Assembly (NCBI RefSeq): GCF_008806325.1
Contig: NZ_WACR01000008.1
Location: 1 to 64,000 of the forward strand
Source: Salibacter halophilus
GTDB taxonomy: Bacteria > Bacteroidota > Bacteroidia > Flavobacteriales_G > Salibacteraceae
Direction: 5' to 3'
Length of the DNA: 64,000 bases
Shown: one piece after another, positions 1 through 64,000 of the stretch
Layout: the number at the start of each line of letters is the position of its first letter
Numbering within the stretch: the first letter of the stretch is position 1
The notes under the pieces: model-generated
What the model saw: only the letters and a program-made list of their open reading frames with translations
Told to the model about the DNA's origin: nothing
Databases searched by the model: none
Position numbers and translations under genes: made by a program

Positions 1-2
1 TT

Positions 3-1589
3 GATGTTTGTATAAGTTCAAACTCAATAACACTAACAGGTGGAACACCAACTGGCGGAACATATTCCGGCCCCGGAGTATCAGGAACTCAATTCGACCC
101 ATCAGTAGCAGGAGTCGGAACGCATGTGATTACCTATTCTGTAACAAACAGTAACGGATGTACTGATTCCGACACAACAAGTATTACAGTAAATCCATTG
201 CCAACTGTTTCCTTCACTTCACCGGGCACATTCTGTGAAAGCGATGCAGCTATCACCCTAACAGGAGGCTCACCGACTGGCGGAACGTATTCCGGCACCG
301 GAGTAACAGGAGGTCAATTCGATCCATCAGCAGCCGGAACGGGAACCTACAGTCTGGTTTATACCTATTCAGATCCTAATGGCTGTAGTGATACAGCAAT
401 GACAACGGTGACTGTAAACCCAACCCCACAGGTTACACTACCATCATTAACCGACAGATGTATCGATGCCGGAGTTGTAACACTTCCAGCAGGCTCACCA
501 TCAGGCGGGACGTATTCCGGCCCGGGAGTAACAGGAAATCAGTTTGATCCATCCGTAGCCGGAGTTGGCACACACAATATTGTTTACTCATTCACTAGCA
601 CAAATGGCTGCACGGGATCAGACACCCAACAGGTTGAAGTGAATCCATTGCCGACAGTGAATTTAGATTTAGACACCTCACTTTGTGAGTCGGCTGATAC
701 GCTTTTACTTTCAGGAGGTACTCCTCAGGGAGGAGTTTTCAGCGGAAATGGAGTTACTGGAAACACATTCAATATCTCACAAGCCGGGTTAGGAACTACA
801 GTTGTTCAGTATGAGTTTACTGACTCCAATGGCTGCTTGAACAGTGATAGCGGAACGGTAGAGGTTCTGAGTAATCCGTCTGTTTCGTTGGGATCTGACA
901 TTGATATTTGTGAGGGATTACAGGATACACTTGTAGCAACTGGTGCTTCGACTTATACCTGGTCTACAGGCTCACAGACAAACTCAATTATTGTTTCTCC
1001 AATGAATGACACTTCATACAGTGTAGTAGGAGAAGGGTCAAACGGCTGTTTGGGATCAGACACAATAGATGTGACAGTACTGGAGAGTCCGCAAGTTGAA
1101 TTGAATGAAATAGACACAGTTTGTGCTGATACGGTATTTAGCATTGACGCAGGATCTGGCTACAGTTCTTACTTGTGGAATAATGGTGAAACCACACAGT
1201 CTATTGATGTAGGTCCTTTTGTTCAGGATACGGGATATTCTTATGTAGTAGTCGTTCAAAATAGTGCTGGATGTTCAGGAATTGATACAGTATCATTTGC
1301 GGTTATAGATTGTGATCCGAGCGGAATTATAACGGAGGATCCACGCTCAGTAAGGTTGTATCCAAATCCGAGTAATGGAGTATTCACAGTGGAATCTGAA
1401 GACTGGTATGGAGATGCAAAAGTTGAAGTGATATCTTCTACAGGCGTACTCGTACACAAGTCGAATATCAGTGATCAGTCTTACTGGAAAAAGAGGTTTG
1501 ATTTGAGTGAAGCGAGTAATGGTGTTTACTTCTTTACGATCAAAACACCAACTAAAGTATTCCAAAAAAGAATCATTATCAATCGATAA
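3..1589 (+). CDS. T9SS-secreted repeat protein (C-terminal part; start lies before the window)
   Basis: The frame is open from base 3, so the 5' end is cut by the window edge; the first in-window ATG at 126 is unlikely to be the real start. The visible part has four tandem modules of about 75 residues. Each carries a Gly-rich core like GGTYSGPGV and FDPSVAG, then an NGC segment; the period is about 225 bases (for example 39 to 264). Two less regular Ig-like modules with SNGC/SAGC motifs follow. The end is a type A sorting domain beginning RLYPNPSNGVF and ending in a basic IINR, the signal for export by the type IX system and attachment to the surface. Family knowledge suggests an adhesin or matrix protein; ligand unknown. 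Confidence 0.9.
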   Translation, partial: DVCISSNSITLTGGTPTGGTYSGPGVSGTQFDPSVAGVGTHVITYSVTNSNGCTDSDTTSITVNPLPTVSFTSPGTFCESDAAITLTGGSPTGGTYSGTGVTGGQFDPSAAGTGTYSLVYTYSDPNGCSDTAMTTVTVNPTPQVTLPSLTDRCIDAGVVTLPAGSPSGGTYSGPGVTGNQFDPSVAGVGTHNIVYSFTSTNGCTGSDTQQVEVNPLPTVNLDLDTSLCESADTLLLSGGTPQGGVFSGNGVTGNTFNISQAGLGTTVVQYEFTDSNGCLNSDSGTVEVLSNPSVSLGSDIDICEGLQDTLVATGASTYTWSTGSQTNSIIVSPMNDTSYSVVGEGSNGCLGSDTIDVTVLESPQVELNEIDTVCADTVFSIDAGSGYSSYLWNNGETTQSIDVGPFVQDTGYSYVVVVQNSAGCSGIDTVSFAVIDCDPSGIITEDPRSVRLYPNPSNGVFTVESEDWYGDAKVEVISSTGVLVHKSNISDQSYWKKRFDLSEASNGVYFFTIKTPTKVFQKRIIINR

Positions 1590-1610
1590 CCTGATGAATA
1601 GATTTTGATA

Positions 1611-1643
1611 GAAAAGCTCACCAATTTGGTGGGCTTTTCTTTT
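1611..1643 (+). terminator. Rho-independent terminator after the T9SS repeat protein
   Basis: GAAAAGCTCACCA pairs with TGGTGGGCTTTTC (one G-T wobble) around a short AT loop, and a T run follows directly. Confidence 0.85.
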
Positions 1644-1668
1644 AAATGAGATTATTCACTTAATCGTA

Positions 1669-1676
1669 TATATTTG
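1669..1676 (+). promoter_or_regulatory. Bacteroidota -7 box TATATTTG
   Basis: This matches the TAnnTTTG consensus of Bacteroidota housekeeping promoters, 16 bases before the ATG at 1693. No clear -33 TTG is at the usual spacing. Confidence 0.5.
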
Positions 1677-1692
1677 CGGCAAACTCGAACCG

Positions 1693-2445
1693 ATGGTCAA
1701 CAACAAAAAGGTCGTAGTTGTAATGCCTGCATACAACGCTTCAAGGACCCTTGAAAAAACCTACAATGAAATCCCACGGGATCTTGTCGATGAAGTAATT
1801 CTGGTTGATGATAAAAGCCAGGATAATACTTCTGAGTTGGCAAAAAAGTTAGGTATCGATCACATCATCACTCATCAAAAAAACAAGGGGTACGGAGGAA
1901 ACCAAAAGTCCTGCTACAATAAAGCCCTCGAAATTGGAGCTGATATTGTTATCATGGTTCATCCCGATTATCAATACACGCCCAAGTTGATTCCTTCAAT
2001 GTGCTACATCATTGCAAATGACCTTTATCAGGTTGTGTTGGGATCACGTATTTTGGGAAAAGGAGCTCTAAAAGGTGGAATGCCCATTTACAAATACATT
2101 GCGAATAGAATTTTGACTTTGACGCAAAACCTGTTGATGAATCAAAAGTTGTCAGAATATCACACAGGCTACAGAGCATTCTCAAGAGAAGTACTTGAAA
2201 GCATCGATTTTGATGTGAATTCTGATGATTTCGTTTTTGATAACCAAATGCTTGCTCAAATTTGCTTTGCCGGTTTTGAAATTGCTGAGGTAACATGCCC
2301 AACAAAATACTTTGAAGAAGCTTCGTCAATCAATTTTAAAAGATCATCAGTTTACGGGCTGGGAGTTATCTGGACGTCATTAGCCTATCGTATCCAAAAA
2401 ATAGGATTGACAAAATTCAAGATTTTCAGGCGCCCGGTTCGGTAG
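1693..2445 (+). CDS. Glycosyltransferase family 2 (polyprenol-phosphate sugar transferase type)
   Basis: A GT-A fold enzyme that would move a sugar from a nucleotide donor to a lipid or glycan acceptor at the inner face of the membrane. The GT2 start VVMPAYNASRTL (residues 9-20), the nucleotide-binding VILVDDKSQDNT (35-46) and a DxD-like HPDYQY (90-95) are visible. At 250 residues it has only the catalytic domain, like DPM1-type enzymes, with no membrane helices. Its last 20 bases overlap the converging glycosyltransferase gene, so the two may serve the same glycan pathway without forming an operon. The exact substrate cannot be told from sequence. Confidence 0.85.
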   Translation: MVNNKKVVVVMPAYNASRTLEKTYNEIPRDLVDEVILVDDKSQDNTSELAKKLGIDHIITHQKNKGYGGNQKSCYNKALEIGADIVIMVHPDYQYTPKLIPSMCYIIANDLYQVVLGSRILGKGALKGGMPIYKYIANRILTLTQNLLMNQKLSEYHTGYRAFSREVLESIDFDVNSDDFVFDNQMLAQICFAGFEIAEVTCPTKYFEEASSINFKRSSVYGLGVIWTSLAYRIQKIGLTKFKIFRRPVR

Positions 2446-3451
2446 TTTTGGTCAGATCCAGAGCTTCCTCAACAGCTTGTTTCACTTCGTTAACATCGAT
2501 TTTTTCCATTCCCTTAAATGGTGGTTTGTACCACTTTCTATCTCCCAGCTTGGAGTATGGACGATCCCGGTAATCTTTTGGTTCAATGATTTTTGATCCT
2601 TTCCCGGGCATGTATGGATACATTCCAAATTCAGGCACTGTGGCACCCCAAATTGAAATAACAGGCTTTTTAAATGCTGCTGCGATGTGCATCAAACCGG
2701 TGTCGTGAGAAATGACCACTTCAGCTTGATTGACTAAACTCGCTGATTCGTTGAGGCTCAACTCACCACAGGTGTTTTTAACTTCATGGTCAGATCCCTG
2801 CTCAATTAACTTTCCCGTTTCGTAGTCCTCAGGGCCACCTAGAAGAATGACGGGTAGAGGCAGTGCATTACAAATTTCAATAATCTTTGTAGCTGGCATT
2901 ACTTTGCCTACATGCTGGCCGCCAATAGCAATAGCTACATATTGCTTTGAGAATGGCTCTGACAGTGATGATTTATCGAGAAATTCATCTTTTGGGATGA
3001 AATAATCCAGTCCTTTATTGTCGTTCTCAATTCCAAAAGCTTTTGTCGTGTCCATGTAGCGATCAACGATGTGCTTTTTGGGCATCAGGTTGATCTTGAA
3101 ATTTACATAGAGCCATTTTTCTATGTTGTGCTTCTTGAAAGTGAATGCCAGGGTGCCGATTAATCTTTTAACCTGAGCTGATCGAAGGTTGTTGTGCAAG
3201 TCAAAAATGTAGTCGTACCCTTCATTTTGAAGCTTTTCAGCTACTTCGCTAACTTTTTTTTCGATGTAAATTACTTCATCGAGATAAGGGTTGGTTTTGA
3301 CAATTGGTTTGAATTGTTCTTTTGTAATGAGATGTACTTCGTTGTTTCCTTCATTGAGTTGTTGTTTGACACAACGAATGACAGGAGTCGTGAGCACGAT
3401 GTCGCCAATGGAGCTAAACCTGATGATTAATACCCTTACTTTCGGATTCAT
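2426..3451 (-). CDS. Glycosyltransferase family 9 (heptosyltransferase-like)
   Basis: The 341-residue protein starts with RVLIIRFSSIGDIVLTTPV, the N-terminal GT-B signature of the RfaF/WaaF family. SHDTGLMHIAAA at residues 248-259, followed by KPVISIWG, is the donor-binding signature of the C-terminal half. Family members add heptose or related sugars to the lipopolysaccharide core on the cytoplasmic side of the inner membrane. Length is normal. The 3' end overlaps the converging GT2 gene by 20 bases. The gene holds two copies of the dispersed GGTCAGANCC word. Whether the donor is ADP-heptose cannot be decided. Confidence 0.85.
   Translation of the reverse strand: MNPKVRVLIIRFSSIGDIVLTTPVIRCVKQQLNEGNNEVHLITKEQFKPIVKTNPYLDEVIYIEKKVSEVAEKLQNEGYDYIFDLHNNLRSAQVKRLIGTLAFTFKKHNIEKWLYVNFKINLMPKKHIVDRYMDTTKAFGIENDNKGLDYFIPKDEFLDKSSLSEPFSKQYVAIAIGGQHVGKVMPATKIIEICNALPLPVILLGGPEDYETGKLIEQGSDHEVKNTCGELSLNESASLVNQAEVVISHDTGLMHIAAAFKKPVISIWGATVPEFGMYPYMPGKGSKIIEPKDYRDRPYSKLGDRKWYKPPFKGMEKIDVNEVKQAVEEALDLTKTTEPGA
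2450..2459 (+). repeat. Dispersed word GGTCAGATCC
   Basis: Within the GT9 gene; coding strand reads D-L-T near its C terminus. Confidence 0.85.
2788..2797 (+). repeat. Dispersed word GGTCAGATCC
   Basis: Within the GT9 gene; coding strand reads G-S-D. Confidence 0.85.
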
Positions 3452-3489
3452 ACGACTCGATAAAAAGTTGGCGCGAAGCTAATAATTCT

Positions 3490-3499
3490 GGCTCTGACC
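3490..3499 (-). repeat. Dispersed word GGTCAGAGCC
   Basis: In the 54-base spacer between the GT9 and PorV/PorQ-family genes. Confidence 0.85.
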
Positions 3500-3505
3500 A
3501 TTAGC

Positions 3506-4609
3506 TTACTCGTGAATATGGAACTTGAGGGAAAAGACGTTTGAATAGAGCAAGCCAGAAGTAGAGCCTACATCAGTGAGTGCGTAATCAATTGCTAAAT
3601 CTCCAAGACCGAGAATGTTGCGCAAATAAAGACCAACTCCCAGGTTTGGCTGAAAAGTAGTTTCCTTGTAGTTCCCAACTTCTGCTTTTACACGTTGAAA
3701 ATTGCCTACACCGCCACGCAAGTAAATGAGTTTGTCGTAGCTAACTTCGAGTCCAAAATGCGGATCAACACTCACAGGATCTGACTGAATAACCGTTTGG
3801 CGTTGGCCATCAAAAGTGATGTCGGCATTGAGCTCAGGGAGCAGTCTGAATTTTTCGTTTCCAAAATAGATTTTGTAGCCACCCCCTACGATTAGTCGAG
3901 GTGGAGTAATTTCAAGATCGTTTTGTGGTAGTTCGTTATCAGTTTGTAGAAAGACTTCTTTGGTTCGGTCGTCAAGACTGTAGCTCCAGGCGTTGAAAGT
4001 GGAAGTTACGTCTCTTGCAGCAGCACCTAACAGCCAGTTGTTTTTTTCATATTTAACGCCAAGATCGATTCCAAACCCCCAGGCCTCAGCAAAATCTCCA
4101 ATTTGGCGATGAATGATTTTTGCGCTTCCGCCTGCTGATAGACCTTCAACTTTGAGCTTTTTAGCGAAGGAAATAAGCGCTGCGTAATCAGCAGCAGAAA
4201 ACTTTTCAATTCGGTTGTAATCGGGCTGACCTGTATTTGGGTCGATAAGGTTGACGGTGTTTTGAATATCGTCAACGCCAAACCGAATGAGTGATATGCC
4301 TATTACACCAGATTCAATTGGAATTGCTGCTGCTCCGTAATCGAAGTTGGCAATGCCCGCAAAATATTCAGAGTGCATTAATGACCCCTGAACTTTACCG
4401 GTTACGCCTGTCAATCCGGCCGGATTCCAGTATGCTGAATGCACATCATTACTCGATGCCACAACAGAGTTTGACATGCCAAGTGCTCGAGCTCCCACAC
4501 CAATACTGAGGAATTCATTACTGTATTTTCTCGTTTCCTGAGCAAAATAAGAATTAGTAAACCCCATTAATGAGAAAAGAAATAGATATTTTAGAATGAT
4601 ATTATTCAT
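3506..4609 (-). CDS. PorV/PorQ-family outer-membrane protein
   Basis: A predicted 14-strand FadL-like barrel related to T9SS components PorV and PorQ. Visible evidence is a signal peptide ending SYFAQ, then the family segment GVGARALGMSNS and AYWNPAGLTG near the mature N terminus, and many alternating-hydrophobic strands. I chose the ATG at 4607-4609 over the one at 4622-4624 because it puts the basic and hydrophobic signal sequence at the start; the longer form adds only MLACK. It is not a clear match to PorV (lipoprotein attachment shuttle) or to PorQ, so a specific name is not given. It sits alone, 54 bases from the GT9 gene. Confidence 0.8.
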   Translation of the reverse strand: MNNIILKYLFLFSLMGFTNSYFAQETRKYSNEFLSIGVGARALGMSNSVVASSNDVHSAYWNPAGLTGVTGKVQGSLMHSEYFAGIANFDYGAAAIPIESGVIGISLIRFGVDDIQNTVNLIDPNTGQPDYNRIEKFSAADYAALISFAKKLKVEGLSAGGSAKIIHRQIGDFAEAWGFGIDLGVKYEKNNWLLGAAARDVTSTFNAWSYSLDDRTKEVFLQTDNELPQNDLEITPPRLIVGGGYKIYFGNEKFRLLPELNADITFDGQRQTVIQSDPVSVDPHFGLEVSYDKLIYLRGGVGNFQRVKAEVGNYKETTFQPNLGVGLYLRNILGLGDLAIDYALTDVGSTSGLLYSNVFSLKFHIHE

Positions 4610-4677
4610 TTTGCAGGCGAGCAAATTTAACTGAATAACTCATTTAGCTTAAAAAAATTGCCTTAATTGTAACTGAA

Positions 4678-5667
4678 GTGCGAGAAAAGAAGAATTTACA
4701 TATTCAGGTAATTGTTTTATTGGTCGGAACCGGGCTTATGATGATCAAGTTTGGTGCCTGGTGGATCAGTAATTCAAATGCGATATTGACCGATGCTGCT
4801 GAAAGCATTGTCAATGTAGTAGCAGCTGCACTGGGTGTGTATGCACTTTACCTGTCCTCGCTTCCGCGCGACAAAAACCATCCTTATGGTCATGGGAAAG
4901 CTGAATTTTTATCAGCCGGTGTTGAGGGTAGTTTGGTTCTGACCGCGGGAGTCATAATGATTGTGAAATCAGTTTACGGGTTTACTGAAGAGCGTGAACT
5001 AGGAGCAATTGATTATGGCTTGTACATTGTGATTTTTGCTGGAGTTGTCAATCTGGTTATGGGGCTAATTCTCAAAAAGCGCGGTAAAAAAGTAAATTCA
5101 TTAGCACTTGAATCGAGTGGGAATCATTTGCTCAGTGATGTGTATTCAACAATTGGGTTAGTAGCAGGGTTGATTTTACTCTACTTTTTTCCATACACAT
5201 GGATTGATAACGCTCTCGCCATACTCTTTGGTGGAATAATCGCATTTAGTGGATTAAAAATAGTAAGAAAATCTGTTGCAGGTATCATGGATGAAGTAGA
5301 TGAACAACTTATTAACGAGCTTGTTCGTCATTTAAATAAGCATCGCAAGCCGGAGTGGATCGACATTCATAATTTTAGAGTAGTGAAATACGGTCCCAAA
5401 CTACACATCGATTCGCATCTTACACTACCTTACTATTTTGATGTGGAAAGAATGCACGATGAGGTTGAGCAGGTGAATAAGGTGGTGAATGATTTTGCAG
5501 GAGAAAAAGTAGAGATGTTTATCCATGTTGACCCCTGCATTGAGGAAGCTTGCGCTTATTGTTTGATGGAGGATTGCCCGGTTCGTAAACATGCTTTAAA
5601 AGAGAAAATAGACTGGAATTATTCCAACGTTATAAAAAACCAAAAACACGCCTACCAAAAATCTTAA
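4678..5667 (+). CDS. Cation diffusion facilitator family transporter
   Basis: An inner-membrane metal/proton antiporter of the FieF/CzcD type that would export zinc, iron, cobalt or cadmium. Six predicted helices span the first ~200 residues. The helix 2 segment with LTDAAES, the loop HPYGHGKAEF (residues 68-77) and the helix 5 segment NHLLSDVYS carry the expected metal-site residues. A cytoplasmic ferredoxin-like domain follows with HNFRV and HIDSHL. The last 40 residues add a Cys-rich tail with CIEEACAYCLMEDC, a possible extra metal site. The start is GTG at 4678; the next ATG would remove most of helix 1. It diverges from the PorV/PorQ-family gene. Confidence 0.9.
   Translation: MREKKNLHIQVIVLLVGTGLMMIKFGAWWISNSNAILTDAAESIVNVVAAALGVYALYLSSLPRDKNHPYGHGKAEFLSAGVEGSLVLTAGVIMIVKSVYGFTEERELGAIDYGLYIVIFAGVVNLVMGLILKKRGKKVNSLALESSGNHLLSDVYSTIGLVAGLILLYFFPYTWIDNALAILFGGIIAFSGLKIVRKSVAGIMDEVDEQLINELVRHLNKHRKPEWIDIHNFRVVKYGPKLHIDSHLTLPYYFDVERMHDEVEQVNKVVNDFAGEKVEMFIHVDPCIEEACAYCLMEDCPVRKHALKEKIDWNYSNVIKNQKHAYQKS
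4935..4944 (-). repeat. Dispersed word GGTCAGAACC
   Basis: In the cation transporter; read V-L-T in a helix. Confidence 0.85.
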
Positions 5668-5679
5668 ACAGTGAAGAGA

Positions 5680-6048
5680 ATGAACAAGTTAATCGCGATT
5701 TTATGTCTTTTGGGAATTGTGTTTTTAATCGACTCGTGTGAATACAATAATGAAGAGGAGCTCTATCCAGAAAATGAATCCTCAACAAATTGCGATACAA
5801 CTTCAATTACTTATGCCTCAGGAATAGAAACGATTATTTTGGATAATTGTGCTCTTTCTGGTTGTCATGATGGAAGTTCTGGCTTGCCGGCAATAAACAA
5901 CTACACTTCAGTGAAAAAATATGTTGATAATGGTTTGCTGGAACAGCGTGTTCTCGTTCAAAAAGATATGCCACCATCCGGCCCGCTTTCAACTTGCAAT
6001 CAGCAAAAAATAAGAAGTTGGCTTATGGATGGAGCGCCACAAAATTAA
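5680..6048 (+). CDS. Small cytochrome-like lipoprotein
   Basis: The ATG at 5680 gives a lipoprotein signal with a lipobox around LIDSC; a GTG at 5671 would add three residues. After lipid-anchor processing about 100 residues remain. They contain CALSGCHDG, a CX4CH variant of the heme-binding motif seen in PSCyt1-like domains of Bacteroidota. A later PPSGPLS and CNQQKIRSWLMDGAP resemble the distal methionine region and C-terminal helix of small c-type cytochromes, with DMPPSGPL supplying the methionine. It is the first gene of a tight run with the OB-fold, YceI and DUF5777 genes (spacers of 3-6 bases). Heme binding is inferred, not proven, because the motif is not CXXCH. Confidence 0.75.
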   Translation: MNKLIAILCLLGIVFLIDSCEYNNEEELYPENESSTNCDTTSITYASGIETIILDNCALSGCHDGSSGLPAINNYTSVKKYVDNGLLEQRVLVQKDMPPSGPLSTCNQQKIRSWLMDGAPQN

Positions 6049-6054
6049 AGAGCT

Positions 6055-6441
6055 ATGAAAAAAATTTTATTCGCATTAGTTATTGCCGTGCTCGTTGTTG
6101 CGGCTTACGGGATTTACCAGTGGAACAAACCACACCGCGATGTTCAGGGTGAAGAAACTAAACTTATCTTGTCATCAGATTCGCTTCAAATGCTCTACGG
6201 TCAGAACCCGGATAGCGCGAACAAGATGTTCCTCGATCAGGCTGTTGTCGTGAAAGGTGAGGTTCAATCAATAGAAGGCGATAGCACAACCACTGTTTTA
6301 TTGCCTGGAGCAGCTTGTAGCATGGAAGTTGATAAGCTATCAGTGAAAAAAGGAGATAAAGTAAAGATTAAAGGAATCTGCACCGGTTATGATGACCTTT
6401 TTCAGGAGGTCAGAATTGACAGAGGTGTACTAATTCAATAA
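6055..6441 (+). CDS. Membrane-anchored OB-fold protein (tRNA_anti-like)
   Basis: A 128-residue protein with one N-terminal hydrophobic helix (about residues 4-22) and a small beta domain. FLDQAVVVKGEVQSI and KKGDKVKIKGICTGYDD look like the strands of the tRNA_anti-like OB folds found in the Bacteroidota envelope. It sits 6 bases after the cytochrome-like gene and 3 bases before the YceI gene, so they are almost certainly co-transcribed. Function is unknown; despite the domain name nothing links it to tRNA. It carries one GGTCAGAACC word, read as YGQNPD. Confidence 0.75.
   Translation: MKKILFALVIAVLVVAAYGIYQWNKPHRDVQGEETKLILSSDSLQMLYGQNPDSANKMFLDQAVVVKGEVQSIEGDSTTTVLLPGAACSMEVDKLSVKKGDKVKIKGICTGYDDLFQEVRIDRGVLIQ
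6199..6208 (+). repeat. Dispersed word GGTCAGAACC
   Basis: In the OB-fold gene; read G-Q-N. Confidence 0.85.
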
Positions 6442-6444
6442 ACT

Positions 6445-6990
6445 ATGAAACAGCTATTAATTATTGCTTTTACTGTATTGTCAACAGTGGCCTACAGTCA
6501 AAAATACTTCACGAGAAGTGGCGAGATCAGTTTTTACAGTTCAACTCCGGTTGAAGATATTGAAGCCCATTCAAATTCAGCATCGAGTATTTTTGATGCA
6601 AAAACAGGAGCGGCTGAGTTTTCTGTCCCTATGAAGTCCTTTCAGTTTGAAAAAGCACTCATGCAGGAGCATTTCAACGAAAACTATGTAGAGAGTGACG
6701 AATTTCCAAAAGGAACATTTAAGGGAAAGTTCACAAACATTGAAAACGTAGATTTCTCTAAAAAGGGTGAATATCCGGTAAATGTTGAAGGTGAACTCAC
6801 TATTCACGGGGTTACAAAAGAAATTAAAACATCAGGTTACTTCATTATTGATAATGGAATTAAAGGTGAAGCCCAGTTTACTGTGAGTCCTTCAGATTTT
6901 GATATCGAAATTCCTGATGTGGTGCGCGATAAAATCGCCAAAGTGATTAAGATCAAAGTATCCATGAATTACAAAGAATTCAAGCGATGA
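6445..6990 (+). CDS. YceI family protein
   Basis: A secreted lipocalin-like barrel of the YceI family, whose members bind polyisoprenoid or other amphiphilic molecules in the periplasm. A signal peptide ends near VAYSQ. The family pattern is visible as YFTRSGEISFYSS at the mature start, FEKALMQEHFNENYVESDEFP in the middle, and GELTIHGVTKEI towards the end. Length of 181 residues is typical. The last four bases (ATGA) overlap the start of the DUF5777 barrel gene, which suggests translational coupling. Confidence 0.9.
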   Translation: MKQLLIIAFTVLSTVAYSQKYFTRSGEISFYSSTPVEDIEAHSNSASSIFDAKTGAAEFSVPMKSFQFEKALMQEHFNENYVESDEFPKGTFKGKFTNIENVDFSKKGEYPVNVEGELTIHGVTKEIKTSGYFIIDNGIKGEAQFTVSPSDFDIEIPDVVRDKIAKVIKIKVSMNYKEFKR

Positions 6991-7895
6991 AGAATAGTTT
7001 AAAACTCTCCCTCGCAACGCTGCTGCTATTTTCTGGCAATCTTCTCTTTTCTCAAAATGACACGAGTATGCTTTCCATGCTCGATCCTGAAGAAGAAACT
7101 GTTTATGTAGGGTCAACTTATAAATCTACCCGAATTGTCAATTCACATTCTCTAAAGACAACCCCAAAAGGTGTTCTCGACTTTCGAATAGCACACCGTT
7201 TCGGATTTGTAAATACCGGAATTTACGAGATGTTTGGATTGGATCAGGCTACGATTCGCTTAGGATTTGATTACGGTATTACAGATTGGTTGATGGTTGG
7301 TGTTGGAAGAAGCTCGTTTGATAAAACATATGATGGCTTTGTCAGAGCCAAAATACTTCGACAGTCAACAGGAGCTAAAGAAATGCCTATTTCACTTCAA
7401 TATTTAGCAACAACCGAAGTAAACACACTAAAGTGGGAAAACCCAGATCGTGACAACCTTTTTTCCTCCCGATTGGCTTACACTCATCAATTGATCATCG
7501 GTCGTAAATTTTCAAAATCGCTCACCTTGCAGTTGATGCCAACACTTGTTCATCGGAACCTGGTCGAAAATAAAGACCTGAGTAACGATGTGCTCGCACT
7601 TGGTGGCGGAGGTCGCGTGAAGATCACGAACCGTGTGGCAATTACCGGTGAGTATTATTACGTATTACCTGATCAAATCCAGGATACTTATGAAAATTCT
7701 ATTGCAATTGGAGTAGACATTGAAACTGGCGGACACGTTTTCCAACTTCATGTTACCAACTCAACTCCAATGGTTGAAAATGGATTCGTTACTCAAACTA
7801 CAGGAAATCCTTTTGATGGAGACATTCATTTTGGGTTCAATATTTCCAGAGTCTTTACACTCGTAAAACCAAAATCATTCAGAAAATCCAAATAA
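6987..7895 (+). CDS. DUF5777 family beta-barrel protein
   Basis: A predicted outer-membrane barrel of 302 residues. A signal peptide ends around LLFSQ. The mature protein starts with YVGSTYKSTRIVNSHS and then FRIAHRFGF, the usual opening of DUF5777 proteins, followed by alternating strands to a final FGFNISRVF. In Bacteroidota this family is often found beside YceI and small cytochrome-like genes, as here, which suggests one envelope function for the whole run. That function is not known to me. It is the last gene before the pssA promoter. Confidence 0.85.
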   Translation: MKNSLKLSLATLLLFSGNLLFSQNDTSMLSMLDPEEETVYVGSTYKSTRIVNSHSLKTTPKGVLDFRIAHRFGFVNTGIYEMFGLDQATIRLGFDYGITDWLMVGVGRSSFDKTYDGFVRAKILRQSTGAKEMPISLQYLATTEVNTLKWENPDRDNLFSSRLAYTHQLIIGRKFSKSLTLQLMPTLVHRNLVENKDLSNDVLALGGGGRVKITNRVAITGEYYYVLPDQIQDTYENSIAIGVDIETGGHVFQLHVTNSTPMVENGFVTQTTGNPFDGDIHFGFNISRVFTLVKPKSFRKSK

Positions 7896-7918
7896 GCTGG
7901 CAGGCAGAATGATTCAGC

Positions 7919-7926
7919 TATATTTG
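7919..7926 (+). promoter_or_regulatory. -7 box TATATTTG very close to pssA
   Basis: A full match to TAnnTTTG ends only 5 bases before the pssA ATG at 7932. Transcription would begin at about the A of the start codon, so the mRNA may be leaderless. Confidence 0.5.
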
Positions 7927-7931
7927 CAGCT

Positions 7932-8804
7932 ATGAATTGGAGAGCTGCTATACCAAATTCACTAACACTGAGTAACCTTGTTTGCGGTTGCCTCGGGATC
8001 ATCGCTGCATTTGAAGCTGAAATGTTGTGGAGTACCGCATTTATCTTTTTAGCAGCAATCTTTGACTTTTTTGACGGCATGGTAGCTCGTCTTCTCAAAG
8101 TGAGTGGCGAGTTGGGAAAACAGCTCGATTCACTTGCCGATGCTGTCACATTTGGTGTTTTGCCGGGCATTCTACTCTACCAGTGGATCAGTATCGGATT
8201 TGGAGATTACTTCACACCATTCTTCGAGCGACCACTCGATCATCAAATCCTGGAAGGACTCGGCTTACTTGTTGCTGTTTTCTCGGTTCTGAGGTTAGCT
8301 ATTTTCAACATTGATGAGCGCCAATCTGATGTGTTTATAGGAGTTCCAACTCCTGCTAATGCAATTTTGATCAGTTCATTTTCCATCATCATGGCTACCC
8401 AATACGGACTCAATTTTTATAACCCACTCGATACCGATGAAGCAATGAGCGCTTTGGTTCAGCTTCATTACTGGTGGCAACCATATGATTTTCACCTGAT
8501 TTTGCTTTTATGGAATCCCTGGTTTCACATTGTACTCGCAATTGTGAGTAGTATTTTGCTCGTAGCACCTTTTCCGCTTCTCAATTTCAAATTCAAAAAC
8601 CTCAAGTGGGAGGGGCCCAATAAAGCACGCATTATCTTTATCGGGTTGGTGTTTCTGGCTCTGATCATGACCTGGTTGCCTTATCAAAGTTGGTTTCGGG
8701 TTCCATATTATCCCTATTTTGATTACACCATCATTCCCATTATTATACTTTTGTACATTATTTACTCGCTGATCGTACATCTCGTAAACAGAGCAAGGAA
8801 ATAG
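7932..8804 (+). CDS. pssA: CDP-diacylglycerol--serine O-phosphatidyltransferase
   Basis: An inner-membrane enzyme that joins serine to CDP-diacylglycerol, making phosphatidylserine, the precursor of phosphatidylethanolamine. The CDP-alcohol phosphotransferase signature is complete: DG..AR, then G three residues before a D, and a second D, in DGMVARLL and GKQLDSLADAVTFG (about residues 48-72). Six to eight hydrophobic helices follow; 290 residues is somewhat longer than the B. subtilis type and usual for Bacteroidota. It follows the DUF5777 gene by 36 bases but has its own promoter box. Confidence 0.93.
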   Translation: MNWRAAIPNSLTLSNLVCGCLGIIAAFEAEMLWSTAFIFLAAIFDFFDGMVARLLKVSGELGKQLDSLADAVTFGVLPGILLYQWISIGFGDYFTPFFERPLDHQILEGLGLLVAVFSVLRLAIFNIDERQSDVFIGVPTPANAILISSFSIIMATQYGLNFYNPLDTDEAMSALVQLHYWWQPYDFHLILLLWNPWFHIVLAIVSSILLVAPFPLLNFKFKNLKWEGPNKARIIFIGLVFLALIMTWLPYQSWFRVPYYPYFDYTIIPIIILLYIIYSLIVHLVNRARK

Positions 8805-8858
8805 CATTGCTCTTTGATAAGAGACTTGTAATCAGTTTAATAATTAAAATTTAAGGAC

Positions 8859-9119
8859 ATGAAATTTCAGGCTTCAATTGATGTAATGCCACATAAAGTT
8901 ATTTTAGACCCACAAGGGAAAGCTGTTTTGAGTGGTCTAAAAAACCTGGGTTTGAATAAGATGGATAACGTTCGTGTTGGAAAGCACATCACGCTTGAGG
9001 TAGAAGCTGATTCAAAGGCTGAGGCAGAAGAAAAAACGACTGAGGCTTGTGAAAAGCTATTGGCGAACAAAATCATGGAATATTACGAATTTGAAGTTAC
9101 TGAACTTCAGGAAGCTTAA
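8859..9119 (+). CDS. purS: Phosphoribosylformylglycinamidine synthase subunit PurS
   Basis: An 86-residue cytoplasmic protein that bridges PurL and PurQ in the fourth step of purine synthesis. It starts with KFQASIDVMPHKVILDPQG, typical of PurS, and contains the helix AVLSGLKNLGL and the strand NVRVGKHITLEVEA. No purL or purQ lies next to it, so the complex partners must be encoded elsewhere. The gene is preceded by a 54-base spacer and seems to stand alone. Confidence 0.9.
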   Translation: MKFQASIDVMPHKVILDPQGKAVLSGLKNLGLNKMDNVRVGKHITLEVEADSKAEAEEKTTEACEKLLANKIMEYYEFEVTELQEA

Positions 9120-9322
9120 TGTTTTCTTTTTGGTCAGAGCCCCCATTCAGCTGAACCTCTGCAGCTCCTTTAAATTGATTGTTTCATTGCATGATTGATG
9201 GGGCCAAATCAGGCCTAAGCACAATTTGTTGGTGACCATCATTTGGCAGTTTCGAGCATACGATTTATTTTGCTTTCAATTTAGTAAGGAGCACACCCAT
9301 GTGCCAGCCCTAACAAAAGGAT
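9120..9322. other. Spacer between purS and the GNAT-like gene
   Basis: A 203-base stretch with no ORF I would support. It holds one exact GGTCAGAGCC at 9132-9141. A weak -7-like TATTTTG near 9268 is the only promoter candidate for the following gene. Confidence 0.5.
9132..9141 (+). repeat. Dispersed word GGTCAGAGCC
   Basis: Spacer, 12 bases after the purS stop. Confidence 0.85.
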
Positions 9323-10438
9323 ATGCAAAAAGCACTATTTGAAAAAGGATCATTTCAGTTGAAACTTTCAACTGAAGAAGTCCCAACTGACTTACAGCGT
9401 TTAATAGACAGTACTGTTCTTGGAACTAAAGGCCTTATCTATCGTCATGGCAGAGTTGGTGATCGCCTCAAATTCATGCATCATCCTTACCACCTGAGCC
9501 TGTACCGTGGTGAAAAAATGCTTGGAAATCTTTCATTGGCTCATTATGATACAAAAATGAGCTTTGGTATGGCCAATGCTTATTACATCCGGTATTTCGC
9601 TTTTGATAAAATCTTTAAAACGTCCTCACAGGAAAAGAAGAAACGTTCAAGCGATAATGTATTTCGCAGGATTATTGCGAATATCATGACAAGGCACCCT
9701 TCTGAACACGGGATAAATTATAACGAAACAACTGAAGCTCCGGCTTATCATTACGCATACATAGAGCCTGATAATATGCGCTCATTGCACCATGCAATGG
9801 GTTTTGATTTTGAAACATCCCGCAAATTTGAGACAATCCCTTTTTCAAGAATTAAACCAAAAAAAACGGTTGACTTTGAAGAGGTTTTGGATAAAAAATC
9901 TCGCAGTGAGGTGAAAGAACTACTTAGCGAGTTTTATTCAGGTCACAATGGTGTACATTTTGAATATCTTTTTCATCATGACAACTACTTTGTGGTTCGT
10001 GATAATGATGGGAAAATAATTGCAGGTTGCCAGGTTAATGACTGTATGTTCCACGTAGAAAATGTTGGTTCACCAATGTTTCAGGCAATTACTCGCGGAC
10101 TCAAAATTACAGGTCTCGACAAAGCTGTTCTCGATATCGAAAACCTCCGTTTTCTCAGCTTTGACCATGTTTATACAACTCCGGGAAACGAGAAAGTTCT
10201 CATCAAATTAATGGAGAGTTTGCTGGCTATATTCAAACTGAAATTTTCTCTACTCTGGTTTGATAGTGAAGATCCAACTCTTAAAATGCTCGTCAATTCC
10301 GGAAAACTAGGTTGGGTGAGTAAAGTGTATAAAGCGAGTCCAAATAACATTGTTACGCATAGTATAACACTCGATGAGAAACAAAAAGAGGCGCTCAGCG
10401 AGCGCCCCTGGTTCATTGCAACTTTTGACATGACCTAA
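9323..10438 (+). CDS. Uncharacterised protein with GNAT-like features
   Basis: A 371-residue soluble protein without a signal peptide. The segment YHYAYIEPDNMRSLHHAMGF (about residues 146-165) is laid out like the acetyl-CoA binding end of GNAT acetyltransferases, where an Asn-rich turn precedes a helix ending in MGF. A second half, with NYFVVRDNDGKIIAGCQV and a long helix, could be a second degenerate GNAT fold. No catalytic residue can be named. The gene stands alone and converges on secA with a 20-base gap. The GNAT assignment is an inference from pattern only. Confidence 0.6.
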   Translation: MQKALFEKGSFQLKLSTEEVPTDLQRLIDSTVLGTKGLIYRHGRVGDRLKFMHHPYHLSLYRGEKMLGNLSLAHYDTKMSFGMANAYYIRYFAFDKIFKTSSQEKKKRSSDNVFRRIIANIMTRHPSEHGINYNETTEAPAYHYAYIEPDNMRSLHHAMGFDFETSRKFETIPFSRIKPKKTVDFEEVLDKKSRSEVKELLSEFYSGHNGVHFEYLFHHDNYFVVRDNDGKIIAGCQVNDCMFHVENVGSPMFQAITRGLKITGLDKAVLDIENLRFLSFDHVYTTPGNEKVLIKLMESLLAIFKLKFSLLWFDSEDPTLKMLVNSGKLGWVSKVYKASPNNIVTHSITLDEKQKEALSERPWFIATFDMT

Positions 10439-10458
10439 TTCAATCAGGTCGAGTTGCG

Positions 10459-13400
10459 TTATTCCTTAATTCTCCACTGTCCGCCTTTCAAGAGCGGTTC
10501 AGCTTGTTTGTATTTCACTTCTTTTTCTTCACCTGTAGTGAGGTTGAGAACCGTTACTTTATCATTACGCCCGTAAGTCTTTTCAGATTTAGCAGGCTGA
10601 GGTTTCGGTTGCTCTTTGTTTTGTGAAGGATCGTGATATTGCGGTCCTGATGATTGAGAAGGAAGCTCTTCTTTTTGTGTTTGAAGTTCAGGTTGTTTTT
10701 GCTTTTCCTGAACGCGGTTTCCTTCCTGTACAGGAGCATCCTCAGCTTGTGGTAAAGTAGCTTTCATCAGGAATGAGATCACTTCACGACTCACTTTTTG
10801 CATGATCTGCTTGAACAATTCAAAAGACTCAAACTTGTAAATCAATAGAGGATCTTTCTGTTCGTAAACAGCATTTTGAACTGATTGACGCAATTCGTCC
10901 ATCTCGCGTAAGTGATCTTTCCAGTTGAGATCGATCATCGCGAGGGTCACCGATTTTTCCAGCGCATCAACTAATTCAGCACCTTCAGAGTTGTAACTCT
11001 TTTCCAAATCAGCAACTACCTGAAGCGATTTTCTGCCATCAGTAAATGGTACAGCTATTGTTTTGAAGTTAGCTTTTGGATCTTCGTGAACGCGTTTAAC
11101 TACTGGGTAAACGATTTTGCTCATCTCCTCAGTCCGTTTTTGATAGTTGGCTACCGCTTTTTCAACGATATGATCAACAATATCTTTTGGCTGTTTTTTG
11201 ATGAACTCATCTTCACTGATCGGGCTTTCAATATGCAGCGAACTGATCAATTCAAGATTGAAACCATCAAAATCTTTAGTCGCATGATAATCGTAAACAA
11301 TTGCTTCAACCAACTCAACCATTGAATTGGCGATATCGAGTTTGAGTCGTTCACCGTAAAGCGCGTGTTTCCTGCGATCGTAGATCACTTCACGCTGTTG
11401 GTTCATTACATCATCGTATTCGAGAAGCTTTTTACGAATACCAAAGTTGTTTTCTTCAACTTTCTTTTGAGCACGCTCAATAGAGTTTGAAATCATGCGG
11501 TGCTGAATCACTTCTCCATCCTGGTGCCCGAGTCTGTCCATCAATTTAGCGATACGGTCAGATCCGAATAAACGCATCAAATTATCTTCGAGCGAAACAA
11601 AGAACTGAGATGAACCCGGATCACCTTGCCTACCGGCCCTACCGCGCAACTGGCGGTCAACACGCCTTGATTCGTGACGTTCCGTACCAACAATTGCCAA
11701 ACCACCGGCCTCTTTTGTCTCTTTTGTCAATTTGATATCAGTACCACGACCCGCCATATTTGTAGCGATCGTTACTGTTTTTGGTTCACCGGCATTCTTG
11801 ACAACTTCAGCCTCAGACTGGTGTTTTTTCGCGTTCAGAACCTGGTGCTCGATTTTGCGCATTTTCAACATGCGGCTGAGAAGCTCAGATACTTCCACGC
11901 TTGTGGTTCCGACCAAAATTGGTCTTCCTTCTTCTCTCAACCGAACAACTTCATCGATAACTGCATTGAATTTTTCTCTTGCAGTTTTATAGACAAGATC
12001 CTGCTTGTCATCGCGAACAACCGGTTTGTTCGTTGGTATCACGACAACATCGAGTTTGTAGATTTCCCAAAACTCGCCAGCTTCTGTCTCAGCAGTACCG
12101 GTCATACCCGCAAGCTTATTGTACATGCGGAAGTAATTTTGAAGCGTAATAGTGGCGTAAGTTTGAGTAGCGTCCTCAATTTTCACCTGTTCCTTAGCTT
12201 CAATCGCCTGGTGTAAACCGTCAGAGTATCTTCGGCCATCCATGATACGGCCTGTTTGTTCATCAACGATTTTCACCTGGTTATCCATCACTACGTATTC
12301 CACGTCTTTTTCAAACATGCAATACGCCTTGAGAAGTTTATCTACTGTGTGAACGCGTTCAGTTTTTACTGAAAAATCGTTCATCAATTCTTCTTTTTCC
12401 TGAACTTTTTCTTCATTCGGTTTTTCTGATTTCTCAATTTGAGAGAGCTCAGTCGCAATATCCGGCAGAATGAAAAAGTCTTTGTCGTCAGTGTTTGATG
12501 TTACCAGGTCGATTCCTTTTTCAGTGAGCTCAACCGAGTTTTGTTTTTCATCGATCACGAAGAAAAGTTCGTTATCGACAAAAGGCATTTCTTTTCCCTG
12601 ATCTTGCAGGTAGTGATTCTCAACTTTTAACAGTTGCTGACGCATTCCGGGTTCGCTGAGGAACTTGATGAGCGCCTTGTTTTTCGGTAACCCACGATAG
12701 GCTCTGAACAGAGATAAACCGCCTTCCTGGCGCATTTTACCGGCAGCCTTTTTATCCTCAGTAGTTTCAGCCTCACTCAACTTCTTTTTAGCTTCAGTGA
12801 GCAGGTTGTTCACGAGTTTACGTTGTTCACCAACCAGTTTCTCAACTTTTGGTTTGAGCTCGTCAAACATGTGCTGATCACCTTTTGGCGTTGGCCCAGA
12901 AATGATGAGTGGAGTTCTGGCTTCATCGATCAGAACCGAGTCAACCTCATCGACAATGGCGTAGTTTGGTTTGCGCTGAACGAGATCCTCTGGCGAGTTG
13001 GCCATATTGTCACGCAGGTAATCAAAGCCGAATTCGTTATTGGTACCGTATGTGATATCTGCCTGGTAAGCTTTTCTTCTCTCTTCAGAATTTGGTTGAT
13101 GCCTATCGACACAATCGATTGATAAACCGTGGAACTCATAAATTGGTCCCATCCATTCGGCATCCCTTCGAGCGAGGTAGTCGTTCACCGTTACGAGGTG
13201 TACGCCACGACCAGATAGTGCATTCAGGTAAACAGGAAGTGTTGCCACAAGGGTTTTACCTTCACCCGTTTGCATCTCTGCAATTTTACCCTGGTGCATA
13301 ACGATACCACCAATAAGCTGAACTTCGTAGTGGACCATGTCCCAGGTTACTTTGTTGCCTGCTGCATCCCAACTGTTATTCCAAATAGCTTTATCTCCGC

Positions 13401-13854
13401 TTATTTGGATAGAGTCACGATTTTGGGCGAGCTCCTGATCAAATTCGCTGGCGGTAACTTCAATTGTTTCGTTTTCCTTGAATCGTCTTGCCGTTTCTCT
13501 TAAAACTGCAAAGGCATCGGGTAAAATTTTATTGAGAACATCATCGATTTTTTTCGTGATATCCTCTTCAATTTTATCGATCTCGTTGTAGATGTCTTCT
13601 TTGTCGAGGATATCTACTTCGTCAGATTCTGCTTTTTCTTTGAGTTCAGCAATGCGGTTATTTTCTTCCTTTATTTCTTCTTCAATGATGTTTTTAAACT
13701 CAGTGGTCTTGGCTCTGAGTTCATCATTGCTCAGGCTATCCAGTTTAGAATATGCCTCTTCAACCTTATTGACGATGGGGGCAATGGTCTTAATATCCTT
13801 TTCACTTTTCGTTCCAAAGATCTTCTGTATAGCCTTAGTGACCGTTTCTAACAT
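10459..13854 (-). CDS. secA: Preprotein translocase subunit SecA
   Basis: The ATP-driven motor that pushes unfolded proteins through SecYEG. Walker A is MQTGEGKT (about residues 194-201), Walker B lies in VDEVDSVLIDEART (near 302), and the arginine-finger region GRAGRQGDPGSSQFF is present. At 1131 residues it is longer than the 900-residue E. coli protein. The extra length is a charged insert in the N-terminal domain (about residues 55-110), an insert near 340-400, and a Gln/Pro/Lys-rich linker before the end. This is usual for Bacteroidota. The C-terminal Cys zinc motif is absent; the protein ends GGQWRIKE. Single gene. Confidence 0.97.
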   Translation of the reverse strand: MLETVTKAIQKIFGTKSEKDIKTIAPIVNKVEEAYSKLDSLSNDELRAKTTEFKNIIEEEIKEENNRIAELKEKAESDEVDILDKEDIYNEIDKIEEDITKKIDDVLNKILPDAFAVLRETARRFKENETIEVTASEFDQELAQNRDSIQISGDKAIWNNSWDAAGNKVTWDMVHYEVQLIGGIVMHQGKIAEMQTGEGKTLVATLPVYLNALSGRGVHLVTVNDYLARRDAEWMGPIYEFHGLSIDCVDRHQPNSEERRKAYQADITYGTNNEFGFDYLRDNMANSPEDLVQRKPNYAIVDEVDSVLIDEARTPLIISGPTPKGDQHMFDELKPKVEKLVGEQRKLVNNLLTEAKKKLSEAETTEDKKAAGKMRQEGGLSLFRAYRGLPKNKALIKFLSEPGMRQQLLKVENHYLQDQGKEMPFVDNELFFVIDEKQNSVELTEKGIDLVTSNTDDKDFFILPDIATELSQIEKSEKPNEEKVQEKEELMNDFSVKTERVHTVDKLLKAYCMFEKDVEYVVMDNQVKIVDEQTGRIMDGRRYSDGLHQAIEAKEQVKIEDATQTYATITLQNYFRMYNKLAGMTGTAETEAGEFWEIYKLDVVVIPTNKPVVRDDKQDLVYKTAREKFNAVIDEVVRLREEGRPILVGTTSVEVSELLSRMLKMRKIEHQVLNAKKHQSEAEVVKNAGEPKTVTIATNMAGRGTDIKLTKETKEAGGLAIVGTERHESRRVDRQLRGRAGRQGDPGSSQFFVSLEDNLMRLFGSDRIAKLMDRLGHQDGEVIQHRMISNSIERAQKKVEENNFGIRKKLLEYDDVMNQQREVIYDRRKHALYGERLKLDIANSMVELVEAIVYDYHATKDFDGFNLELISSLHIESPISEDEFIKKQPKDIVDHIVEKAVANYQKRTEEMSKIVYPVVKRVHEDPKANFKTIAVPFTDGRKSLQVVADLEKSYNSEGAELVDALEKSVTLAMIDLNWKDHLREMDELRQSVQNAVYEQKDPLLIYKFESFELFKQIMQKVSREVISFLMKATLPQAEDAPVQEGNRVQEKQKQPELQTQKEELPSQSSGPQYHDPSQNKEQPKPQPAKSEKTYGRNDKVTVLNLTTGEEKEVKYKQAEPLLKGGQWRIKE
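11556..11565 (+). repeat. Dispersed word GGTCAGATCC
   Basis: Only copy in secA; coding strand reads G-S-D in LFGSDRI. Confidence 0.85.
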
Positions 13855-14047
13855 ATCGTGTATTAATTATCAGTATTTTGAATAGTTAAGTGGTTTAGGT
13901 GAAAAATGGCCCACAAAGTTAAGGTTATTCATCTGTTTATATTTAATTTTTAGATGGTCAGATGCAGGAAGTGTGAATAAATTTTGGGCCAAAACAAAAA
14001 AAGCCGTTTCGCGTGAAACGGCTCAAAATATTATCGAGTAATAGCCA
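13855..14047. other. Spacer upstream of secA
   Basis: It would hold the secA promoter on the minus strand, a near-copy of the dispersed word (GGTCAGATGC, 13956-13965), and the terminator of the DUF2795 gene. No ORF is supported. Confidence 0.5.
13990..14023 (-). terminator. Rho-independent terminator of the DUF2795 gene
   Basis: A perfect 9-bp stem AGCCGTTTC / GAAACGGCT with a 4-base loop; an A-rich run on the plus strand gives the T run when read on the minus strand. Confidence 0.9.
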
Positions 14048-14269
14048 TTAATACTCATCTTCATTGAAGAAAAAGTCTTCCTTGGTAGGATAATCTGGCC
14101 AAATTTCTTCTATAGTTTCATATTGCTCGCCCTCATCTTCGATTTCCTGAAGATTTTCAACCACTTCAAGAGGAGCTCCTGTACGCAGTGCGTAGTCGAT
14201 TAGCTCATCCTTGGTTGCGGGCCATGGAGCATCTTCTAAATAACTTGCAAGTTCTAGCGTCCAATACAT
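14048..14269 (-). CDS. DUF2795 domain-containing protein
   Basis: A 73-residue acidic cytoplasmic protein. It starts MYWTLELASYLEDAPWPATK and continues with KDELIDYALRTGAP and VVENLQEIEDE, the short helix-turn pattern of DUF2795. Nearly identical short proteins are widely conserved in Bacteroidota, but the function is unknown to me. It is a single gene with its own strong terminator, 95 bases from the adenosyltransferase. Confidence 0.88.
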   Translation of the reverse strand: MYWTLELASYLEDAPWPATKDELIDYALRTGAPLEVVENLQEIEDEGEQYETIEEIWPDYPTKEDFFFNEDEY

Positions 14270-14364
14270 AGTACAATTGTATTAATTGTTAGGCATTTTC
14301 AAAACGCAAAAGTAGTTTTTTAAGTTACATGCACAATTGTTGTGTAAAAAAAGTCTAAAGCCTT

Positions 14365-14916
14365 CTATTTGCGAGGCTTCCAGGCTATTTCATTTGCGTT
14401 TAATTGCTTTGCGGTGTATCTCGAAAGTACAAAAAAGTAATCGCTTAGTCGATTGACGTAAGGTTGAACGAGTGGTGGCGTAAATTCGTGTTCTGATAGT
14501 GAAATAACTCTTCTTTCTACTCTCCTGCAAACGGTTCGGCAAATATGGGATGTGGAAACGGTGTTGTGTCCACCGGGCAAAATGAAGTTTTTCATAGGAG
14601 GCAGTTGCTCGTCCATGAAATCCATTTCTTTTTCGAGAAAAGTAATGTCACTTTCTTTTAAGTCAGGAAGTTTCGTCTCAGGACTTTCATTTGGGTCAGT
14701 TGCCAGTGAAGAGCCGATGGTAAATAGTCTATCCTGTATTTCTAGCAGGGTTTGGTGAGTTCGCTCGTCAACTTCACTATCGCGCAACATTCCTACCCAG
14801 GAGTTGAGTTCGTCAACAGTTCCGTAAGCCTCAATTCTAACGTGATCTTTTGTTACACGAGTTCCTCCTATGAGAGAGGTTTGTCCTTTATCTCCTGATT
14901 TGGTATATATTTTCAT
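14365..14916 (-). CDS. Cob(I)yrinic acid a,c-diamide adenosyltransferase (PduO type)
   Basis: Transfers the adenosyl group of ATP to cob(I)alamin, making the B12 coenzyme. [12 protein letters not shown] at residues 4-15 is the ATP-binding loop of PduO-type enzymes, [12 protein letters not shown] follows at 31-42, and the conserved CRRVERR lies near 130. Length of 183 is normal for the single-domain form. No cobalamin synthesis genes are nearby, so it may serve salvage for a B12-dependent enzyme. Its start overlaps the stop of the upstream ABC ATPase by 4 bases, so the two are co-transcribed. Confidence 0.92.
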
Positions 14917-15608
14917 TCCTTTCTGTTTTGCTGAGTGTCACTTTCAACTAATCCATCCATCAAACGAACGATTCGCTTTGCGTGTTGGGCGATGTCCTCT
15001 TCGTGAGTTACGAGAATAACGGTGTTCCCATTTTGATGTATTTCATCGAATAACGCCATTATTTCATAAGATGTTTTAGAATCGAGGTTTCCAGTGGGCT
15101 CATCTGCTAAAATTATAGATGGCTTATTCACAAGTGCACGAGCCACTGCAACACGTTGACGTTGTCCGCCAGAAAGCTCATTTGGTTTGTGATCCATACG
15201 ATCCTTTAGACCAACTAATTCGAGAACTTCTTTAGCCCTTTCATTTCGGTCAGATCGCTTCATGCCCGCGTACACCAGGGGAAGAGCCACATTGTCGAGA
15301 GCCGAATACCGCGGGAGAAGGTTAAATGTTTGAAAAACAAAACCAATTTCTTTATTCCTGATTTCTGCGAGTTCATCATCTGATAGTTGGCTTACTCGCT
15401 GTTTATTTAGGATGTATTCTCCACGTGTGGGAGTATCCAAACAACCTAAAATATTCATGAGTGTCGATTTTCCAGAGCCCGATGGCCCCATCAAAGCAAC
15501 GTATTCGTTTTTGTCGATAGTTAAAGAAACAGATTGAAGCGCTTTTACGAGTTGGTTTCCAATGCTGTATTCTCGTGCTATTTCTCTTACTTCAATGATT
15601 TTCTCCAT
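14913..15608 (-). CDS. ABC transporter ATP-binding protein (MacB/LolD type)
   Basis: An ATPase of the lipoprotein-release/efflux subfamily. Walker A is [10 protein letters not shown], the Q-loop is [10 protein letters not shown], the signature is [15 protein letters not shown] and Walker B is [13 protein letters not shown], with switch His in VTHEE. I place the start at the ATG at 15606-15608 ([10 protein letters not shown], 232 residues); the longer reading to 15686 has an atypical N terminus that runs through a GGCTCTGACC word. No permease gene is adjacent, so the membrane partner is unknown. The gene overlaps the adenosyltransferase start by 4 bases. Confidence 0.92.
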
Positions 15609-15627
15609 ATTGCGAACAAAGGTAATG

Positions 15628-15637
15628 GGCTCTGACC
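15628..15637 (-). repeat. Dispersed word GGTCAGAGCC
   Basis: Spacer between the divergent ABC ATPase and DMT genes. Confidence 0.85.
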
Positions 15638-15706
15638 GATAGAAAGTCAAAAATACACAAGCGGTTGAAATAATGCTTAAGCGCATTGGAGTTGATTTGT
15701 TTCGGC

Positions 15707-15714
15707 TACTTTTG
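15707..15714 (+). promoter_or_regulatory. -7 box TACTTTTG before the DMT transporter
   Basis: Matches TAnnTTTG; a TTG at 15686-15688 is 18 bases upstream, a good -33 spacing. The ATG follows 8 bases later, so the leader would be very short or absent. Confidence 0.55.
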
Positions 15715-15722
15715 CGCGACTT

Positions 15723-16634
15723 ATGAAAATCGATTTTAGCAATAAAGTAGTTCAGTGGGTTACGCTGATTTTCCTGGCTTTCATTTGGGGATCATCTTTT
15801 ATTCTCATGAAGAAAGGCCTTATTTCATTCACACCTGAAGAGATAGCTTCATACCGTGTGTTTTGTGTGGCTCTGGTGCTTTCACCATTTGTGATTAAGT
15901 ACTTTGGTTATCTGAGAGGAAAGCGCTTTTGGGTGTTTTTCCTGGCGGGAATATTCGGTAGTTTGTTGCCTTATTTCTTGTTTGTGAAAGCTCAAACAAA
16001 CATCGATAGTTCATTGAGCGGAATTCTGAACTCAACAACTCCAATTTTTACATTATTGCTTGCGGTTCTGGTTTTCAAACAAACATTTAAACCGATGAGT
16101 GTATTGGGTGTGATTGCCGGTTTTGTCGGTGCAGCCGGACTCATCGCTTTTCGGTCAGATTCATTTGATTTGGGTTCTTTTTCCCTGTACGCGATTTTGC
16201 CGGTCATTGCGGCTTCGAGCTATGGTGTAAATGTGAATCTGATTAAAATGTACTTGCAGGATGTACGCCCAATGGCGGTTACCTCATTGTCGTTTTTTAC
16301 AGTTGGAATAATCGCTGGAGTTTACCTTTTTGGATTTACTGATTTTGTGGACAAACTCGCGCATGGTGGAGCAGAAACCTACAAAAGTCTTGGCTTCGTG
16401 ACAATTCTAGCCGTTGTGGGCACAGCTTTGTGCGTTTACATTTTCAACATGTTGATCAAAGAGACCAGTGCTTTATTCGCTTCGAGTGTCACCTACATGA
16501 TTCCGGTATTTGCTATCTTTTGGGGTGTACTTGACGGTGAAAACTTCAACGCGATACAGGCCATTTTTGCAGCTGTTATTTTGTTAGGTGTGAGCCTAAT
16601 TAACAGCAATCGCAAATTTAAAAGGTCTAAGTAG
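15723..16634 (+). CDS. EamA/DMT-family transporter
   Basis: An inner-membrane protein of 303 residues with about ten hydrophobic helices and two EamA repeats. The first begins [16 protein letters not shown], the classical N-terminal DMT pattern; the second repeat is visible from about residue 155 and ends in an Ala/Ile-rich helix and a basic tail NRKFKRSK. Members export amino acids, nucleosides or other metabolites; the substrate cannot be read from sequence. It is transcribed divergently from the ABC ATPase gene and followed by rplU with its own promoter. Confidence 0.88.
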
Positions 16635-16656
16635 TTGCTAACAAGGAGAAAATATT

Positions 16657-16664
16657 TATTTTTG
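16657..16664 (+). promoter_or_regulatory. Promoter of rplU-rpmA
   Basis: TATTTTTG matches TAnnTTTG and has a TTG at 16635-16637, 19 bases upstream. A leader of about 40 bases precedes the rplU ATG. Confidence 0.65.
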
Positions 16665-16708
16665 CACCCCTTTTACAATAAAAAAGTAACAGTTAAAATT
16701 TAATTGAG

Positions 16709-17290
16709 ATGTACGCAATTGTAGAAATAGCAGGGCAGCAGTTTAAGGTTGAGAAAGATCAACAGCTCTTTGTACATCGTTTAGAGAATAAAGAAGGTGA
16801 AAGCGTATCTTTTGATCGCGTACTTCTTATCGATAACGATGGAAAAGTGAATGTTGGCGCCCCAGCTATCAGCGGAGCTTCAGTTACCGCAAAAGTGCTA
16901 GAGCACATGAAAGGCGACAAAACAATCGTCTTCAAAAAGAAGCGCAGAAAAGGCTATAAGAAGAAAAAAGGCCATCGCCAGTATATGACTTCAATTCAGG
17001 TTGAGTCGATCAGCGAAAAAGGCGGTGCCAAAACAGCTGCTAAAGCTAAGCCTGCAGAAGAAAAGAAAGAAACTAAGGCTAAAAAAGAAGAGGGTTCTGA
17101 AAAGAAAGCCTCTACAGCCAAAAAGACTACTGCTAAGAAGTCGACTAGCGAGAAAAAGTCTACTTCTGCTAAAAAGTCAACAAGTACTAAAAAGGCTTCT
17201 GGAGATTCAGCTAAGAAAGCTTCTTCAACAAAAGCGAAAAGTACTTCAACGAAGAAATCAACTTCTACTAAAAAAGAAGATAAAGAATAA
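16709..17290 (+). CDS. rplU: 50S ribosomal protein L21 with a long Lys/Ser/Ala tail
   Basis: Residues 1 to about 103 are ordinary L21: MYAIVEIAGQQFKVEKDQ at the start and KKKRRKGYKKKKGHRQ in the rRNA-binding end. A further 90 residues of Lys, Ser, Thr and Ala follow, with repeats such as KKSTS, similar to histone H1 tails. L21 binds 23S rRNA next to L20. Tails of this kind on L21 are known from other Bacteroidota, but this one nearly doubles the protein. The rpmA gene follows after 20 bases, the usual pairing. Confidence 0.96.
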   Translation: MYAIVEIAGQQFKVEKDQQLFVHRLENKEGESVSFDRVLLIDNDGKVNVGAPAISGASVTAKVLEHMKGDKTIVFKKKRRKGYKKKKGHRQYMTSIQVESISEKGGAKTAAKAKPAEEKKETKAKKEEGSEKKASTAKKTTAKKSTSEKKSTSAKKSTSTKKASGDSAKKASSTKAKSTSTKKSTSTKKEDKE

Positions 17291-17310
17291 CACAGTAAAC
17301 CTCATTCATT

Positions 17311-17574
17311 ATGGCACATAAAAAAGGTGTAGGTAGTACTAAAAACGGTCGCGAGTCGGAATCGAAACGACTCGGTGTTAAAATCTATGGCGGACAAGAC
17401 GCGAAAGCCGGGAATATCATCGTTCGTCAAAGAGGAACTAAACATCGTCCAGGTGAAAATGTAGGTATGGGTAAAGATCATACTCTATTTGCATTGACTG
17501 ATGGCGTTGTTAAATTTCAACGTAGAAAAGGAAATAAATCTTACGTTTCTGTTGAGAACGAAACTGAAGCGTAG
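17311..17574 (+). CDS. rpmA: 50S ribosomal protein L27
   Basis: An 87-residue large-subunit protein next to the peptidyl-transferase centre. It begins [16 protein letters not shown], with [11 protein letters not shown] and [15 protein letters not shown] following as expected. The N terminus starts directly with AHKKG, so there is no cleavable leader as in Firmicutes. Second gene of the rplU-rpmA operon, with a terminator 25 bases downstream. Confidence 0.97.
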
Positions 17575-17596
17575 TTGAAATATTTTATTTTTTGAG

Positions 17597-17630
17597 AAAT
17601 CCCGGTCGCTTTGATCGGGATTTTTTTGTT
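17597..17630 (+). terminator. Rho-independent terminator after rpmA
   Basis: AAATCCCG pairs with CGGGATTT, with further pairing GTC/GAT in the inner part, followed by a run of seven T. Confidence 0.9.
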
Positions 17631-17691
17631 TACACCCCAAAGGGATTGGAATAACTCCTATTAATCTTAATTTTACAGCAAAATACTTACC

Positions 17692-18960
17692 ATGCTTCAA
17701 CTGAGCTATATCAGAGATAACGCAAACGAGATCATCGAACGATTAAAAGTTAGAAACTTTGATGGTCAGGAGGTAATCGACTATATCGTGAGCCTCGACA
17801 AAGAGCGCAGAGAAACTCAAACGAAACTCGATACTGAACAGGGAGAGATGAACAAGATCTCCAAAAAAATCGGGGAGTTGTTTAAGTCGGGAAAGCGCGA
17901 TGAAGCAGAGGAGTATAAAGCTAAAACAGGCGAGCTCAAAGAAGCGGTGAAGAAGCACCATACTAAGCTGAATGAGATTGACGAAAAGCTTCAGGGGTTG
18001 CTCTATCAGGTTCCGAATGTGCCTAACAAAATTGTTCCTGCAGGTAAGAGCGATGCTGACAATGAAATAATTGAAGAGGTAGGCCAAAAGCCAACTTTCG
18101 ATTTTGAACCCAAGCCACACTGGGATTTGGCAAAGGAGTTTGAACTGATCGATTTTGAGCTGGGAAATAAAATCACTGGAGCCGGTTTTCCATTGTACAC
18201 AGGAAAAGGAGCCCGGTTGCAAAGAGCTCTGAAAGAGTTTTTCCTGAATGAAGCGATTGAAGCAGGTTATGTTGAAGTGATGCCTCCGCTACTTGTAAAT
18301 GAAGATACAGGAAAAGGAACCGGTCAGCTTCCCGATAAAGAAGGGCAGATGTACCACACCGAGCTCGATCATCTTTTCCTCATTCCAACTGCTGAGGTTC
18401 CGATCACGAATATTTACCGCGATGTAATTATTAAAGAAGATCAGTTCCCGATCAAGCATTGTGGTTACACACCGTGTTTTAGACGTGAAGCCGGATCTTA
18501 CGGGAAAGATGTTCGCGGGTTGAATCGCTTGCATCAGTTCGATAAAGTGGAAATCGTTCAGGTTACACACCCTGAAAAGTCTTATGAAGCTTTGGATGAA
18601 ATGGTGAGTTACGTGCGCTCTATAATAGAAAAGCTCGAGTTGCCGTATCGCGTTGCCCGGCTTTGTGGCGGAGACTTAGGATTTACTTCGGCTCTGACCT
18701 ATGACATGGAAGTTTATAGCGCTGCTCAGGATAAATGGCTTGAAGTGAGCTCTATTTCAAACTTTGAAACGTTCCAGGCGAACAGGCTCAAAGCGAGATT
18801 CAAAGATAAAAACGGAAAAATGCAATTGGCTCACACACTCAACGGATCTGCGCTTGCATTCCCAAGAATCCTCGCTGCTATTTTAGAGAATAATCAAACA
18901 AAGGACGGAATCAATATTCCGAAAGCACTCGTGCCTTTCACAGGCTTTGATAAAATTTAA
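17692..18960 (+). CDS. serS: Serine--tRNA ligase
   Basis: Charges tRNA-Ser in the cytoplasm; also used for tRNA-Sec where present. The first 110 residues form the long antiparallel coiled-coil arm that holds the tRNA variable arm. Class II motif 2 is CFRREAGSYGKDVRGLNR and motif 3 is LNGSALAFPRILAAILEN near the C terminus. Length of 422 is standard. The lipoprotein gene follows after 4 bases and may share the transcript. Confidence 0.97.
   Translation: MLQLSYIRDNANEIIERLKVRNFDGQEVIDYIVSLDKERRETQTKLDTEQGEMNKISKKIGELFKSGKRDEAEEYKAKTGELKEAVKKHHTKLNEIDEKLQGLLYQVPNVPNKIVPAGKSDADNEIIEEVGQKPTFDFEPKPHWDLAKEFELIDFELGNKITGAGFPLYTGKGARLQRALKEFFLNEAIEAGYVEVMPPLLVNEDTGKGTGQLPDKEGQMYHTELDHLFLIPTAEVPITNIYRDVIIKEDQFPIKHCGYTPCFRREAGSYGKDVRGLNRLHQFDKVEIVQVTHPEKSYEALDEMVSYVRSIIEKLELPYRVARLCGGDLGFTSALTYDMEVYSAAQDKWLEVSSISNFETFQANRLKARFKDKNGKMQLAHTLNGSALAFPRILAAILENNQTKDGINIPKALVPFTGFDKI
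18690..18699 (-). repeat. Dispersed word GGTCAGAGCC
   Basis: In serS, read A-L-T. The only exact copy not preceded by a pyrimidine. Confidence 0.85.
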
Positions 18961-18964
18961 AAAG

Positions 18965-19513
18965 ATGAAAAAAACAGCACTTTTTGTACTTTTAGGAGTT
19001 CTCGTGATGGCTTGCACATCAAATGTAAACCAGGAGCAAATTGACAAAATTGATAGCTTAATTGTAACACTGGAGCATTCTCAAAAAAGAATGGATAGTC
19101 TCAATTTTCAAGAAATAGCTGAGAAAAAAGAAAAAATTGAGGAGCACATTGACTTCATTCACAACAACTATCACGATACCTTGTCAAAGTATCTCGCTAA
19201 TAATTTGAGCGAATACAAGATGACAGAGGAAGAGATTAAAAAAATTGTTCTCGACAATCGCGAGAAAGTAGAAATGGAGCTCGATAAGTCTATTGAACAA
19301 CTCGAAAACCTGAAAGCTGATATTCAAAATAACCTGCTGGAAGAAGAACAGGCCAAAGCGTATTACGCTGATGAAGAAGAAGCAGCCAAAAAGATGAATC
19401 AGGCTACAGATAAGATTGTGAAATCCTATCAACGATCAGAAAGAAGGTTCAAAATCTTTTATCCGGTTGCCGATTCACTTATTACACAACTCAACCGCAA
19501 GGGAATTCGTTAA
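18965..19513 (+). CDS. Coiled-coil lipoprotein of unknown function
   Basis: Starting at ATG 18965 the protein has a lipobox LVMAC after a hydrophobic stretch, so it should be a lipid-anchored envelope protein of 182 residues. An upstream TTG at 18947 would overlap serS and displace the signal. The rest is strongly charged, with heptad-like helix from about residue 25 to 150 (EEIKKIVLDNREKVEMELDK and similar). I recognise no family. It precedes the TPR gene by 7 bases and probably belongs to the same operon. Confidence 0.8.
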   Translation: MKKTALFVLLGVLVMACTSNVNQEQIDKIDSLIVTLEHSQKRMDSLNFQEIAEKKEKIEEHIDFIHNNYHDTLSKYLANNLSEYKMTEEEIKKIVLDNREKVEMELDKSIEQLENLKADIQNNLLEEEQAKAYYADEEEAAKKMNQATDKIVKSYQRSERRFKIFYPVADSLITQLNRKGIR

Positions 19514-19520
19514 CTAATGC

Positions 19521-21347
19521 ATGATAAGATTTAGTATCATCCTTCTTTTGCTATTTGTCACGGTCAGAACCACAGTAGCACAAACACAGGACCGCCAACT
19601 TGCCGATCAATATTTTGCTGATGGTGAGTACAGCAAAGCGGCCATGTATTACGAAAAACTCTACGATGATACTGATCAGCCGTTTTATTTAAAGAGACTA
19701 GCACTTTGCCGTTTTAATGTCGAGGACTACGATGTAGCAGAAAGTCTTTTGAAAAAGGCTTCGCGTAAAATGCCTAACGACCTCGATTTGCTGATCACTC
19801 TTGGGCAGGCTTACAAAAGACAAGACGATAATCGCAGAGCAGAAAATACCTGGGATGATGTTATCAATGGACTCGGCAACAACCGTAGTGAAATCATCAA
19901 TGTAGCTGATAAGTTCACCAAAATTGGCGAATATCAGTATGCACTTCAGGCTTACGAAAAAGGCAAGAAAAACATAAGGGGATTTTACGTTTTCAATTCG
20001 CGAATAGCCGAATTGTACGGTCAGATGGGGCAAAACGATAAAATGATTGAGCTCTACCTCGAGCTCATTGAGAAAAACCCATCGTATCAGCGGAGCGTAC
20101 AGGTGAGGTTGAGCAGAATTATCGACTTTGAAGAAGATCAAATGATCGTGGAAACGCTTCGCCAGGAGTTGCTCAAGAAAGTTCAGGACAATCCTGATAA
20201 GCCCATTTTTGCCGAAATGTTGATTTGGATGTTCCTCCAACAAAGTGATTTTTACGGAGCATATGCTCAGGCAAAAGCCCTCGATCGCAGGCTTGATGAA
20301 AACGGTTCCAGACTCATGTCACTTGCCAATGTTGCTCGCAACAATAAAAAGTTTGATGTAGCTCGTGATGCTCTCAAATACGTTGTTAAAAAAGGTAAGA
20401 AAAACCAGTATTACGATCGCGCATTGCAGGAATACCTAACGGTGAGTAAACTGCATCTTGATTTTGATCCGCAAACAGCGACTGAAAGATACGCTCAACT
20501 TAAAGACGAATATTTAGATGCTATCAGTCAATGGTCAGAGCCAAACCTGGTAGCAGCATCTTCCATAGAATTAGCCGAGATTGAAGCGTACCAGCTCAAT
20601 GATCTCGACACGGCAATTTCGAGGCTCGAAAACAACCTGGAGAATCTCACAATGAGCGACAGGAATGTGGCTCTGACCAAAATAAAACTGGGCGACTTTC
20701 TTGTCGTGAAAAACCAGGTGTGGGACGCTGCTCTTTACTACATGCAGGCCGAAAAAGCATTCAAGTATGACGAGTTGGGAGATAAGGCAAAATTTAAAGC
20801 AGCTAAGATCTATTACTACACAGGTGAGTTTGATTACGCGCGTTCTCAACTCGATGTTTTAAAAGGGTCAACATCAAAGTTGATTGCCAACGATGCCATG
20901 TACTTGTCAAACCTGATCAATGACAATACAATTATCGACACGACATTTAAACCCATGGAGATGTTTGCCCGTGCCGATTTACTCCTGGAACAAAAAAAAT
21001 ACGCTGAAGCTTTTGCTACGCTCGATAGTATTGATTCTGAGTATCCGGGCCATTCGCTACAGGACGATATTTTGATGAAGCGCTTCGAGCTCAATAAGAA
21101 AATGGGGCAATTTCAGGAATCGGCTCAAGACCTGGAAAAGCTCATTGAAAATCACGGGGATGATATTTTAGGAGATGATGCACATTTCAAACTCGCTGAG
21201 CTTTACGAACATCATTTGAATAATGAAGACAGAGCACGCGAACTCTATCAAAAAATTCTCACGGATTATTCAGGGAGTTTGTACGTGGTTGAAGCGCGTA
21301 AGCGATTTAGGAAATTAAGAGGAGATTCAACAACTGAGGAATTATGA
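19521..21347 (+). CDS. Secreted TPR-repeat protein
   Basis: A 608-residue protein with a signal peptide ending VAQTQ and tetratricopeptide repeats over nearly its full length: for example ADQYFADGEYSKAAMYYEKL, then LGQAYKRQDDNRRAEN, and KLAELYEHHLNNEDRARELY at the end. TPR arrays act as protein-binding scaffolds; here it is periplasmic or envelope-attached. The partner is unknown. Its stop overlaps the DUF4286 start by 4 bases. It carries three exact or core copies of the dispersed GGTCAGA word. Confidence 0.88.
   Translation: MIRFSIILLLLFVTVRTTVAQTQDRQLADQYFADGEYSKAAMYYEKLYDDTDQPFYLKRLALCRFNVEDYDVAESLLKKASRKMPNDLDLLITLGQAYKRQDDNRRAENTWDDVINGLGNNRSEIINVADKFTKIGEYQYALQAYEKGKKNIRGFYVFNSRIAELYGQMGQNDKMIELYLELIEKNPSYQRSVQVRLSRIIDFEEDQMIVETLRQELLKKVQDNPDKPIFAEMLIWMFLQQSDFYGAYAQAKALDRRLDENGSRLMSLANVARNNKKFDVARDALKYVVKKGKKNQYYDRALQEYLTVSKLHLDFDPQTATERYAQLKDEYLDAISQWSEPNLVAASSIELAEIEAYQLNDLDTAISRLENNLENLTMSDRNVALTKIKLGDFLVVKNQVWDAALYYMQAEKAFKYDELGDKAKFKAAKIYYYTGEFDYARSQLDVLKGSTSKLIANDAMYLSNLINDNTIIDTTFKPMEMFARADLLLEQKKYAEAFATLDSIDSEYPGHSLQDDILMKRFELNKKMGQFQESAQDLEKLIENHGDDILGDDAHFKLAELYEHHLNNEDRARELYQKILTDYSGSLYVVEARKRFRKLRGDSTTEEL
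19562..19571 (+). repeat. Dispersed word GGTCAGAACC
   Basis: In the TPR gene signal-peptide region, read V-R-T. Confidence 0.85.
20533..20542 (+). repeat. Dispersed word GGTCAGAGCC
   Basis: In the TPR gene, read S-E-P. Confidence 0.85.
20669..20678 (-). repeat. Dispersed word GGTCAGAGCC
   Basis: In the TPR gene, read A-L-T; faces the copy 127 bases upstream. Confidence 0.85.
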
Positions 21348-21661
21348 TTATTTACAACGTAACGATAAAGATCGATAAAGAAGTAGAGAACGATTGGTAC
21401 AAATACATGATCACGCAACACATACCTGATGTGATGAGTACCGGCAAGTTCAAAGAGTACCGCCTGTCAAAAGTCATGGTGGATGATGATGAAGGCACAA
21501 ATTATTCTATCCAGTACTTGTGTTCAGATATGAAGACGCTTGAAGATTACCAAAACAACCATGCTGAACCACTTCAGGAAGAGCACACTGAGCGTTACAG
21601 AGATAAGTTTGTAGCATTCAGAACCTTGCTCGAGGTCGTTGACCACAATTCAAAAATTTGA
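21344..21661 (+). CDS. DUF4286 family protein
   Basis: A 105-residue cytoplasmic protein. The start MIIYNVTIKIDKEVENDW and the segment MITQHIPDVMSTGKF are the DUF4286 hallmark; a dimeric alpha-beta barrel fold is expected by family. It is coupled to both neighbours: 4-base overlap with the TPR gene and 1-base overlap (TGATG) with rsmA. The DUF4286-rsmA neighbourhood recurs in Bacteroidota. Function unknown. Confidence 0.88.
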   Translation: MIIYNVTIKIDKEVENDWYKYMITQHIPDVMSTGKFKEYRLSKVMVDDDEGTNYSIQYLCSDMKTLEDYQNNHAEPLQEEHTERYRDKFVAFRTLLEVVDHNSKI

Positions 21662-22434
21662 TGACAAAACGCGTAAGACCAAAGAAGTTTTTAGGTCAGC
21701 ACTTTCTCAAAGACCTGTCAGTAGCTAAAAGAATTGCAGATTCTCTATCACTCAATGGCTACAAGAGAGTTTTGGAAGTTGGGCCGGGAATGGGAGTTTT
21801 GACAAAGTTTTTATTGGAACGACCTCTCGATCTCACCGTAATCGAGCTGGATCGTGAATCAGTGCCTTATTTAAGAAACCACTTCCCCGAGCTTGAAGAA
21901 AATATCATTGAAGGAGACTTTTTGCGTTTTCCGGTCGATCAGGTTTTCAAAGAGCAATTCGCACTAATTGGAAACTACCCTTACAATATTTCCAGTCAGA
22001 TCCTTTTCAAAGCTCTGGAGCACCGCGATCTGATTGTAGAAGTTGGCGGAATGTTTCAGCGGGAGGTTGCTCAGCGAGTTGCGTCAAAACCCGGATCAAA
22101 AGTTTACGGAGTCATTAGCGTGTTGATTCAGGCATATTACGATGTGGAGTATTTATTCACTGTTGATGAAGGAGCTTTTAATCCGCCACCAAAAGTGAAG
22201 TCGGGAGTTATCTTGTTGAGAAGGAAAGAAAATCAAAACCTGGGTTGTGATGAAAAGCTTTTCAAACGAGTTGTTAAAATGTCTTTCAACCAGAGGCGAA
22301 AAACGATAAGAAATTCATTAAAGGCCTTGACAGGAAAGGAATTTGAAAACGAGTTTTTGAAACAACGCCCCGAACAACTATCGGTGGATGATTTTGTTAA
22401 ACTGACGAGAGAAATAGAAAAACTACAACTATGA
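21661..22434 (+). CDS. rsmA: 16S rRNA (adenine(1518)-N(6)/adenine(1519)-N(6))-dimethyltransferase
   Basis: Dimethylates two adenines in the 3' hairpin of 16S rRNA during small-subunit assembly. RPKKFLGQHFLKD at the start is the family opening, VLEVGPGMGVLT is the SAM-binding motif I, and GNYPYNIS is the catalytic motif IV. Length of 257 residues is normal. I use the ATG at 21661, which shares one base with the preceding stop; a TTG one codon earlier is possible. The gene overlaps the dehydrogenase start by 4 bases. Confidence 0.96.
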   Translation: MTKRVRPKKFLGQHFLKDLSVAKRIADSLSLNGYKRVLEVGPGMGVLTKFLLERPLDLTVIELDRESVPYLRNHFPELEENIIEGDFLRFPVDQVFKEQFALIGNYPYNISSQILFKALEHRDLIVEVGGMFQREVAQRVASKPGSKVYGVISVLIQAYYDVEYLFTVDEGAFNPPPKVKSGVILLRRKENQNLGCDEKLFKRVVKMSFNQRRKTIRNSLKALTGKEFENEFLKQRPEQLSVDDFVKLTREIEKLQL

Positions 22435-23369
22435 ATGTTCTATTTATAGATACTGTTCACCCTGCTTTGTGGCAAGATTTAACGAAAAACGGATTCAATT
22501 GTATCGATGGAACTTACTGGGATCGTGATGAGGTTTTAGATGCATTGAATGATGTCCAGGGAATTGTGATTAGGAGTAAGTTCAAGATTGATGAAGAGTT
22601 CCTCGAAAAGGCAAAAGATTTACGGTTTATTGCCAGAAGTGGATCGGGTCTTGAAAATATTAACCGCGAACTAACTGAGAAAAAAGGAATAAAGGTCTTC
22701 AATTCTCCTGAAGGTAACTGTGATGCTGTAGCAGAACATGCAATGGGAATGTTGTTGTCGTTATTCACGAATTTGATCAGATCTGACAGAGAAGTGCGCG
22801 AAGGACATTGGTATCGCGAGGAAAATCGCGGAATAGAATTGGGAGGGAAAACGGTTGGAATTATCGGTTACGGTCACACAGGACAAGCCTTTGCAAAGAG
22901 ACTTTCTTCATTTGGCTGTGAGGTGTTGGCATACGATAAGTTCAAGTCTGATTTTGGATCTGACCATGTGAAAGAAGTGTCTTATGAAGATATTTTAGAG
23001 AAATCAGATATTATCAGTTTTCATGTTCCTTTGACTGAAGAAACACGCTACATTGCTGACCGAAGGTTCTTTTCACAATCGAGAAAAGCTGTTTACCTGA
23101 TCAATACATCTCGTGGTGAGGTTGTCAATACTGAACACCTTGTTGAAGCATTGAAGGGAGGCTTAATTATGGGAGCTTGCCTCGATGTTTTAGAATATGA
23201 AAAATCGAGTTTTGAAAACATCGACCACAAAAATCTCCCCGATTCATTTAAATATTTGACTGAAAGTGATCAGGTAGTTTTGAGTCCGCACATTGCCGGC
23301 TGGACGTTTGAGTCTTATGAGCGTCTTTCTACAGTTTTGGCTACTAAGATTTTGGGAGAGTTTAAATAA
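22431..23369 (+). CDS. D-2-hydroxyacid dehydrogenase family protein
   Basis: An NAD-dependent dehydrogenase of the SerA-like family, 312 residues. The Rossmann motif VGIIGYGHTGQAFAKRL, the substrate-binding ARSGSGLENI and the TSRGEVVN/HIAGWT active-site region with its His are present. There is no regulatory ACT domain, so it is not the long form of phosphoglycerate dehydrogenase. It could use phosphoglycerate, erythronate-phosphate or a keto acid. It is the last gene of the TPR-DUF4286-rsmA operon (4-base overlap). Confidence 0.88.
   Translation: MNVLFIDTVHPALWQDLTKNGFNCIDGTYWDRDEVLDALNDVQGIVIRSKFKIDEEFLEKAKDLRFIARSGSGLENINRELTEKKGIKVFNSPEGNCDAVAEHAMGMLLSLFTNLIRSDREVREGHWYREENRGIELGGKTVGIIGYGHTGQAFAKRLSSFGCEVLAYDKFKSDFGSDHVKEVSYEDILEKSDIISFHVPLTEETRYIADRRFFSQSRKAVYLINTSRGEVVNTEHLVEALKGGLIMGACLDVLEYEKSSFENIDHKNLPDSFKYLTESDQVVLSPHIAGWTFESYERLSTVLATKILGEFK
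22956..22965 (-). repeat. Dispersed word GGTCAGATCC
   Basis: In the 2-hydroxyacid dehydrogenase, read G-S-D. Confidence 0.85.
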
Positions 23370-23402
23370 TGCTATCTTAGTAGAAACCAAAACGATTAAC
23401 TT

Positions 23403-24011
23403 ATGAAACGATTGACTTTAATTATCGGCATCTTCTTTTTTGCTGGTCTTTTACGTGCTCAACTAGATAGTGTGAACTTTTCTATAGGCGGCAACATTGG
23501 ATTTGATATAATGGATAGAGAGACCAGCACTACAAATACGTTTAATTTAGCCTTAAAACCTGCTTATCATTTTAACGAAAACATTGCTGTAGGAATAATT
23601 GCTGAAAACACTCTTGTAAACCGAATAGATGAGTCGCAAAACTCCATACAAAAAGACTCAGAATTAACTGATAACTTTCTTACTCTTGGCCTTTTTGGTA
23701 GATATTATAAACCTGTAGCCAATAGAGCTTATCTTTTTGGAGAGTTGAATGCTGGCTACCTCTTTGGATCACGTACTATTGATAACAGTAGTGGGAAGAG
23801 TGTTAATGATGTGAATGGATATTCAGCAAATCTCCTTTTAGGAGCTAGCTACTTTTTCACACCACGATTGAGTGGAAGTTTAAACATAGGAATGCTTGGA
23901 TACAGATCTGAGACGTATTCACCCGAAAATGGAAATGAAAATACCACAACGTACTTTGAATCTGGTATTGACGCAGCTAATCCTAGTCTGTCAGTTCGCT
24001 TATTCTTTTAA
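23403..24011 (+). CDS. Outer-membrane beta-barrel protein
   Basis: A 202-residue protein with a signal peptide ending LLRAQ. Eight or so amphipathic strands follow, for example YHFNENIAVGIIAENTL and FLTLGLFGRYYKPV, with a C-terminal aromatic residue (VRLFF) as expected for an outer-membrane barrel. It resembles the OmpW/OmpA-like porin group of Bacteroidota. Function unknown. Its terminator lies inside the 3' end of the facing aspartate kinase gene. Confidence 0.8.
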   Translation: MKRLTLIIGIFFFAGLLRAQLDSVNFSIGGNIGFDIMDRETSTTNTFNLALKPAYHFNENIAVGIIAENTLVNRIDESQNSIQKDSELTDNFLTLGLFGRYYKPVANRAYLFGELNAGYLFGSRTIDNSSGKSVNDVNGYSANLLLGASYFFTPRLSGSLNIGMLGYRSETYSPENGNENTTTYFESGIDAANPSLSVRLFF

Positions 24012-24024
24012 GCATAAAATATTA

Positions 24025-25290
24025 TCACCTCATCAAAACGCGCAGTGTATTGCGCGTTTTTTGTTCCAGTAAGATTTTTCGATCAGAGGTGAGTTTTTTG
24101 AAAATCTCATCATTAAAATGCCTTATTGTCAAAAGCTCGAGCCCTTGATTGTAAAGGATTTGATAGCGTTTTGATAACTCATCAATGAGTTCATTCAACT
24201 GAAATGAGTTTTCATCTACACTCACAGAAAAGTTGATTGCAGAGTTTTGCATCATGTTGATCTTAACTCTGAATCGCGCGAATTCCTCGAAAATATCGCT
24301 CAGGTGGTCTTCTACAATAAATGAAAAGTCACGCGTAGAAATCGATACCAATCTTTGATCTTTTCTGATTATGAAAGAAGGAACAGTCTCGTCATTGTTG
24401 CTTGAGCTATCGATTAATGTTCCCGGCTCATTGAAATTTTTAAAAGATCTCACATAAAGTGGAATCTTCTTATTTTGAAGAGGCTGAATTGTTTTAGGGT
24501 GTATAACTGATGCTCCGTAATAAGCAAGCTCAATTGCCTCCCTGTAAGAAATGTGATCGAGAAGCGTGGTTTCTTTGAAGTGTTTAGGATCAGCGTTGAG
24601 CACACCGGGCACATCTTTCCAAATCGTGACATTTTTTGCATGTAAAGCAAAGGCAAAAATAGAAGCTGAATAGTCAGATCCCTCCCTGCCGAGTGTCGTT
24701 GGATTAAGCGCGTCAGCTCCGGCAATGAAACCCTGGGTTACAGCAAATGGAGAAGCAGAGTTTTTAAGGAACTGTGCAATAGTGTTTTCAACCTGTATTT
24801 CAGTTCGTTTCCAGTCAACATTAGCCGATTTATATTGATAATCCGTTTTGATTATATCACGGGCATCAAACCACTGGTTATTTACACCTTCATGCTTTAG
24901 AAACTCGCTGAATATCTTTGTACTCAATAATTCCCCAAAAGGAACCAATTGATCATACAGGTAATCAGGTTTTCCGGTATTCCCCGTATCAATTATTTCA
25001 TTAGCCTGCTCGCTCAACATGTCAATCTCATTGTAAATGTGCGATTCAGCTTCAAAGAGCTCGTTTACGATTTCAAGATGATCATCAATTACCTGTTTAA
25101 AGATAGCGCGAGCATTTTCCCTGTTTTTTAAAACTTCAATAAGAACGCGCTCCATAGCATTGGTCGTTTTCCCCATTGCACTCACAACAATGAGCAACGG
25201 ACCTTTACCTTCATTTTTAATGATCTGTATTGCGTTTCTTACAGACTCAGCATCTCTAACCGATGCACCTCCAAATTTGAAAACTCTCAT
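24025..25290 (-). CDS. lysC: Aspartate kinase (monofunctional)
   Basis: Phosphorylates aspartate, the first step towards lysine, threonine and methionine. VFKFGGASV at the start is the catalytic motif, GFIAGADALNPTTLGREGSDYSA (split by function into substrate and ATP sites) lies near residue 190, and the C-terminal 150 residues hold two ACT-like regulatory segments. At 421 residues it is a single-function enzyme without homoserine dehydrogenase. Single gene; converges with the barrel gene. The symbol is by general family only; which amino acid inhibits it is unknown. Confidence 0.9.
   Translation of the reverse strand: MRVFKFGGASVRDAESVRNAIQIIKNEGKGPLLIVVSAMGKTTNAMERVLIEVLKNRENARAIFKQVIDDHLEIVNELFEAESHIYNEIDMLSEQANEIIDTGNTGKPDYLYDQLVPFGELLSTKIFSEFLKHEGVNNQWFDARDIIKTDYQYKSANVDWKRTEIQVENTIAQFLKNSASPFAVTQGFIAGADALNPTTLGREGSDYSASIFAFALHAKNVTIWKDVPGVLNADPKHFKETTLLDHISYREAIELAYYGASVIHPKTIQPLQNKKIPLYVRSFKNFNEPGTLIDSSSNNDETVPSFIIRKDQRLVSISTRDFSFIVEDHLSDIFEEFARFRVKINMMQNSAINFSVSVDENSFQLNELIDELSKRYQILYNQGLELLTIRHFNDEIFKKLTSDRKILLEQKTRNTLRVLMR
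24035..24066 (+). terminator. Terminator inside the 3' coding end of aspartate kinase
   Basis: A perfect 10-bp stem AAAACGCGCA / TGCGCGTTTT with a 6-base loop and a T run on the plus strand. It would end transcription of the barrel gene at 23403-24011 and at the same time codes for the last residues of the minus-strand kinase. Confidence 0.88.
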
Positions 25291-25402
25291 ACAACAAAAA
25301 TGAAATAAGTTTAGGAAAATAGAAATGTGTAAAAACAGGTTGATAGCTAATAAAATTCGGATAGTTTATTACTTTTATGCAGAATTTTGAAAAACCTTCA
25401 TT

Positions 25403-27136
25403 ATGAATATCAAAGGAATACTACTGGGAGCGGGCGGTTTGGTTATATCTGCTTCACTTTTTGCACAGTCAGAACCGAACAAGCCAACCTACGAAAATGT
25501 CGTATATCAGGCTAACGGGAATTATTATATCCAAAAATCTTTACCACTTTACCTGAAATTCTCAACCACTCCAGATGGGAAGAACTATCCTTTAAAGAGT
25601 AAAAGCAATCCATCAGATGCGAATCCACTGTATCTCGATACTGAAGGGATAAACTATATTAGGAGTAAGTGGGCCGTAGATCCTGAAACAGGAGATCCTG
25701 TTCGCCCTCAGCGTGAAGTTTTAATGGAGGTTTATGCTGATGGAATTTCTCCAAGAACAACACTGCGTTTTTCAGGAGCCCCTAAATATGTTAAAGGAGG
25801 TACAGTTTATTATGGTAAAGGGCTAAACTTTAGTTTGACTGCCAGAGACGGTGTTTCAGGCGTAAAAGAAACACAGTATGCATTAGGAGGAGGATATTCA
25901 AAGTATTCAAATGAAGTAGCGGCTAATAATGAAGGAGCTCAAACGCTTTACTATTATTCTGCAGATAATGTAGGAAACGCAGAAGATACGCGCTCATCAG
26001 ATTTCACTGTCGACTTATCGGCTCCCACTTCAAGTCATTCAATTGACGGGATAACGCACAATCAAAATATTCTTGCTCCAAGCACGGTATTCAACCTTTC
26101 ATCATCTGACAATTTAGCCGGAGTGAAAGTTACTCGTTATTCATTCGACAATGGATCTGACCGAAATTATCCTGGCCGAATTACAATGGCTGGGTTAAAA
26201 GATGGAAATCATACTCTTTATTATTATGCTGAGGATAATGTTGAAAATACAGCAACTAAAAAGTCTTTTAAGTTCTACCTCGATAGAATTGCGCCTGAGG
26301 TGAACTCAAAAGTTGTTGGTGATCAGCATAAAGGAAAGTATTTATATGTGTCGCCTCGCACTAAGGTGAACTTGACGGCTAGTGATAATAAGGCGGGTGT
26401 GAAAAACATCTATTACCGTATTGATGGTGGAAACCGCAATACTTTTTCAAGTGACTTTAATATTCCTAATGAACTCGGTACTCACAGTGTTAAGTACGAT
26501 GCCAATGATAATGTTGAAAACCTATCAACTAATCATTACCTGAATGTTTACATGGATAACAAGTCTCCAGAGACTGGTATTAAGTACGGAAGTCCGCAAT
26601 TCTTTGATCGTGATACATTATTCATTACAAGTGAAACGAAAGTGACACTTTTCAAGAGTGATGTTGGGTCAGGAGTTAAATCCACAAAGTACAGTATTGA
26701 CGGAGGCGGAGAAAAAGACTATTCTACATTCACAATACCGGGTGAGGGATATCACACAACTGCATTCTATTCTACTGATAATGTGAACAACAAAGAATCT
26801 AAAAAGACGAGTAACGTTTTTGTAGATAATACTGCTCCTGATATTTTCGTGAATTTCAGTATTGACCCAATCGGTAAGAAAGGAGACAAAAACATCTATC
26901 CTAATTATGTGAGAATGTATGTTGGGGCTACTGATAAGCACACAGGTACTAAGCAACTTTTTTACTCAATTGACGGTGAACCTTTACGCGAGTATTCTAG
27001 TCCGCAAACACTCGATATTTCAGAGTTGAGCAGATTTAGACAAAAGAAAAAATACGAGGTTAAAGTTGTTGCCCGTGATATGTTAGGCAATGAATCTGAA
27101 GAGACTTTTGAGTTCTACGTGGGCAGACAAGACTAA
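25403..27136 (+). CDS. OmpL47-type repeat surface protein
   Basis: A 577-residue protein with a signal peptide ending LFAQS. From about residue 130 it consists of four to five repeats of about 95 residues. Each has a conserved pattern: a strand LTARDGVSGVKETQYALGGG, a Tyr-rich turn such as TLYYYSADNVGN, and an ending like FTVDLSAPTS. This is the OmpL47-type beta-sandwich repeat known from Leptospira surface proteins and from many Bacteroidota. There is no sorting tail, so it is probably periplasmic or held by other means. It carries one GGATCTGACC word, read as NGSDR. Confidence 0.85.
   Translation: MNIKGILLGAGGLVISASLFAQSEPNKPTYENVVYQANGNYYIQKSLPLYLKFSTTPDGKNYPLKSKSNPSDANPLYLDTEGINYIRSKWAVDPETGDPVRPQREVLMEVYADGISPRTTLRFSGAPKYVKGGTVYYGKGLNFSLTARDGVSGVKETQYALGGGYSKYSNEVAANNEGAQTLYYYSADNVGNAEDTRSSDFTVDLSAPTSSHSIDGITHNQNILAPSTVFNLSSSDNLAGVKVTRYSFDNGSDRNYPGRITMAGLKDGNHTLYYYAEDNVENTATKKSFKFYLDRIAPEVNSKVVGDQHKGKYLYVSPRTKVNLTASDNKAGVKNIYYRIDGGNRNTFSSDFNIPNELGTHSVKYDANDNVENLSTNHYLNVYMDNKSPETGIKYGSPQFFDRDTLFITSETKVTLFKSDVGSGVKSTKYSIDGGGEKDYSTFTIPGEGYHTTAFYSTDNVNNKESKKTSNVFVDNTAPDIFVNFSIDPIGKKGDKNIYPNYVRMYVGATDKHTGTKQLFYSIDGEPLREYSSPQTLDISELSRFRQKKKYEVKVVARDMLGNESEETFEFYVGRQD
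26153..26162 (-). repeat. Dispersed word GGTCAGATCC
   Basis: In the OmpL47-repeat gene, read G-S-D. Confidence 0.85.
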
Positions 27137-27164
27137 TACTGTAACAACATATTATACCAAACAG

Positions 27165-27197
27165 AAAAGGCATCTTAATCAGATGCCTTTTTGTCTT
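27165..27197. terminator. Shared terminator between the OmpL47 and SPOR genes
   Basis: An 11-bp stem AAAAGGCATCT / AGATGCCTTTT with a 5-base loop and T runs in both directions. It overlaps the last codons of the minus-strand SPOR gene. Confidence 0.88.
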
Positions 27198-27690
27198 TTA
27201 TATCGGTTGATTTTTTCTTCTTATCGAGATCAGGAGGATCAATCATGTCCTTTTTCACAAAAGCAAACGGATACTCTTTTTGTACTTTGATTAAAGCACC
27301 CTCAGCTTCAACCTTGGATCTGAAGTTGCCAACATTAATTTCAAAGTTAGGGTAGCTCCAAACCAGGTTGGCCGGAATATCAGGGAATTTAGATCGAAAT
27401 TCGAGTTGTTTTTCCCTTGCCTTTTGCTTGCTATTAGCACCACTTCCAGAATAGACCTCAATTCTAAAACCGTCCATTTTCTTTTTCTCAGACGTGTAGT
27501 TGTCGTAGTACTTTACAAGCTTGTCGAGTTTTTTAGTACTCTTAATAGAAATTGAATCCTGTTGAAATTGAATGGTGTCTTTTATCTGTTGGTCAGATCC
27601 GTTCCAATTGAGTGTTTCCTGAGACATAGCCTCAACCGAGAGAAGTGAAAAAACAGAAAAAAGCAATACCTTATTTTTGGTAATTAACAT
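27175..27690 (-). CDS. SPOR domain-containing protein
   Basis: A 171-residue exported protein with a signal peptide ending EAMSQ. The C-terminal part, FRIEVYSGSGANSKQKA through NFEINVGNFRSKVEAEG to EYPFAFVKKD, is a SPOR domain, which binds denuded peptidoglycan glycans at division sites. The tail is Lys/Asp-rich. It is a single gene converging with the OmpL47 gene. It carries an exact GGTCAGATCC (27591-27600), read as NGSDQ on the coding strand. Confidence 0.88.
   Translation of the reverse strand: MLITKNKVLLFSVFSLLSVEAMSQETLNWNGSDQQIKDTIQFQQDSISIKSTKKLDKLVKYYDNYTSEKKKMDGFRIEVYSGSGANSKQKAREKQLEFRSKFPDIPANLVWSYPNFEINVGNFRSKVEAEGALIKVQKEYPFAFVKKDMIDPPDLDKKKKSTDIKDKKASD
27591..27600 (+). repeat. 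Dispersed word GGTCAGATCC
   Basis: In the SPOR gene; coding strand reads G-S-D. Confidence 0.85.
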
Positions 27691-27899
27691 GGAATGATTG
27701 TTTTACTTCAATTTGTAACGAAGAATGTTTAGCTAAAGTAAAATATTCATGAATAAAACGCGCAATTTAGAAGGAGTCTAAATTAAATTGGAGTAATTCT
27801 TTTTTTTAGGCTTTGTTAACAGTAGTTAAGGCTTTCTGCTATTTTTGCCCTTAAAATCTAGGGAAGAAAAAGCCTTCTAAAGGTCATAAATTATTGGTA
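27691..27899. other. Divergent spacer: SPOR and respiratory operon promoters
   Basis: About 200 AT-rich bases between the divergent SPOR gene and actA, without a supported ORF. It holds the actA promoter box at 27840-27847. Confidence 0.6.
27840..27847 (+). promoter_or_regulatory. -7 box of the act-cox respiratory operon
   Basis: TATTTTTG matches TAnnTTTG; a TTG at 27813-27815 is 24 bases upstream, slightly wide. A leader of about 45 bases runs to the actA ATG at 27900. This is the only promoter-like element I see for the eight-gene operon. Confidence 0.55.
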
Positions 27900-29189
27900 A
27901 TGAGTAGATTTTATTCAAAAATCGGCAATGTTAAGGTATTGATGCACGCCTGCGTGCTTTCTTTATTTATAGCCTTATCGCTACAGGTGGATGCCCAGGA
28001 CGGCAAGAAGCTATTCAGAGGAAACTGTGCCTCGTGTCATAAGTTGGAAGGTAAGTTAGTTGGGCCGGCTTTGAGTGGCGTTCAGGATCGATGGGATAGC
28101 AAAGAGAATCTCATAGCCTGGATTCAAAATTCTCAGCAGTACCTTTCTGATAATCCTGGTGATGACTATGCTCACAGCTTATACGAAGAGTATAATAAAT
28201 CTGTAATGCCAGCTATGCCGCTGGATGAAGCACAGGTAAACGCAATCCTTGACTACATTGCTAATCCTTCAGCCGGAGAAGAGAAAGAAGCAGGAGCTGG
28301 TGATAAGCAAATGGTCGCTGCTCAGGATTCTGGTGAAGATTACACGCTTTACTGGTTGCTTGGCTTCCTTGTTGTATTGCTGATCGTGATCAAGGTTCTT
28401 TTAGATGTTAAGCGTTCTGTAAAACATCTGCTCTATGATGTTAAAGGAGATGAAGGATTTGAGAAAGATGGGGAAGTTCAGGACTTTAACTGGTCAACAA
28501 AAGAAAAACTTCAACATTGGGCAGGCCGCAATAAAGTGTTAGTTGCCCTTATGGGTGTTGTTGTGCTTGTTGTGGTTCTGAATGTTGTTTGGCAGGGATT
28601 GCTTGGTGTTGGTGTTTACCAGGGCTACGCTCCGGAGCAGCCGATTAAATTCTCTCATAAAATTCACGCTGGAGACAATGAAATTTCTTGTGTTTATTGT
28701 CACCACGCAGCTGAAAAAGGAAAGCATTCAAACATTCCTTCAGCTATGCTTTGCATGAATTGCCACCAGGGTATTCAAGAAGGCAGTCGCTGGGGAACAG
28801 AGGAGATTTCAAAAATATATGAGGCAGTTGGTTACAATACTGAAACTGCAGAATATGATAAGCCTAAAAAACCGATTAAATGGGTTCGTATTCACAACCT
28901 TCCAGACCTCGCTTACTTCAATCACTCTCAGCACGTAGTTGCTGGTGAAATTGAATGCCAGGAGTGTCATGGACCTGTTGAAACTTACGATTACCCGATG
29001 AAACAATACGCTCCGCTCACAATGGGCTGGTGTATTAACTGTCACCGTGAAACTGAAGTGAAGATGAATGGTAATGACTACTACGATGATCTTCACGCTG
29101 AACTTGTAGAGAAATACAAGGAAGAAGGAATTGAGAAGTTTACAGTTGAACAGATCGGTGGTTTAGAATGTGCTAAGTGCCATTATTAA
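27900..29189 (+). CDS. actA: Alternative complex III subunit ActA (multiheme cytochrome c)
   Basis: Part of the quinol:electron-acceptor oxidoreductase that replaces the bc1 complex. It has six CXXCH heme motifs: CASCH in an N-terminal monoheme domain (about residue 40), then CVYCH, CMNCH, CQECH, CINCH and CAKCH in the C-terminal part. Two hydrophobic helices lie between, around residues 150-170 and 215-235. Family members are described as pentaheme, so the N-terminal cytochrome c domain is an added module or a lineage form. The start is put at ATG 27900; a TTG two codons earlier is also in frame. First gene of the operon; actB follows after 28 bases. Confidence 0.93.
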   Translation: MSRFYSKIGNVKVLMHACVLSLFIALSLQVDAQDGKKLFRGNCASCHKLEGKLVGPALSGVQDRWDSKENLIAWIQNSQQYLSDNPGDDYAHSLYEEYNKSVMPAMPLDEAQVNAILDYIANPSAGEEKEAGAGDKQMVAAQDSGEDYTLYWLLGFLVVLLIVIKVLLDVKRSVKHLLYDVKGDEGFEKDGEVQDFNWSTKEKLQHWAGRNKVLVALMGVVVLVVVLNVVWQGLLGVGVYQGYAPEQPIKFSHKIHAGDNEISCVYCHHAAEKGKHSNIPSAMLCMNCHQGIQEGSRWGTEEISKIYEAVGYNTETAEYDKPKKPIKWVRIHNLPDLAYFNHSQHVVAGEIECQECHGPVETYDYPMKQYAPLTMGWCINCHRETEVKMNGNDYYDDLHAELVEKYKEEGIEKFTVEQIGGLECAKCHY

Positions 29190-29217
29190 TTATTATTGAC
29201 TTTTAGTTTTACGCAAT

Positions 29218-32200
29218 ATGAGCAATTCAAGAACATACTGGAACAGTCTCGAGCAATACAACAACGATCCTGAGTTTGTTGAAAATGCACAGCGCGAATT
29301 CGCTGAAGATTTACCGGTAGATGAATTCTTAGCTAAAGAGGAGGCGAGCCAATCCTCTACATCGAGAAGAGACTTTTTGAAATTTGTTGGCTTCAGCGTT
29401 GCAGCTGCTACAGTTGCTGCTTGTGAAGCACCCGTTACAAAGTCGATTCCTTATGTGGTGAAACCTGAGGAGATTGTTCCCGGGGTGGCTAATTATTACG
29501 CTTCAACATTTTTTGACGGTGTCGATTTCGCCAATGTTTTAGTAAAAACACGTGAAGGTCGCCCAATTCATATTGAAGGAAATAAACTCTCACCAATCAG
29601 TAAAGGTGGTCTCCACGCTAGAGTGAACTCATCTGTACTTTCACTTTACGACTCTGGCAGACTTCAGGGGCCAACAGTTAAAGGTGAGAGCGCTAACTGG
29701 GAAAAGGTTGATTCTACGATAGCTTCGAAATTGGATACGGTCAGAGCCAACGGAGGCACTGTGCGTTTCCTCACATCATCTTACATTTCGCCATCTGGAA
29801 AGAAAGCCATTGGTAAATTGAAAGATAGCCTCGGTGAAAATGCCGATTTCAAATCAGTAACTTACGATGCGTATTCTTATGCCGGAATGCGTTACGCCAA
29901 TGAAGAAAGCTTTGGGAAAGCAATGATTCCTCAATATCACTTTGATAAAGCAAAAGTGATCGTAAGCTTTGGTGCTGATTTCCTCACTAACTGGCTGTCA
30001 CCAATTGAATTCGCTAAACAATATTCTGACAGACGTAATCCATCTAAAGATTGGATGAGTCGTCATTTTCAATTTGAATCTAACTTCTCAGTAACTGGTA
30101 CAAATGCTGATGTAAGAGGAGCTGTAAAATCTTCTCAACTAGGCTTGTCTGTTTTGGCTCTTTACAACGAGCTTGCAAAAAAAGCCGGAGCAGCTACAGT
30201 TTCAATGAAGAAGATTGATGACGATAATAATGTATCAGACAAAATTAAAACGGCCGCAAATGAATTGTGGTCTAATAAAGGTAGTGCTTTAGTTGTATCA
30301 GGATCTAACGATAAAGATACACAGGTTGTGATCAACGCGATCAACGACTTGTTAGGTTCTTACGGTAAAACGATTGATCCTAAAACTGAAGTTTACCTCA
30401 AACAAAGTGATGATAAAGCTTTTGTTGAGCTTGTTAATGAAATGAAGAGCGGGTCAGTTGATTTACTCTTCGTTAACGGAGTGAACCCTGTTTATTCTGC
30501 ACCTTCATCACTCGGCTTTGATAAAGCATTATCCAAGGTTGGTTTGACAGTTTCATTTGCAGACAGACTTGAAGAAACAGCTTCAAACTGTACTGTTAAT
30601 GCTACTCCTCATCACTACCTTGAATCATGGAACGATTTCAATCCTAAAACTGGATTGTACAGTATTTCTCAGCCAACAATTCGCCCATTATTCAATACCC
30701 GCCAAATGGAAGACAGTATGTTGGTTTGGGCTGGAGAAAAAGACACTTATTACGATTTCATTCGCAAGAATTGGGAAAAAGATTTGCTACCTAAGCAATC
30801 AAAATACTCTTACTTCGATTCGTTCTGGAACTCAGCTGTACACGATGGCTTGATCGAAGTAGCTAAGTCTGCTGGTTCTGACAGTGAAGAAAGTGGAAAA
30901 GCTTCAATGACATTTGGTGCTGATGTAGCCAAAAGCGCATCAGTTGTTTCAAATGCAGCTAAATCTTCAAATTGGGATGTAGAGCTTTACATGGAAACAT
31001 CAATGGGAGTTGGTAATCACGCGAACAACCCATGGTTGCAAGAGCTTCCACACCCGGTTAGTAAAGTTACCTGGGATAACTACATTGCTATGAATCCTGA
31101 AGACATGAAGGATGAAAACGGTAATGAAGTTTACCCGATTAAGATTGCTGAAAAGTATCCTGCTAAAACAGCTAAAATCACGGTAAACGGTAAAGCTGTT
31201 GAGTTACCAGTAATTGCTCTTCCCGGACAACGTAGAGGGGCTGTTTCTATAGCGCTTGGATACGGAAGAACGAAAGCCGGTAAAGTTATCCTTCAGGGTG
31301 ATCAAAAGGCAGGAGATCAAAAAACGATTGGTGCTAATGTATTCCCATTTGTGGAAGTAGTTAACGGAACAATGCAATATGTAGCTTCCGGAGCGTCAAT
31401 TGAGCCAACCGGAACTGAGTATCCAATCGGATCAACTCAAATTCACGATACCATGATGGGTAGAAAAATCGTGAATGAAACTTCTTTGAAAACTTTCAAC
31501 AAACACGGAAAGAGTGTTTGGAACCCTGATATTGAGATAGCAAACGCATATGGCAAAAAGACGCCTGTGCAAAAGCTCGATATGTGGAACGACCACGATC
31601 TTAAAATTGGTCACCACTGGGGAATGACGATTGACTTAAATGCATGTATCGGTTGCGGTGCTTGTGTGATCGGTTGTCACTCTGAAAATAATGTGCCAGT
31701 AGTTGGTAAGGATGAAGTTCGCAGAACAAGAACAATGTCCTGGTTGAGAATTGACCGCTACTTCAGTTCAAACATGACGAAACCAAAGGCTAAAGAAGAA
31801 GGCATTGGTAAAATCGACATGTATCACAAGATGGAAGTTCCATCTGATTACCCTGAAGCAGTTTACCAGCCGGTAATGTGCCAGCACTGTAATCACGCTC
31901 CTTGTGAAACTGTTTGTCCGGTTGCTGCGACAACACACAGTAATGAAGGTCTTAACCAGATGACTTACAACCGTTGTATCGGTACGCGTTACTGCGCGAA
32001 TAACTGCCCTTACAAAGTTCGTAGATTCAACTGGTTCAACTACAAAGCTGATTACAAGTTTACAGGTGTTAATCCATCTCAGGATGATCTCGGTAAAATG
32101 GTACTCAACCCTGATGTTACGGTCAGATCCAGAGGTGTTATGGAGAAATGTTCTTTCTGTGTTCAACGCATTCAGGAAGGCAAACTCAACGCTAAGAAAG

Positions 32201-32511
32201 AAGGTCGCCCTGTTAAGGATGGAGAGGTTACGACTGCTTGTGCTACGGCATGTCCAACAAACGCAATTCAGTTTGGTGACCTTAACGATGATAATTCACA
32301 GGTAAACGAGATATCGAATTCAGATCGCTCTTACAATCTCCTTCAGGAAATAGGTACTAAGCCTAATGTGTTCTACATGACGAAAGTTCGTAACGTAGAC
32401 GAAGAAAGAGTTAGTGAAGCGGTTAAAAGTCACGGTGGATCATCACACGGCCATGAAGGTGAAGAATCGCATGGTCACGGTGAAGAAGAACACAGCGGAC
32501 ACGAAGCATAA
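29218..32511 (+). CDS. actB: Alternative complex III subunit ActB (molybdopterin-like plus iron-sulfur protein)
   Basis: A 1097-residue fusion. Near residue 49 it has a Tat-type SRRDFLKFVG signal followed by a hydrophobic stretch ending VAAC, a possible lipidation site. The large N-terminal part follows the molybdopterin oxidoreductase fold, but family members bind no molybdenum. The C-terminal 300 residues are a ferredoxin-like domain with CIGCGACVIGC (~807), CQHCNHAPCETVC (~887), CIGTRYCANNC (~919) and CSFC...CATACP (976-1005), enough for a [3Fe-4S] plus three [4Fe-4S] clusters. The end is His/Gly/Glu-rich (HGHEGEESHGH), which could bind metal. Its iron-sulfur clusters should pass electrons to the hemes of ActA. 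Confidence 0.94.
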   Translation: MSNSRTYWNSLEQYNNDPEFVENAQREFAEDLPVDEFLAKEEASQSSTSRRDFLKFVGFSVAAATVAACEAPVTKSIPYVVKPEEIVPGVANYYASTFFDGVDFANVLVKTREGRPIHIEGNKLSPISKGGLHARVNSSVLSLYDSGRLQGPTVKGESANWEKVDSTIASKLDTVRANGGTVRFLTSSYISPSGKKAIGKLKDSLGENADFKSVTYDAYSYAGMRYANEESFGKAMIPQYHFDKAKVIVSFGADFLTNWLSPIEFAKQYSDRRNPSKDWMSRHFQFESNFSVTGTNADVRGAVKSSQLGLSVLALYNELAKKAGAATVSMKKIDDDNNVSDKIKTAANELWSNKGSALVVSGSNDKDTQVVINAINDLLGSYGKTIDPKTEVYLKQSDDKAFVELVNEMKSGSVDLLFVNGVNPVYSAPSSLGFDKALSKVGLTVSFADRLEETASNCTVNATPHHYLESWNDFNPKTGLYSISQPTIRPLFNTRQMEDSMLVWAGEKDTYYDFIRKNWEKDLLPKQSKYSYFDSFWNSAVHDGLIEVAKSAGSDSEESGKASMTFGADVAKSASVVSNAAKSSNWDVELYMETSMGVGNHANNPWLQELPHPVSKVTWDNYIAMNPEDMKDENGNEVYPIKIAEKYPAKTAKITVNGKAVELPVIALPGQRRGAVSIALGYGRTKAGKVILQGDQKAGDQKTIGANVFPFVEVVNGTMQYVASGASIEPTGTEYPIGSTQIHDTMMGRKIVNETSLKTFNKHGKSVWNPDIEIANAYGKKTPVQKLDMWNDHDLKIGHHWGMTIDLNACIGCGACVIGCHSENNVPVVGKDEVRRTRTMSWLRIDRYFSSNMTKPKAKEEGIGKIDMYHKMEVPSDYPEAVYQPVMCQHCNHAPCETVCPVAATTHSNEGLNQMTYNRCIGTRYCANNCPYKVRRFNWFNYKADYKFTGVNPSQDDLGKMVLNPDVTVRSRGVMEKCSFCVQRIQEGKLNAKKEGRPVKDGEVTTACATACPTNAIQFGDLNDDNSQVNEISNSDRSYNLLQEIGTKPNVFYMTKVRNVDEERVSEAVKSHGGSSHGHEGEESHGHGEEEHSGHEA
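29739..29748 (+). repeat. Dispersed word GGTCAGAGCC
   Basis: In actB, read V-R-A. Confidence 0.85.
32121..32130 (+). repeat. Dispersed word GGTCAGATCC
   Basis: In actB, read V-R-S before the last Cys cluster. Confidence 0.85.
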
Positions 32512-32549
32512 TTTTGAATAAGTACATACATCATTAAATAGTGATATAG

Positions 32550-33956
32550 ATGGTTAAAGAAGCAGAAGTACGGGAGCCGTTAATTTTAGGTAAGGATGTA
32601 ACTTACCACAAGATTACGGAAGAAGTATGCGCTCCTGTAGAAGGGCGAGCAAATAAGTTGTGGTGGTTTATTTTCACCATGTCTTTACTCCTTGGTTTAT
32701 GGGGCCTCGGTAGTATTACCTATACTATCGGCCGCGGTATTGGAGTATGGGGCTTGAACACCACCGTTGGTTGGGCCTGGGATATTACCAACTTCGTTTG
32801 GTGGGTTGGTATTGGTCACGCAGGTACACTTATCTCAGCAGTGTTATTGTTATTCCGCCAGAAATGGAGAATGGCGATTAACCGTGCAGCTGAGGCGATG
32901 ACAATTTTTGCCGTAATGATGGCTGCTCTTTTCCCTGGTATTCACATGGGACGTATTTGGATGTCATACTGGGTTCTTCCTATTCCAAACCAATTTGGTT
33001 CGCTATGGGTGAACTTTAACTCTCCACTTTTGTGGGATGTTTTTGCCATCTCTACTTACTTCTCTGTATCACTTGTATTCTGGTATATTGGACTTATTCC
33101 TGACTTCGCAACTATTCGCGATAGAGCTACGGGACCAATTGCTAAGAAGATCTATTCAATCCTGAGTTTTGGTTGGACTGGTAACGCAAAAGCGTGGATA
33201 CGTTTTGAGGAAGTTTCACTGGTTTTAGCCGGTCTTGCAACTCCACTTGTATTCTCAGTACACTCTATTGTATCGATGGACTTTGCTACGTCTGTTATCC
33301 CGGGATGGCACACGACAATTTTCCCTCCATACTTCGTTGCAGGTGCGATCTTCTCAGGTTTTGCCATGGTGCAAACACTCCTGTTGATCGCCAGAAAAGT
33401 ATTGAATTTTGAGCGTTACATTACAATTCAGCACATTGAGTTGATGAACGTAGTAATTGTTGTTACAGGATCGATGGTTGGTACAGCTTACTTATCAGAG
33501 TTGTTCATCTCATGGTATTCTGGTGTTGAATATGAATCTTACGCATTCCTCAATCGTGCTACTGGTCCTTATGCATGGTCTTATTGGATGATGATGACTT
33601 GTAATGTGATTACACCTCAATTCTTCTGGTTTAGGAAATTGAGAAGGAGCCTTACAGTTTCGTTTATACTATCGATTTTTGTAAATATCGGTATGTGGTT
33701 TGAGCGTTTTGTGATCATTGTAACATCACTACACCGTGACTACATTCCATCAAACTGGTCCTGGTTCCACCCAACTTGGGTTGATATTGGGGTATTCATT
33801 GGTACAATAGGTTTGTTCTTTACTTTATTCTTGCTCTTTACAAGGTTCTTCCCTGTACTGGCATTGAACGAATTGAAGAGTATTTTGAAAGGTTCTGGTG
33901 AATCTTACCGAGATGGTAACAAGCCGGAAAAAGAAAACGAAGAGTTAGCAGCTTAA
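32550..33956 (+). CDS. actC: Alternative complex III subunit ActC (NrfD/PsrC family quinol-binding protein)
   Basis: A 468-residue integral membrane protein with about ten helices, of the NrfD family. It forms the quinol site and, by family knowledge, a proton path. The segment VGIGHAGTLISAVL, with its conserved His, and FPGIHMGRIWMSYW in the next helix are characteristic of ActC. The ATG at 32550 follows actB by 38 bases. The stop at 33954-33956 is followed by a 13-base spacer that contains the dispersed GGATCTGACC word. Confidence 0.93.
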   Translation: MVKEAEVREPLILGKDVTYHKITEEVCAPVEGRANKLWWFIFTMSLLLGLWGLGSITYTIGRGIGVWGLNTTVGWAWDITNFVWWVGIGHAGTLISAVLLLFRQKWRMAINRAAEAMTIFAVMMAALFPGIHMGRIWMSYWVLPIPNQFGSLWVNFNSPLLWDVFAISTYFSVSLVFWYIGLIPDFATIRDRATGPIAKKIYSILSFGWTGNAKAWIRFEEVSLVLAGLATPLVFSVHSIVSMDFATSVIPGWHTTIFPPYFVAGAIFSGFAMVQTLLLIARKVLNFERYITIQHIELMNVVIVVTGSMVGTAYLSELFISWYSGVEYESYAFLNRATGPYAWSYWMMMTCNVITPQFFWFRKLRRSLTVSFILSIFVNIGMWFERFVIIVTSLHRDYIPSNWSWFHPTWVDIGVFIGTIGLFFTLFLLFTRFFPVLALNELKSILKGSGESYRDGNKPEKENEELAA

Positions 33957-33959
33957 TTT

Positions 33960-33969
33960 GGATCTGACC
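33960..33969 (-). repeat. Dispersed word GGTCAGATCC
   Basis: Fills 10 of the 13 bases between the actC stop and the actD ATG. Confidence 0.85.
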
Positions 33970-34518
33970 ATGACAAAAGAAAAATACTTATACGGTTTAT
34001 ACAACGATGATGAACTCCTGGTAGATGGCATAAAACATGTGCAATCTAAAGGGATTAAGGTAAATGATGCTTATTCGCCATTTCCTGTTCACGGTCTTGA
34101 AGATGTTCTTGGAATAAAATGGACGAGACTTGCGATTGCTGCGTTCTTGTTCGGACTTACCGGACTTACGCTCGCTATGCTCGCCATCAATTATTTCATG
34201 ATTATTGACTGGCCGATGAATATTGGAGGTAAGCCGAGCTTCAATTTCTATGAGAACCTTCCGGCTTTCGTTCCGATTATGTTTGAATTTACTGTATTGT
34301 GTGCAGCTCACGGAATGGCAATTACTTATTTCTTTAGAAATATGACTTTCCCTGGAATGCCTGCACGTAATCCTCATCCGAGAACGACTGATGATCACTT
34401 TGCTGTGGAGATTTCTCCTGAAGGAAATGGAATGTCTGTTGAGGATTTGAAAAATGCTCTCAAGGAGACTGAGGTTGTTGAAATTTTTGAAAAAGAACGC
34501 ATAACGAAATTTGTTTAA
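33970..34518 (+). CDS. actD: Alternative complex III subunit ActD (DUF3341)
   Basis: A two-helix membrane protein of 182 residues. The N-terminal cytoplasmic domain starts MTKEKYLYGLYNDDELL; LTGLTLAMLAINYFMI and FVPIMFEFTVLCAAHGMA are the two helices. I use the ATG at 33970; the TTG at 33958 would translate straight through the GGATCTGACC word. Its role is structural in ActABCDEF. There is no recognisable ribosome binding site, and the word ends exactly one base before the ATG. Confidence 0.93.
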   Translation: MTKEKYLYGLYNDDELLVDGIKHVQSKGIKVNDAYSPFPVHGLEDVLGIKWTRLAIAAFLFGLTGLTLAMLAINYFMIIDWPMNIGGKPSFNFYENLPAFVPIMFEFTVLCAAHGMAITYFFRNMTFPGMPARNPHPRTTDDHFAVEISPEGNGMSVEDLKNALKETEVVEIFEKERITKFV

Positions 34519-34521
34519 ACT

Positions 34522-35160
34522 ATGAAGCGAGTTCTACTCATTTGTTCAGTAGTTGCGGCTTTTGCTGGATGTTCAGATCCTCAAAGTCCCGGGGTAGAGT
34601 ATATGCCTGACATGTATCGCTCTCCATCGATTGAAGCGTACGAAGAAGAAAAACTCTTTGCTGATCACTCTGGTGCGAGAATGCCTGCTGAAGGGTCTAT
34701 TCCCAGAGGATTTATGCCATATCAGTATGAGAACACTACTGAAGGGTATGAAATGGCCGGGAAAGAATTGAAGAATCCACTTCCTTACAGTGAAGAACTA
34801 GTAAGTGAAGGGAAAGAAATATACGGTAAGTTTTGTGTTCATTGTCACGGCAAAAAAGGTAAAGGAGACGGTGCTGTTGCATCTAATCCTAAGTGGCCTG
34901 GACCTCCACCAGCATACGATGGTGCCAGACTTAAGGATTTACCTGCAGGAAAGATTTTCCATTCCATTACTTACGGTAAAGGTTTGATGGGGCCACACGC
35001 TGGTCAAATCAACCAGGAAGATCGCTGGAAGCTTGTTTACTATGTTCAAACTTTACAGGGTAAAGATTTGAAAGCTATGCAAGCTGAAGCTGGTTCTGAC
35101 CAGAAAGAAATGGAAGAAGAAAATAAAGAAGATAATAATACAGAGAATCAAGATGCTTAA
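34522..35160 (+). CDS. actE: Alternative complex III subunit ActE (monoheme cytochrome c lipoprotein)
   Basis: A lipoprotein (lipobox AFAGC near residue 17) with one heme motif, CVHCHGKKGKGDG, near residue 105, and a later KGLMGPHAGQI that supplies the axial Met. It takes electrons from ActA and passes them to the oxidase or to soluble cytochromes at the periplasmic face. A short acidic tail (EEENKEDNN) ends the 212-residue protein. Three bases separate it from actD. Confidence 0.93.
   Translation: MKRVLLICSVVAAFAGCSDPQSPGVEYMPDMYRSPSIEAYEEEKLFADHSGARMPAEGSIPRGFMPYQYENTTEGYEMAGKELKNPLPYSEELVSEGKEIYGKFCVHCHGKKGKGDGAVASNPKWPGPPPAYDGARLKDLPAGKIFHSITYGKGLMGPHAGQINQEDRWKLVYYVQTLQGKDLKAMQAEAGSDQKEMEEENKEDNNTENQDA
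35092..35101 (-). repeat. Dispersed word GGTCAGAACC
   Basis: In actE near its 3' end, read G-S-D. Confidence 0.85.
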
Positions 35161-35188
35161 GAGCGTCTTATAAGTAAAAAAGTCAGTG

Positions 35189-36382
35189 ATGGATCAATTC
35201 ACATTTACAGATAAGTCTAAAAAGCTTTTCATTGGATTAATCGCTGTTGGAGTAATTGCTACTCTTTACGGTATTTTCAGTGGTCAGGGTGCCAGAACCT
35301 GGACTAGTGCTATGATTAGTGGCTGGTTCTTTTTTGGTATTGCTTTAGCAGCAGTATTTTTCATCGGAGTTAATAATGCAGCACAAGCTGCATGGGGCGT
35401 TGTTTTGAAGCGTGTTTTTGAAGGTGTTTCAATGTTTATGCCTTATGGTACTCTATTACTGCTTATTGTTTTCCTTGGTGCTACTTTCCATTGGAATCAT
35501 ATCTATCACTGGATGGATAAGAGTTTATACGATCCATCATCATCACATTACGATGCTATTATTGCAGGTAAAGAGCCTTATTTGAATTTACCTTTTTGGT
35601 GGATTAGAGCTATTCTGTTGTTAGGAGTTTGGAACTTGTTTACATTCCTTTTTAGAAAGCGCTCGCTTGTTGAAGATCAGGAAGGAAAGACTTCTAAGTG
35701 GTTTAAGAAGAACCTGACTCTTGCGGCTATATTCCTCGTATTCTTTGGTTATACAATCCATATTGGATCATGGGATTGGATTATGTCAGTTGATACTCAC
35801 TGGTTCTCAACACTATTTGGATGGTATATATTCTCTGGTATTTGGGTATCCGGTATTGTGATGGTTTTATTGATCACGATTTTCCTCAAGAAAAATGGTT
35901 ACCTCAAAGAGGTTAATGATAGCCACATTCACGATATGGGTAAATGGGTATTTGCTATCTCATTCCTTTGGACGTATTTGTGGTTTAGCCAGTTCATGTT
36001 AATATGGTATTCTGATATCCCTGAAGAGGTTACTTATTTCCTCGTTAGACTTGAAGATTATGGTCTTACATTCTGGGGAATGGTACTTATAAACTTTATT
36101 TTCCCAATGATCTTATTAATGTCAAAAGACATGAAACGAAATGCGGGTGTACTTACGTTTGTAGGGGTAATTATTTTATTTGGTCATTGGATGGATTCTT
36201 ACTTCTTATTTACGCCAGGTGTTATGAAAGATCAAGGTGTTATTGGTCTTGTTGAAATAGGAATGATGCTGGGTTACTTAGGGTTGTTCTTGTTTGTTGT
36301 ATTCAATCAATTGACTAAGGCACCGCTCGTTGTGAAGAAGCATGCATTGTTAGAAGAGAGTTTACATCACCATATCAATTAA
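35189..36382 (+). CDS. actF: Alternative complex III subunit ActF
   Basis: A second NrfD-like membrane subunit, 397 residues with about ten helices. It contains FHWNHIYHWMDKSLYD and HIGSWDWIMSVDTHWFSTLFGWY, typical of ActF, with conserved His and Asp residues that line a proposed proton half-channel. The start is ATG at 35189; a GTG one codon earlier is also in frame. It ends 17 bases before coxB, showing that complex III and the oxidase are made together. Confidence 0.93.
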   Translation: MDQFTFTDKSKKLFIGLIAVGVIATLYGIFSGQGARTWTSAMISGWFFFGIALAAVFFIGVNNAAQAAWGVVLKRVFEGVSMFMPYGTLLLLIVFLGATFHWNHIYHWMDKSLYDPSSSHYDAIIAGKEPYLNLPFWWIRAILLLGVWNLFTFLFRKRSLVEDQEGKTSKWFKKNLTLAAIFLVFFGYTIHIGSWDWIMSVDTHWFSTLFGWYIFSGIWVSGIVMVLLITIFLKKNGYLKEVNDSHIHDMGKWVFAISFLWTYLWFSQFMLIWYSDIPEEVTYFLVRLEDYGLTFWGMVLINFIFPMILLMSKDMKRNAGVLTFVGVIILFGHWMDSYFLFTPGVMKDQGVIGLVEIGMMLGYLGLFLFVVFNQLTKAPLVVKKHALLEESLHHHIN

Positions 36383-36399
36383 TAGAAAGCTAGAGAGAA

Positions 36400-37608
36400 A
36401 TGAATTTTTTGATCATACTATTATCAGTTCTCGGTTTAATTGCTCTTATACAACTTGTAAGAGTATTTGAAATTACTGGAAAATTAAGAGGTAACAACCA
36501 GGATGATATCGATTTCCAGGAGAATAAACTCAGAGCCAAGCTCTGGCTACTGTTCGGTATCGCTTACTTTGGTTTTTTCATTTGGTTAGCCTGGGAGTAT
36601 GGCGATGATCTATTGCCTGTAGCCGCTTCAGAACACGGAGCAGTTATTGACAATGTTCTCAATTTTAACTGGGTGATCCTTATCATCGCATTTGTTCTTA
36701 CCCATGTTTTATTGTTCTACTTTGCGAGCAAGTACTACTGGAAGCCTAATCATAAGGCAGACTTCATTACACACAGTACTAAATTAGAGCTGATATGGAC
36801 AACATTTCCAGCAATTGTTTTAGCTGTAATTGTAATTTATGGCTTATCAGCATGGAATGATATTACTGATGATGCACCCGAGGATTCAATCAATATTGAA
36901 CTTTACTCAAAGCAATTTGCATGGGTTGCTCGCTACGCTGGAGAAGACAATAAATTAGGAGAAGCGAATTACAACTTTATCGGTGGTTCTAACCAATTAG
37001 GTTTGATCACTCCCGAAACTATTCAGGAAAGAAAGTCTAGCCTCGAAGATGAAGTTATAAATATCGAAGCTAATTTAGCTAATGCTCCTGAAGGTGGTGC
37101 TAAAGAAGAAGAGCTACAGGAAAATCTCGATAAGAAGAAAAGACAATTGGCTAAGATCAAAACTTACGAAAGACAAAATGAAGTTGATCCTTTCGTAAAT
37201 GCTGATGATGATAAAATTGTAAATATGGAATTTCATATTCCGGTTGATCAGCCTGTTAACTTTCAGTTCCGTTCTCAGGATGTAATACACAGTGCTTACA
37301 TGCCACATTTCAGAGCACAGATGAACTGTGTTCCAGGAGCTAAAACACGTTTTCACTTTACTCCAACTATCACAACGGAGGAAATGCGTGAAAAAACAGG
37401 AAATGATGAATTCAATTATTTACTGTATTGCAATAAAATTTGTGGAGCGGCTCACTACAACATGCAAATGACCATTGTAGTTGAGTCACAGGAAGATTAC
37501 GAAAAATGGCTTTCTGAACAATCTACTTTTACTAGTGTTGAGACTGCTCAAAGTAGGGAAGAAGAAAAGGAAGTAAGTGAAGAAGAAGTATTAGCAGAAA
37601 AAAATTAG
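36400..37608 (+). CDS. coxB: Cytochrome c oxidase subunit II
   Basis: Carries the binuclear copper A site that receives electrons for subunit I. Two membrane hairpin helices lie near residues 50-70 and 85-105, preceded by an extra N-terminal helix. The copper A ligands are in HSAYMPHFRAQ and LYCNKICGAAHYNMQM (two Cys, His, Met) near residues 300-355. An insert of about 65 residues (roughly 205-270) is rich in Glu, Lys and Leu and probably coiled; it splits the cupredoxin domain from the strand ARYAG onwards. The acidic tail is also longer than usual. Confidence 0.93.
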   Translation: MNFLIILLSVLGLIALIQLVRVFEITGKLRGNNQDDIDFQENKLRAKLWLLFGIAYFGFFIWLAWEYGDDLLPVAASEHGAVIDNVLNFNWVILIIAFVLTHVLLFYFASKYYWKPNHKADFITHSTKLELIWTTFPAIVLAVIVIYGLSAWNDITDDAPEDSINIELYSKQFAWVARYAGEDNKLGEANYNFIGGSNQLGLITPETIQERKSSLEDEVINIEANLANAPEGGAKEEELQENLDKKKRQLAKIKTYERQNEVDPFVNADDDKIVNMEFHIPVDQPVNFQFRSQDVIHSAYMPHFRAQMNCVPGAKTRFHFTPTITTEEMREKTGNDEFNYLLYCNKICGAAHYNMQMTIVVESQEDYEKWLSEQSTFTSVETAQSREEEKEVSEEEVLAEKN

Positions 37609-37627
37609 AATTTAAAGATCTATTGTC

Positions 37628-39403
37628 ATGAGTACTCAAGCGCACGCTGCAGAACATCACAAAGAATCATTCGTGTCTAAATATATCTTTAGCCACGATC
37701 ATAAAATGATTGCCAAACAATTCCTTATTACAGGAATGGTAATGGCAACTATCGGAATGGCAATGTCTCTTTTGTTTAGGCTACAATTAGCCTGGCCTGG
37801 AGAGAGTTTCAGTGTCCTCAATTTTTTCCTCGGAGATAAGTGGGCCCCTGATGGTGTCCTTGACCCAAACATGTATTTAGCTCTGGGAACTATTCACGGA
37901 ACTATCATGGTGTTCTTCCTCTTGACTGCAGGATTGAGTGGGACATTTGCTAACTTGCTTATTCCACTTCAAATTGGTGCTAGAGACATGGCATCAGGAT
38001 TCATGAACATGCTTTCTTATTGGGGGTTCTTTATTTCTTCAGTAATTATGGTTATTTCATTGTTCGTTGAGTCTGGACCAGCGAGTGCCGGTTGGACAGT
38101 TTATCCACCACTGAGTGCGCTACCTCAGGCAATGCCAGGATCAGGTCTTGGAATGACACTTTGGTTAGTTTCAATGGTGTTCTTCATTGCCAGTCAGCTG
38201 ATCGGAGGTCTTAACTACATTGTTACTGTAATCAACCTCAGAACAAAAGGAATGAAAATGACGAGACTTCCACTTACAATTTGGGCTATTCTCGTAACAG
38301 CAATCCTCGGATTGTTATCGTTCCCGGTTCTTTTCTCAGCAGCACTTTTACTACTTTTTGACCGCTCATTTGGAACAGCATTTTATCTTTCAGATATCTA
38401 CATTGCAGGTGAAGCACTTACACAAACAGGAGGTTCGCCAATTTTATACCAGCACTTATTCTGGTTCTTAGGTCACCCTGAAGTGTATATCATTCTACTT
38501 CCAGCTCTTGGATTGACATCTGAAGTTATTTCAACAAATGCACGTAAGCCGATCTTCGGTTACAGAGCGATGGTAGGTTCTATTCTCGCGATCGGTTTCC
38601 TTTCTTTCATAGTGTGGGGACACCACATGTTTGTTACAGGAATGGATCCATTCATCGGTGCGGTATTTACATTTACAACACTTCTTATTGCGATTCCATC
38701 AGCTGTAAAAGCGTTTAACTACATCACTACATTGTGGAAAGGTAATATTCGCTTTACTCCGGCTATGATGTTTTCAATCGGTATGGTATCAACATTTATC
38801 TCGGGTGGATTGACAGGTATTATCCTTGCCGATTCAGCACTTGATATCAACTTACACGATACATACTTTGTAGTAGCTCACTTCCACATTGTAATGGGAT
38901 TATCAGCAGTACTTGCAATGTTTGCAGGTGTTTATCACTGGTTCCCTAAGATGTACGGAAGAATGATGAACATGAAGCTTGGTTATGCGCACTTCTGGTT
39001 GACATTTATCTCTGGTTACGGAGTGTTCTTTCCGATGCACTTTTTCGGGCTAGCAGGTGTGCCAAGACGTTATTACACAAACTCTGAGTTCCCTATGTTT
39101 GATGTATTCATCGATCTTAACATCCTTGTTACCGTATTTGCAATTATCGGTGGCTTTGCTCAGTTGTTGTTCTTCTTCAACTTCTTCTATTCAATGGTTC
39201 GTGGTCCTAAGGCTAGTCAGAACCCATGGAAGTCGAACACACTTGAGTGGACTACACCAGTTGAGCACATTCACGGAAACTGGCCAGGTAAACTTCCTGA
39301 AGTTCACCGTTGGGCTTATGATTACAGTAAACCAGGAAAAGAAGACGACTTTGTTCCACAAACAGTACCGCTTGAAGAAGGCGAAAAAGATGGCGAACAT
39401 TAA
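37628..39403 (+). CDS. coxA: Cytochrome c oxidase subunit I
   Basis: The catalytic heme-copper subunit of an aa3-type oxidase, 591 residues and twelve helices. Heme a and copper B ligands are in FLGHPEVYI (His and cross-linked Tyr, about residue 280), WGHHMFV and HDTYFVVAHFHIVMG. The HPEVY motif marks it as the A-type family. A subunit III gene is not adjacent and must be elsewhere. It ends the act-cox operon; a strong terminator follows 26 bases after the stop, inside the next gene. Confidence 0.95.
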   Translation: MSTQAHAAEHHKESFVSKYIFSHDHKMIAKQFLITGMVMATIGMAMSLLFRLQLAWPGESFSVLNFFLGDKWAPDGVLDPNMYLALGTIHGTIMVFFLLTAGLSGTFANLLIPLQIGARDMASGFMNMLSYWGFFISSVIMVISLFVESGPASAGWTVYPPLSALPQAMPGSGLGMTLWLVSMVFFIASQLIGGLNYIVTVINLRTKGMKMTRLPLTIWAILVTAILGLLSFPVLFSAALLLLFDRSFGTAFYLSDIYIAGEALTQTGGSPILYQHLFWFLGHPEVYIILLPALGLTSEVISTNARKPIFGYRAMVGSILAIGFLSFIVWGHHMFVTGMDPFIGAVFTFTTLLIAIPSAVKAFNYITTLWKGNIRFTPAMMFSIGMVSTFISGGLTGIILADSALDINLHDTYFVVAHFHIVMGLSAVLAMFAGVYHWFPKMYGRMMNMKLGYAHFWLTFISGYGVFFPMHFFGLAGVPRRYYTNSEFPMFDVFIDLNILVTVFAIIGGFAQLLFFFNFFYSMVRGPKASQNPWKSNTLEWTTPVEHIHGNWPGKLPEVHRWAYDYSKPGKEDDFVPQTVPLEEGEKDGEH

Positions 39404-40088
39404 GAGTCTATCGACATACAAAATCCTTAAAATGCCCTTTATTGCGAAGGGCATTTTTTTTGCATTTTTTTCTTTTCTATCAATAGCCAGCTATTCTCAA
39501 GCCGATTTCTTTTCCAGTATAAGTGATGCTATTCGGTCAGATCCCAAGCTCGATTTCAAGATTGACTCTCGAAACTCGTTTGTTGGTTCGCGCTATGCAC
39601 GTATCCTGGGTGTAAAAATTGGTGCAAATTATGATGATGTGTTCAAAGTTGGTATCGGTTACAATATGTTACTTTCTGAGGTGAGAACTAACAGAATGAT
39701 AACCAATAGTGCCGGACAAAGAGAGCTTGTATCAGCCCGTTTTAGAATGCGATACGTTTCCCCGTACGCTGAATACAATTTTTATAATGAAAGCCCATTT
39801 CAGCTCAGTATTTTGGTTCTGACCGGTATAGGGTCTTCAAATTTCACTTATCAGGACTTGTATGGAGTTGAGCATGTTACACCAAAAAAGATCAACTTCA
39901 TTTATGAGCCTTACATGTTGGGAGAGTTTAAGCCATTTAAATATGTTGGTTTTGGAGCAGGTGTAGGCTATCGATTAATTGCTTCGGGAAATAAATACAC
40001 TCAAAGAAAAGTCAATTCACCAATTTATGTGTTCAACCTCAAAATTTACTTTGATGAGATTTGGGATGATGTTACAATTGAAAAATAA
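39390..40088 (+). CDS. Predicted outer-membrane protein of unknown family
   Basis: An exported protein with signal sequence KGIFFAFFSFLSIASYSQ and then amphipathic strands such as ARILGVKIGANYDDVFKVG and FRMRYVSPYAEYNFY, consistent with a small barrel. Two starts are possible: ATG 39390, overlapping coxA by 14 bases, or ATG 39432, which gives MPFIAKG directly. The longer frame back to 39057 is the coxA shadow and is not used. The signal-peptide codons coincide with a rho-independent terminator, so expression may depend on readthrough. The 3' end overlaps the facing gene by 43 bases. Confidence 0.72.
   Translation: MANIKSLSTYKILKMPFIAKGIFFAFFSFLSIASYSQADFFSSISDAIRSDPKLDFKIDSRNSFVGSRYARILGVKIGANYDDVFKVGIGYNMLLSEVRTNRMITNSAGQRELVSARFRMRYVSPYAEYNFYNESPFQLSILVLTGIGSSNFTYQDLYGVEHVTPKKINFIYEPYMLGEFKPFKYVGFGAGVGYRLIASGNKYTQRKVNSPIYVFNLKIYFDEIWDDVTIEK
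39429..39462 (+). terminator. Terminator of the act-cox operon, inside the next reading frame
   Basis: An 11-bp stem AAAATGCCCTT / AAGGGCATTTT with a 7-base loop and eight T. It falls within the signal-peptide coding part of the following barrel gene. Confidence 0.88.
39535..39544 (+). repeat. Dispersed word GGTCAGATCC
   Basis: In the barrel gene after coxA, read S-D-P. Confidence 0.85.
39815..39824 (-). repeat. Dispersed word GGTCAGAACC
   Basis: In the same barrel gene, read V-L-T. Confidence 0.85.
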
Positions 40089-40378
40089 TCGTTGAACACT
40101 TTTACAGGGAAGATGTATCGTTTGTCGTAATAAACTGTAACCCGGTTTGATTTAATTTTATACGGATATGATTTTCCCACTTCAAAGCACTTGTATTTCT
40201 TCGTGCAATAAGCTTTAGGCCTGGCAGGGAGAAAAGGCACTGCTACAAACATTACAAATGGTGTTACCAGTATGCTCAACAAAAAAATTGTCCATACCGA
40301 TAGCGATTTGGAGTTATTGATGAAAATTGCAACAACTCCACACAGGAACAAATAAACAAACGGGACTACTAAGAACAT
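40046..40378 (-). CDS. Small predicted inner-membrane protein
   Basis: A 110-residue protein with two hydrophobic helices (about residues 3-20 and 30-50) and a basic Tyr/Lys-rich end, from CFEVGKSYPYKIKSN to RYIFPVKVFNDYF. I recognise no family. Codon use and composition look like a true gene and no other ORF fills the space. Its last 43 bases run antisense through the end of the barrel gene. Moderately sure it is real. Confidence 0.55.
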   Translation of the reverse strand: MFLVVPFVYLFLCGVVAIFINNSKSLSVWTIFLLSILVTPFVMFVAVPFLPARPKAYCTKKYKCFEVGKSYPYKIKSNRVTVYYDKRYIFPVKVFNDYFSIVTSSQISSK

Positions 40379-40425
40379 GTCTGCAAATTTGATTGATGTG
40401 GTAAAAACGTAAAACGTTTAATGTG

Positions 40426-40433
40426 TACTTTTG
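40426..40433 (+). promoter_or_regulatory. -7 box TACTTTTG before ruvB
   Basis: Matches TAnnTTTG and ends 6 bases before the ruvB ATG at 40440, so the transcript would have almost no leader. No -33 TTG at good spacing. Confidence 0.45.
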
Positions 40434-40439
40434 TTAATC

Positions 40440-41462
40440 ATGAACGAGTATTTGAATGCTGAGGGCGATAATTTAAGCCAAACGGATAAAGAAGTAGAGA
40501 AGGTGTTGAGGCCTAAATCATTCAGTGATTTTACAGGTCAGGGAAAAGTAGTAGAAAACCTTCAGGTATTTGTGAAAGCCGCTCTGCAGAGAGAGGAATC
40601 GCTCGATCACGTTTTGCTTCACGGTCCTCCTGGACTAGGGAAAACGACTCTCGCTAATATTATCGCGCAGGAGCTCGGTGTTGGGATAAAAATCACATCA
40701 GGCCCGGTACTGGATAAACCAGGAGACTTAGCAGGGTTATTGACAAATCTTGAAGAGAACGATGTACTTTTCATCGATGAAATACATCGTTTGAGTCCGG
40801 TTATTGAAGAGTTTTTGTACTCTGCAATGGAAGACTTCCAAATCGACATCATGATAGATACGGGCCCAAATGCAAGATCGGTCCAAATTGAAGTCAATCC
40901 ATTCACTTTGATTGGGGCCACAACACGATCTGGCTTACTCACATCTCCATTGAGAGCTCGATTTGGGATTAACTCAAGGCTCAGCTATTACAATGCAGAT
41001 TTGCTCGCTTCAATCGTAAAGAGATCATCTTCAATTCTGAATATCGATATCGACAATAAAGCTTCTATGGAAATTGCCAGGCGCTCGCGCGGTACTCCAA
41101 GGATTGCCAATGCACTGCTGCGCAGGGTTAGGGATTTCGCTCAAATTAAAGGGGATGGTCACATAGATTTGGAAATTACTAAGTACTCCCTGGAATCTTT
41201 AAACGTAGATAAATACGGGCTCGATGAAATGGATAATCGTATTTTATCGACTATTATCGATAAGTTTAAGGGAGGTCCTGTTGGAATAAGTACCGTAGCC
41301 ACGGCTGTTGGTGAAAATGCCGGAACCATCGAAGAAGTTTACGAACCGTTTTTAATTCAGGAAGGATTCATAGCCCGTACACCACGCGGACGCGAAGCAA
41401 CTGCTTTGGCATTTGAACATCTAGGTCGCACCAAACAAAACGATCAGGGAAGCTTGTTTTGA
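40440..41462 (+). CDS. ruvB: Holliday junction branch migration ATPase RuvB
   Basis: The hexameric AAA+ motor that moves Holliday junctions together with RuvA. Walker A is [12 protein letters not shown], Walker B is [11 protein letters not shown], sensor 1 is [10 protein letters not shown] and the arginine finger is in PLRARFGI. A winged-helix end ([16 protein letters not shown]) binds DNA. The start is ATG 40440 (340 residues); the TTG at 40431 lies within the promoter box. The ruvA gene is in the same window at 55.1 kb but far away. The stop overlaps the queG start by one base. Confidence 0.95.
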
Positions 41463-42424
41463 TGGATAAGAAGCAGGCCACAGCTATGATCAAGAGTAAA
41501 GCCCATGAGCTGGGTTTTATGTTTTGTGGTGTGTCGCGCGCGCAAAAGTTGGAAACTGAAGCTCGCAGACTTGAGGATTGGCTCAATAAAAACCGAAATG
41601 GTGAAATGCAGTGGATGGAGAACCACTTTGAAAAGCGCATTGATCCAACAAAGTTGGTTCCCGGTTCAAAGAGCGTGGTTTCAGTCGCAATGAATTATTT
41701 TAATGGTCAGAACCGGCAGCCGGCCGATTCACCAAAAATCTCAAAATACGCTTACGGGCGAGATTATCACAAGGTTCTGAAAAAAAGACTGAAACAGCTG
41801 TTTCAATTTATCAATGAAGAAATTGGAGAAGTTGAAGGGCGTTTTTTTGTGGACTCTGCTCCCGTGATGGACAAAGCCTGGGCCAAAAGGAGCGGACTTG
41901 GATGGCAGGGAAAAAACACGAACCTTATTTCACCAAAAGTTGGATCTTTTTTCTTCCTGGGTGAGTTGATCATCGATTTAGATCTCGAATACGATGGTGA
42001 AATTAAGGACTTTTGCGGCACTTGTACGCGCTGTTTGGATGCTTGTCCAACTGGAGCGCTAAATCCTGAGAGACCTTACGAAATTGAAGCGAATCGCTGT
42101 ATTTCTTATTACACAATTGAGCTGAAAGGCAGTTTGCCAGATGGACTCAACGATCAGTTTGAAAATTGGATGTTTGGCTGTGATATTTGTCAGGACGTTT
42201 GTCCGTGGAACAGAAAGAGTATTCCTCATGATGAACCTGATTTCAATCCAAAAAGTGATTTACTCGAAATGACAGCAGCGGATTGGCAAAACCTTACGAA
42301 AGATGTGTTTGATGAAATATTTGCCGGATCTCCTGTTAAGCGTACCGGGTTTGATGGACTCAAGCGAAATATTCAATACGTTGCAGAATCTACAGGAGCG
42401 CGATCAGATTTTAAGAATTCATAG
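41462..42424 (+). CDS. queG: Epoxyqueuosine reductase
   Basis: Reduces epoxyqueuosine in tRNA to queuosine, the last step of that pathway, using cobalamin and two [4Fe-4S] clusters. Both cluster motifs are visible: CGTCTRCLDACPTGAL (about residue 184) and CDICQDVCPWN (about 238). The catalytic Asp is in FVDSAPVMDKAWA. Length is 320 residues, the short form without C-terminal HEAT repeats. It needs B12, which fits with the adenosyltransferase at 14.4 kb only in a general way. The last 52 bases overlap the converging barrel gene. Confidence 0.94.
   Translation: MDKKQATAMIKSKAHELGFMFCGVSRAQKLETEARRLEDWLNKNRNGEMQWMENHFEKRIDPTKLVPGSKSVVSVAMNYFNGQNRQPADSPKISKYAYGRDYHKVLKKRLKQLFQFINEEIGEVEGRFFVDSAPVMDKAWAKRSGLGWQGKNTNLISPKVGSFFFLGELIIDLDLEYDGEIKDFCGTCTRCLDACPTGALNPERPYEIEANRCISYYTIELKGSLPDGLNDQFENWMFGCDICQDVCPWNRKSIPHDEPDFNPKSDLLEMTAADWQNLTKDVFDEIFAGSPVKRTGFDGLKRNIQYVAESTGARSDFKNS
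41705..41714 (+). repeat. Dispersed word GGTCAGAACC
   Basis: In queG, read G-Q-N. Confidence 0.85.
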
Positions 42425-43029
42425 TTGATCGTAAACTGAGCTACAGTATTGTAAGACCCTCCAAAAAAACCGCCAAATCTGGGTCTGAAAATGACTTCAT
42501 TGGCTATTGGAAGAAAGGAGCGTGAATAGCGTACGTTAACAGCAAAGCGATCAGATAGTGAATAAGTAAGGCCCAGATTGACAGCCAATTCAAAGTCTTT
42601 AAATTCTAAGAATGCCATCTGTTCTGATATTGGCCCATTTTCATCTTCCTGTGAACTCGACAAAAGTGTTCCAAAAGAAACTCCTGTTTCCCAATCAAAT
42701 TTCCCTAGTTTGTAGGTAGCCATCAACGGCAGCTCGATATATGAGAGGTTAATCCTGTAGCTTTCAAATTTCCCGTTTTCCGGATCTGCCGGATCCCAAC
42801 TTCCTTTTTGGATGTAGAGCATTTCGAGCTTTCCGCCAAATTTATCAGAGAATTGAGTTGAAACATAGGGGCCAGCTATAACTCCGGCCTTATTAAATCC
42901 CTTATATCCGTCACCCGCAATTTGGGTGCCAGCTACACCGGCTCTAATGCCAGCGTTAAACCGGGTGCTCTGGCTCTGACCGATAAATGACAAGCTAATA
43001 AAAAATGCTATGAAAAGAACTCTAATCAC
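42373..43029 (-). CDS. Outer-membrane beta-barrel protein (PorT-like OMP_b-brl_2 type)
   Basis: A 218-residue barrel with a signal peptide ending IGQSQS. FNAGIRAGVAGTQI and RINLSYIELPLMATYKLG are the pattern of the OMP_b-brl_2 family, found in PorT and many uncharacterised porins of Bacteroidota. Not PorT by any specific feature. The start overlaps the Omp28-like gene stop by 4 bases, so it is co-transcribed with it. A GGTCAGAGCC word falls in the signal-peptide codons. The end overlaps queG by 52 bases. Confidence 0.82.
   Translation of the reverse strand: MIRVLFIAFFISLSFIGQSQSTRFNAGIRAGVAGTQIAGDGYKGFNKAGVIAGPYVSTQFSDKFGGKLEMLYIQKGSWDPADPENGKFESYRINLSYIELPLMATYKLGKFDWETGVSFGTLLSSSQEDENGPISEQMAFLEFKDFELAVNLGLTYSLSDRFAVNVRYSRSFLPIANEVIFRPRFGGFFGGSYNTVAQFTINYEFLKSDRAPVDSATY
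42972..42981 (-). repeat. Dispersed word GGTCAGAGCC
   Basis: In the signal peptide of the minus-strand barrel gene, read G-Q-S. Confidence 0.85.
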
Positions 43030-43940
43030 TCATTTGTCATTTTAAAGTGCTCAGCGTGAATTATTTCGTTTGTGTTGACTTCAGTTAGATAAACAACAAC
43101 CTCCATGTTATTGGCGGTCCATTCTTCTAGTACATTAGTGCGAAGCTCGTCTTCTGGTGCTTCAACTGTGAACTGAGCTCCAGCCTGTGGGTCAGTGAAA
43201 ATTGTACGACCAGATCCATTTCCTGGAAAACCGAGCCTTAAAATATGGTTGTGCTCGTAGTTAGGAACTTTAGATGGCGTTTTACGATTATCGATTTGAG
43301 GGCCAATAATCCCGTTTTCGAGTAAAAATGCGTGAAGTCTAACCTCTCCGCTAATTGACTGTAAAACTTCTATAGTGGGAATAAGACGAAGGATTCTACT
43401 CTCAGTATTGTAAATGCTTTGAACTTTCATTTCAAACCTTGGCTCAATGAATGATTGATCCTGAACCATTTGGTCGATTGTGTTTTCCCATTGCGGAATT
43501 CCGGTTATTGGGTCATCATCATTGAAGTAATCAGCACGATTGATTAATCCGCTAGGGAAAAAACTCATTTGAAACTTATTGCGTAAAAACTCACCGGTTT
43601 CAGTTCTGAGGTCTAGTGTGAATTCATCATCGGGTTCACTGAAGTTTCCTGAATTGTGAATTGCCACAGCGATAACTAAATTAGGGTATTCAGATTTGAG
43701 AGTGTCAGCTATGTCTGTTGCTTTGGGGCAATTAGGACATTTCATTCCAGTGAAGTCCTCAATAATAATACGTCTTGAGTTTTGGATAGTGGTATCGGAG
43801 TAAACTGTATCATTGAATCTGATGTCACCCGTTTCAGAGATGAAAGCATCGAGATGCTGATAAGGGTCATCTACTTTGTCGCAACTGTTAAGTGCAACAG
43901 TCAGAACCAAAATTAAGGGTAAATAAAGTTTCTTCATCAT
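43026..43940 (-). CDS. Omp28-related lipoprotein with CPNC motif
   Basis: A lipid-anchored protein (lipobox VALNSC, residue 20) with an Omp28-like thioredoxin-fold domain. IEDFTGMKCPNCPKA at residues 61-74 has the CXXC pair where thioredoxins carry their active site. A beta-rich second half follows. By family it is an outer-membrane lipoprotein; disulfide chemistry is inferred from the CXXC. It lies between the DUF6029 gene (3 bases away) and the barrel gene (4-base overlap), in one minus-strand operon that probably starts with the TlpA gene. Confidence 0.85.
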   Translation of the reverse strand: MMKKLYLPLILVLTVALNSCDKVDDPYQHLDAFISETGDIRFNDTVYSDTTIQNSRRIIIEDFTGMKCPNCPKATDIADTLKSEYPNLVIAVAIHNSGNFSEPDDEFTLDLRTETGEFLRNKFQMSFFPSGLINRADYFNDDDPITGIPQWENTIDQMVQDQSFIEPRFEMKVQSIYNTESRILRLIPTIEVLQSISGEVRLHAFLLENGIIGPQIDNRKTPSKVPNYEHNHILRLGFPGNGSGRTIFTDPQAGAQFTVEAPEDELRTNVLEEWTANNMEVVVYLTEVNTNEIIHAEHFKMTNE

Positions 43941-43943
43941 AAC

Positions 43944-45623
43944 TTAGAATGTTGTTGTTACACTTAATGTAGCTCCGTTTGATGCGGGTACTGTTCGGCA
44001 AACACCACCTACACAAAAAATTCCTTCTCGTTGTCTTCCGTAACCCAATGTAATGCGTGTTGGTCCTTGAATATATCCTACATTTACGTTAGGATAATGA
44101 AGTCGTTTCTCTTTATCGCTATTTCCGTAGTTGTATTGATCCATAACTGAAACGAACCAATGTGGAGATCGAGTATACTCGATTACAACTGTTGCCCAGT
44201 CACCTTTATCCTGCTCAGTAAAGAGACCTTGCAATTCTGTTCTAATCGCATTTTTTGTGTTGATTTTATAGAGACCTTCTATAACTCCAACATTAGCAAT
44301 TACATTTGGTACTCCAGGCTTTCCTTCAATTATTTCCTGATTGTAAACCAAATGTTGATAGGTCACTTTCGTTTTCCACTTTTTGTTCAACTTACGTGAT
44401 ACTTCAATATTAAAGTCTCCGTAATATTGATCAAGGTCGCCATTTTCATCAGTTCCCGGTTTAAAGAGGTTGTAGCGGTGCCCTGTTCTTTGTCCTTGCA
44501 AATCTGGATCTACATCCTCAACAGGGGTTCTTTCCACAGCTGTGGCAATTGAGTAGTTCACATTGATAGACGTACCATGTTTACCTCCGTACCAGGTTCC
44601 GCGTTTGAGGCGACCAACGATATCTGCCTGGAATGCCATTTCACCATTTGGCTGTGTGGCATAAGGGTAGAGAGTTGCCATAAGGTTGTAAGTGTGTTGT
44701 TTGGTCAGAGCCGGTATGTAGTTGATGAACAAATCCTGAAACTGAGAGGAGTTGTTGCGATCTGACCGAAAAAACATATTGTCTAATGTGTGTGCACTCA
44801 AATTGATTCCCAATCCTTTTCTCGCGTAAGATGCCGAAACAGATAACATTTCTCCGCTTTGGTATATGTATCCGTTATCAGCATTGGGATCATTGAACTT
44901 ATAAGTGTATTCCCCGCTAAGTGATAGCGTTTTGTGTTGAAGTAGGAATCGGCCACCGTAAGCTAATGTGTTTTCTGGTAATGTGAGATTAATGTTGTTA
45001 TCTTCCTGGTATTTACTCACAACGCTACCTCCAAGAGTAATGCGAGTTGGTCCGTTCAGGGCTGATCCTAAAAGTTCATTCAAATTTACTTCGGCATCAC
45101 CAGCTCTAACAATTCCGGGCCCTTTATCGAAATACCAGCGTTGCTTCCCTATGAGAGCAGTCAAATAAACACCATTTGTGTTGTACTTCATTCGGGCTCC
45201 ATCAAATGCGTTATCTAAACCAAGAGATCTTTCTTCGTAGGCTCTCAGGATTTGACCATTACCAAATTGCTCGTAAAAGTTACCGATAGTTACATCGAGA
45301 TCACCAACGGTATAGCCGGCATACCGATATGTTAAGCCGCTACCTTCATAGAGCGGACTAAAGCCTAAAAGGACGTTTTGGTATGTTTCATAACGAACGC
45401 CTGCCCTAAAATCACCTCGTGTGTAATTGATATTACTAAACCCATTAAAAAGGATTTTTTCAGGAACTCTTGGAGTACCAATATCGGGGTCGTAAGAATA
45501 GTACTGTCCTATTCCTTCAAAGTTACCTGTAATTCTGCCTAAGTCTTCCTGCTTATTGAGCTGGGCGTTGGCCAGAACCGGAAACAGAATAACAACCGCG
45601 AGCAATTTGAATGGGGCTTTCAT
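43944..45623 (-). CDS. DUF6029 family outer-membrane protein
   Basis: A 559-residue predicted porin with a signal peptide ending LANAQ. GRITGNFEGIGQYYSYD near the start and GDLDVTIGNFYEQFGNG (about 107-123) are the DUF6029 pattern. Strong alternating strands continue to the end, which is TTF. Its gene follows the TlpA gene and precedes the Omp28-like gene, and in Bacteroidota these three are often together. That suggests a complex in which the barrel handles a thiol-containing or redox-active cargo; this is inference. It carries a GGTCAGAGCC word at 44703-44712 and a near-copy facing it at 44758-44767. Confidence 0.85.
   Translation of the reverse strand: MKAPFKLLAVVILFPVLANAQLNKQEDLGRITGNFEGIGQYYSYDPDIGTPRVPEKILFNGFSNINYTRGDFRAGVRYETYQNVLLGFSPLYEGSGLTYRYAGYTVGDLDVTIGNFYEQFGNGQILRAYEERSLGLDNAFDGARMKYNTNGVYLTALIGKQRWYFDKGPGIVRAGDAEVNLNELLGSALNGPTRITLGGSVVSKYQEDNNINLTLPENTLAYGGRFLLQHKTLSLSGEYTYKFNDPNADNGYIYQSGEMLSVSASYARKGLGINLSAHTLDNMFFRSDRNNSSQFQDLFINYIPALTKQHTYNLMATLYPYATQPNGEMAFQADIVGRLKRGTWYGGKHGTSINVNYSIATAVERTPVEDVDPDLQGQRTGHRYNLFKPGTDENGDLDQYYGDFNIEVSRKLNKKWKTKVTYQHLVYNQEIIEGKPGVPNVIANVGVIEGLYKINTKNAIRTELQGLFTEQDKGDWATVVIEYTRSPHWFVSVMDQYNYGNSDKEKRLHYPNVNVGYIQGPTRITLGYGRQREGIFCVGGVCRTVPASNGATLSVTTTF
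44703..44712 (+). repeat. Dispersed word GGTCAGAGCC
   Basis: In the DUF6029 gene; coding strand reads A-L-T. A 9/10 copy (44758-44767) faces it. Confidence 0.85.
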
Positions 45624-45649
45624 AACGGAGTATTTTTGGGATGTTAGAC

Positions 45650-46168
45650 TTAATGATCTAATTCTTTACCGTTAGAAAGAGCCTGGACTAACCTAAAGAG
45701 TTCTTCTTCATCTCCAGGTTGGTAAGAGTTATGGTGCCAAACAATTTTACCATCACCATCGATTAAAAATGTGTGAGGAACGTTGTTGACATTCATAGCT
45801 CGTTTAAAATCTCCATTTGGGTCGAGTAGTACATCGTACTCCCAACCTTGTCCATAGACATAAGTAGGGACTTTATTGATGTTTCTGGCATCATCAATAG
45901 ATACTGCAACAAGTTTAACGCCTGTTTCAGCCTGCCAGTCAGGATACATGTCTCTGATTGTATTCAGCTCTCTTTTGCAAGGACTACACCATGTTGCCCA
46001 AAAGGATATGATAATTGGATCACCCCCATTCTGAATCACATCAGCTGTGTTGATGTTTTCGAAGTCGAGGTTTTTGATTTTGACAGAAGGCACCTGACGT
46101 CCTTTAATTTGAGCAAAGGAAAACGTTACAAAGAGTAGAAATGCTGCGAGAGAAAGTACTTTTTTCAT
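45650..46168 (-). CDS. TlpA-type thiol-disulfide oxidoreductase
   Basis: A secreted thioredoxin-like protein, 172 residues, signal peptide ending FSFAQ. The active site is WATWCSPCKREL (Cys 61 and 64), and the cis-Pro loop lies in NNVPHTFLIDG. It would act as reductant or oxidant in the periplasm. It is the first gene of the minus-strand run TlpA-DUF6029-Omp28-barrel. The Cys pair is complete, unlike degenerate family members. Confidence 0.92.
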   Translation of the reverse strand: MKKVLSLAAFLLFVTFSFAQIKGRQVPSVKIKNLDFENINTADVIQNGGDPIIISFWATWCSPCKRELNTIRDMYPDWQAETGVKLVAVSIDDARNINKVPTYVYGQGWEYDVLLDPNGDFKRAMNVNNVPHTFLIDGDGKIVWHHNSYQPGDEEELFRLVQALSNGKELDH

Positions 46169-46180
46169 AACCTGGTAGAT

Positions 46181-46215
46181 TTAAATAAAAACTGCCCGAA
46201 AAAGATCGGGCAGTT
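46181..46215 (-). terminator. Terminator of the first Omp28/T9SS gene
   Basis: A perfect 10-bp stem AACTGCCCGA / TCGGGCAGTT with a 6-base loop; the A-rich flank gives the T run on the minus strand. It separates the T9SS gene from the TlpA operon. Confidence 0.9.
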
Positions 46216-46246
46216 CATTATAAATAAGGCTGTAAATTTAGAAAAT

Positions 46247-46500
46247 TTATTCAATAACTAATGGTTTTACAGTTCTTGCCCCATCATTTGAAGTTATTGA
46301 TACATAATACATGCCACTATTCAAATCAGCAGTTTGAAGTTGAACAAGGTTGTTACCCTGTTGAACAGAAACACGTGGCATATTCATTACTTGCTTACCT
46401 GTAACATCGTAAACAGCAACATTGAATTCATCACTTTCAGAAGCAACGATATTCAACTTGGCGTTACCGTTTGTAGGATTAGGGTAGAGGTTAAATGAAT
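46247..46500 (-). repeat. T9SS sorting-tail repeat, copy 1
   Basis: The DNA for the last ~84 residues is nearly the same as at 49127-49380, by eye about 85% identical bases, while the rest of the two genes has diverged. Confidence 0.8.
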
Positions 46501-48166
46501 TTGATTTCTCTAATTTATTTTCAACTGAAGATGGACCGTTTGTACTTACTTTTCTTTTATTAGCGTTAACTATTCTACCAGTTGAAGATTCGATGATCAT
46601 TCCCACAGCAGTAAGCTTTGAAGGATCGTCAATGTTAACTGCAATAGGTTCTTCAAATTCATGAACATTGTAATCATTTGCAGTAATAGGTGAAGAAATG
46701 CTTCCTGCTTCTCCATTGTAACCACCCATTAACATACGGCCAACGTGATTATAGGTCATATCAGCTGCTGGTACAGGATCTGGTTTATTTTCGTAACCGC
46801 CCATAGCTCCATTAGCTCCACCTGCATAATAATTTACCTGAGCATAGCCACTAGTCGTTCCAGTGACTTCGTCTTCCATGATAACTACTGCATATCGATA
46901 TTCATCAGATAAATTCGCAGCAAACTGAGAAACTAAAATCACTTTAATATTCGAGTCCGTAGTGATATATGCATCAGCAATATCCATTTCAGCAAGTGCT
47001 AACCTATCCATAAATTGGTTGTAAGCAGACTCCATGTTATTTTGACTCACACCTGCTCCAAGAATTGAGCGATTAATGTGCATGCCAGGGAATCCAGTGA
47101 AAGCCGATCCATTATCGTATTCTGTTACTACCATTGGGTCATTATTGTGAACTGCAATTCCAATAAAGCCCTGATCAGCATAGTTGTCATACATATAGTT
47201 CATAGCTATTTCACCTCTAGGACACCATCCACACCATGTGCCAGTTCCTTCTTCGATAACTACAGTATTGTCAGATTCAAACATGAGTCCAAAAACAGCA
47301 GAACCTGTAATCTCATTATTAGTATTGTCTGCATCATTGGCAACTGAAATTGATACATCAATGTTGTATGTTTCTCCTCCTGTTATGCTTAACTGATCTG
47401 AATGAGTGAAATCATACTCCTGATATGAAGCAATTGACAATCCTGTAATGTTATCAGTGTATGAGTTTGTTCCGTCTGTCCAGGTAACGTCAACAGAGTT
47501 GATTGTAGAGGATCCATTATTTTTGATCGTTCCGGAAATATCAACAACATCACCATCTACACCTCTATCATTAATGTCAACAGACTCCAAAGAAACCTCT
47601 ACTGGAGCCAATGTTTTTACAGAGATGTCATCAATGTTAAGCCTATACTGATCAGTAACATTATGGTGTCTAAATGCAACATAAATATTTTGACCAGCAA
47701 ATGATGAAACATCAAGTGATCTAACCAAATATTCATCGTTGGAAGTACCTACAACCTCATTGAATGTTGTTGAAGATGCTGTAAAGTCATTGGTTGAGTT
47801 TCCTGTAGCAACATAAACAGTGTAGTTTTCATCAGCCCAGTTTTGATCCTGCCCTTTAACCAACCAGGAAAGAGAGATTGTGCCAGAAGCATTACTCAAA
47901 TCAATTGCTGGAGTTATTAACCAGTTATCTGGTGTAAGTGGGCCTGTCCCACTTTGCCATGATTCAGAAGTAGCGACATTGCCTTGTCCGTCACCATAAT
48001 CAGTGGTTAGCCAGTTATTACCGTCACCATCAGCATCGACAGAATTCATATTCGTTGGAATAGTATTATTTGAAGCTGATGAAAAATCTTCAAAATAGTG
48101 CGTAGTTTGACTTTGAGCAAATGAAAAGGCTCCAAGAAAAGCACCAAAAAGTAATAATTTCTTCAT
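46247..48166 (-). CDS. T9SS type A cargo with cleaved-adhesin and Omp28-like thioredoxin domains
   Basis: A 639-residue surface or secreted protein. After a signal peptide ending SFAQSQ, residues 20 to about 190 form a cleaved-adhesin (jelly-roll) domain with GTGPLTPDNWLITPAIDLS. A short CARDB-like module follows (about 190-290). The Omp28-like domain with GTGTWCGWCPRGE lies at about 308-320, with a complete CXXC. The end is the sorting domain NLYPNPTNGNAKL through NDGARTVKPLVIE. The paralogue at 49127-51220 has the same tail and same layout. No motif copies of the dispersed word are here. Confidence 0.9.
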   Translation of the reverse strand: MKKLLLFGAFLGAFSFAQSQTTHYFEDFSSASNNTIPTNMNSVDADGDGNNWLTTDYGDGQGNVATSESWQSGTGPLTPDNWLITPAIDLSNASGTISLSWLVKGQDQNWADENYTVYVATGNSTNDFTASSTTFNEVVGTSNDEYLVRSLDVSSFAGQNIYVAFRHHNVTDQYRLNIDDISVKTLAPVEVSLESVDINDRGVDGDVVDISGTIKNNGSSTINSVDVTWTDGTNSYTDNITGLSIASYQEYDFTHSDQLSITGGETYNIDVSISVANDADNTNNEITGSAVFGLMFESDNTVVIEEGTGTWCGWCPRGEIAMNYMYDNYADQGFIGIAVHNNDPMVVTEYDNGSAFTGFPGMHINRSILGAGVSQNNMESAYNQFMDRLALAEMDIADAYITTDSNIKVILVSQFAANLSDEYRYAVVIMEDEVTGTTSGYAQVNYYAGGANGAMGGYENKPDPVPAADMTYNHVGRMLMGGYNGEAGSISSPITANDYNVHEFEEPIAVNIDDPSKLTAVGMIIESSTGRIVNANKRKVSTNGPSSVENKLEKSNSFNLYPNPTNGNAKLNIVASESDEFNVAVYDVTGKQVMNMPRVSVQQGNNLVQLQTADLNSGMYYVSITSNDGARTVKPLVIE

Positions 48167-48279
48167 ACGTTTGGGTTTAAATAATTAATAATGTGCTAAG
48201 ATAAAGTTATTTTAACTAAAACAATGGATTGTTTTAAAAAATGATTTTTGAGAGATTTAATCTATAAAATTCTTTGATC

Positions 48280-48981
48280 ATGAAAAATTTGGTTTTGTTT
48301 TTAGTTGCTTTAGTTTTTGTGAATATTTCAGTTGCTCAGTTGACATTTTCTTCGAAGAAGGTATCTCTTCAAATGGAGCCAGGTGAAGATAACAAGGCAA
48401 CAATTGAGATTTTCAATAATACAAATTACGATATTGATCTTGAATGGGAGTTAGTATCTAATGATTTGAATGAGAACTGGTCAATTCAATTTTGTGAATG
48501 TAACACGTGTTATACTAATGACTTTGCCCCTATTGACCAGGTTACTCAGGGTGGAATGTCTTGCCCAACAATGAGCTCAGGAGGGCCTAATGCTGCATGG
48601 TATTTGATAGTTGATCCTGGTTCTGAACCGCAAACATATGCAGAATGGAAAATTGTAGTTGAAAATATTACTGATAGACTTTATGATACACTAACATTTG
48701 CTGCTGAACCTACAAATAGCATAAATACTGTTTCAAGGACAGGTGAAATTTCTGTTTACCCTAATCCAGCATCAGATATTGTAAACGTCAAACTATTAAA
48801 TTCAAAATACGAATCGCTTGATTTCACTTTGATGAATGTTGTTGGTAAACAAGTATTGTCTGGCCGCTTAAATACTGGCCAATCTGAAATCCCTACAAGT
48901 GATCTAAACAGTGGAATTTATTTTTTGAATATTAAATCTAATGGTTCCGTTATTTTTAATGAAAAACTTATCGTTAATTAA
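48280..48981 (+). CDS. Small T9SS type A cargo protein with paired cysteines, copy 1
   Basis: A 233-residue protein (start ATG 48280; TTG two codons earlier also in frame) with a signal peptide ending ISVAQ, a small beta domain of about 130 residues and a type A sorting tail starting SVYPNPASD. The domain has NWSIQFCECNTCYTNDF, with Cys pairs conserved in the paralogue at 51311, and an extra SCPTMS. It is divergent from the Omp28/T9SS gene with a 113-base gap. I recognise no named family for the domain. Function unknown. Confidence 0.85.
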   Translation: MKNLVLFLVALVFVNISVAQLTFSSKKVSLQMEPGEDNKATIEIFNNTNYDIDLEWELVSNDLNENWSIQFCECNTCYTNDFAPIDQVTQGGMSCPTMSSGGPNAAWYLIVDPGSEPQTYAEWKIVVENITDRLYDTLTFAAEPTNSINTVSRTGEISVYPNPASDIVNVKLLNSKYESLDFTLMNVVGKQVLSGRLNTGQSEIPTSDLNSGIYFLNIKSNGSVIFNEKLIVN

Positions 48982-49003
48982 AGTCTGAATATATTACACA
49001 TAC

Positions 49004-49040
49004 AAAAGCCAGTGATTATGATTGATCATTGGCTTTTTTT
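49004..49040 (+). terminator. Terminator after the first small T9SS cargo gene
   Basis: AAAAGCCAGTGAT pairs with ATCATTGGCTTTT (one wobble) around 7 bases, followed by a run of T. Confidence 0.88.
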
Positions 49041-49063
49041 GTTGAAGTGAGCTATTGTTAATA

Positions 49064-49093
49064 GCAAAAAAAGGGTCGCGTTTAGCGACCCTT
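49064..49093 (-). terminator. Terminator after the second Omp28/T9SS gene
   Basis: Stem GGGTCGC / GCGACCC with a 5-base loop; seven A on the left make the T run for the minus strand. Confidence 0.88.
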
Positions 49094-49126
49094 AGACCAA
49101 ATTTCAATGGTTTTTGTACTACCTAC

Positions 49127-49380
49127 CTACTTAACAACAAGTTTCTTTGTGATAGATTGACCATCGTTTGTTGTAATAGCTACATAATACATTCCATGAT
49201 TCAAATTAGCAGTTTGAAGTTGAACGAGGTTTTTTCCTTGTTGAACTGCTACTTGTGGCATATTCATAACTTGTTTACCTGTAACATCATATACTGCAAT
49301 ATTGAACTCATCGCTTTCTGAAGCTGTAATGCTCAATTTAGCATTACCATTTGTAGGGTTAGGGTAAAGGTTGATAGAGT
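49127..49380 (-). repeat. T9SS sorting-tail repeat, copy 2
   Basis: Partner of the repeat at 46247-46500; shared blocks include CAGTTTGAAGTTGAAC on the plus strand of both. Confidence 0.8.
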
Positions 49381-51220
49381 TTGCAGAATAAATTGATGAA
49401 ATTGAAGTCGTGTCACCAGGATTGTCTGGATTATCTGGATTTTCATTTATTTCAGTTCCAATTGCAGCTTGATGAACTTCGTTCGTTGTTGAGTTTTGAA
49501 CCCATGCAATAACATAAAGGCTTTCAAAGTCTTCTACACTGTGCTCAGTTAAATGATTGATCCTGTTTCCTGATTGACCATCAGCTGGTAGTCTGTAATC
49601 ACCTTCAAATACATAGTTTCCAGAAATGTTTTCCTGAGATCCCTGGCTCAATGAAATTGACTGACCATTTTCATCTGGAATCATTTTTTTCATTACCTGG
49701 AAAAACTCAGTCTCACCATTTGTCTTTACATTATCTGTAGTTGTATCTTCAACTATAGCGATGTAAAGATTATTATTACCCAGGTTTGTGAATGATTCAA
49801 CGTCAATGTCGTAATACACTTTCTGAGAGTCGGGAACTAGATCGTATTCTATATCGATAGATACAAAGGATGGAACTGCTCTGGCATCATTGTGAAGCGA
49901 TATATCAAATGCATTTGCGTTTTCATCCCAACCACCATCGATTTCCATTCTTGGAATTGAGTTAATGCTGTAATAGTTGCGTCTGTTTACTGACTCATCT
50001 GTAGCATAAGGGTCTCCTGTTCCAGGGAAGTTTTGTTGATACTTAAGAGCTACAAACTCTCCTTCGTAGTTTGCTAAAGTATTATGGAAGTTTTCATTTC
50101 CTGGACGGCATGGACCACAGGTAGAGCTAGTGAACACTTCGTAAAATGGCATTCTTTGAATTACTGTATCAACTACTTCAACTGTCTTAGTGAGAGTATC
50201 ATTTGAATTGTCACCATCAGTAGATCCATTTGGGTTTGAAACCCATGCTTTAATTGTGTAGGCACCTGTTGAGGATGGGGACCATGTGTTATTGTTGTTA
50301 AAAGCGTCACTGTTAAATGTGTTGATAGTGAGGTTGCTAATTGTGTTCGATTCTACAGAACCGCCATTAATAGTATAATTTATATCGAAGTTGTTCAAAG
50401 TTGCTGATCCCATGTTTCTAACTTCACCATTAATAGAAAATGGAGCATTAGCTGAAGGAAGATAATCATCGATAGTAAGTGAACTCAAAGCAACATCATT
50501 AGCTGGCTGAGTGCCGGGGATAAATGAAACATATCCATTGTCATCCGGAGCAGATCCGTTTTCTGCACTACCGGCATAAGAGTCATATCCAGCAGGCTGA
50601 ATAGCTGTTGAATTGTCTATTTGAATACCAACGCTAAGAGAAGGCCTTCCCGTACAAGTTGATTGTCCCTGAATACATTGCACTCTTTGGTCTACAACGT
50701 AAATCTTGTTTGAAGATTCTTCAAGAACAAAGCTCAAATATACCCATCCGTCTTGAGTGCCTGCAGAATGGGCTGAATTGAACATTATCCAATGTTGACG
50801 ATTAGGAGCACTTCCAAAAGTTTTAGAAACAATATAGTCATTGTTTTCTATTGATAAACCCCATGCACAAACAGAGCTATCTGGAATAGACGCGTCTGGT
50901 AATGAACTGGGAGTAGCTGGAGTTGTAGTTGAAGTGCTAAACGTCAATACTCCTGAAGGGTGAACATTGTAATTTGAAACAGTAGAACCATTAAACGAAA
51001 AGTTGAATGGAATTGATTGTTGACCCGTCCAGGTAGTACTAGGCCCAGTTGAAATAGTATTCCAGCCACCAGGCAGTCCTCCCCCAACAGGGAATTCGTT
51101 GTCGGTGTTTAATCCACCAGGATTCTCTCCGGCCTGATCAAATGGCACAGCATAATATTGCGCTGTAGCTATGCTTGAGCTAAGAAACAATATTAATGAT
51201 AATAGCGTAAGTTTTTTCAT
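49127..51220 (-). CDS. T9SS type A cargo with Omp28-like thioredoxin domain, paralogue 2
   Basis: A 697-residue protein with a signal peptide ending ATAQY. The N-terminal 230 residues are a beta domain with FSFNGSTVSNYNVHPSG, then a CARDB-like module (about 240-350). FTSSTCGPCRPGNENF at about 364-379 is the CXXC site of an Omp28-like domain. The end is NLYPNPTNGNAKL with the same sequence pattern as the first paralogue. The layout is that of 46247-48166 with a different N-terminal domain. It is divergent from the small cargo gene at 51311 (90-base gap). Confidence 0.9.
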   Translation of the reverse strand: MKKLTLLSLILFLSSSIATAQYYAVPFDQAGENPGGLNTDNEFPVGGGLPGGWNTISTGPSTTWTGQQSIPFNFSFNGSTVSNYNVHPSGVLTFSTSTTTPATPSSLPDASIPDSSVCAWGLSIENNDYIVSKTFGSAPNRQHWIMFNSAHSAGTQDGWVYLSFVLEESSNKIYVVDQRVQCIQGQSTCTGRPSLSVGIQIDNSTAIQPAGYDSYAGSAENGSAPDDNGYVSFIPGTQPANDVALSSLTIDDYLPSANAPFSINGEVRNMGSATLNNFDINYTINGGSVESNTISNLTINTFNSDAFNNNNTWSPSSTGAYTIKAWVSNPNGSTDGDNSNDTLTKTVEVVDTVIQRMPFYEVFTSSTCGPCRPGNENFHNTLANYEGEFVALKYQQNFPGTGDPYATDESVNRRNYYSINSIPRMEIDGGWDENANAFDISLHNDARAVPSFVSIDIEYDLVPDSQKVYYDIDVESFTNLGNNNLYIAIVEDTTTDNVKTNGETEFFQVMKKMIPDENGQSISLSQGSQENISGNYVFEGDYRLPADGQSGNRINHLTEHSVEDFESLYVIAWVQNSTTNEVHQAAIGTEINENPDNPDNPGDTTSISSIYSANSINLYPNPTNGNAKLSITASESDEFNIAVYDVTGKQVMNMPQVAVQQGKNLVQLQTANLNHGMYYVAITTNDGQSITKKLVVK

Positions 51221-51270
51221 GATTGTTACTTTTTGATTTGATAATCAATAATTAAGAATTTCAAATATTG

Positions 51271-51278
51271 TACATTTG
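51271..51278 (+). promoter_or_regulatory. -7 box TACATTTG before the second small T9SS cargo gene
   Basis: A match to TAnnTTTG, 32 bases before the ATG at 51311; no good -33 TTG is seen. Confidence 0.45.
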
Positions 51279-51310
51279 TTAGATAAAAGCAACTTTAAAT
51301 ACACATAATG

Positions 51311-52021
51311 ATGATCAAAAAATACATTTCTAAAGCTTTGTTGCTGTTTTTTATTTTTTCGAGTAGTGCATTAACTGCTCAATATCTTGATTTTTCAAGA
51401 GACTCAGCATCTGTTTCCTTGTTCAAAAATATAATGGATACCGCTAAAATTAATGTGGTAAATAATTCAGGCCAGGGTGTTTTGGTTAGCTGGAGAACAA
51501 TCGAAAATAACTTAAATTCTAATTGGGACCTTCAATTCTGTGATTACACTACATGTTACACGAATAATTTTCAGCCATTAATAGAGGATGGAGATACTGC
51601 TACACTTCCAGATGGGTATAACGGAAGCTGGTATTTAGGTGTTGATATTGGAGATCTTGATGGCGCGTTTAGTGTATGGAAAATCGAAGTGAATTTCATC
51701 GATTTTGGCGTTTATGATACTTTAACATGGACAACTGAAGACTTAACAAGCTCAAAAAGTCTCAGTCTAAATTCCCGAAATGTTTCAATCTACCCAAATC
51801 CAGCTAATGATCAGCTCAATCTTGTTTTTGATGATGCTTCTATTAGTGAAGGTATGAATTATGATCTTTACAGTATTGTGGGTAGATCTGTTAAAAATGG
51901 TGTTGTCAATAGAACTAAAACTATAATTGAAACATCTAACCTTCAAAGTGGTGTTTACATTCTTCAGGTCAATTCAGAATCTGGGGAAAGCGTGCTTCAT
52001 GAAAAAATTGTAGTCGAATAA
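51311..52021 (+). CDS. Small T9SS type A cargo protein with paired cysteines, copy 2
   Basis: A 236-residue paralogue of 48280-48981. A signal peptide ends LTAQY; the domain has NWDLQFCDYTTCYTNNF in the same place as copy 1, and WYLGVDIGDL then VWKIEVNF also align with WYLIVDPGSE and EWKIVVEN. The tail starts SIYPNPANDQL. An ATG one codon earlier (51308) is also possible. It sits divergently beside the second Omp28/T9SS gene exactly as copy 1 sits beside the first. Confidence 0.85.
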   Translation: MIKKYISKALLLFFIFSSSALTAQYLDFSRDSASVSLFKNIMDTAKINVVNNSGQGVLVSWRTIENNLNSNWDLQFCDYTTCYTNNFQPLIEDGDTATLPDGYNGSWYLGVDIGDLDGAFSVWKIEVNFIDFGVYDTLTWTTEDLTSSKSLSLNSRNVSIYPNPANDQLNLVFDDASISEGMNYDLYSIVGRSVKNGVVNRTKTIIETSNLQSGVYILQVNSESGESVLHEKIVVE

Positions 52022-52032
52022 GATTTCAAAAA

Positions 52033-52725
52033 CTATAAATTGAATTTTTGAGCCAGCTTCTTCATCCCGATGCTGGCTTTTTCTTTGATAACCGTTAGCT
52101 TTGGATTAGGCCAGGGCTCGCCCTGTGGGTCTATATAGTATATTTCGCAGTCTGGATTGCAAACGTCTACCAATCCGGCTGCCGGATAAACCTGAAGTGA
52201 AGTGCCCACTACAATCAAAATTTCTGCTTTTTGTACTTCCTCCATCGCTTCACTCATTGCCGGAACTGCTTCGCCAAACCAAACCACATGAGGCCGTAAT
52301 TGAGAACCATCAGGTGCTTTGTCGCCTAATTTTATATCCTTTCCTTTCAGATCCACAATCACCGTTTCATCAACACTGCTACGGCCTTTGTCCAGTTCTC
52401 CGTGTAAGTGTAGCACTCTTTCAGATCCTGCACGTTCGTGCAAATTGTCAACGTTTTGAGTGATCACGGTTGTGTCAAACTTCGTGTCCAACTCGGCTAT
52501 TTTGTAATGCGCTTCGTTGGGCTCAACCTCATAGAGTTGTCGCCTGCGATGATTGTAGAATTCGAGTACTTTTTTGGGGTTCTGACCAAAAGCTTGTGGA
52601 GTTGCTACTTCTTCAATGCTGTGTTTTTCCCATAAACCACCAGAATCGCGAAATGTACTAATGCCACTTTCAGCGCTCATGCCTGCTCCAGAGAATACAA
52701 CTAGCTTTCTTTTCTTTTCACTCAT
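52033..52725 (-). CDS. NAD-dependent protein deacylase (Sir2 family)
   Basis: Removes acyl groups from lysine using NAD. FSGAGMSAESGISTFR (residues 10-25), TQNVDNLHERAG (about 95) and HLHGEL with the catalytic His (about 113) are present. The YNHRR near residue 57 gives the Y-x-x-R pattern of sirtuins that remove succinyl or malonyl groups. The four zinc-binding Cys of classical sirtuins are absent: the region after HLHGEL has no Cys at all. Such zinc-less forms occur in Bacteroidota. Single gene, divergent from the malic enzyme. Confidence 0.92.
   Translation of the reverse strand: MSEKKRKLVVFSGAGMSAESGISTFRDSGGLWEKHSIEEVATPQAFGQNPKKVLEFYNHRRRQLYEVEPNEAHYKIAELDTKFDTTVITQNVDNLHERAGSERVLHLHGELDKGRSSVDETVIVDLKGKDIKLGDKAPDGSQLRPHVVWFGEAVPAMSEAMEEVQKAEILIVVGTSLQVYPAAGLVDVCNPDCEIYYIDPQGEPWPNPKLTVIKEKASIGMKKLAQKFNL
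52051..52085 (+). terminator. Terminator inside the 3' coding end of the sirtuin gene
   Basis: Stem AGCCAGC / GCTGGCT with a 14-base loop and a T-rich run on the plus strand; it would end the small T9SS gene and lies within the facing sirtuin ORF. Confidence 0.75.
52578..52587 (-). repeat. Dispersed word GGTCAGAACC
   Basis: In the sirtuin gene, read G-Q-N. Confidence 0.85.
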
Positions 52726-52823
52726 GGTGCTAATTTACAAGATGATTGCGAAACACAGAAAACTCTCGTGTTGGTGTGTGATCATTTCTTATTTTTACGC
52801 CCATTTTTGCGAATCTTTTCATT

Positions 52824-55094
52824 ATGGTAAAAATCAGAAAACAAGAAGCACTCGATTATCACTCTGAAGGAAAACCAGGGAAAATTGAGGTGATTCCAAG
52901 CAAGCCGTACAACTCGCAACGCGATCTATCACTCGCGTACTCTCCGGGTGTAGCTGAGCCGTGTAAGGAAATTCATAAAGATCCTGAAACGGTTTTTAAG
53001 TACACGGCTAAAGCAAACTTAGTGGCTGTCATCAGTAATGGTACTGCTGTACTAGGTTTGGGAGATATTGGTCCTGAAGCCTCAAAGCCGGTGATGGAAG
53101 GTAAAGGTTTGCTCTTCAAAATTTTCTCTGATATTGACGTTTTTGACATAGAAGTTGACACGAAAAATGTTGACGAGTTCGTGAAAACGGTCAAAAATAT
53201 TGCACCAACATTTGGAGGAATCAACCTTGAGGATATAAAAGCTCCTGAAGCTTTTGACATTGAACAAAAACTCAAAGAAGAGCTCGATATTCCGGTTATG
53301 CACGATGACCAGCACGGTACTGCAATAATCTCCGGAGCTGCTCTACTCAACGCACTTGAACTGGCCGAGAAAAAAATTGACGAGGTTAAAATCGTGGTGA
53401 ATGGTGCCGGTGCATCAGCCATTTCCTGTGCCAAGCTCTACCAGTCGATGGGTGCAAAGCCAGAAAACATTTTAATGCTTGATAGTAAAGGTGTTATTCG
53501 GTCAGATCGCGATGACTTATCGTCACACAAGCGTCAATTCGCTCGCGATACAAAGCTGGAAACGCTCGAAGATGCCATGAAAGGAGCTGATGTATTCCTC
53601 GGTTTGTCGACCGGAAACATCGTTTCGCAAGCGATGGTAAAAAGCATGGCTGATAATCCGGTTGTGTTTGCGCTCGCTAATCCGGAGCCTGAAATACCAT
53701 ACAACAAAGCAATGGCTGCCCGAAAAGATATTATCATGGCTACCGGGAGATCTGACAATCCCAATCAGGTTAATAACGTACTCGGTTTTCCATTTATCTT
53801 TCGAGGAGCTCTCGATGTTCGCGCAAAAGCGATCAACGAAGAAATGAAACTGGCTGCCGTTCACGCACTGGCAGAGCTCGCAAAAGAAACTGTTCCTGAT
53901 GAGGTGAATGAAGCCTACAACATGCGTGGCTTATCATTTGGGAGAGATTATATTATTCCAAAACCTCTTGATTTTAGATTGATCACTTCAGTGGCTCCTG
54001 CAGTTGCTGAGGCAGCGATCAAGAGCGGTGTGGCTCGCACGAAAATTAAAGACTGGGAAAAGTATCGCGAAGATTTGAGAAGACGTCTCGGGCTCGATAA
54101 TAAATTGGTGAGCAGTATTGTTCAACGTGCCAAGAGCGACCCACAGCGTGTTGTTTTTGCTGAAGCTGATCACTACAAAATATTAAAAGCAGCTCAAATC
54201 ATTAGTGATGAAGGAATCGCTGAACCAATTCTCCTCGGTAAAAAAGAGAAGATAGAATCGATGGCTGAAGAATTTGCTATTGAGATTAGCGACCTTGAAA
54301 TCATCGATCCGCGTGAAAATGATATGCAGGAAAAGCGAGAAGAGTTTGCTGATATCTATTACGAAAAACGCAAGAGAAAAGGAGTTACGTTATACGAGTC
54401 ACAAAAGTTGATGCGTGAACGTAATTATTTTGCTGCGGCAATGGTTGAGACGGGGAATGCAGATGCTGCAATTTCGGGTCTGACCAGAAACTACCCGCAA
54501 ACCATTCGTCCTGCTCTCCAAATGCTGGGCAGAGCTCCGGGAGTTTCAAAAATTGCCGGTATGTTCATCCTCATCACGAAGAGAGGTCCGCTTTTCCTTG
54601 CTGATACAACAGTGAATTACAACCCAACAGCAAGAGAGCTGGCTGATATTGTCGTAATGGTTCATCATGCTGTGAAGAGATTGCGCGTACAGCCGAATAT
54701 CGCAATGCTCAGCTACAGTAACTTTGGCTCGTCAAAAAGCCCTGAAGCAGTGAAGGTGGCTGAAGCAGTAGAAATTCTACATGATGAGCATCCAGAGATA
54801 TTGGTTGATGGAGAAATTCAGGCAAATTTTGCTTTGGACAACGAGTTATCAAAAGAGATTTTTCCATTCTCTCAACTGAAGGATAAAAAAGTAAACACTT
54901 TAATTTTCCCTACGCTTTCAGCAGGGAATATTGCGTATAAATTAATTCAGGACATGGCTGCTTCAGATTCGATAGGGCCAATTCTCCTCGGACTCAAAAA
55001 ACCTTTCCATGTGTTGCAAATGGGGAGCTCAGTCCGTGAGATTGTCAATATGGTAACCATAGCCGCAGCCGAGGCACAAACGCGAAAAATGTAA
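52824..55094 (+). CDS. maeB: NADP-dependent malic enzyme with phosphotransacetylase-like domain
   Basis: Oxidatively decarboxylates malate to pyruvate with NADPH. Residues 1 to about 420 are the malic enzyme, with LAYSPGVAEPCKEI, the metal site VMHDDQHGTAI and the NADP site VVNGAGASAISC. From about 430 to the end is a phosphate acetyltransferase-like domain (VVFAEADHYKILKAA, AAMVETGNADAAISG) that in E. coli MaeB senses acetyl-CoA rather than catalysing. Length of 756 matches the MaeB type. Its stop shares one base with the ruvA start. Confidence 0.95.
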   Translation: MVKIRKQEALDYHSEGKPGKIEVIPSKPYNSQRDLSLAYSPGVAEPCKEIHKDPETVFKYTAKANLVAVISNGTAVLGLGDIGPEASKPVMEGKGLLFKIFSDIDVFDIEVDTKNVDEFVKTVKNIAPTFGGINLEDIKAPEAFDIEQKLKEELDIPVMHDDQHGTAIISGAALLNALELAEKKIDEVKIVVNGAGASAISCAKLYQSMGAKPENILMLDSKGVIRSDRDDLSSHKRQFARDTKLETLEDAMKGADVFLGLSTGNIVSQAMVKSMADNPVVFALANPEPEIPYNKAMAARKDIIMATGRSDNPNQVNNVLGFPFIFRGALDVRAKAINEEMKLAAVHALAELAKETVPDEVNEAYNMRGLSFGRDYIIPKPLDFRLITSVAPAVAEAAIKSGVARTKIKDWEKYREDLRRRLGLDNKLVSSIVQRAKSDPQRVVFAEADHYKILKAAQIISDEGIAEPILLGKKEKIESMAEEFAIEISDLEIIDPRENDMQEKREEFADIYYEKRKRKGVTLYESQKLMRERNYFAAAMVETGNADAAISGLTRNYPQTIRPALQMLGRAPGVSKIAGMFILITKRGPLFLADTTVNYNPTARELADIVVMVHHAVKRLRVQPNIAMLSYSNFGSSKSPEAVKVAEAVEILHDEHPEILVDGEIQANFALDNELSKEIFPFSQLKDKKVNTLIFPTLSAGNIAYKLIQDMAASDSIGPILLGLKKPFHVLQMGSSVREIVNMVTIAAAEAQTRKM
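54476..54485 (-). repeat. Dispersed word GGTCAGACCC
   Basis: In maeB, read G-L-T. The only copy with C at the free position. Confidence 0.85.
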
Positions 55095-55675
55095 TGATTA
55101 CCCATCTAAACGGAACCCTCATTGAGAAAAACCCATCCTACCTTGTTGTTGAATGTAATGGAGTGGGGTACATGGTGCATATCTCGCTCCACACTTATGG
55201 TCAGATCCCAGATAAAGGCCAGTGCAAGGTGTTGACTTATATGCAGGTGAGGGAAGACGAGCACAAACTTTTTGGATTTGCTCAAAACGGAGAGCGTGAA
55301 ATTTTCAAGCAATTGATAAGTGTATCAGGAGTGGGAGCTTCTACAGCTCAAACAATGTTGTCTTCCATGGGCCCCGATCAGGTTACAAATGCAATTCTTA
55401 ACGAAGAAGCCAAAACCCTTCAATCTATTAAGGGGATAGGTGGTAAAACAGCCCAGCGTGTGATTGTCGATTTAAAGGACAAACTCGCCAAGTTAGCAGA
55501 AGAATTAGAATTTTCTGGTTCAGAACACAATACCACAAAACAAGAGGCGTTATCTGCCTTAACCGCGCTCGGATTTGATAGAAAATCAGCTGAGAAATCG
55601 ATAGATAAGGTTCTGAAAAACAGCGATGAACTAAGCGTTGAGGAGTTGGTAAAGCATGCTCTTAAGAGTTTGTAA
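55094..55675 (+). CDS. ruvA: Holliday junction branch migration protein RuvA
   Basis: The junction-binding tetramer partner of RuvB. The OB domain starts MITHLNGTLIEKNPSYLVVE; two helix-hairpin-helix motifs follow in LISVSGVGASTAQ and LQSIKGIGGKTAQRVIVDL; the C-terminal domain III is in EALSALTALGFDRKSAE. Length of 193 is standard. It is coupled to maeB upstream (TAATG) and followed by sprA after 18 bases, an arrangement common in Bacteroidota. Confidence 0.96.
   Translation: MITHLNGTLIEKNPSYLVVECNGVGYMVHISLHTYGQIPDKGQCKVLTYMQVREDEHKLFGFAQNGEREIFKQLISVSGVGASTAQTMLSSMGPDQVTNAILNEEAKTLQSIKGIGGKTAQRVIVDLKDKLAKLAEELEFSGSEHNTTKQEALSALTALGFDRKSAEKSIDKVLKNSDELSVEELVKHALKSL
55199..55208 (+). repeat. 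Dispersed word GGTCAGATCC
   Basis: In ruvA, read G-Q-I. Confidence 0.85.
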
Positions 55676-55693
55676 TCGAAAGCACATTGGGGT

Positions 55694-58600
55694 TTGTTGG
55701 AGAAAATTTCTAGTGAAAATAGAATAAGGCTATTCGTGTTTTTTATCTTTAGCCTAATTGCTGCATTGACTGATGTCGTCAAAGCAGATGATATTCCTAT
55801 GCCCCAGGTTCAGCCTGCTGATAGTAATGATAATGATACTGTTCCCAATCTAAAATATCCCATACAAGATCAAAGCAACACTCCTTTCAATCAGGATTAC
55901 ACCCCAATGGATCTCGATGACCCCAGTAACATTAAAAAGGAGCTGATCTACGACCCTGAAACAGGTAAATATTACTACCGCCAAAAACTGGGTAACAGCC
56001 TCAACTACCGTCCTGAGAACTACATGACCTTTGATGAATACCGAAACTACAAAGACAAGGAAGCTACGAGCAAGTACTGGTCAGATAAGGTTGCAGCCGA
56101 GAATGAGTTCAATAAAGAAGGCGGTTTTGAAGTCCCCGATATTAAGGTAGAAAACAAAACATTTGATCGAATCTTTGGTGGTAACACGATTGATATTAGA
56201 CCATCAGGATCGGCAGAGTTGATCTTTGGTGTCAATGTTTCAAAAACTGAAAACCCCGCTTTGCCAGAACGTCAACGCAGAATATCAACTTTCGATTTTG
56301 ATCAGCGCATTCAGCTCAACGTAATAGGTAACATAGGTGACAAGCTCAAGCTCACAACAAACTACAATACTGAAGCAACTTTTAGTTTTGAAAACCAGGT
56401 AAAACTCGATTACACGGCTTACGAAGACGATATCATTCAAAAAATTGAAGCTGGTAACATTTCAATGCCCTTGAATAGCACCCTAATTCAGGGTTCTCAA
56501 AGTCTTTTCGGATTTAAAACGCAACTCAAATTTGGCCGGTTGACTGTCACGCCATTTTTCTCTCAACAGCGCGGAAAAAAGAAAAACATCACTGTTGAAG
56601 GAGGGGCCCAGGTAACTGAATTTGAAATCAAAGCCGATAATTACGAAGACAACAAACACTTTTTCGTCAGTCACTTTTTTCGAGACAATTATGAAGATGC
56701 AACCAGCAGCCCGCCTTATGTAACGTCAAAAGCTAACATCACTAAAATTGAGGTTTGGGTTACCAATACGAACAATAGAGTTCAAAATGTTCGAAATATC
56801 CTGGCGTTTCAGGATCTCGGTGAATCGAATCGCAACAGACTTTACAATGGCTCAGGAAATATTCAGGTTCTCTCTCAAACAGGTATTGATGATAACAGAG
56901 CCAACTCCCTTTATGAAAATGTGAAAAACGTTCCGCAGGTTCGTCAATTCCTCAACGCTAATCAATACCTCGATGCTCAGGGCTATGAAGCGCGAGTAGA
57001 TTACCACAAAGTTGGCCTGGCCCGCAAACTCGATCAGTCAGAGTTTACTTACCATCCCCAGCTCGGTTACATCTCAGTCAATCAAAAGTTACAGCCCAAT
57101 CAGGTTTTAGCAGTTGCTTTTCAGTACACATACCAGGGAAGAACCTATCAGGTAGGTGAGTTTTCAACTGATGTAAATGGCGATCAGCCACTCATGCTCA
57201 AATTATTGAAAAGTACTGAGCTCAGAACCGATGTTCCGATGTGGGATCTGATGATGAAAAACGTTTACTCACTCAGCGCTTATCAGGTTCAGAGCAATGA
57301 ATTTAAACTCAACGTTTGGTACCTCGACCGCGACAGAGGTGTTGAAACGAATTTTATTGATGATGGTCCGGCTGATGTTAACGGCAGGCCTTTGATTCAG
57401 GTTCTCGGTCTCGATAAATTGGATGTCAACAAAAAACCAAACCCCGATGGTGTTTTCGATTTCCTCACCTTTCAGAACCAGTATGTGCCTACGATTAATC
57501 CTGACAATGGCCGTATTTACTTCCCAACGCTTGAGCCGTTTGGTCAAACTATCAGAGAAAAGATGGGTACTGAAGAACTGGGAGACCTGTACGCTTTTGA
57601 CTCCTTGTATACGGTTCCGAGAGAGATTGCAAAAGTTTCTTTCCCCGATAAAAACCGCTTTACCATTAAAGGTGAGTTCCAGAGTTCATCGAGTAATGAA
57701 ATTGCGCTCAATGCTCTCAACGTGCCTGAGGGATCTGTAAAAGTGACTGCCGGAGGACGCGAGCTGGTGGAAAATCAGGATTACACCGTTGATTATACAC
57801 TCGGTAGAGTGAAAATCTTAAACGAAGGACTTCTTGAAAGTGGAACACCTATCAATATATCGCTTGAGAGTAATGCCTCTTTTAACGTGCAGCAGCAAAC
57901 ATTAATCGGTTCACGATTTGATTACAAGGTGAGTGAAGACCTCATGTTTGGCGGTACAATCATGAATCTGTCAGAACGTCCTGTAACTAGAAAAACAAAC
58001 GTGTATGAAGAGCCAATGTCAAACACGGTTTACGGTCTTGACGGAACGTACAGGACTGATGCTCCTTTTCTAACGAAGTTTGTTGACAACATCCCATTTC
58101 TCGATACAAAAGAAAAATCCACCATACAGGTAAGTGGTGAATTTGCTCAATTACTTCCCGGCCATAACAAGGCAATTGGGGATGAAGGAACATCATACAT
58201 CGATGATTTTGAAGGGAGTCAAACTACAATAGATTTGCGTTCACGTACGATGTGGTCACTTGCCAGTGTCCCGCAAGGTCAGCCAGATCTTTTTCCAGAA
58301 GCTGAATTGACGAATAACCTCGCGACAAACTTCAACCGCGCATTGCTCGCATGGTATACAATTGACCCGTTATTCTGGCGAAACGATGCCCGTACTCCTG
58401 ATCATATTGCCGATGATGAGGATATGCAATCGAACCACTTTATGAGGCAGGTTCCGCTCGATGAGGTTTTCCCTAACAGGCAGGCAGCAAACGCTCAGTT
58501 CAACAATATTCCAACTTTCGATCTCGCTTTTTACCCAAGAGAAAAAGGTCCGTACAATTACGATGTTGATGGAACAGATAGAAACGGCAATCAATACGGT

Positions 58601-61600
58601 TACGGAGTTGAGCAGGGAGCTAATGGAGGTGTTAGATTGAGAAGACCTGAGCGTAGATGGGCCGGGATTCAACGCCCAATTATTCAGCAAGACTTTAACA
58701 GTGCCAATGTCGAGTATATCCAGTTTTGGGTGATGGACCCGTTCAACGAGGATTACGAATACGGATCTGACAATGGTAAACTTTATATCAACCTTGGAAC
58801 TATTTCTGAAGATATTCAAAAAGACGGTCAAATCATCTACGAAAACCTTATCGACACGGAAGACAGGCCGGCTAATCGGGTTCTGACCGAGCAGTACACA
58901 TCAGCTTATGGTCGATTTACTCCTGGACAGCGTTATGTTAACGGATTTGATAATAACCCAGATGCCCGCAGTAACCAGGATATTGGGCTCGATGGTTTGC
59001 GCAACGATGAAGAGCGGGTTTTCTTTGAAAGTTATATCAATGAACTCACCACTCTCATTCCGGGTGCTAATGTGAGTGACCCGTCAAGTGATGATTTCCT
59101 TTATTATCAGGGAGATGGGCTGGATAATCAACAAGCTAATATCCTCGAGCGTTACAAGTATTTCAATAATCACGATGGAAACTCACCAATTGCAGGTCAG
59201 TCAGGAGATGCAGCAATTGGCTCAACTCGTCCTGATGCTGAGGATATCAATGATGACAACAACCTCGATGATATTGAAAACTACTGGCAGTATTCAGTTG
59301 ATATTTCTCAGCAGGAAATAAATCCAAACAATATAGGAGACAATTACATTACAGATATGCTGGAAACAACGGTTACAACCACTAATGGTCAGAGCCGTAA
59401 TATCCGCTGGTACCAGTTCCGTATCCCGCTCGATGAGGGAACGCCAATCGGCAACATTCGTGATTTCCGTTCAATTCGGTTCATGAGGATGTTCATGAGA
59501 GGATTCAGCAATCCGGTTGTAATGCGTTTTGCCAGACTAGAGCTCGTTCGGGGAGAATGGAGACGTTTTGACGGAAGTTTACAGGAGCCCGGTGATTACC
59601 TGGTAGAAGATGAAAATACTGAGTTTGTTGTTCAGGCAGTGAACTTTGAGGAAAACAGTGAGAGAACACCTGTAAATTATGTGATACCGCCAGATATTCA
59701 AAGGGAAATTAATATTGGAACAACGAATCAACAGCAGTTAAACGAGCAGTCATTAGAAGTAGCTGTTTGCGACTTGAAAGACGGAGAAGCGAGAGCAGCT
59801 TATCGTCAAATGGATCTCGACCTTTTGTCTTATGGGAAGATAAAAATGTTTGTTCACGGTGAATCGCGCGATCAGGCTAATCCAATAGAAAATGATGAAG
59901 TGACGGTCTTCATGCGTTTAGGAACCGATTTTGAAAATAACTACTACGAATATGAAATTCCGCTGAAGATTACACCTCCCGGAGTTTACAATTCTGACGA
60001 TGATGCTGCAAAAAGAAGAGTTTGGCCTGAAGCAAACAACTTTGAAGTAGATTTTGACGCATTGAAGCAAGCAAAAACTAATAGGAACAGATCCTCCAAT
60101 AACAATCCTAACACTGTCAACAACCAATCACGATTTGAGTACAATGATGGGAAAGCAACGATTTACGTCAAGGGTAACCCCAACCTTGCTACTGTTAAAA
60201 CCATCATGATCGGTATTCGTAACCCCAAAGCTCAGCCTGGATCTGAAGATGACGGAATGCCAAAATGTGCTACGGTTTGGTTCAATGAGTTGAGGTTGAG
60301 TGAGTTTAACGATCAGGCCGGGTGGGCTGCAATTGGTAGGATGAATGCTCAACTTGCCGATTTTGCAACAGTTGCTGTTTCAGGGCAAATGAGTACCCCG
60401 GGTTGGGGAACTATTGAGCAAAAAGTAAGTGAGAGACAACGAGAGACGATTCAGCAGTTTGATGTTTCATCAAATATGTCGCTCGGTAAATTCTTTGGAA
60501 AGAAATCGGGAATAAAAATTCCGGCTTATGTCGGTTATCAGGAATATGTGAGCCGACCACAATTTGCTCCCCTCGCTCCAGATATCGAATTTGATGATTA
60601 CGTGAATGAATCCTATCCTGATGGAGGTAAACAGGATTCGGTAAGGCGTGTACAGGAAACAAGGCGTATAAGACGAAGTATTAACCTCACGAATGTGAGG
60701 AAAGAAAAGACTAATCCTCAAAAGAAATCGAGGTTTTACGACATCTCTAATTTCTCGGCAACGCTGTCTTATTCTGAGGATTTTGAACGAGATTTCAATA
60801 CTGAATACGACAGAACGAAGCGATACAGGGGAGGTATAACCTATAATCATTCCTTTGATCCTGAAAACATTAAGCCGTTTAATAAGATCAATTTCTTGCG
60901 GAAAAGTAAATACCTGCGGCTCATCAGGGATTTCAATTTCTATTTACTCCCCAAACAGATATCATTCTCAACAAATGTTGACAGGAGGTATAACGAGCGC
61001 AAGGTTCGTAATAACCAACCTGATATCACGGCAGATATGCCTCCATTCTACAACAAATCGTTCAATTGGAATCGCAATTATTCAATGCGCTGGGATCTGA
61101 CCAGATCCTTAAAACTCGATTTCCAGGCAAATAATCAGGCTTTGATTGAAGAGCCAAGAGGTGCTGTGAATAAAGATGTTTACGAAGATCAGTACGATCA
61201 GTGGAAAGATTCTGTTTGGACGGCAATTAAAGACTTTGGAACGAATACGCGATACAACCATCAAATTGGGCTGAACTACAGTTTGCCTTTGAATAAAATT
61301 CCAGCACTCGACTGGATTAACAGTAGCGCTCGATACAACGCAACGTACAACTGGGACAGGGCTCCTTTTGCTGCTGACTCATTAGGTAATACTATTCAGA
61401 ACACACGTCAGGTTTCAATCAATGCCTCGTTCAACTTCCTCTCGCTATACAACAAGGTAAAATTCTTGCGGGAAATCAATAGGAAGGCACAGCTTGCCCA
61501 ACGTGAAAAGCAACGTGATCAACGAGGTGGTGGAAGAAGGCAAACACGAAACGATACAACGGAGAAAAAAGATGACAATAAGCTCTCAATATTAGAGCAT

Positions 61601-63046
61601 ACCGTAAAGTCGTTGATGATGTTCAAAAATGCATCAGCATCTTACTCGCGTAACCAGGGCGTGATGTTACCGGGATACTCTCCAGAACATCGAATGTTGG
61701 GAATGAATCCAGATTTTTCAGCGCCAGGTGCAGGGTTTATCGTAGGGCAGCAAGACAACTTTAGTGACGATGGGCTTAATTTCCTCGATCACGCTCAGCA
61801 GAAAGGATGGCTCGTCCAGGAGGAAGCCTTTAACCAGATGTACAGCGAAACCTATTCTGAACGATTCAACTACCGACTGACGATGGAGCCGGTCAAGGAT
61901 CTGAGAGTAGAGCTTACAGGAAATTACGATGAATCGAGGAACTTCTCTACCTACAACCGCTGGTACGACACATTGATTTATGAAGATGGAACCGAAGCTT
62001 ACGATTTGTTTAACCGTGAATCACCCATTACTACAGGAAACTTTAGCCGATCGTTCTTCTCATTCCCAACGTCTTTTATTCAGGATAATGATCAATATGT
62101 GAATGAAGCTTTTCAAAACTTCTCTGATTTCAGAACCGATGTATCAAGGCGTTTATCTGCTGAGAACCCTTATACAAGTCCTGACACGGAATTTGAAGGT
62201 GACAGCATTCAAACAGATCAGGAGTTCTACCAGGGTTATGGCCCCACACACCCTGAGGTTTTAATTCCTGCTTTCATGGCCGCTTATTCAGGAAAAGAGG
62301 CAAAAGATGTTAACCTCAATCCATTTAGCAAAGCACCAATGCCAAACTGGCGATTGACATACACAGGGTTGAGTAAATTAAAAGCACTCAAAAAGTGGTT
62401 TAAATCGGTGACTTTAAGTCATGCTTACCAATCAACCTTTAGCATAGCCAGTTACCAAACAAACGTGCTTTATGAAGATCCAGAGGATGTTGGGTACACA
62501 TCTGTGAGAGACCCGGTAAATGGAGTCAATATTGTACCGCAAAACGAATACAGAACAGTAACGATTCAGGAATCTTTTAGTCCGCTCATCAATATTGACA
62601 TGAGCTGGAAAAACAGCTTGATAACAAGGTTTGAGGTACGCTACGATAGAAGTTTATCGTTGAGTATTGCCAATGCACAAATTACAGAAACTCGCGGACA
62701 GGAGTACACAGTTGGTTTGGGGTATACTTTTGATCAGATTAAAATTCCATTTACACTACCATCGAAACAGGATAAAATCAAAAGTGACCTGAGAACACGA
62801 GCCGATTTCTCAATTCGAAATAATTATACAATCCTCCGTAAACTCGATACTGATATTCGACCAAATGAGCCAACAGGAGGTCAAAGAATCATGTCGATCA
62901 AGCTCACAGCAGATTACTCGCTGAGTAAAAACCTCAATATCCGCCTCTTCTTTGATCGAGTTGTCAATACACCGGTTATTTCACTTGCATATCCAACAGC
63001 CAATACCAACGCGGGATTGAGCATTCGTTTCACCATTACAGGCTAA
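55694..63046 (+). CDS. sprA: T9SS outer-membrane translocon SprA
   Basis: The giant barrel (36 strands in the known structure) through which all T9SS cargo crosses the outer membrane, needed for adhesins such as those at both sides of this window. At 2450 residues the size is right. Recognisable are EGSQTTIDLRSRTMWSLAS, MDPFNEDYEYGSDNGKLYI and a strand-rich end closing LSIRFTITG. The start is TTG at 55694 with a signal-like stretch LFVFFIFSLIAALTDVVKA; no ATG precedes that stretch, so a TTG or a GTG at 55738 must be used. It contains three exact dispersed words (58879, 59387, 61093). It is followed by gcvH. Confidence 0.96.
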   Translation: MLEKISSENRIRLFVFFIFSLIAALTDVVKADDIPMPQVQPADSNDNDTVPNLKYPIQDQSNTPFNQDYTPMDLDDPSNIKKELIYDPETGKYYYRQKLGNSLNYRPENYMTFDEYRNYKDKEATSKYWSDKVAAENEFNKEGGFEVPDIKVENKTFDRIFGGNTIDIRPSGSAELIFGVNVSKTENPALPERQRRISTFDFDQRIQLNVIGNIGDKLKLTTNYNTEATFSFENQVKLDYTAYEDDIIQKIEAGNISMPLNSTLIQGSQSLFGFKTQLKFGRLTVTPFFSQQRGKKKNITVEGGAQVTEFEIKADNYEDNKHFFVSHFFRDNYEDATSSPPYVTSKANITKIEVWVTNTNNRVQNVRNILAFQDLGESNRNRLYNGSGNIQVLSQTGIDDNRANSLYENVKNVPQVRQFLNANQYLDAQGYEARVDYHKVGLARKLDQSEFTYHPQLGYISVNQKLQPNQVLAVAFQYTYQGRTYQVGEFSTDVNGDQPLMLKLLKSTELRTDVPMWDLMMKNVYSLSAYQVQSNEFKLNVWYLDRDRGVETNFIDDGPADVNGRPLIQVLGLDKLDVNKKPNPDGVFDFLTFQNQYVPTINPDNGRIYFPTLEPFGQTIREKMGTEELGDLYAFDSLYTVPREIAKVSFPDKNRFTIKGEFQSSSSNEIALNALNVPEGSVKVTAGGRELVENQDYTVDYTLGRVKILNEGLLESGTPINISLESNASFNVQQQTLIGSRFDYKVSEDLMFGGTIMNLSERPVTRKTNVYEEPMSNTVYGLDGTYRTDAPFLTKFVDNIPFLDTKEKSTIQVSGEFAQLLPGHNKAIGDEGTSYIDDFEGSQTTIDLRSRTMWSLASVPQGQPDLFPEAELTNNLATNFNRALLAWYTIDPLFWRNDARTPDHIADDEDMQSNHFMRQVPLDEVFPNRQAANAQFNNIPTFDLAFYPREKGPYNYDVDGTDRNGNQYGYGVEQGANGGVRLRRPERRWAGIQRPIIQQDFNSANVEYIQFWVMDPFNEDYEYGSDNGKLYINLGTISEDIQKDGQIIYENLIDTEDRPANRVLTEQYTSAYGRFTPGQRYVNGFDNNPDARSNQDIGLDGLRNDEERVFFESYINELTTLIPGANVSDPSSDDFLYYQGDGLDNQQANILERYKYFNNHDGNSPIAGQSGDAAIGSTRPDAEDINDDNNLDDIENYWQYSVDISQQEINPNNIGDNYITDMLETTVTTTNGQSRNIRWYQFRIPLDEGTPIGNIRDFRSIRFMRMFMRGFSNPVVMRFARLELVRGEWRRFDGSLQEPGDYLVEDENTEFVVQAVNFEENSERTPVNYVIPPDIQREINIGTTNQQQLNEQSLEVAVCDLKDGEARAAYRQMDLDLLSYGKIKMFVHGESRDQANPIENDEVTVFMRLGTDFENNYYEYEIPLKITPPGVYNSDDDAAKRRVWPEANNFEVDFDALKQAKTNRNRSSNNNPNTVNNQSRFEYNDGKATIYVKGNPNLATVKTIMIGIRNPKAQPGSEDDGMPKCATVWFNELRLSEFNDQAGWAAIGRMNAQLADFATVAVSGQMSTPGWGTIEQKVSERQRETIQQFDVSSNMSLGKFFGKKSGIKIPAYVGYQEYVSRPQFAPLAPDIEFDDYVNESYPDGGKQDSVRRVQETRRIRRSINLTNVRKEKTNPQKKSRFYDISNFSATLSYSEDFERDFNTEYDRTKRYRGGITYNHSFDPENIKPFNKINFLRKSKYLRLIRDFNFYLLPKQISFSTNVDRRYNERKVRNNQPDITADMPPFYNKSFNWNRNYSMRWDLTRSLKLDFQANNQALIEEPRGAVNKDVYEDQYDQWKDSVWTAIKDFGTNTRYNHQIGLNYSLPLNKIPALDWINSSARYNATYNWDRAPFAADSLGNTIQNTRQVSINASFNFLSLYNKVKFLREINRKAQLAQREKQRDQRGGGRRQTRNDTTEKKDDNKLSILEHTVKSLMMFKNASASYSRNQGVMLPGYSPEHRMLGMNPDFSAPGAGFIVGQQDNFSDDGLNFLDHAQQKGWLVQEEAFNQMYSETYSERFNYRLTMEPVKDLRVELTGNYDESRNFSTYNRWYDTLIYEDGTEAYDLFNRESPITTGNFSRSFFSFPTSFIQDNDQYVNEAFQNFSDFRTDVSRRLSAENPYTSPDTEFEGDSIQTDQEFYQGYGPTHPEVLIPAFMAAYSGKEAKDVNLNPFSKAPMPNWRLTYTGLSKLKALKKWFKSVTLSHAYQSTFSIASYQTNVLYEDPEDVGYTSVRDPVNGVNIVPQNEYRTVTIQESFSPLINIDMSWKNSLITRFEVRYDRSLSLSIANAQITETRGQEYTVGLGYTFDQIKIPFTLPSKQDKIKSDLRTRADFSIRNNYTILRKLDTDIRPNEPTGGQRIMSIKLTADYSLSKNLNIRLFFDRVVNTPVISLAYPTANTNAGLSIRFTITG
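58879..58888 (-). repeat. Dispersed word GGTCAGAACC
   Basis: In sprA, read V-L-T. Confidence 0.85.
59387..59396 (+). repeat. Dispersed word GGTCAGAGCC
   Basis: In sprA, read G-Q-S. Confidence 0.85.
61093..61102 (-). repeat. Dispersed word GGTCAGATCC
   Basis: In sprA, read D-L-T; the next six bases complete a GGATCT/AGATCC stem. Confidence 0.85.
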
Positions 63047-63100
63047 TAAAGTTTGAGAAAAGCAGGAAATGAATTTATTTTGGCGCAAAATCAAGTTTAT

Positions 63101-63481
63101 ATGAATTTCCCTGAAGAATTAAAGTACACAAAAGATCACGAGTGGATCAAAATTGACGGAGATGTAGCAATTGTAGGTATTACTGATTACGCACAAAGCG
63201 AATTAGGTGATATTGTTTACGTTGAAGTAGAAACTGAAGGCGAAGAGCTCGACAGAGAAGAAGTCTTTGGAACAATTGAAGCTGTTAAAACTGTTTCTGA
63301 TCTTTTCATGCCTGTATCAGGCGAAGTGATCGAGTTTAACGAATCTCTTGAAGATGATCCCGAGACTGTAAATAACGATCCTTACAACGATGGCTGGATC
63401 ATCAAAATCAAAATGTCTGATACCAGTGAACTTGACGATCTACTCTCAGCGAGTGATTACAAAGAAGAAGTTAACGCGTAA
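63101..63481 (+). CDS. gcvH: Glycine cleavage system protein H
   Basis: Carries the aminomethyl group on a lipoyl lysine between the P, T and L proteins. ATG at 63101 gives [15 protein letters not shown], the normal start, and 126 residues; the open frame back to 63053 adds 16 atypical residues. The lipoyl Lys is in [12 protein letters not shown] (about residue 65). P and T protein genes are not here. The neighbourhood sprA-gcvH-VanZ recurs in Bacteroidota. Confidence 0.95.
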
Positions 63482-63486
63482 CCGTA

Positions 63487-63903
63487 ATGTTGCACAAGCT
63501 TGAGGTGTACAGGTACGCCTTTATTACTGCTGTTTTAATTGCTGCATTGAGTTTGTTCCCCGGTGGACAAACACCTAAAGTAGGTATTGAAGGACTCGAT
63601 AAAGTCATTCACTTTATCATGTACTTCACCCTTACGTGGTTTTTAATACAGGCTAACATCAAGCAGGTTATAATTCTTAAACTGAAAGATAGCACTCTTT
63701 TGGTTAGTTTTATAGTAGCAGTAGCTTACGGGTTGTTGATGGAAATTATTCAGGGAGCCGCTCTAGATGGAAGAAGCTTTGAATGGTTTGACATCCTCGC
63801 TAATTTGACAGGAACAATTGCAGGAATTGGACTTTTTTTAGCGGTTTTTGGTAATCCCAGATGCTACATAATTAGGCGTTGTAAAAGCAACGTTGAGCAA
63901 TAA
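63487..63903 (+). CDS. VanZ family membrane protein
   Basis: A 138-residue protein with four hydrophobic helices. LDKVIHFIMYFTLTWFLIQ and LLMEIIQGAALDGRSFEWFDILANLTGTI carry the HF and E..Q...R..(D)..D.N..G residues of the VanZ fold. In Gram-positive bacteria VanZ confers low teicoplanin resistance; in Bacteroidota the role is not known. It follows gcvH after 5 bases. Confidence 0.88.
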   Translation: MLHKLEVYRYAFITAVLIAALSLFPGGQTPKVGIEGLDKVIHFIMYFTLTWFLIQANIKQVIILKLKDSTLLVSFIVAVAYGLLMEIIQGAALDGRSFEWFDILANLTGTIAGIGLFLAVFGNPRCYIIRRCKSNVEQ

Positions 63904-64000
63904 ACGAAAATAGTTTTTCGTTTCAGATAACAGGGAATTGATAAACATGAGCGGAAACTTCACGTTTGTTTAAAACAGAAATATTAATTTAGCCGCTCAA
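63904..64000. other. Spacer at the window end
   Basis: AT-rich. A possible hairpin AAACGAAAA / TTTTTCGTTT (63902-63923) starts at the VanZ stop but has no T run after it. No ORF is supported before the window ends. Confidence 0.4.

Follow-up and report, generated by a model that had tools for sequence, protein, structure and literature searches.

Two divergent pairs of T9SS cargo genes at a TlpA-DUF6029-Omp28 locus of Salibacter halophilus

Parts of the locus described here resemble proteins that have been studied elsewhere. The N-terminal domain of DsbD (DsbD_N, PF11412) has an Ig-like fold. HBP35 of Porphyromonas gingivalis is a T9SS cargo protein with a CXXC motif, which reduces insulin in vitro, and both cysteines are required for this activity (PMC2907840). 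PorA of P. gingivalis is a protein of 246 amino acids with a signal peptide, an Ig-like domain and a CTD, and acts upstream of PorXY-SigP; its authors report homologues only in Porphyromonas, and the part of that report on which we draw describes no CXXC neighbour (PMC7712824). More recently, gliding and the T9SS were reported to be energised via disulfides between outer-membrane proteins and a moving track; thioredoxin, Dsb proteins and oxidoreductases do not appear in the main text of that paper (PMC12635249). A description of a locus in which TlpA, DUF6029 and Omp28 genes are found together with the small cargo gene analysed here was not found in the open-access literature.

The divergent gene pairs and their neighbourhood

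The window analysed here is a stretch of 64,000 nucleotides from Salibacter halophilus, for which two divergent pairs of T9SS cargo genes had been predicted, and the open reading frames of all four genes are as predicted. In pair A, the gene for large A (46247-48166, minus strand; 639 amino acids) is separated from that for small A (48280-48981, plus strand; 233 amino acids) by a divergent intergenic region of 113 bp (48167-48279). Pair B consists of large B (49127-51220, minus strand; 697 amino acids) and small B (51311-52021, plus strand; 236 amino acids, with an alternative ATG at 51308), which are 90 bp apart (51221-51310). The Bacteroidota promoter consensus TTTG-TAnnTTTG was not found in either divergent region, and its matches across the window are at chance level. 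By eye, all four proteins start with a signal peptide, recognised by Lys, a hydrophobic stretch and an A-Q or S-Q cleavage-like site, and all end in a T9SS type A tail (TIGR04183/PF18962) with scores of 46-60 bits, above the cut-offs of 23 and 27. Such tails are encoded at 121 places in the whole genome (3.1 Mb). A genome-wide search found only two copies of the small gene, both at the 46247-52021 locus, and their adjacency is therefore not a matter of chance.

Behind the signal peptide, large A has a Cleaved_Adhesin/choice_anch_J domain (E 1e-24 and 4e-21), a CARDB-like part and an Omp28/thioredoxin-like domain with the motif CGWC, followed by the tail. Large B has the same arrangement with the motif CGPC, and its N-terminal domain matched no named domain in Pfam or NCBIfam. 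When the two proteins were compared by BLASTP (154 bits, E 3e-43), most of the score came from the tail. In profile-profile comparisons with hhalign, their CARDB-like parts matched with a probability of 99.6% and their CXXC parts with 94.6%, and their tails are 79% identical over 77 residues, the runner-up tail in the whole genome reaching 33%; the expectation that the large proteins share a CXXC domain and a tail was thus borne out. The same is true for the assignment of the CXXC domain to the Omp28/thioredoxin type, as this part matched an Omp28 profile with 99.5% (large A) and 98.2% (large B) probability. This profile was composed of lipoproteins together with several cargo proteins of Omp28 type, all from the same genome family. 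The large proteins differ from the curated Omp28 family (PF11551, NF033782) in that they are T9SS cargo rather than lipoproteins and stay below its cut-off, with 24.5 bits against 150 for large A and no match for large B. In the model of the large B core, only the CARDB-like part is good, and pLDDT is below 50 over the CXXC part. Large A and large B, as putative thioredoxin-like enzymes, share with HBP35, for which thioredoxin activity has been shown (PMC2907840), the status of T9SS cargo, a thioredoxin-like domain with CXXC and the CTD. They differ from HBP35 in their Omp28 type, in a CARDB-like part and a further N-terminal domain, and in the divergent small gene that accompanies each of them.

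Large A heads a run of genes on the minus strand. Downstream of it, at a distance of 79 bp, lies a gene for a TlpA/ResA-like thioredoxin with a signal peptide and the motif CSPC (45650-46168), followed after around 26 bp by a gene for a DUF6029 protein, which is probably an outer-membrane barrel (43944-45623; E 8e-177), and after a further 3 bp or so by the gene for an Omp28 lipoprotein with the motif CPNC (43026-43940; 53.2 bits, cut-off 34.9). The run ends with a gene for an outer membrane beta-barrel protein (OMP_b-brl_2; 42373-43029), which overlaps the Omp28 gene; all of these genes are on the minus strand. From the sequence by eye, we take the gene beyond the barrel to be queG and those on the other side to be sir2, malic enzyme, ruvA and sprA. 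Relatives of the same family show the same order, in which the CXXC cargo genes and the small genes, one or two of each, are inserted between TlpA and sir2, and the cargo types interchange (CGWC, CGPC/CPPC/CAPC, an Omp28-like CTYC and an AhpC-like CGPC). In one of these loci (L040), the small gene is present and the CXXC cargo gene is absent. A search for related loci that started from a four-row alignment returned three loci, all of them already known, which are labelled Cryomorphaceae and Flavobacteriales.

The small proteins and their cysteines

The small proteins had been predicted to align at a QFC motif and at WYL and WKI blocks. This is the case: small A and small B are 35% identical over their full length (127 bits in BLASTP, E 9e-40), and the aligned motif blocks read QFCECNTCYTNDF in small A and QFCDYTTCYTNNF in small B, with the WYL and WKI blocks also matching. 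Both have the same layout of a signal peptide, an Ig-like domain and a T9SS type A tail, and their N-terminal domain reached the cut-off of no Pfam or NCBIfam family. The model of small A (pLDDT 79, with five sequences in the alignment) is all-beta and consists of two domains. Its tail matches a T9SS CTD (Z 9.6, 28% identity). For the N-terminal domain, the nearest solved fold among the 50 chains listed is PorA-N (6kjk; Z 10.2, 10% identity), with ASH/PapD-like Ig-like domains no more than 1 Z unit behind. The 50 chains include no nDsbD structure, which has no bearing on that fold. As far as the model goes, the N-terminal domain of the small proteins is therefore predicted to be Ig-like.

One Cys pair forms the sole invariant columns in two alignments that have only the window pair in common. 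Small B contains this pair only, and small A has four cysteines, C72, C74, C77 and C96, which make up the conserved pair and a second, covarying pair. A third Cys (C1+2) is clear in 15 cases, and in all 15 there is exactly one downstream Cys; where the third Cys is missing, 43 of 54 small proteins have no downstream Cys either (p 1e-8). The cysteines of the second pair are thus present or absent together, which is the pattern expected of disulfides, and the simplest reading would be that two disulfides are formed, C1-C2 and C3-C4. What emerges from these sequences as a new point is a putative family of small T9SS cargo, as yet unnamed, which carries a conserved Cys pair and is present in many Bacteroidota.

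Origin of the two pairs

According to the original prediction, the pair had been copied as a unit. If one of the pairs had undergone segmental tandem duplication in this lineage, this could account for the repeated order and orientation of the genes and for the near-identical tails of the large proteins, but we consider such an event highly improbable. In a tree of the CXXC core, large A clusters with sequences from two further genera of its family (98/98) and large B joins a different set of genes, and a topology in which large A and large B are forced to be sisters was rejected with an AU p value of 4e-87, so that a recent duplication as a unit can be dismissed for the large genes. For small A and small B, the same test gave a borderline result (p 0.054). 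In addition, the N-terminal domains of large A and large B differ, and the high identity is limited to a direct repeat of 223 nt in the tail-coding region (46281-46503 in large A and 49161-49383 in large B, both on the minus strand), the two copies of which are 80% identical. Before the tail, identity drops to around 40% at the nucleotide level and to around 15-30% at the protein level.

Similar local tracts are found in relatives. In one locus (L032), two tandem cargo genes code for unrelated N-terminal domains, and their CXXC cores and tails are 86-100% identical in DNA; in another (L035), a block of 40 residues around the CXXC motif is 98% identical at the protein level. The tail tract seen here and the tracts in these two relatives are probably best explained by gene conversion among cargo genes in tandem. 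We propose that the second pair goes back to an ancient family of this kind of cargo gene, which would have occupied this slot with turnover of partners, and is not a recent copy of its neighbour. Partners may have been swapped, but the tree of the small genes is too poorly resolved at depth to prove this.

Association across the class and proposed function

A profile of the small domains (A3) was used to search 346 genomes and had matches in 89 of these. Counting as neighbours genes within two genes and 3 kb, a CXXC T9SS cargo gene lies beside 28 of 88 A3 loci, or 29 with L039, the CXXC of which contains N bases. CXXC cargo and a multicopper oxidase occur together at six of the 88 loci, a multicopper oxidase only at ten, and neither of them at around 43. 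Most of the large B-type cargo genes, in turn, have no small gene nearby.

The locus can also be approached from DUF6029, which was found in 88 of 119 genomes. The order small gene, divergent CXXC cargo, TlpA, DUF6029 and Omp28 is seen in many families, and a CXXC T9SS cargo gene is located upstream of DUF6029 in 17 of 39 loci sampled across the class. A small homologue is present in 16 of these 17 loci, compared to six of the 22 loci that lack the cargo gene (Fisher p 5e-5), and the latter six all have TlpA. The small gene and the CXXC gene are direct head-to-head neighbours in 14 DUF6029 loci, mostly 86-273 bp apart. The small proteins at these loci are distant relatives (profile-profile probability 96.7%, E 4e-10); an HMM made from them finds small B of the window at 6e-8 and small A at 1e-6. 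With a profile that combines them with the window pair (A12), 95 places were found in 73 of the 119 genomes. Of these, 43 are no more than 9 kb away from DUF6029, where 0.5 would be expected, and are spread over 38 genomes and 21 families; half of these genomes (19 of 38) gave no row to the profile. Away from DUF6029, seven of 20 fetched places adjoin CXXC cargo or TlpA and 13 do not. As the loci are not phylogenetically independent, the p values given here serve as guides.

The original prediction raised the question whether the small gene is always divergent to a CXXC cargo gene and counted homologues with no association to CXXC cargo genes as the case that would speak against it. Such homologues do occur, at around half of the 88 loci and at the 13 fetched places, and an obligatory pairing is thereby rejected; at DUF6029 loci that contain the cargo gene, the small gene is almost always present. 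The association between the small gene and CXXC cargo is thus preferential, not obligatory. It had also been suggested that the pair may work together. Since the head-to-head arrangement persists well beyond this genome, comparison strongly supports a functional pairing and joint action is likely; the large and small proteins probably do work together, even if not every member of the family has such a partner.

We propose a conserved thiol-redox locus of the outer membrane whose cell-surface end is formed by the two pairs, with the CXXC protein acting on its small partner, and we give this reading about an even chance. All proteins of the locus would be exported, and the large protein and its small partner would leave the cell via the T9SS and remain at the surface. 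There, the small protein would be a dedicated client or partner of the large one, whose CXXC domain may make, reduce or re-shuffle the disulfide or disulfides of the small protein; TlpA and Omp28 would maintain this domain in the appropriate redox state. The proposal builds on features seen in the sequences, namely the export signals, T9SS tails, CXXC domains, the Cys pair, the head-to-head arrangement and the order of TlpA, DUF6029 and Omp28; from these we infer the surface location, the disulfide state, a direct contact and the direction of electron flow. Cys pairs that merely staple a surface Ig domain would give the same picture.

This last point is part of the main alternative, a possible if somewhat doubtful one. 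Here, the small protein would be a PorA-type surface adhesin or sensor in which the Cys pairs serve only for the stability of the Ig fold, and it would lie next to the CXXC cargo gene because the two share a surface regulon. PorA (PDB 6KJK) has the layout of the small protein, with one Ig-like domain between a signal peptide and a T9SS CTD in around 240 amino acids, is the top fold match and acts upstream of PorXY-SigP, so that a small cargo protein with this layout is able to act upstream of T9SS regulation (PMC7712824). The half of the small homologues with neither CXXC nor oxidase neighbour would also fit such a role. However, other Ig-like domains match the small A model nearly as well, and 6kjk was retrieved by neither A3 (E up to 1) nor A12 (E up to 10), so that no sequence relation to PorA was detected. 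A PorA-type role also leaves the co-occurrence at 16 of 17 DUF6029 loci with CXXC cargo unexplained. The small protein could also be a redox shuttle like the N-terminal domain of DsbD, with its Cys pair passing electrons to thioredoxin-like partners, and indeed thioredoxin-like neighbours recur beside the small genes. Both domains have an Ig-like fold, which is predicted for the small protein, and an equal C-D-x3-C spacing, QFCDxxxCY in the small protein and FMVCDDxKCLPP in DsbD_N of related genomes. This likeness is confined to the motif: the small domain has no Pfam match to DsbD_N (PF11412), hhalign gave a probability of 0.5% over 14 columns within the motif, which does not support membership in that family, and the motif lies in the middle of the domain in the small protein but near its C-terminal end in DsbD_N. 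We regard a shuttle of this kind as quite improbable.

The thiol-redox reading can be taken one step further. TlpA in the periplasm, the barrel of the DUF6029 type and the Omp28 lipoprotein might act as a thiol relay and pass redox equivalents across the outer membrane to a surface thioredoxin delivered by the T9SS, with its dedicated Ig-fold partner carrying or sensing the redox state at the surface; we put this forward as an unlikely extension. The Ig-fold partner appears to belong to a family not yet described, and its apparent place in a widespread TlpA-DUF6029-Omp28 locus is a new point. Thiol chemistry at the outer membrane of Bacteroidota has recently become central, and a locus with three thioredoxin-like proteins, two barrels and a surface protein with a Cys pair is a candidate manager of thiols at or outside the outer membrane. 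In the genome analysed here this locus lies near sprA, and it offers a testable function for the small T9SS cargo proteins, a family that has yet to be named.

Variation among the CXXC cargo genes

At two related loci in other Bacteroidota genomes, cargo genes lie in tandem and their N-terminal domains are unrelated, but they share a nearly identical CXXC core and tail at L032 (5552-9723) and a nearly identical CXXC core at L035 (5530-9647); these near-identical parts probably reflect gene conversion or domain swapping among T9SS cargo. The Omp28-like T9SS cargo encoded at L048:7034-8989 and L036:4257-6203 has NSSGPSAS or NNSLPSAS at the motif position, where a relative (L099) has TKCSVCAS, and probably represents non-catalytic paralogues adjoining the locus.

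A DsbD-type protein and a second cysteine pair

The S. halophilus genome also encodes, on contig C7 (172903-173718), a protein of DsbD type that contains two DsbD_N domains and is a possible periplasmic source of reductant for TlpA. Some of the distant small proteins (L185:3358-4056, L186, L188, L189, L195 and L198) have a different second Cys pair, YCF...DSxC, whose cysteines occur together.

Small genes beside multicopper oxidases

At L041, L042, L045 and L088, a pair of half-size multicopper-oxidase-like genes comes after the small gene; the second gene of the pair carries a T9SS tail, and there is no CXXC cargo beside them. In other families, a small thioredoxin-like T9SS cargo gene (motif CGSC, CASC or CGAC), the small gene and a multicopper oxidase gene form, in that order, a run on one strand (L098:6148-11651, L105:6083-9356, L109, L113:483-3671 and L119:3536-8187), with a T9SS protein containing CDCC encoded near some runs. 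These single-strand runs are a second, distinct surface redox/copper setting for the small-protein family.
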